From Paludibacteraceae bacterium (lineage in GTDB: Bacteria > Bacteroidota > Bacteroidia > Bacteroidales > Paludibacteraceae), in assembly GCA_024400275.1 (NCBI GenBank), contig JAKSMY010000066.1, positions 1-8,907 of the forward strand: a stretch of 8,907 bases of DNA, read 5' to 3'. Position 1 is the first letter of the stretch. Each line of letters opens with the position of its first letter. The position numbers were made by a program, and so were the translations under genes. The notes beneath the pieces are model-generated. The model was not told the DNA's origin. It did not search any database and saw only the letters and a program-made list of their open reading frames with translations. This document shows positions 1-8,907 of the stretch, piece after piece.

Positions 1-2
1 CT

Positions 3-386
3 GCTGCATATAGCAAATATATGAGTGGAAAAACACTCAAAAAAGCAGGTTGGGGCATTTTAGGTGCAGGACTCGCCTTGACAGTAGGGGGAGCAGTAAT
101 GTTAAAGTTATCCGATTCTTATCTTGCTCGCCGTAATCAATCTATAGATATGTACGATTTTATTGAGTATGAGGAGAAATCATCCGACTTAATGACAGGA
201 GGTTGTGTTCTTGTTGCTCTTGGCCCCTCTGCAATAGCAGCAGTGAGTGTGCCTTTGCTTTGCGTAGGCTATCGTCGTACCAATCATGCACATGAGATAT
301 TTAATCGCCAATGTGCTACGAAAGAGAAATTGACACTCAATTTACAAGCCAGTCAAAATGGTTTAGGGTTGGCACTGAATTTCTAA
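3..386 (+). CDS. Small two-helix membrane protein, probably 5'-truncated by the window edge
   Basis: I do not recognise a named family. From the ATG at 21 the product is 121 aa, but the frame stays open to the first base of the window (upstream codons read AAYSKY), so the true start probably lies outside. Two hydrophobic segments are visible, counting from that ATG: about residues 10-29 (WGILGAGLALTVGGAVM) and 60-83 (GGCVLVALGPSAIAAVSVPL). A polar linker rich in D, E and Y lies between them. The C-terminus ends NGLGLALNF, an aromatic-terminated, strand-like ending often seen in Bacteroidetes envelope proteins. The pattern (short charged segment, Gly-rich helix, linker, second helix, polar tail) resembles C-terminal parts of small hypothetical Bacteroidales membrane proteins. 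It is separated from the next gene by 628 bp and is probably not in the same operon. Coding status is fairly sure; function is unknown. Confidence 0.6.
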   Translation, partial: AAYSKYMSGKTLKKAGWGILGAGLALTVGGAVMLKLSDSYLARRNQSIDMYDFIEYEEKSSDLMTGGCVLVALGPSAIAAVSVPLLCVGYRRTNHAHEIFNRQCATKEKLTLNLQASQNGLGLALNF

Positions 387-390
387 TCTA

Positions 391-408
391 ATCTTAATAA
401 TCGTCAGT
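391..408 (+). repeat. 18-bp direct repeat, left copy
   Basis: ATCTTAATAATCGTCAGT occurs here, 5 bp after the stop of the upstream gene, and again without mismatch at 828-845. The two copies enclose nearly all the other repeats of the intergenic region. The length and perfect identity make chance unlikely. Confidence 0.8.
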
Positions 409-456
409 CGCCATCGTGCATTGTGCATTGTTAATCGCCAACTGCAATAAGTATAC

Positions 457-494
457 GATGAGTATAGGATGAGTATAGGATGAGTATAGGATGA
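457..494 (+). repeat. 11-bp tandem repeat GATGAGTATAG, 3.5 copies
   Basis: Perfect units lie at 457-467, 468-478 and 479-489, followed by a partial GATGA at 490-494. The 11-bp spacing is close to one helical turn, so the GATGAGT cores fall on the same DNA face. A related cluster with the same core and period lies at 731-780. Confidence 0.85.
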
Positions 495-496
495 AA

Positions 497-525
497 GAGC
501 CGGAATGCAGAGTGCATTTCGGTTC
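497..525 (+). terminator. 13-bp hairpin, possible terminator of the upstream gene
   Basis: The arms 497-509 and 513-525 pair over 13 bp around the loop GAG. Two of the pairs are G-U when read as + strand RNA and would be A-C on the other strand, so a + transcript is favoured. The following sequence (CCTTAATTATAA) is AU-rich but lacks a run of U, so a role as an intrinsic terminator is weak. It lies 111 bp after the stop of the membrane-protein gene. Confidence 0.35.
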
Positions 526-593
526 CTTAATTATAAGAATCGTAATATCCGTCAGCCGATATCGCTCCAATCGTTGGAAAATAATCAATAGTT

Positions 594-699
594 AGTGACA
601 GCAGTGACAGAGGGACAGCAAATTCTTATAATTATTAATCCTCGTGCGTAGGAGTATATAAAAGTATATGCATATACTGTCACTGCTGTCCCTGTCACT
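594..699. repeat. 106-bp nested inverted repeat built from 9-mers
   Basis: The left side has three related 9-mers: AGTGACAGC (594-602), AGTGACAGA (603-611) and GGGACAGCA (612-620). The right side has the inverse, CTGTCACTG (677-685) and CTGTCCCTG (686-694), followed by TCACT. Several registers pair: 597-610 with 677-690 (14 bp, perfect), or 603-610 with 677-684 plus 612-619 with 685-692. The outer AGTGACAG (594-601) also matches CTGTCACT (692-699). The centre is AT-rich and includes a 16-bp palindrome. Confidence 0.75.
663..678. repeat. 16-bp perfect palindrome
   Basis: AGTATATGCATATACT reads the same on both strands. It sits inside the loop of the larger inverted repeat and shares its last two bases with the right arm. 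It could extrude as a hairpin or bind a symmetric dimer; nothing in the sequence decides this. Confidence 0.7.
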
Positions 700-730
700 C
701 TATGAAAAATAGTAAGTTTTTGAGCGTTTC

Positions 731-780
731 GAATGAGTCTTTGATGAGTGTCGAATGAGTCTTTGATGAGTGTCGAATGA
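731..780 (+). repeat. 22-bp tandem repeat, 2.3 copies, with 11-bp substructure
   Basis: The 22-bp unit 731-752 is repeated exactly at 753-774, and GAATGA starts a third copy at 775. Within the unit the heptamers AATGAGT (732, 754) and GATGAGT (743, 765) alternate every 11 bp, ending in AATGACC at 776. Core and period match the cluster at 457-494. Confidence 0.85.
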
Positions 781-827
781 CCCTCGACTAAAAAAATGCG
801 AGATTGGACAATAAAAACACAAGTTCC

Positions 828-845
828 ATCTTAATAATCGTCAGT
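828..845 (+). repeat. 18-bp direct repeat, right copy
   Basis: Perfect second copy of the sequence at 391-408, 437 bp downstream. Its right end runs directly into the hairpin at 843-887. Confidence 0.8.
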
Positions 846-887
846 TTAGAGGGGGAGGACAGCAGCAATGCTGCCGTCCTCTAAACT
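843..887. other. Imperfect hairpin with 9-bp outer stem
   Basis: AGTTTAGAG (843-851) pairs with CTCTAAACT (879-887). Inside, a purine-rich bulge is followed by a second stem in which GCAGC pairs with GCTGC around the loop AAT. The right side is followed by AAAAAC rather than a T-run, so terminator function on the + strand is not supported. It lies about 60 bp upstream of the operon promoter. Confidence 0.5.
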
Positions 888-895
888 AAAAACTT

Positions 896-925
896 CTATC
901 AACTGTCAATTATCAACTATCAACT
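896..925 (+). repeat. Heptad tandem repeat, about 4 copies
   Basis: CTATCAA (896-902), CTGTCAA (903-909), TTATCAA (910-916), CTATCAA (917-923), then CT. Units differ by one or two bases. The array ends 20 bp before the -33 element of the operon promoter, so it could affect promoter strength or simply be replication-slippage repeat. Confidence 0.8.
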
Positions 926-944
926 ACTCTAAACTACAAAAAAA

Positions 945-976
945 TTTGCATAATCCAAAAAAAAATTGTAACTTTG
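945..976 (+). promoter_or_regulatory. Bacteroidetes-type promoter of the five-gene operon
   Basis: The -33 element TTTG at 945-948 and the -7 element TAACTTTG at 969-976 are separated by 20 nt. This fits the Bacteroidetes primary sigma consensus (TTTG, spacer of about 19-21 nt, TAnnTTTG). Transcription would begin a few bases after 976, giving a leader of about 30 nt before the ATG at 1015. No Shine-Dalgarno sequence precedes the ATG, as is usual in this phylum. Confidence 0.75.
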
Positions 977-1014
977 CATGGTTTTTTGGACAAGTATCGT
1001 AATATACCTACAAT

Positions 1015-2274
1015 ATGAAAAAAGCATTTATTATTTTGGCTTGTTTGCCTTTCTTGTGCTGCGGTTGCCTTACACACATTGTTACCGTAGCCCCTACGCC
1101 GGTTAAAACAACCACTGTTGTTACATCTCCGGCTCCTATACATACCACAACGGTTACCACACAAAAAGTACGCACCGTTACCACTGCCAAAGTAACCGCT
1201 ATAAGCCAAGATCTATCTCTCTATTTAGACCTACAAGCAATTGGGGCGGCATTCGCACAATCTCTCACCGTACAGGATTTTGAGCAATTGCTTAACAATT
1301 CATCATACATGCTATCCAATTTAGATTTAAATAGAGACGGTTATATTGATTACCTACGCGTATTAGAGACCGTCAATGGTTACACACATATTTTCCTGAT
1401 ACAAGCCGTTCTCGGTGCCAATATTTATCAAGATGTTGCCACTTTAGTGTGCGAAATTCCCAATATGGCTCGCGCTACAGTACAGATTATAGGTTCTCCC
1501 TTTATATACGGAACCAACTATATCGTACAACCAACATTCGTCGCTATTCCTTATATATATAATCGTCTCGTAGTGGTTAATTACAAACCTTGGGCATCTC
1601 CTTGGTATTGGAATCATTATCCGACATGCTACCGTCGCCCTGCACCAATCGTCTTGAATCACTATCAAGCGTATATTACAACGTATATGACTAACCATCA
1701 TTACTGCCATACCGTAACATATCCAACTCAATGTCACTACCCTGATTACGAGATTATCACACGCTCTATCAGGCGAAATGACTATAGCGCACAACATCCG
1801 GAAATGGAATTTTCAAGGCGTACTGCATCCGTTTCTTCTTCCAATTCCGGACGAATCAGTAATGCACGCGATATACGCACACAACAGGCAGCAGATGTAG
1901 TCACTACGTCGTCTTCTCGGAAAGCTGCGACCGGCACAACAACCCCTTCGTCACGCAGTACTACAACATCAACTCCTTCATCTTCAAGAAGCACAGCAGC
2001 AACATCTTCATCGCAATCTTCCTCCAGAAGTGCAGCAACAACCGCAACTTCTTCCTCAAGAAGCACTGCTGTTTCAACACCTTCACCGCAATCCTCCTCC
2101 AGAAGTTCCGCTAATGCTTCGCAAACCACTATTACAAGTAAAGTTAGCAATCGAGGAACAGCTACAACACGCACAACCACCACCCCCTCTTCAAGAACGT
2201 CCGGCACATCCGGCACGTCCAATACGTCCAGTTCTCGCAGTGCAGCCGTTTCCTCTTCTTCCAGACGACAATAA
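1015..2274 (+). CDS. Exported lipoprotein with EF-hand-like loop and Ser/Arg-rich tail
   Basis: The 419-aa product starts with a lipoprotein signal peptide: MKK, a hydrophobic core, then LCCGC with the likely lipidated Cys at 18 (16 is possible). Residues about 20-60 are Thr/Val-rich. A folded domain at about 65-180 contains LDLNRDGYIDYLRVLE. Its D104-x-N-x-D-G-x-I-D112 matches the first nine positions of an EF-hand calcium loop, but position 12 is Arg rather than Glu. Similar DLNxDGxxDYLRV proteins occur as uncharacterised Bacteroidetes exported proteins (from memory). Residues about 180-265 are rich in Tyr, His, Trp and Cys. The tail from about 273 is Ser/Thr/Ala/Arg low-complexity with nine SSR motifs, ending SSSSRRQ. 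It is first in the operon, 2 bp before the next gene, and the promoter at 945-976 serves it. Likely in the outer membrane or periplasm; function unknown. Confidence 0.85.
   Translation: MKKAFIILACLPFLCCGCLTHIVTVAPTPVKTTTVVTSPAPIHTTTVTTQKVRTVTTAKVTAISQDLSLYLDLQAIGAAFAQSLTVQDFEQLLNNSSYMLSNLDLNRDGYIDYLRVLETVNGYTHIFLIQAVLGANIYQDVATLVCEIPNMARATVQIIGSPFIYGTNYIVQPTFVAIPYIYNRLVVVNYKPWASPWYWNHYPTCYRRPAPIVLNHYQAYITTYMTNHHYCHTVTYPTQCHYPDYEIITRSIRRNDYSAQHPEMEFSRRTASVSSSNSGRISNARDIRTQQAADVVTTSSSRKAATGTTTPSSRSTTTSTPSSSRSTAATSSSQSSSRSAATTATSSSRSTAVSTPSPQSSSRSSANASQTTITSKVSNRGTATTRTTTTPSSRTSGTSGTSNTSSSRSAAVSSSSRRQ
1909..2271 (+). repeat. Coding low-complexity region, SSR-type repeats
   Basis: Degenerate repeats encode Ser-Ser-Arg motifs separated by Thr/Ala/Pro linkers. 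Some similarity persists in DNA: the stretch ending at 2030 and the one ending at 2105 share CTCCAGAAG after a near-identical CAATC-type lead-in. This suggests expansion by slippage or unequal recombination, so the tail length may vary between strains. Confidence 0.7.
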
Positions 2275-2276
2275 TA

Positions 2277-3056
2277 ATGCCCAAAGATATCTTTGAAAAA
2301 ATACTCGTAACATTGTGGGTGATACTAATCATTTCCCTAATCGCCATCGTTCATTGTTACCACCCGTCATCTCCTTCTTCTTCAAATGAGGAAACGTGCT
2401 TGACCCCCGTTGTCATATCAAACTCCGTTGCCGAGCCCTTAAAAAAAGAAGTAAGCGAAGACTCCACCACAACGACCTCTTGCCGACACTTGGTAAGTTA
2501 CAATGGAAGATATTTTCGTTATAGTACCAAATTTCGCGATAAGAACGATTTGCATCTTAACGCGGCACAAAGCATAGGTCTCAGTCATGGTCCGGAAAAC
2601 AGAGCCGATGCCCGTAAAATGACACATCAATTAACGGAAATCAAAACCAATAATTACTATGTCGTGGAAGAATTGACACATTCTGTTCCGTACCTTGTTC
2701 CCACTGCCGCCAATCGATTGGACTCCATCGGGAAAGAATTTGCAGATATATTGCAACGAAACGGCTTGCCACATTATCGTTTTCGCGTGACTTCGATTCT
2801 CCGTACCCAGGAAGATATTCGCCGATTACAACGATGTAATCACAATGCCATTCCCAACTCCCCTCATAATTATGGCACAACATTTGACCTTGGCTATTGG
2901 CATTATGACAAAGTTACCCAAACTAATGATTCGATGACAGATGACAATTTGAAATTAGTGCTTGCTCAAACATTGTTAAATCAACAGCGAGCAGGACATA
3001 TATACGTCAAATACGAATATAAACAAAGTTGTTTTCACGTTACTGCACGCAACTAA
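2277..3056 (+). CDS. Membrane-anchored DUF5715/peptidase M15-like protein
   Basis: The 259-aa product has an N-terminal signal anchor at about residues 7-27 and then a Ser-rich linker, so the C-terminal domain should lie in the periplasm. The domain at about 165-259 reads like the metallo-DD-peptidase (M15) fold: VTSILRTQEDIRRLQ (compare the S-x-x-RT segment of VanY/DUF5715 proteins), SPHNYGTTFD with H197 and D204 in HxxGxxxD spacing, and a terminal CFHV with H254. These three are the expected zinc ligands in M15 enzymes. DUF5715 proteins of Bacteroidetes have this layout (from memory). A role in trimming peptidoglycan is inferred, not shown. The ATG at 2277 is 2 bp after the previous stop, implying co-translation; the next gene starts 8 bp after this stop. 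Confidence 0.75.
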   Translation: MPKDIFEKILVTLWVILIISLIAIVHCYHPSSPSSSNEETCLTPVVISNSVAEPLKKEVSEDSTTTTSCRHLVSYNGRYFRYSTKFRDKNDLHLNAAQSIGLSHGPENRADARKMTHQLTEIKTNNYYVVEELTHSVPYLVPTAANRLDSIGKEFADILQRNGLPHYRFRVTSILRTQEDIRRLQRCNHNAIPNSPHNYGTTFDLGYWHYDKVTQTNDSMTDDNLKLVLAQTLLNQQRAGHIYVKYEYKQSCFHVTARN

Positions 3057-3064
3057 ATAAGAAT

Positions 3065-3757
3065 ATGACTATTCTCGCAATAGAGACCAGTACCCAAGTA
3101 TGCTCTGCCGCATGGTGCGAAGACGGACAATGTGTTAGAGAGCAAATACATATCCATGGCAGCAATCATGCTGCTCTCTTGCCTGTTTTTATTGAAGATA
3201 TTCTCAATTACGCTAACCAACAAAATTGGCATGCCGATGCTGTCGCTGTCAGCGTAGGTCCGGGCAGTTATACCGGCTTAAGAATCGGGCTTAGCACAGC
3301 AAAAGGCTTATGCTATGGCTGGAACATACCGCTTATTCCCGTGCCGACATTGGACATATTATGCACTGCTGCTACAAAGATACATTCGCTCAACGGCATC
3401 TTGATTCCAATGATTGATGCACGAAGAATGGAAGTGTACACTTGTACCTACCAAAACACGAACAATCATCTCGAAAGATTAGAAAAAATACAATCCAAAA
3501 TCGTAGAAGATAATCAATGGATACCTTCTAATCAAGATTCTTATTATTTTGGAGACGGTGCAGACAAATGCCGTCACATCTTAGAATCTAACAAATGCCA
3601 CTACATAGAGGATATTATTCCTCAAGCATCTGTCATGGGGGCTTTGGTAGAGCAACAGCAATATCCAATGATTAAAGAAAAAGAATTAGCATATTATACT
3701 CCTTTCTATCTTAAAGATTTTATCGCAGCACCTATTCATATCAAAGGCCTGAAATAA
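3065..3757 (+). CDS. tsaB: tRNA threonylcarbamoyladenosine biosynthesis protein TsaB
   Basis: TsaB is the non-catalytic partner that dimerises with TsaD in the cytoplasmic complex adding threonylcarbamoyl to A37 of ANN-decoding tRNAs (t6A). The 230-aa length suits the family. The N-terminus MTILAIETSTQVCSAAW is the ASKHA-fold first strand and phosphate loop. Residues 65-73 are GPGSYTGLR, the TsaB signature, followed by IGLSTAKGL. MIDARRMEVYT at 116-126 is the other conserved segment. The open frame extends back to an ATG at 3029, inside the preceding gene, but family alignment and the 8-bp gap favour the ATG at 3065. The stop is followed after 1 bp by the next ATG, indicating tight coupling. 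In these bacteria TsaD and TsaC are normally encoded elsewhere; neither is in this window. Confidence 0.95.
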   Translation: MTILAIETSTQVCSAAWCEDGQCVREQIHIHGSNHAALLPVFIEDILNYANQQNWHADAVAVSVGPGSYTGLRIGLSTAKGLCYGWNIPLIPVPTLDILCTAATKIHSLNGILIPMIDARRMEVYTCTYQNTNNHLERLEKIQSKIVEDNQWIPSNQDSYYFGDGADKCRHILESNKCHYIEDIIPQASVMGALVEQQQYPMIKEKELAYYTPFYLKDFIAAPIHIKGLK

Positions 3758-3758
3758 C

Positions 3759-6500
3759 ATGAAGAAGATATTTATTTGCATATTATTTTGTATTGCACTG
3801 ACAAATTGCTCCACCCAAAAGAATACGGGTGCATCACGCGCTTGGCACCAATTAAAAGTTATTCACAATGTTCAATTTAACGGTGAGCAACTTTATAAAG
3901 AAGGCATAGAGGCTCTCAATCAAGGTCACACAGACAATTTTGCTGTCACATTACCTCTTTATCCTGTTAGTGACCACCAAGCAGCCGAAGCAGCCTCCTC
4001 GTCTATGGATAAAGCCATTGAAAAATGCCGGAAATCTATTAAACTGCATTCCATCAAAGCACGCCCAAAAATAAATCCTAAAAAACGCAAAAATGCCAAA
4101 TATCAAAATTGGCTGAAAAACACTGAATTCAACAACCAATTATATCGTGCATGGTTGATGTTGGGAAAAAGTGAATTTCACAAGGGTGATTTTTTAGGTT
4201 CAGTGGGAACTTTTCGATATGTGGAGAAACTTTATGAAAACGATCCTAACATGGTGGCATTATGCCAATTGTGGGTAGCACGCGCATACGGAGAAATGGG
4301 CTGGATATACGAAGCTGAAGACGTACTCAACAAAGTAAAAGTTGATGACCTGAAATTCAAGAACAAAGGATTCTATTCTGCCGTTTCAGCAGATATTCTT
4401 GTCAAAGGCAACAAATATAAAGAAGCAATCCCCTTCATTAAAGTTGCCAAACGTGACGAAAAGCGCAAACAATATCTGCCCCGTTTCGAATATGTTTTAG
4501 CACAATTATATCAAGACAACGGGCAAAATGAAGAAGCCCGTAATGCCTATAAACGTGCTTTCCGTCTCCACCCAAAAGACGTAGCCATGGATTTTAATGC
4601 TCGCATACATTATGCGGAATTGAATGGCGACACAGCAAAAAGTATTAGGCAGTTGAAAAAAATGACAAAGTTATACAAATATCGCGATAACCTTGATCAG
4701 TTATATGGAACTATCGGCAATATATATCTTGCCCACAAAGATACTCTTCATGCCTTGGATTGCTACCAAAAAGGCATTGAAGAATCTACAAAAAGCGGAA
4801 ATGAAAAAGGAGAAATACTAATTATAGCAGGTGATTTATATTATGACTTCACAGATTATGCTAAAGCCTCTCCTTGTTATAAAGAAGCCGCCACTATTAT
4901 TTCCGCAGACCATCCTGCCTATCGCAGGGTGTCGCACCGTAGTGAAGTTCTTGACGAAGTTGTAGTAGAAACACAAACCATTCAATTACAAGATTCTCTG
5001 CAACATCTTGGTTCTCTACCGCAGGAGGAGCAACTCAAAATCATAAACCAGTTGATAGCAGACTTAAAAGAAAAAGAAAAACAAGACTCTATCAAATTAG
5101 CAGAAGCAAACCGCCAAAATGAATTGGAAAGTAAAGGCGGATTACAAAGCGTGGATATGAGTCGTATGCTTGGAAATCGTACCGGAGAAGCAGCCAATTG
5201 GTATTTTTATAACCCCCAACTTATGCGCTCCGGACAACAAGAATTTATACGTAAGTGGGGAAACCGAGTTCTGGAAGATAACTGGCGTCGATTAAGCAAA
5301 ACCAACACTACATCTATAAGTGACATAGATAATTTTGCCGATTCGCGAGCAGATAGCATTGCCAACAACGATTCGACGTCCCTTCTTTCCGGCAATGATT
5401 CCATCATTATTCCAAGCACGGACATCTATAGTCCGGAATATTACTTGCAGCAAATTCCCAAAACTCCAGATGACTATGCCAACAGCAATGCCTTGATAGC
5501 AGATGCCATGTATAACCTCATATACATTTATCGCGACAAAGTCGGAGACGAGAAGATGAGTTACCAGACATGGCAAGAGTTCTGCCAACGTTTCCCCCAA
5601 GACGAGCGTATGGTAGATTTATACTATGATCAGTATCTGACTGCTTTGCGGCTTCATCAAGATGATTCGGCAACCATTTATCGCAATGAGATATTGAATC
5701 GCTATCCCGAATCTCCACAGGCTAAGATAGTAAGTGACCCGAATTATTTTGAATCACTTCGCCGTATGGCGATAGAGCAGGATTCCTTGTATGAATCGAC
5801 ATATAATGCATACACGCATAATGCTTTCGCACAGGTCAAAGCCAACAAACAATATGCAGAGTCTAACATTCCTCTAACACCGCTTATGCCACGTTTCTTG
5901 TTTCTTAATGCTATAGCTACTGCAAAAACAGAAGGGCAAATACCCTTTAAGAATGCACTACAAGATATGGTAGATAGATATCCTGAGAATGAACTTAGTG
6001 CAATGGCAAAGGATATGTTAGCCATGATGAACGAGGGATTAACGGCGCAAAAAGGGAATACGACCTCAACACTTACCGCACAACGCCAACAAACCACCAC
6101 ACCTACTCCTTCTGCAAGTGACCTGACAGCTACCTTCTCTAAAGAAAAGCAAGGAGAAAGTTTGCTCTGCATCGTTATTCCTAACGATGAGGAACAACTT
6201 AATAATCTATTGTACCAAGTGGCATTGTACAATTTTACCCAATTCCTCATTAAGGACTTTGATTTAACAAAAGTACCTATGTTTACTATTGGCTCATGTG
6301 CTTTAGAAGTATCCGGATTTGAGTCATTAGAAGAAGCAGAGTGGTACTTATCTTTGTTAAATGAAAATGCCGAACTAAATGTTCTTTTCAAGCAAATGAA
6401 CGCTCAACTTATTCCTATTACTCAAGACAATCTCCAATTGATTAATCGTCCATTTACATTAGATGAATATATAGACTTTTATCAACGTTTGAAACCTTAA
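3759..6500 (+). CDS. PorW/SprE-like tetratricopeptide repeat lipoprotein
   Basis: The 913-aa product has a lipoprotein signal peptide, MKKIFICILFCIALTNC, with the lipidated Cys at 17. Family marks are an N-terminal segment (HQLKVIHNVQFNGEQLYKEG), a basic stretch (KARPKINPKKRKNAKYQNW) and a TPR array at about residues 125-400 including HKGDFLGSVGTF and WVARAYGEMGWIYEAEDVL. The middle (about 400-560) is charged and Gln/Asp/Ser-rich. Further helical repeats follow at about 575-690 (YNLIYIYRDKVGDEK). A C-terminal globular domain at about 797-913 starts ESLLCIVIP. This architecture matches SprE of Flavobacterium and PorW of Porphyromonas, outer-membrane-associated lipoproteins needed for type IX secretion. 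Gut Bacteroidales without that system carry homologues too, so a secretion role here is inferred. It starts 1 bp after tsaB; its TAA stop is directly followed, in the same frame, by priA coding sequence. Confidence 0.85.
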   Translation: MKKIFICILFCIALTNCSTQKNTGASRAWHQLKVIHNVQFNGEQLYKEGIEALNQGHTDNFAVTLPLYPVSDHQAAEAASSSMDKAIEKCRKSIKLHSIKARPKINPKKRKNAKYQNWLKNTEFNNQLYRAWLMLGKSEFHKGDFLGSVGTFRYVEKLYENDPNMVALCQLWVARAYGEMGWIYEAEDVLNKVKVDDLKFKNKGFYSAVSADILVKGNKYKEAIPFIKVAKRDEKRKQYLPRFEYVLAQLYQDNGQNEEARNAYKRAFRLHPKDVAMDFNARIHYAELNGDTAKSIRQLKKMTKLYKYRDNLDQLYGTIGNIYLAHKDTLHALDCYQKGIEESTKSGNEKGEILIIAGDLYYDFTDYAKASPCYKEAATIISADHPAYRRVSHRSEVLDEVVVETQTIQLQDSLQHLGSLPQEEQLKIINQLIADLKEKEKQDSIKLAEANRQNELESKGGLQSVDMSRMLGNRTGEAANWYFYNPQLMRSGQQEFIRKWGNRVLEDNWRRLSKTNTTSISDIDNFADSRADSIANNDSTSLLSGNDSIIIPSTDIYSPEYYLQQIPKTPDDYANSNALIADAMYNLIYIYRDKVGDEKMSYQTWQEFCQRFPQDERMVDLYYDQYLTALRLHQDDSATIYRNEILNRYPESPQAKIVSDPNYFESLRRMAIEQDSLYESTYNAYTHNAFAQVKANKQYAESNIPLTPLMPRFLFLNAIATAKTEGQIPFKNALQDMVDRYPENELSAMAKDMLAMMNEGLTAQKGNTTSTLTAQRQQTTTPTPSASDLTATFSKEKQGESLLCIVIPNDEEQLNNLLYQVALYNFTQFLIKDFDLTKVPMFTIGSCALEVSGFESLEEAEWYLSLLNENAELNVLFKQMNAQLIPITQDNLQLINRPFTLDEYIDFYQRLKP

Positions 6501-6512
6501 ATTTCATTCTTT

Positions 6513-8525
6513 ATCCGGTTAATAGATGTCATACTACCTCTTGCTATTCGAGATGTGTACACTTATAGTGTACCGGAAAGCATGCCATGCCCTCAATCGG
6601 GCATGCGTATTTTGGTACCACTTGGACGGAAAGTAGCTGTCGGTATTGTTCTGGATGACCACAAACAGCCGATAGACCCTGCTATACATATTCGTGATAT
6701 CATACAGATATTAGATTCCTATCCTATTCTTACCAAAGAACAAATTCATCTTTGGACATGGATAGCCGATTATTATATGTGTCCCATTGGAGATGTAATG
6801 GCGGCTGCATTACCGGCAAAAGCTTTGGATTATCACTACACAATGGACAGCTGTTCAAAAAGGAAAATCAATTTAGATACTTTTTCAGACTCAACAGAAC
6901 CTTTTAAGACATTAACGACTGCCCAACAAATAGCCAAAGAACAAATCTTACAACAGTGGCAGAAACATGATATTGTGTTACTTCAAGGAGTTACTTCTTC
7001 CGGAAAAACAGAGGTATATATTCATCTGATTGCAGACATACTTGCACAGGGGAAACAAGTATTATACCTCGTTCCTGAAATAGCTCTTACCACTCAACTT
7101 ACCAATCGCCTGCAACGTGTATTCGGGAATATGTTACGAGTTTATCACTCGCGTATTACAGATGCCCGGCGCATGGAGATATATCGTCAACAACGTTTAG
7201 ACCCACACCCACGATTGATTGTTGGTGCAAGATCGGCGGTGTTTTTACCGTTTACCAATCTCGGACTTATTATTATAGATGAGGAACATGAGTCTTCCTA
7301 TAAGCAACAGGAACCGGCACCACGTTATCATGCTCGTTCCGTAGCATCTATTATGGCACAACAGGTTGAAGCCCATGTTCTCCTTGGCACAGCCACACCA
7401 TCTATAGAAAGCCGCTATAATGCCGAGCAAAATAAATATGGTTTTGTATCGCTCTCGGAACGCTATCAGGGATTACATCTCCCACATATCACCTTGATAG
7501 ACTTGCAACAACAATATCATCGTTTAGAAATGATTGGACACTTCTCCAACCCATTGATTGTACGTATAAAAGAGGAGTTAGAGAACGGAAAACAAATCAT
7601 TTTATTTCAAAATCGTCGTGGCTATGCGCCATACATCCAATGTACACAATGCGGCACTATTCCCAAGTGCGATGACTGCGATGTCAGTCTAACTGTTCAC
7701 AAAAACATTCGACAACTCGTTTGCCATTACTGTGGTAAAAGCACTCCTATACCGACAATATGTCCACATTGTGGAGGAGAAGTACAGATACATGGTTTTG
7801 GAACAGAACGTTTGGAAGAAGAGGTACAAACACTTTTCCCGCAAGCACGAGTAGCACGTATGGATTTAGATACCACACGCAAAAAAAACGATTATGAAGA
7901 TATTATCACCGCCTTTTCCAATCATGAAGTAGATATACTTATCGGCACACAAATGGTAACCAAAGGACTACATTTTGATGATGTCAGTTTAGTAGCCGTT
8001 CTGAATGCAGATCAGTTACTTTCCCAACCGGATTTTCGGAGTACGGAACGTGCATATCAGATGTTGGAACAGGTTAGCGGACGAGCCGGACGAAAAGGCA
8101 AACAAGGAGAGGTCATTATCCAAACTTTTGACGTTCAGAACGCTGTTTTTCAATATATTAAGCAGCACAATGCAGAAAAGATGTACCATGACCAGATAGC
8201 AGAACGTAAAACATTTCATTTTCCTCCATTTTATCGCCAAATCAGCATTACGATTCGTCATGCTGATATGAATAAACTTAATATCGCAGCCGCATTTTTT
8301 CAGGAACGACTAAGACTGTCATTTGGCGATAGGATTACACAGGTTATTACTCCATCAATAACACGCATTCAGAAATGGCATATTCGCCAAGTTCACTTAC
8401 GTATTGAAAAACAAGCCAATTGGAACAAAGCAAAGCAAATACTCTGTCAACAAATAGAGTACTGTTCTTCTATCTCTATTTTCAAAGGGGTTCAGATACT
8501 ACCGGACGTTGATCCATTGCAGTAA
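6513..8525 (+). CDS. priA: Primosomal protein N' (replication restart helicase PriA), non-canonical start
   Basis: PriA is a 3'-to-5' superfamily 2 DNA helicase that binds stalled forks and reloads the replicative helicase. Counting from the GTG at 6555: Walker A GVTSSGKTE at 145-153, DEEH box at 242-245, motif III GTATPS, eight zinc-binding Cys in four CxxC pairs (363/366, 372/375, 390/393, 403/406), motif V GTQMVTKGLHFDD, and motif VI QVSGRAGR. All expected motifs are intact. The start is odd. GTG 6555 would delete the conserved first strand LIDVILPLAIRDVYTYSVP, which is encoded in frame from 6519. The frame is open only back to the preceding TAA (6498-6500) and contains no ATG, GTG or TTG before 6555. 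ATC at 6513 matches the start position of E. coli PriA (670 aa); ATT at 6501 is the alternative (674 aa). Last gene of the operon. Confidence 0.93.
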   Translation: MRLIDVILPLAIRDVYTYSVPESMPCPQSGMRILVPLGRKVAVGIVLDDHKQPIDPAIHIRDIIQILDSYPILTKEQIHLWTWIADYYMCPIGDVMAAALPAKALDYHYTMDSCSKRKINLDTFSDSTEPFKTLTTAQQIAKEQILQQWQKHDIVLLQGVTSSGKTEVYIHLIADILAQGKQVLYLVPEIALTTQLTNRLQRVFGNMLRVYHSRITDARRMEIYRQQRLDPHPRLIVGARSAVFLPFTNLGLIIIDEEHESSYKQQEPAPRYHARSVASIMAQQVEAHVLLGTATPSIESRYNAEQNKYGFVSLSERYQGLHLPHITLIDLQQQYHRLEMIGHFSNPLIVRIKEELENGKQIILFQNRRGYAPYIQCTQCGTIPKCDDCDVSLTVHKNIRQLVCHYCGKSTPIPTICPHCGGEVQIHGFGTERLEEEVQTLFPQARVARMDLDTTRKKNDYEDIITAFSNHEVDILIGTQMVTKGLHFDDVSLVAVLNADQLLSQPDFRSTERAYQMLEQVSGRAGRKGKQGEVIIQTFDVQNAVFQYIKQHNAEKMYHDQIAERKTFHFPPFYRQISITIRHADMNKLNIAAAFFQERLRLSFGDRITQVITPSITRIQKWHIRQVHLRIEKQANWNKAKQILCQQIEYCSSISIFKGVQILPDVDPLQ

Positions 8526-8544
8526 CCAATCAAGTATATCATAC

Positions 8545-8668
8545 GTCGCGCACTCTATCCTCATACATGTACCAAACACCGTTTGGTAGTAAGTACTCGG
8601 ATGAGTACGCTCCTCCCCAACACGCAAGCGTGCCGGGGACCCCATTAAGGAGAGTAGGCAGCAACGCC
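8545..8668 (-). ncRNA. Candidate structured RNA, copy 1
   Basis: Read on the minus strand the core forms three hairpins. 8638-8615 gives a 10-bp stem with two G-U pairs and a CUUG loop; 8608-8593 is GUACUC/GAGUAC with loop AUCC; 8588-8570 is an 8-bp stem with loop GGU. AGAGT (8651-8655 on the + strand) can pair with ACTCT (8552-8556) to enclose all three. The upper closing helix seen in copy 2 is missing because the 5S-like tail is absent at 8544. It does not match any RNA family I know, and transcription is unproven. Confidence 0.35.
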
Positions 8669-8670
8669 AC

Positions 8671-8708
8671 ATAAACAAAGAAGCCCTGAGATTTCTCTCA
8701 AGGCTTCT
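8671..8708 (-). terminator. Rho-independent terminator 1 (minus strand)
   Basis: On the minus strand a 13-bp stem (arms 8708-8696 and 8691-8679) with a GAAA loop is followed by TTTGTTTAT. One stem pair is G-U; on the + strand it would be A-C, and no T-run follows on that side. This directs transcription leftward, away from the 5S gene. Confidence 0.75.
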
Positions 8709-8712
8709 GAAA

Positions 8713-8849
8713 GTGGAGGCTACCTGTCGCGCACTCTATCCTCATACATGTACCAAACACCGTTTGGTAGTAAGTACTCGGATGAGTACGCTCCTCCCCA
8801 ACACGCAAGCGTGCCGGGGACCCCATTAAGGAGAGTAGGCAGCAACGCC
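8713..8849 (-). ncRNA. Candidate structured RNA, copy 2, with 5S-like closing strand
   Basis: The three hairpins are those of copy 1, at 8819-8796, 8789-8774 and 8769-8751. Here the closing helix is longer. GCUGCC (minus strand, 8843-8838) pairs with GGUAGC (8724-8719) with one G-U, and ACUCU pairs with AGAGU inside it. The second strand of this helix is the duplicated 5S tail. The unit lies between two minus-strand terminators, the downstream one at 8671-8708. It could be a processed by-product of rrn transcription, a separate RNA, or merely a repeat. Confidence 0.4.
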
Positions 8850-8903
8850 CATAAACAAAGAAGCCCGAGATTGCTCTCGAGCTTCTGAAAGTGGCGGCTA
8901 CCT
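8726..8903 (-). repeat. 178-bp tandem repeat, copy 2 (proximal to 5S)
   Basis: The core 8726-8849 is identical over 124 bases to copy 1. It is followed by its own terminator hairpin and by the genuine 5S tail, which continues past 8903 as ACTC. In copy 1 the corresponding place is joined to GTCGCGC instead. This fits a tandem duplication with one breakpoint inside the 5S 3' end. Confidence 0.9.
8851..8886 (-). terminator. Rho-independent terminator 2, end of the rrn operon (minus strand)
   Basis: A 12-bp stem with GCAA loop is followed by TTTGTTTAT on the minus strand, directly after the 5S tail. Compared with terminator 1, stem bases have changed in pairs so that pairing is kept and the loop remains a GNRA tetraloop. 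This is the expected place for the terminator of an rrn operon ending in 5S. Confidence 0.8.
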
Positions 8904-8907
8904 ACTC
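8887..8907 (-). rRNA. rrf: 5S ribosomal RNA, 3' end only (runs off the window)
   Basis: The minus strand reads GAGTAGGTAGCCGCCAC then TTTC, matching the conserved 3' end of Bacteroidales 5S rRNA (GAGAGTAGGTAGCCGCC). A terminator follows at once. Only about 17-20 nt are visible. Helix I of 5S is self-complementary, so a short fragment could be read on either strand; the ACCTACTC side and the minus-strand terminator settle the direction. Confidence 0.65.

Follow-up and report, generated by a model that had tools for sequence, protein, structure and literature searches.

Small mobile palindromes are already known, and hairpins and extragenic sites are typical of the REPs. Other elements, such as the tRNA-targeting integrative elements of the tyrosine recombinase type, replace the 3′ end of the gene that they split and can occur as arrays at one target. 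Base pairing with the surroundings of an insertion is a feature of the group I introns, where P1 and P10 pair with the 5′ and 3′ exons; the known self-splicing introns are far larger than the element core described below. IS608, which moves as single-stranded DNA, pairs with a tetranucleotide, and this pairing has been lengthened by engineering (PMC5934647).

Here we report on a structured repeat found in a window of 8,907 nt, the whole stretch of DNA that was analysed, which comes from a Paludibacteraceae bacterium (contig JAKSMY010000066.1). A preliminary description had tied this repeat to the neighbouring 5S rRNA gene. We find instead that its core is a dispersed element, of a family so far unnamed, which occupies gene borders in a group of uncultured bacteria. 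The repeat is structured and mobile, and at some of its targets only it bears an arm that resembles a guide.

Two tandem units behind a 5S rRNA gene

Two head-to-tail units of 178 and 181 nt lie on the minus strand of the window, between the end of the 5S rRNA gene and the convergent priA gene (Table 1). They share a 124-nt repeat of 100% identity (8545-8668 = 8726-8849, spacing 181), together with further repeats of 23 nt at the 5S end (96%) and of 17 nt beside the terminators (100%). Read on the minus strand, the 5S end is followed by a terminator, an arm complementary to the 5S end, and the P2 and P3 domains, the latter running to CGCGA. After the CGCGA of unit 1 come a copy of the 5S end and again a terminator, arm, P2 and P3, whereas unit 2 is without a gene-end copy after its P3 and is separated from the priA stop codon by 19 nt only (8526-8544). 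With the part of the 5S end present in the window, the arm of unit 1 forms a 15-bp duplex of -27.2 kcal/mol. The tandem arrangement seen in the preliminary description is therefore real, with its 124-nt repeat and a fold at z -8.9 (see below). Its account of the minus-strand loops is correct as well: CUUG closes the GC-rich core hairpin, and GCAA and GAAA the terminators of units 1 and 2. The 10-bp hairpin likewise has the two G-U pairs described.

Table 1. Features of the two units and their neighbours in the window
Feature	Position	Strand	Basis
5S rRNA gene 3′ end	8891..8907	-	identity to the 3′ ends of 5S genes in L081 and L096
Predicted insertion point	between GAGT (8904-8907) and AGGTAGCC (8903 downward)	-	analogy with L081 and L149
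Unit 1 terminator hairpin, loop GCAA, then T-rich	8853..8886	-	sequence; fold of the homologous unit 2 hairpin
Unit 1 arm (guide-like), complementary to the 5S 3′ end across the insertion point	8830..8850	-	
Unit 1 P2 hairpin, GGGGUCCCC...GGGGA, two G-U pairs, CUUG loop	8795..8824	-	fold of the identical unit 2 stretch
Unit 1 P3 core, ending CGCGA and followed by C	8726..8793	-	R1 covariance-model match, 76.6 bits; covariation
Second 5S 3′-end copy AGGTAGCCTCCAC, opening unit 2	8713..8725	-	direct repeat; like the copy in L081 and L149
Unit 2 terminator hairpin, loop GAAA	8673..8708	-	fold
Unit 2 arm, complementary to the 5S 3′ end	8649..8670	-	same as the unit 1 arm save the 5′ edge
Unit 2 P2 hairpin	8614..8643	-	fold
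Unit 2 P3 core	8545..8612	-	R1 covariance-model match, 76.6 bits; sequence
priA, convergent neighbour	6555..8525	+	ORF of 656 aa; name by eye, not domain search

The window includes only the last ~17 nt of the 5S gene, the remainder lying outside. This end was identified by its identity to the 5S ends in genomes G001 (L081) and G008 (L092, L096), not by Rfam, and the earlier 5S label is thereby borne out. The record stops within the 5S gene, a common assembly break point, and assembly could in part account for the exact identity between the two units. The relatives of the PriA protein put the window close to uncultured Bacteroidales, the best being 70% identical, and several of the records are named Paludibacteraceae or Candidatus Colicola. 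Of two rrn ends in genome G008 (L092 and L096), one has a truncated 5S-linked unit and the other has no unit.

A fold kept by covariation

The minus strand of 8546-8726 folds with -91.4 kcal/mol against -56.1 +/- 4.0 for shuffled sequences (z -8.9, reached by 0 of 200), whereas the plus strand of one unit shows a weaker fold (-65.9 kcal/mol, z -5.2). Both-side changes occur in 10 of the 23 pairs among the seven founding sequences, and in 21 of 23 (220 cells) among 62 distinct rows, with 0 of 500 shuffles as high. The share of paired cells in these 62 rows is 92.1%, whereas shuffles give 74.8% and slid controls 56.5% at the most; these figures come from an alignment fitted to the covariance model, which favours the structure. 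That the fold is under selection is strongly supported. Across the family, the element strand holds 67 G-U against 13 A-C cells (two weak pairs, 6-138 and 7-137, being excluded from this count and from those of the inner loop and of the antisense folds given below), which makes the minus strand of the window the folding strand. The strand polarity described earlier thus extends to the whole family. From this polarity, selection on a minus-strand RNA had been proposed; the selected fold stands, as the covariation attests, but polarity does not prove an RNA product, since a fold of single-stranded DNA yields the same G-U polarity.

Loops of the C(GNA)G type are very stable in DNA, and the inner hairpin loop reads CGNAG in 25 and CGNGG in 11 of the 62 rows, which is at most a hint of a DNA fold. 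A P2-like hairpin pattern stands beside 44 of the 64 distinct copies, and 48 of the 64 have the right end CGCGA. As the preliminary description had it, no named family accounts for the shape: there is no Rfam match in the window at the gathering score, and the best one below threshold in 8500-8907 is BjrC68 on a terminator, a terminator-like match of 21.5 bits against 39. At 20 loci, Rfam searches (E<=0.5) returned tRNA, 5S, cobalamin and one antisense-to-tRNA match only, none of them on the element.

Copies scattered over gene borders

When the genomes of ten relatives were searched with one unit, the match was strong in G001 (E 1e-53, behind 5S) but partial in G008, G005, G002 and G006; in the first matches read, the core followed 5S, tRNA-Gln and a protein gene. 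A covariance model built from the P3 domain of seven sequences found 11 places in 6 of these ten genomes and 58 places in 21 of the 41 genomes of the genus of G002 (E<=0.1 in both cases). Farther out, among 81 genomes sampled from the family of G001 it matched only 2 (E<=0.01 and stricter Infernal filters), BLAST matched 1 of 61 genomes in a family sample, and an exact pattern searched order-wide matched 1 of 393. Three weak places among the 67 genomic matches (L124, L143, L144) were excluded from alignment and reading, and the 66 copies read comprise the remaining 64 and the two of the window. Carriage by phages is not supported, as two exact patterns had no match in viral_contigs, and nothing recognised as the element turned up in the literature, most subscription journals being outside the scope of that search. 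A conserved linkage to priA was rejected, as another sequence follows priA in L001-L008.

The preliminary description had put forward, as an inference, a link of the units to 5S maturation, anti-termination or a stable small RNA. However, only 6 of the 66 copies adjoin a 5S end: four follow one (both in the window, L081 and L149) and two face one from the other side (L128, L175). Moreover, in the window the core lies behind both the 5S end and its terminator. A role in 5S maturation or anti-termination is not supported. The core is for the most part a scattered repeat unrelated to rrn, largely the outcome that the preliminary description named as speaking against its reading, although the compensatory changes that it called for are present. 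The structured sequence behind 5S is in this way explained without inventing a ribosomal RNA function.

The other copies that could be placed by eye, with crude gene calls behind these placements, lie at tRNAs, protein genes and 5′ leaders, and some are antisense inside operons. Seven end right at a start codon (L120, L133, L135, L141, L142, L169, L170), while an eighth ATG at the end of a copy (L138) looks like chance, and three stand at the 5′ end of a tRNA (L122 by tool, L123 and L163 by eye). In at least four antisense copies (L137, L139, L148, L157), no more than 1 nt separates the CGCGA end from the stop codon of the gene opposite. Antisense copies keep the fold, with 201 of 208 cells paired in ten rows chosen by eye against 1125 of 1171 in the other 57 rows, so that the fold is independent of the direction of host transcription. 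Further placements are those before rpmI (after infC in L178) and after rplT, seen in L178, L179, L160 and L168 with names given by eye, and a weak copy (L180, 27.8 bits) just upstream of a cobalamin riboswitch.

Sites with and without the element

As expected of a mobile element, orthologous sites without the core exist for three loci, with implied inserts of ~125, 182 and ~137 nt. Site 1 is L148, in an operon of G460, and its query matched 58 of 61 genomes. The flank matches abut, with an overlap of 1-2 nt, in G458, G471, G497, G492, G488 and G462, which gives the insert of ~125 nt; by eye, 0 nt lie between the genes in L242, L243 and L245, and two or three in L244. In G457 (L268, G457:C9:21800-22300), where the operon is shared with L148, a core of another type (B, see below) occupies the very same point, and in G466 (L269) the spacer looks unrelated. 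The elements of G460 and G457 at one point could also reflect an old insertion lost cleanly elsewhere. The left parts of L268 and L148 are similar and AT-rich. Target duplication at L148 is at most 2 nt, unlike the long gene-end copies found at tRNA-Phe and 5S, and no convincing guide was seen at this site.

Site 2 is the tRNA-Phe of G488 (L162), with the 182-nt insert. The anchor was found in 9 of 12 regions, 7 of which are empty; L233 (G462) has a short type E core preceded by a left module of like kind, and L237 (G491) a guide-like remnant only. Site 3 (L170) lies between two genes of G478, and the element there is common to L251 (G502) and L252 (G483). Stop and start are 2-3 nt apart in L261, L262 and L263, from three genomes, hence the insert of ~137 nt; L258 (G459) retains a 10-nt remnant, CCAGCGCGAT, and unrelated spacers are found in L256, L259, L260 and L264. 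The left flanks of insertions vary (GAGT, GTTC, TTAT, TCAT), with no fixed tetra- or pentanucleotide target.

Gene-end copies and a complementary arm

A particular anatomy recurs at 5S (window, L081, L149), tRNA-Gln (L117, L121, L164) and tRNA-Phe (L162), and also at a small protein family (L115, L131, L134, L151, L132 and others). The gene runs up to the insertion point and is followed by a copy of its own end, the arm, P2, P3, CGCGA and the gene end again, with a terminator between the gene-end copy and the arm at RNA genes. Because the element carries a copy of the gene's own 3′ end, the split gene stays whole. In a direct-repeat test, 8 of 64 copies exceed the 99% control, the copy beginning 0-1 nt past the element (two of the 66 copies, L180 and one window unit, were dropped for their short flanks), and in L081 the near-identical copied stretch extends into the terminator.

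Around the insertion point, pairing between arm and target was seen in all 12 of the copies tested, which were picked by eye and do not include L147, L154, L155 and L164, the last being near-identical to L121. The duplexes have a mean energy of -21.8 kcal/mol, whereas 94 swapped pairs have one of -10.1 and shuffled arms one of -11.3. Seven of the twelve beat every swapped pair (best -16.7), the other five, all from the small protein family, do not exceed the best of these, and only five of the twelve lie beyond the 1% tail of shuffled guides (-23.6). Duplexes reach 15-23 bp at 5S and tRNA targets, and in the protein family the pairing falls partly or mostly inside the element. The arm varies with the target: GGTATGTT pairs with AACATACC in L131, and GGAAAGTT with AACTTTCC in L134. 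Arm and gene-end copy belong to a minority of copies, most showing neither a tested arm nor a copied end.

At the protein-gene loci, the ORF continues into the element-borne end in L131, L132, L134 and L151, and in L115 by eye, while L126 lacks any ORF of >=60 aa and L147 contains a frameshift. Five of the seven such loci read (L115, L131, L132, L134, L151) have a downstream gene-end copy that looks intact, and in the other two (L126, L147) it is ruined, a mixture that does not decide between a restored gene and splicing. The proteins concerned form a small multicopy family (~130 aa, with an 'SGALxK'-like start) that has elements at either its 5′ or its 3′ end (L115, L126, L131, L132, L134, L135, L147, L151, L169); the two checked, L135 and L169, had no Pfam match. 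After tRNA-Gln, L117 shows an array made of a type A unit, a gene-end copy, a terminator, an arm, a type E unit and a third gene-end copy.

Other core types

Cores of other types were read as type B (L115, L175, L127, L172, L195, L268), D (L099, L104) and E (L117, L233). Types B and D follow the same P2 hairpin as type A, the fuller copies of type B (L115, L172, L175, L195) end in CGCGA, and at tRNA-Gln and tRNA-Phe type E comes after the same left modules, matched to the target. The element family may thus be modular. A further one, type C, precedes start codons (L120, L133, L135, L141, L142, L169, L170, L251 and L252, on the 5′ side of the ATG). In it, the loop of the leading hairpin pseudoknots with a strand after P3; 20 of 44 pairs changed on both sides and 95.3% of the cells are paired, as counted on the same nine sequences from which the pseudoknot was drawn by eye, with L135 and L141 one column off in one helix. 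That this pseudoknotted fold of the start-codon copies is kept at an orthologous site suggests a role in place.

Search for a partner enzyme

Eleven Y1 matches were found in 8 of 17 genomes, and no element flanks the loci of these Y1/RAYT-like matches. Such genes are present in 15 of the 21 genomes with the element and in 11 of the 20 without it (Fisher p 0.34; G483 was counted as negative in this tally despite its diverged copy, L252). A RAYT/Y1 partner is thus not supported, as these genes neither flank the element nor track it. L196 and L199 encode RAYT-like proteins (386 and 356 aa, respectively) that match Y1 weakly, and L196 has its own, different repeats beside the gene. Reverse transcriptases occur in 4 of the 17 genomes and are not supported as partners either, not being flanked by the element; their loci gave one chance-level R1 match (L208, 9.6 bits, E 2.7). 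Among the Y1/RAYT-like and reverse transcriptase genes searched, no enzyme is linked to the element.

Possible nature of the element

The element has a covarying fold, scattered copies, orthologous sites free of the core and a near-fixed right end at CGCGA; at some targets, it also has an arm complementary across the insertion point and a gene-end copy that keeps the gene whole. It is probably a mobile element of the non-autonomous kind, ~110-180 nt long, which inserts as a folded single strand or by way of one. The P2 and P3 hairpins would be bound by an enzyme supplied in trans, and the arm just 5′ of P2 may pick or hold the target strand, by analogy with the guide of IS200/IS605. Conserved gene ends would be safe sites because the element brings the gene end back, and the tandem pair of the window would stem from a second insertion or a local duplication. 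The chief difficulty for this reading is that the arm and the gene-end copy belong to a minority of copies. The intact downstream gene-end copies (five of seven) also count against such an element, since restoration alone would not call for them, and so do the lack of a linked enzyme among the genes searched and the suggested role in place of the start-codon copies. This mobile-element reading yields testable predictions regarding target complementarity, strand and enzyme.

A bolder proposal, which we advance tentatively and hold to be rather unlikely, is that of a new class of minute strand-guided elements. Each would combine a fold, an 8-23 bp guide and a replacement gene end, and would be placed by base pairing, either as single-stranded DNA or as reverse-spliced RNA. 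Cores A, B, D and E, which share P2, the right end or left modules and can take the same point, would then belong to one modular system without a protein of its own.

An RNA with its own cellular function, either cis-regulatory or a stable small RNA, spread by duplication, would widen the idea of the preliminary description and is an unlikely explanation. Strong covariation would fit it, and so would type C, which stands directly before start codons with a conserved pseudoknot and is kept at one site in G478, G502 and G483. However, the neighbours of the copies are unrelated, antisense copies fold equally well, a terminator separates the 5S or tRNA from the core, and presence is patchy (21 of 41 genomes), with orthologous sites that lack the element.

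We regard as quite unlikely that the element is a miniature intron-like RNA, the arm of which would pair with the 5′ exon and the copy of the 3′ exon, and which would be spliced out or reverse-splice. The arm does span the insertion point, the 3′ boundary is near-fixed (48 of the 64 distinct copies have CGCGA), the frame is kept, by eye, when the outer parts of L115, L131, L134 and L151 are joined, the downstream gene-end copy looks intact at five of seven protein-gene loci, and complex pseudoknotted relatives exist. Yet the core is far smaller than the known self-splicing introns, the unspliced gene is already complete, and the downstream copy is ruined in L126 and L147 and absent after unit 2 of the window, whereas some copies are antisense in operons and a quite different core sits at the same point in L233 and L268. 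As precedent, a group II intron of Clostridium tetani is reported to be alternatively spliced in a surface-layer gene (PMC3919590).

Movement of REP-like palindromes by RAYT/Y1 transposases is very unlikely: Y1-like genes are present in the genus, and hairpins and extragenic sites are REP-typical, but the 11 Y1-match loci hold no element, L196 has different repeats, and there is no co-occurrence with Y1/RAYT genes (p 0.34). Least probable is a template switch or recombination that copied gene ends, inverted and direct, around a structured spacer, for although an inverted arm with a direct copy is the expected fold-back product, and the near-identical copied stretch of L081 runs into the terminator, dozens of sites have one and the same conserved core and right end, and compensatory changes among them.

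Comparison with known systems

Like group I and group II introns, the element has, at some targets, a guide-like arm that pairs with the upstream target, and it has a nearly fixed 3′ boundary; unlike them, it is much smaller, leaves the gene intact without splicing and is matched by no Rfam intron model. With the tRNA-targeting integrative elements it shares the replaced gene 3′ end and the arrays at one target, but it is under 200 nt, has no integrase in the unit, and not all copies have a duplicated end. REP/REPIN sequences with RAYT are reported to be likewise small, extragenic, palindromic and scattered (PMC3733652), whereas the element has a larger covarying fold, a target-complementary arm at some sites, and no linkage to RAYT genes, either by flanking or by co-occurrence. 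The IS110 bridge-RNA elements are also reported to match a structured nucleic acid to the target (PMC11208160); in contrast to the bridge RNA, the P3 internal loops of the element are conserved and not target-variable.

The likeness to the ends of IS200/IS605 elements such as IS608 lies in the subterminal hairpins. It may extend to the guide, which in those elements stands immediately 5′ of the left hairpin and pairs with target left in the left flank: the arm pairs in all 12 gene-end copies tested, though partly or mostly inside the element in the protein family, and no guide was seen at L148. It may extend as well to insertion without a large target duplication, which is the case at the L148 site, while long gene-end copies stand at tRNA-Phe and 5S. 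Unlike IS200/IS605, the element showed no Y1 (HUH) transposase, either within it or beside its relatives (11 Y1 loci), its unit carries a replacement gene end, its P3 fold is conserved in detail, and there is no fixed tetra- or pentanucleotide target. Its pairing, unlike that of IS608, covers 15-23 bp at 5S and tRNA targets and is not seen at other sites. If the mobile-element reading is true, long guided pairing, obtained for IS608 by engineering (PMC5934647), would here occur naturally, in an element of <200 nt that has a target-complementary arm and leaves the split gene whole.
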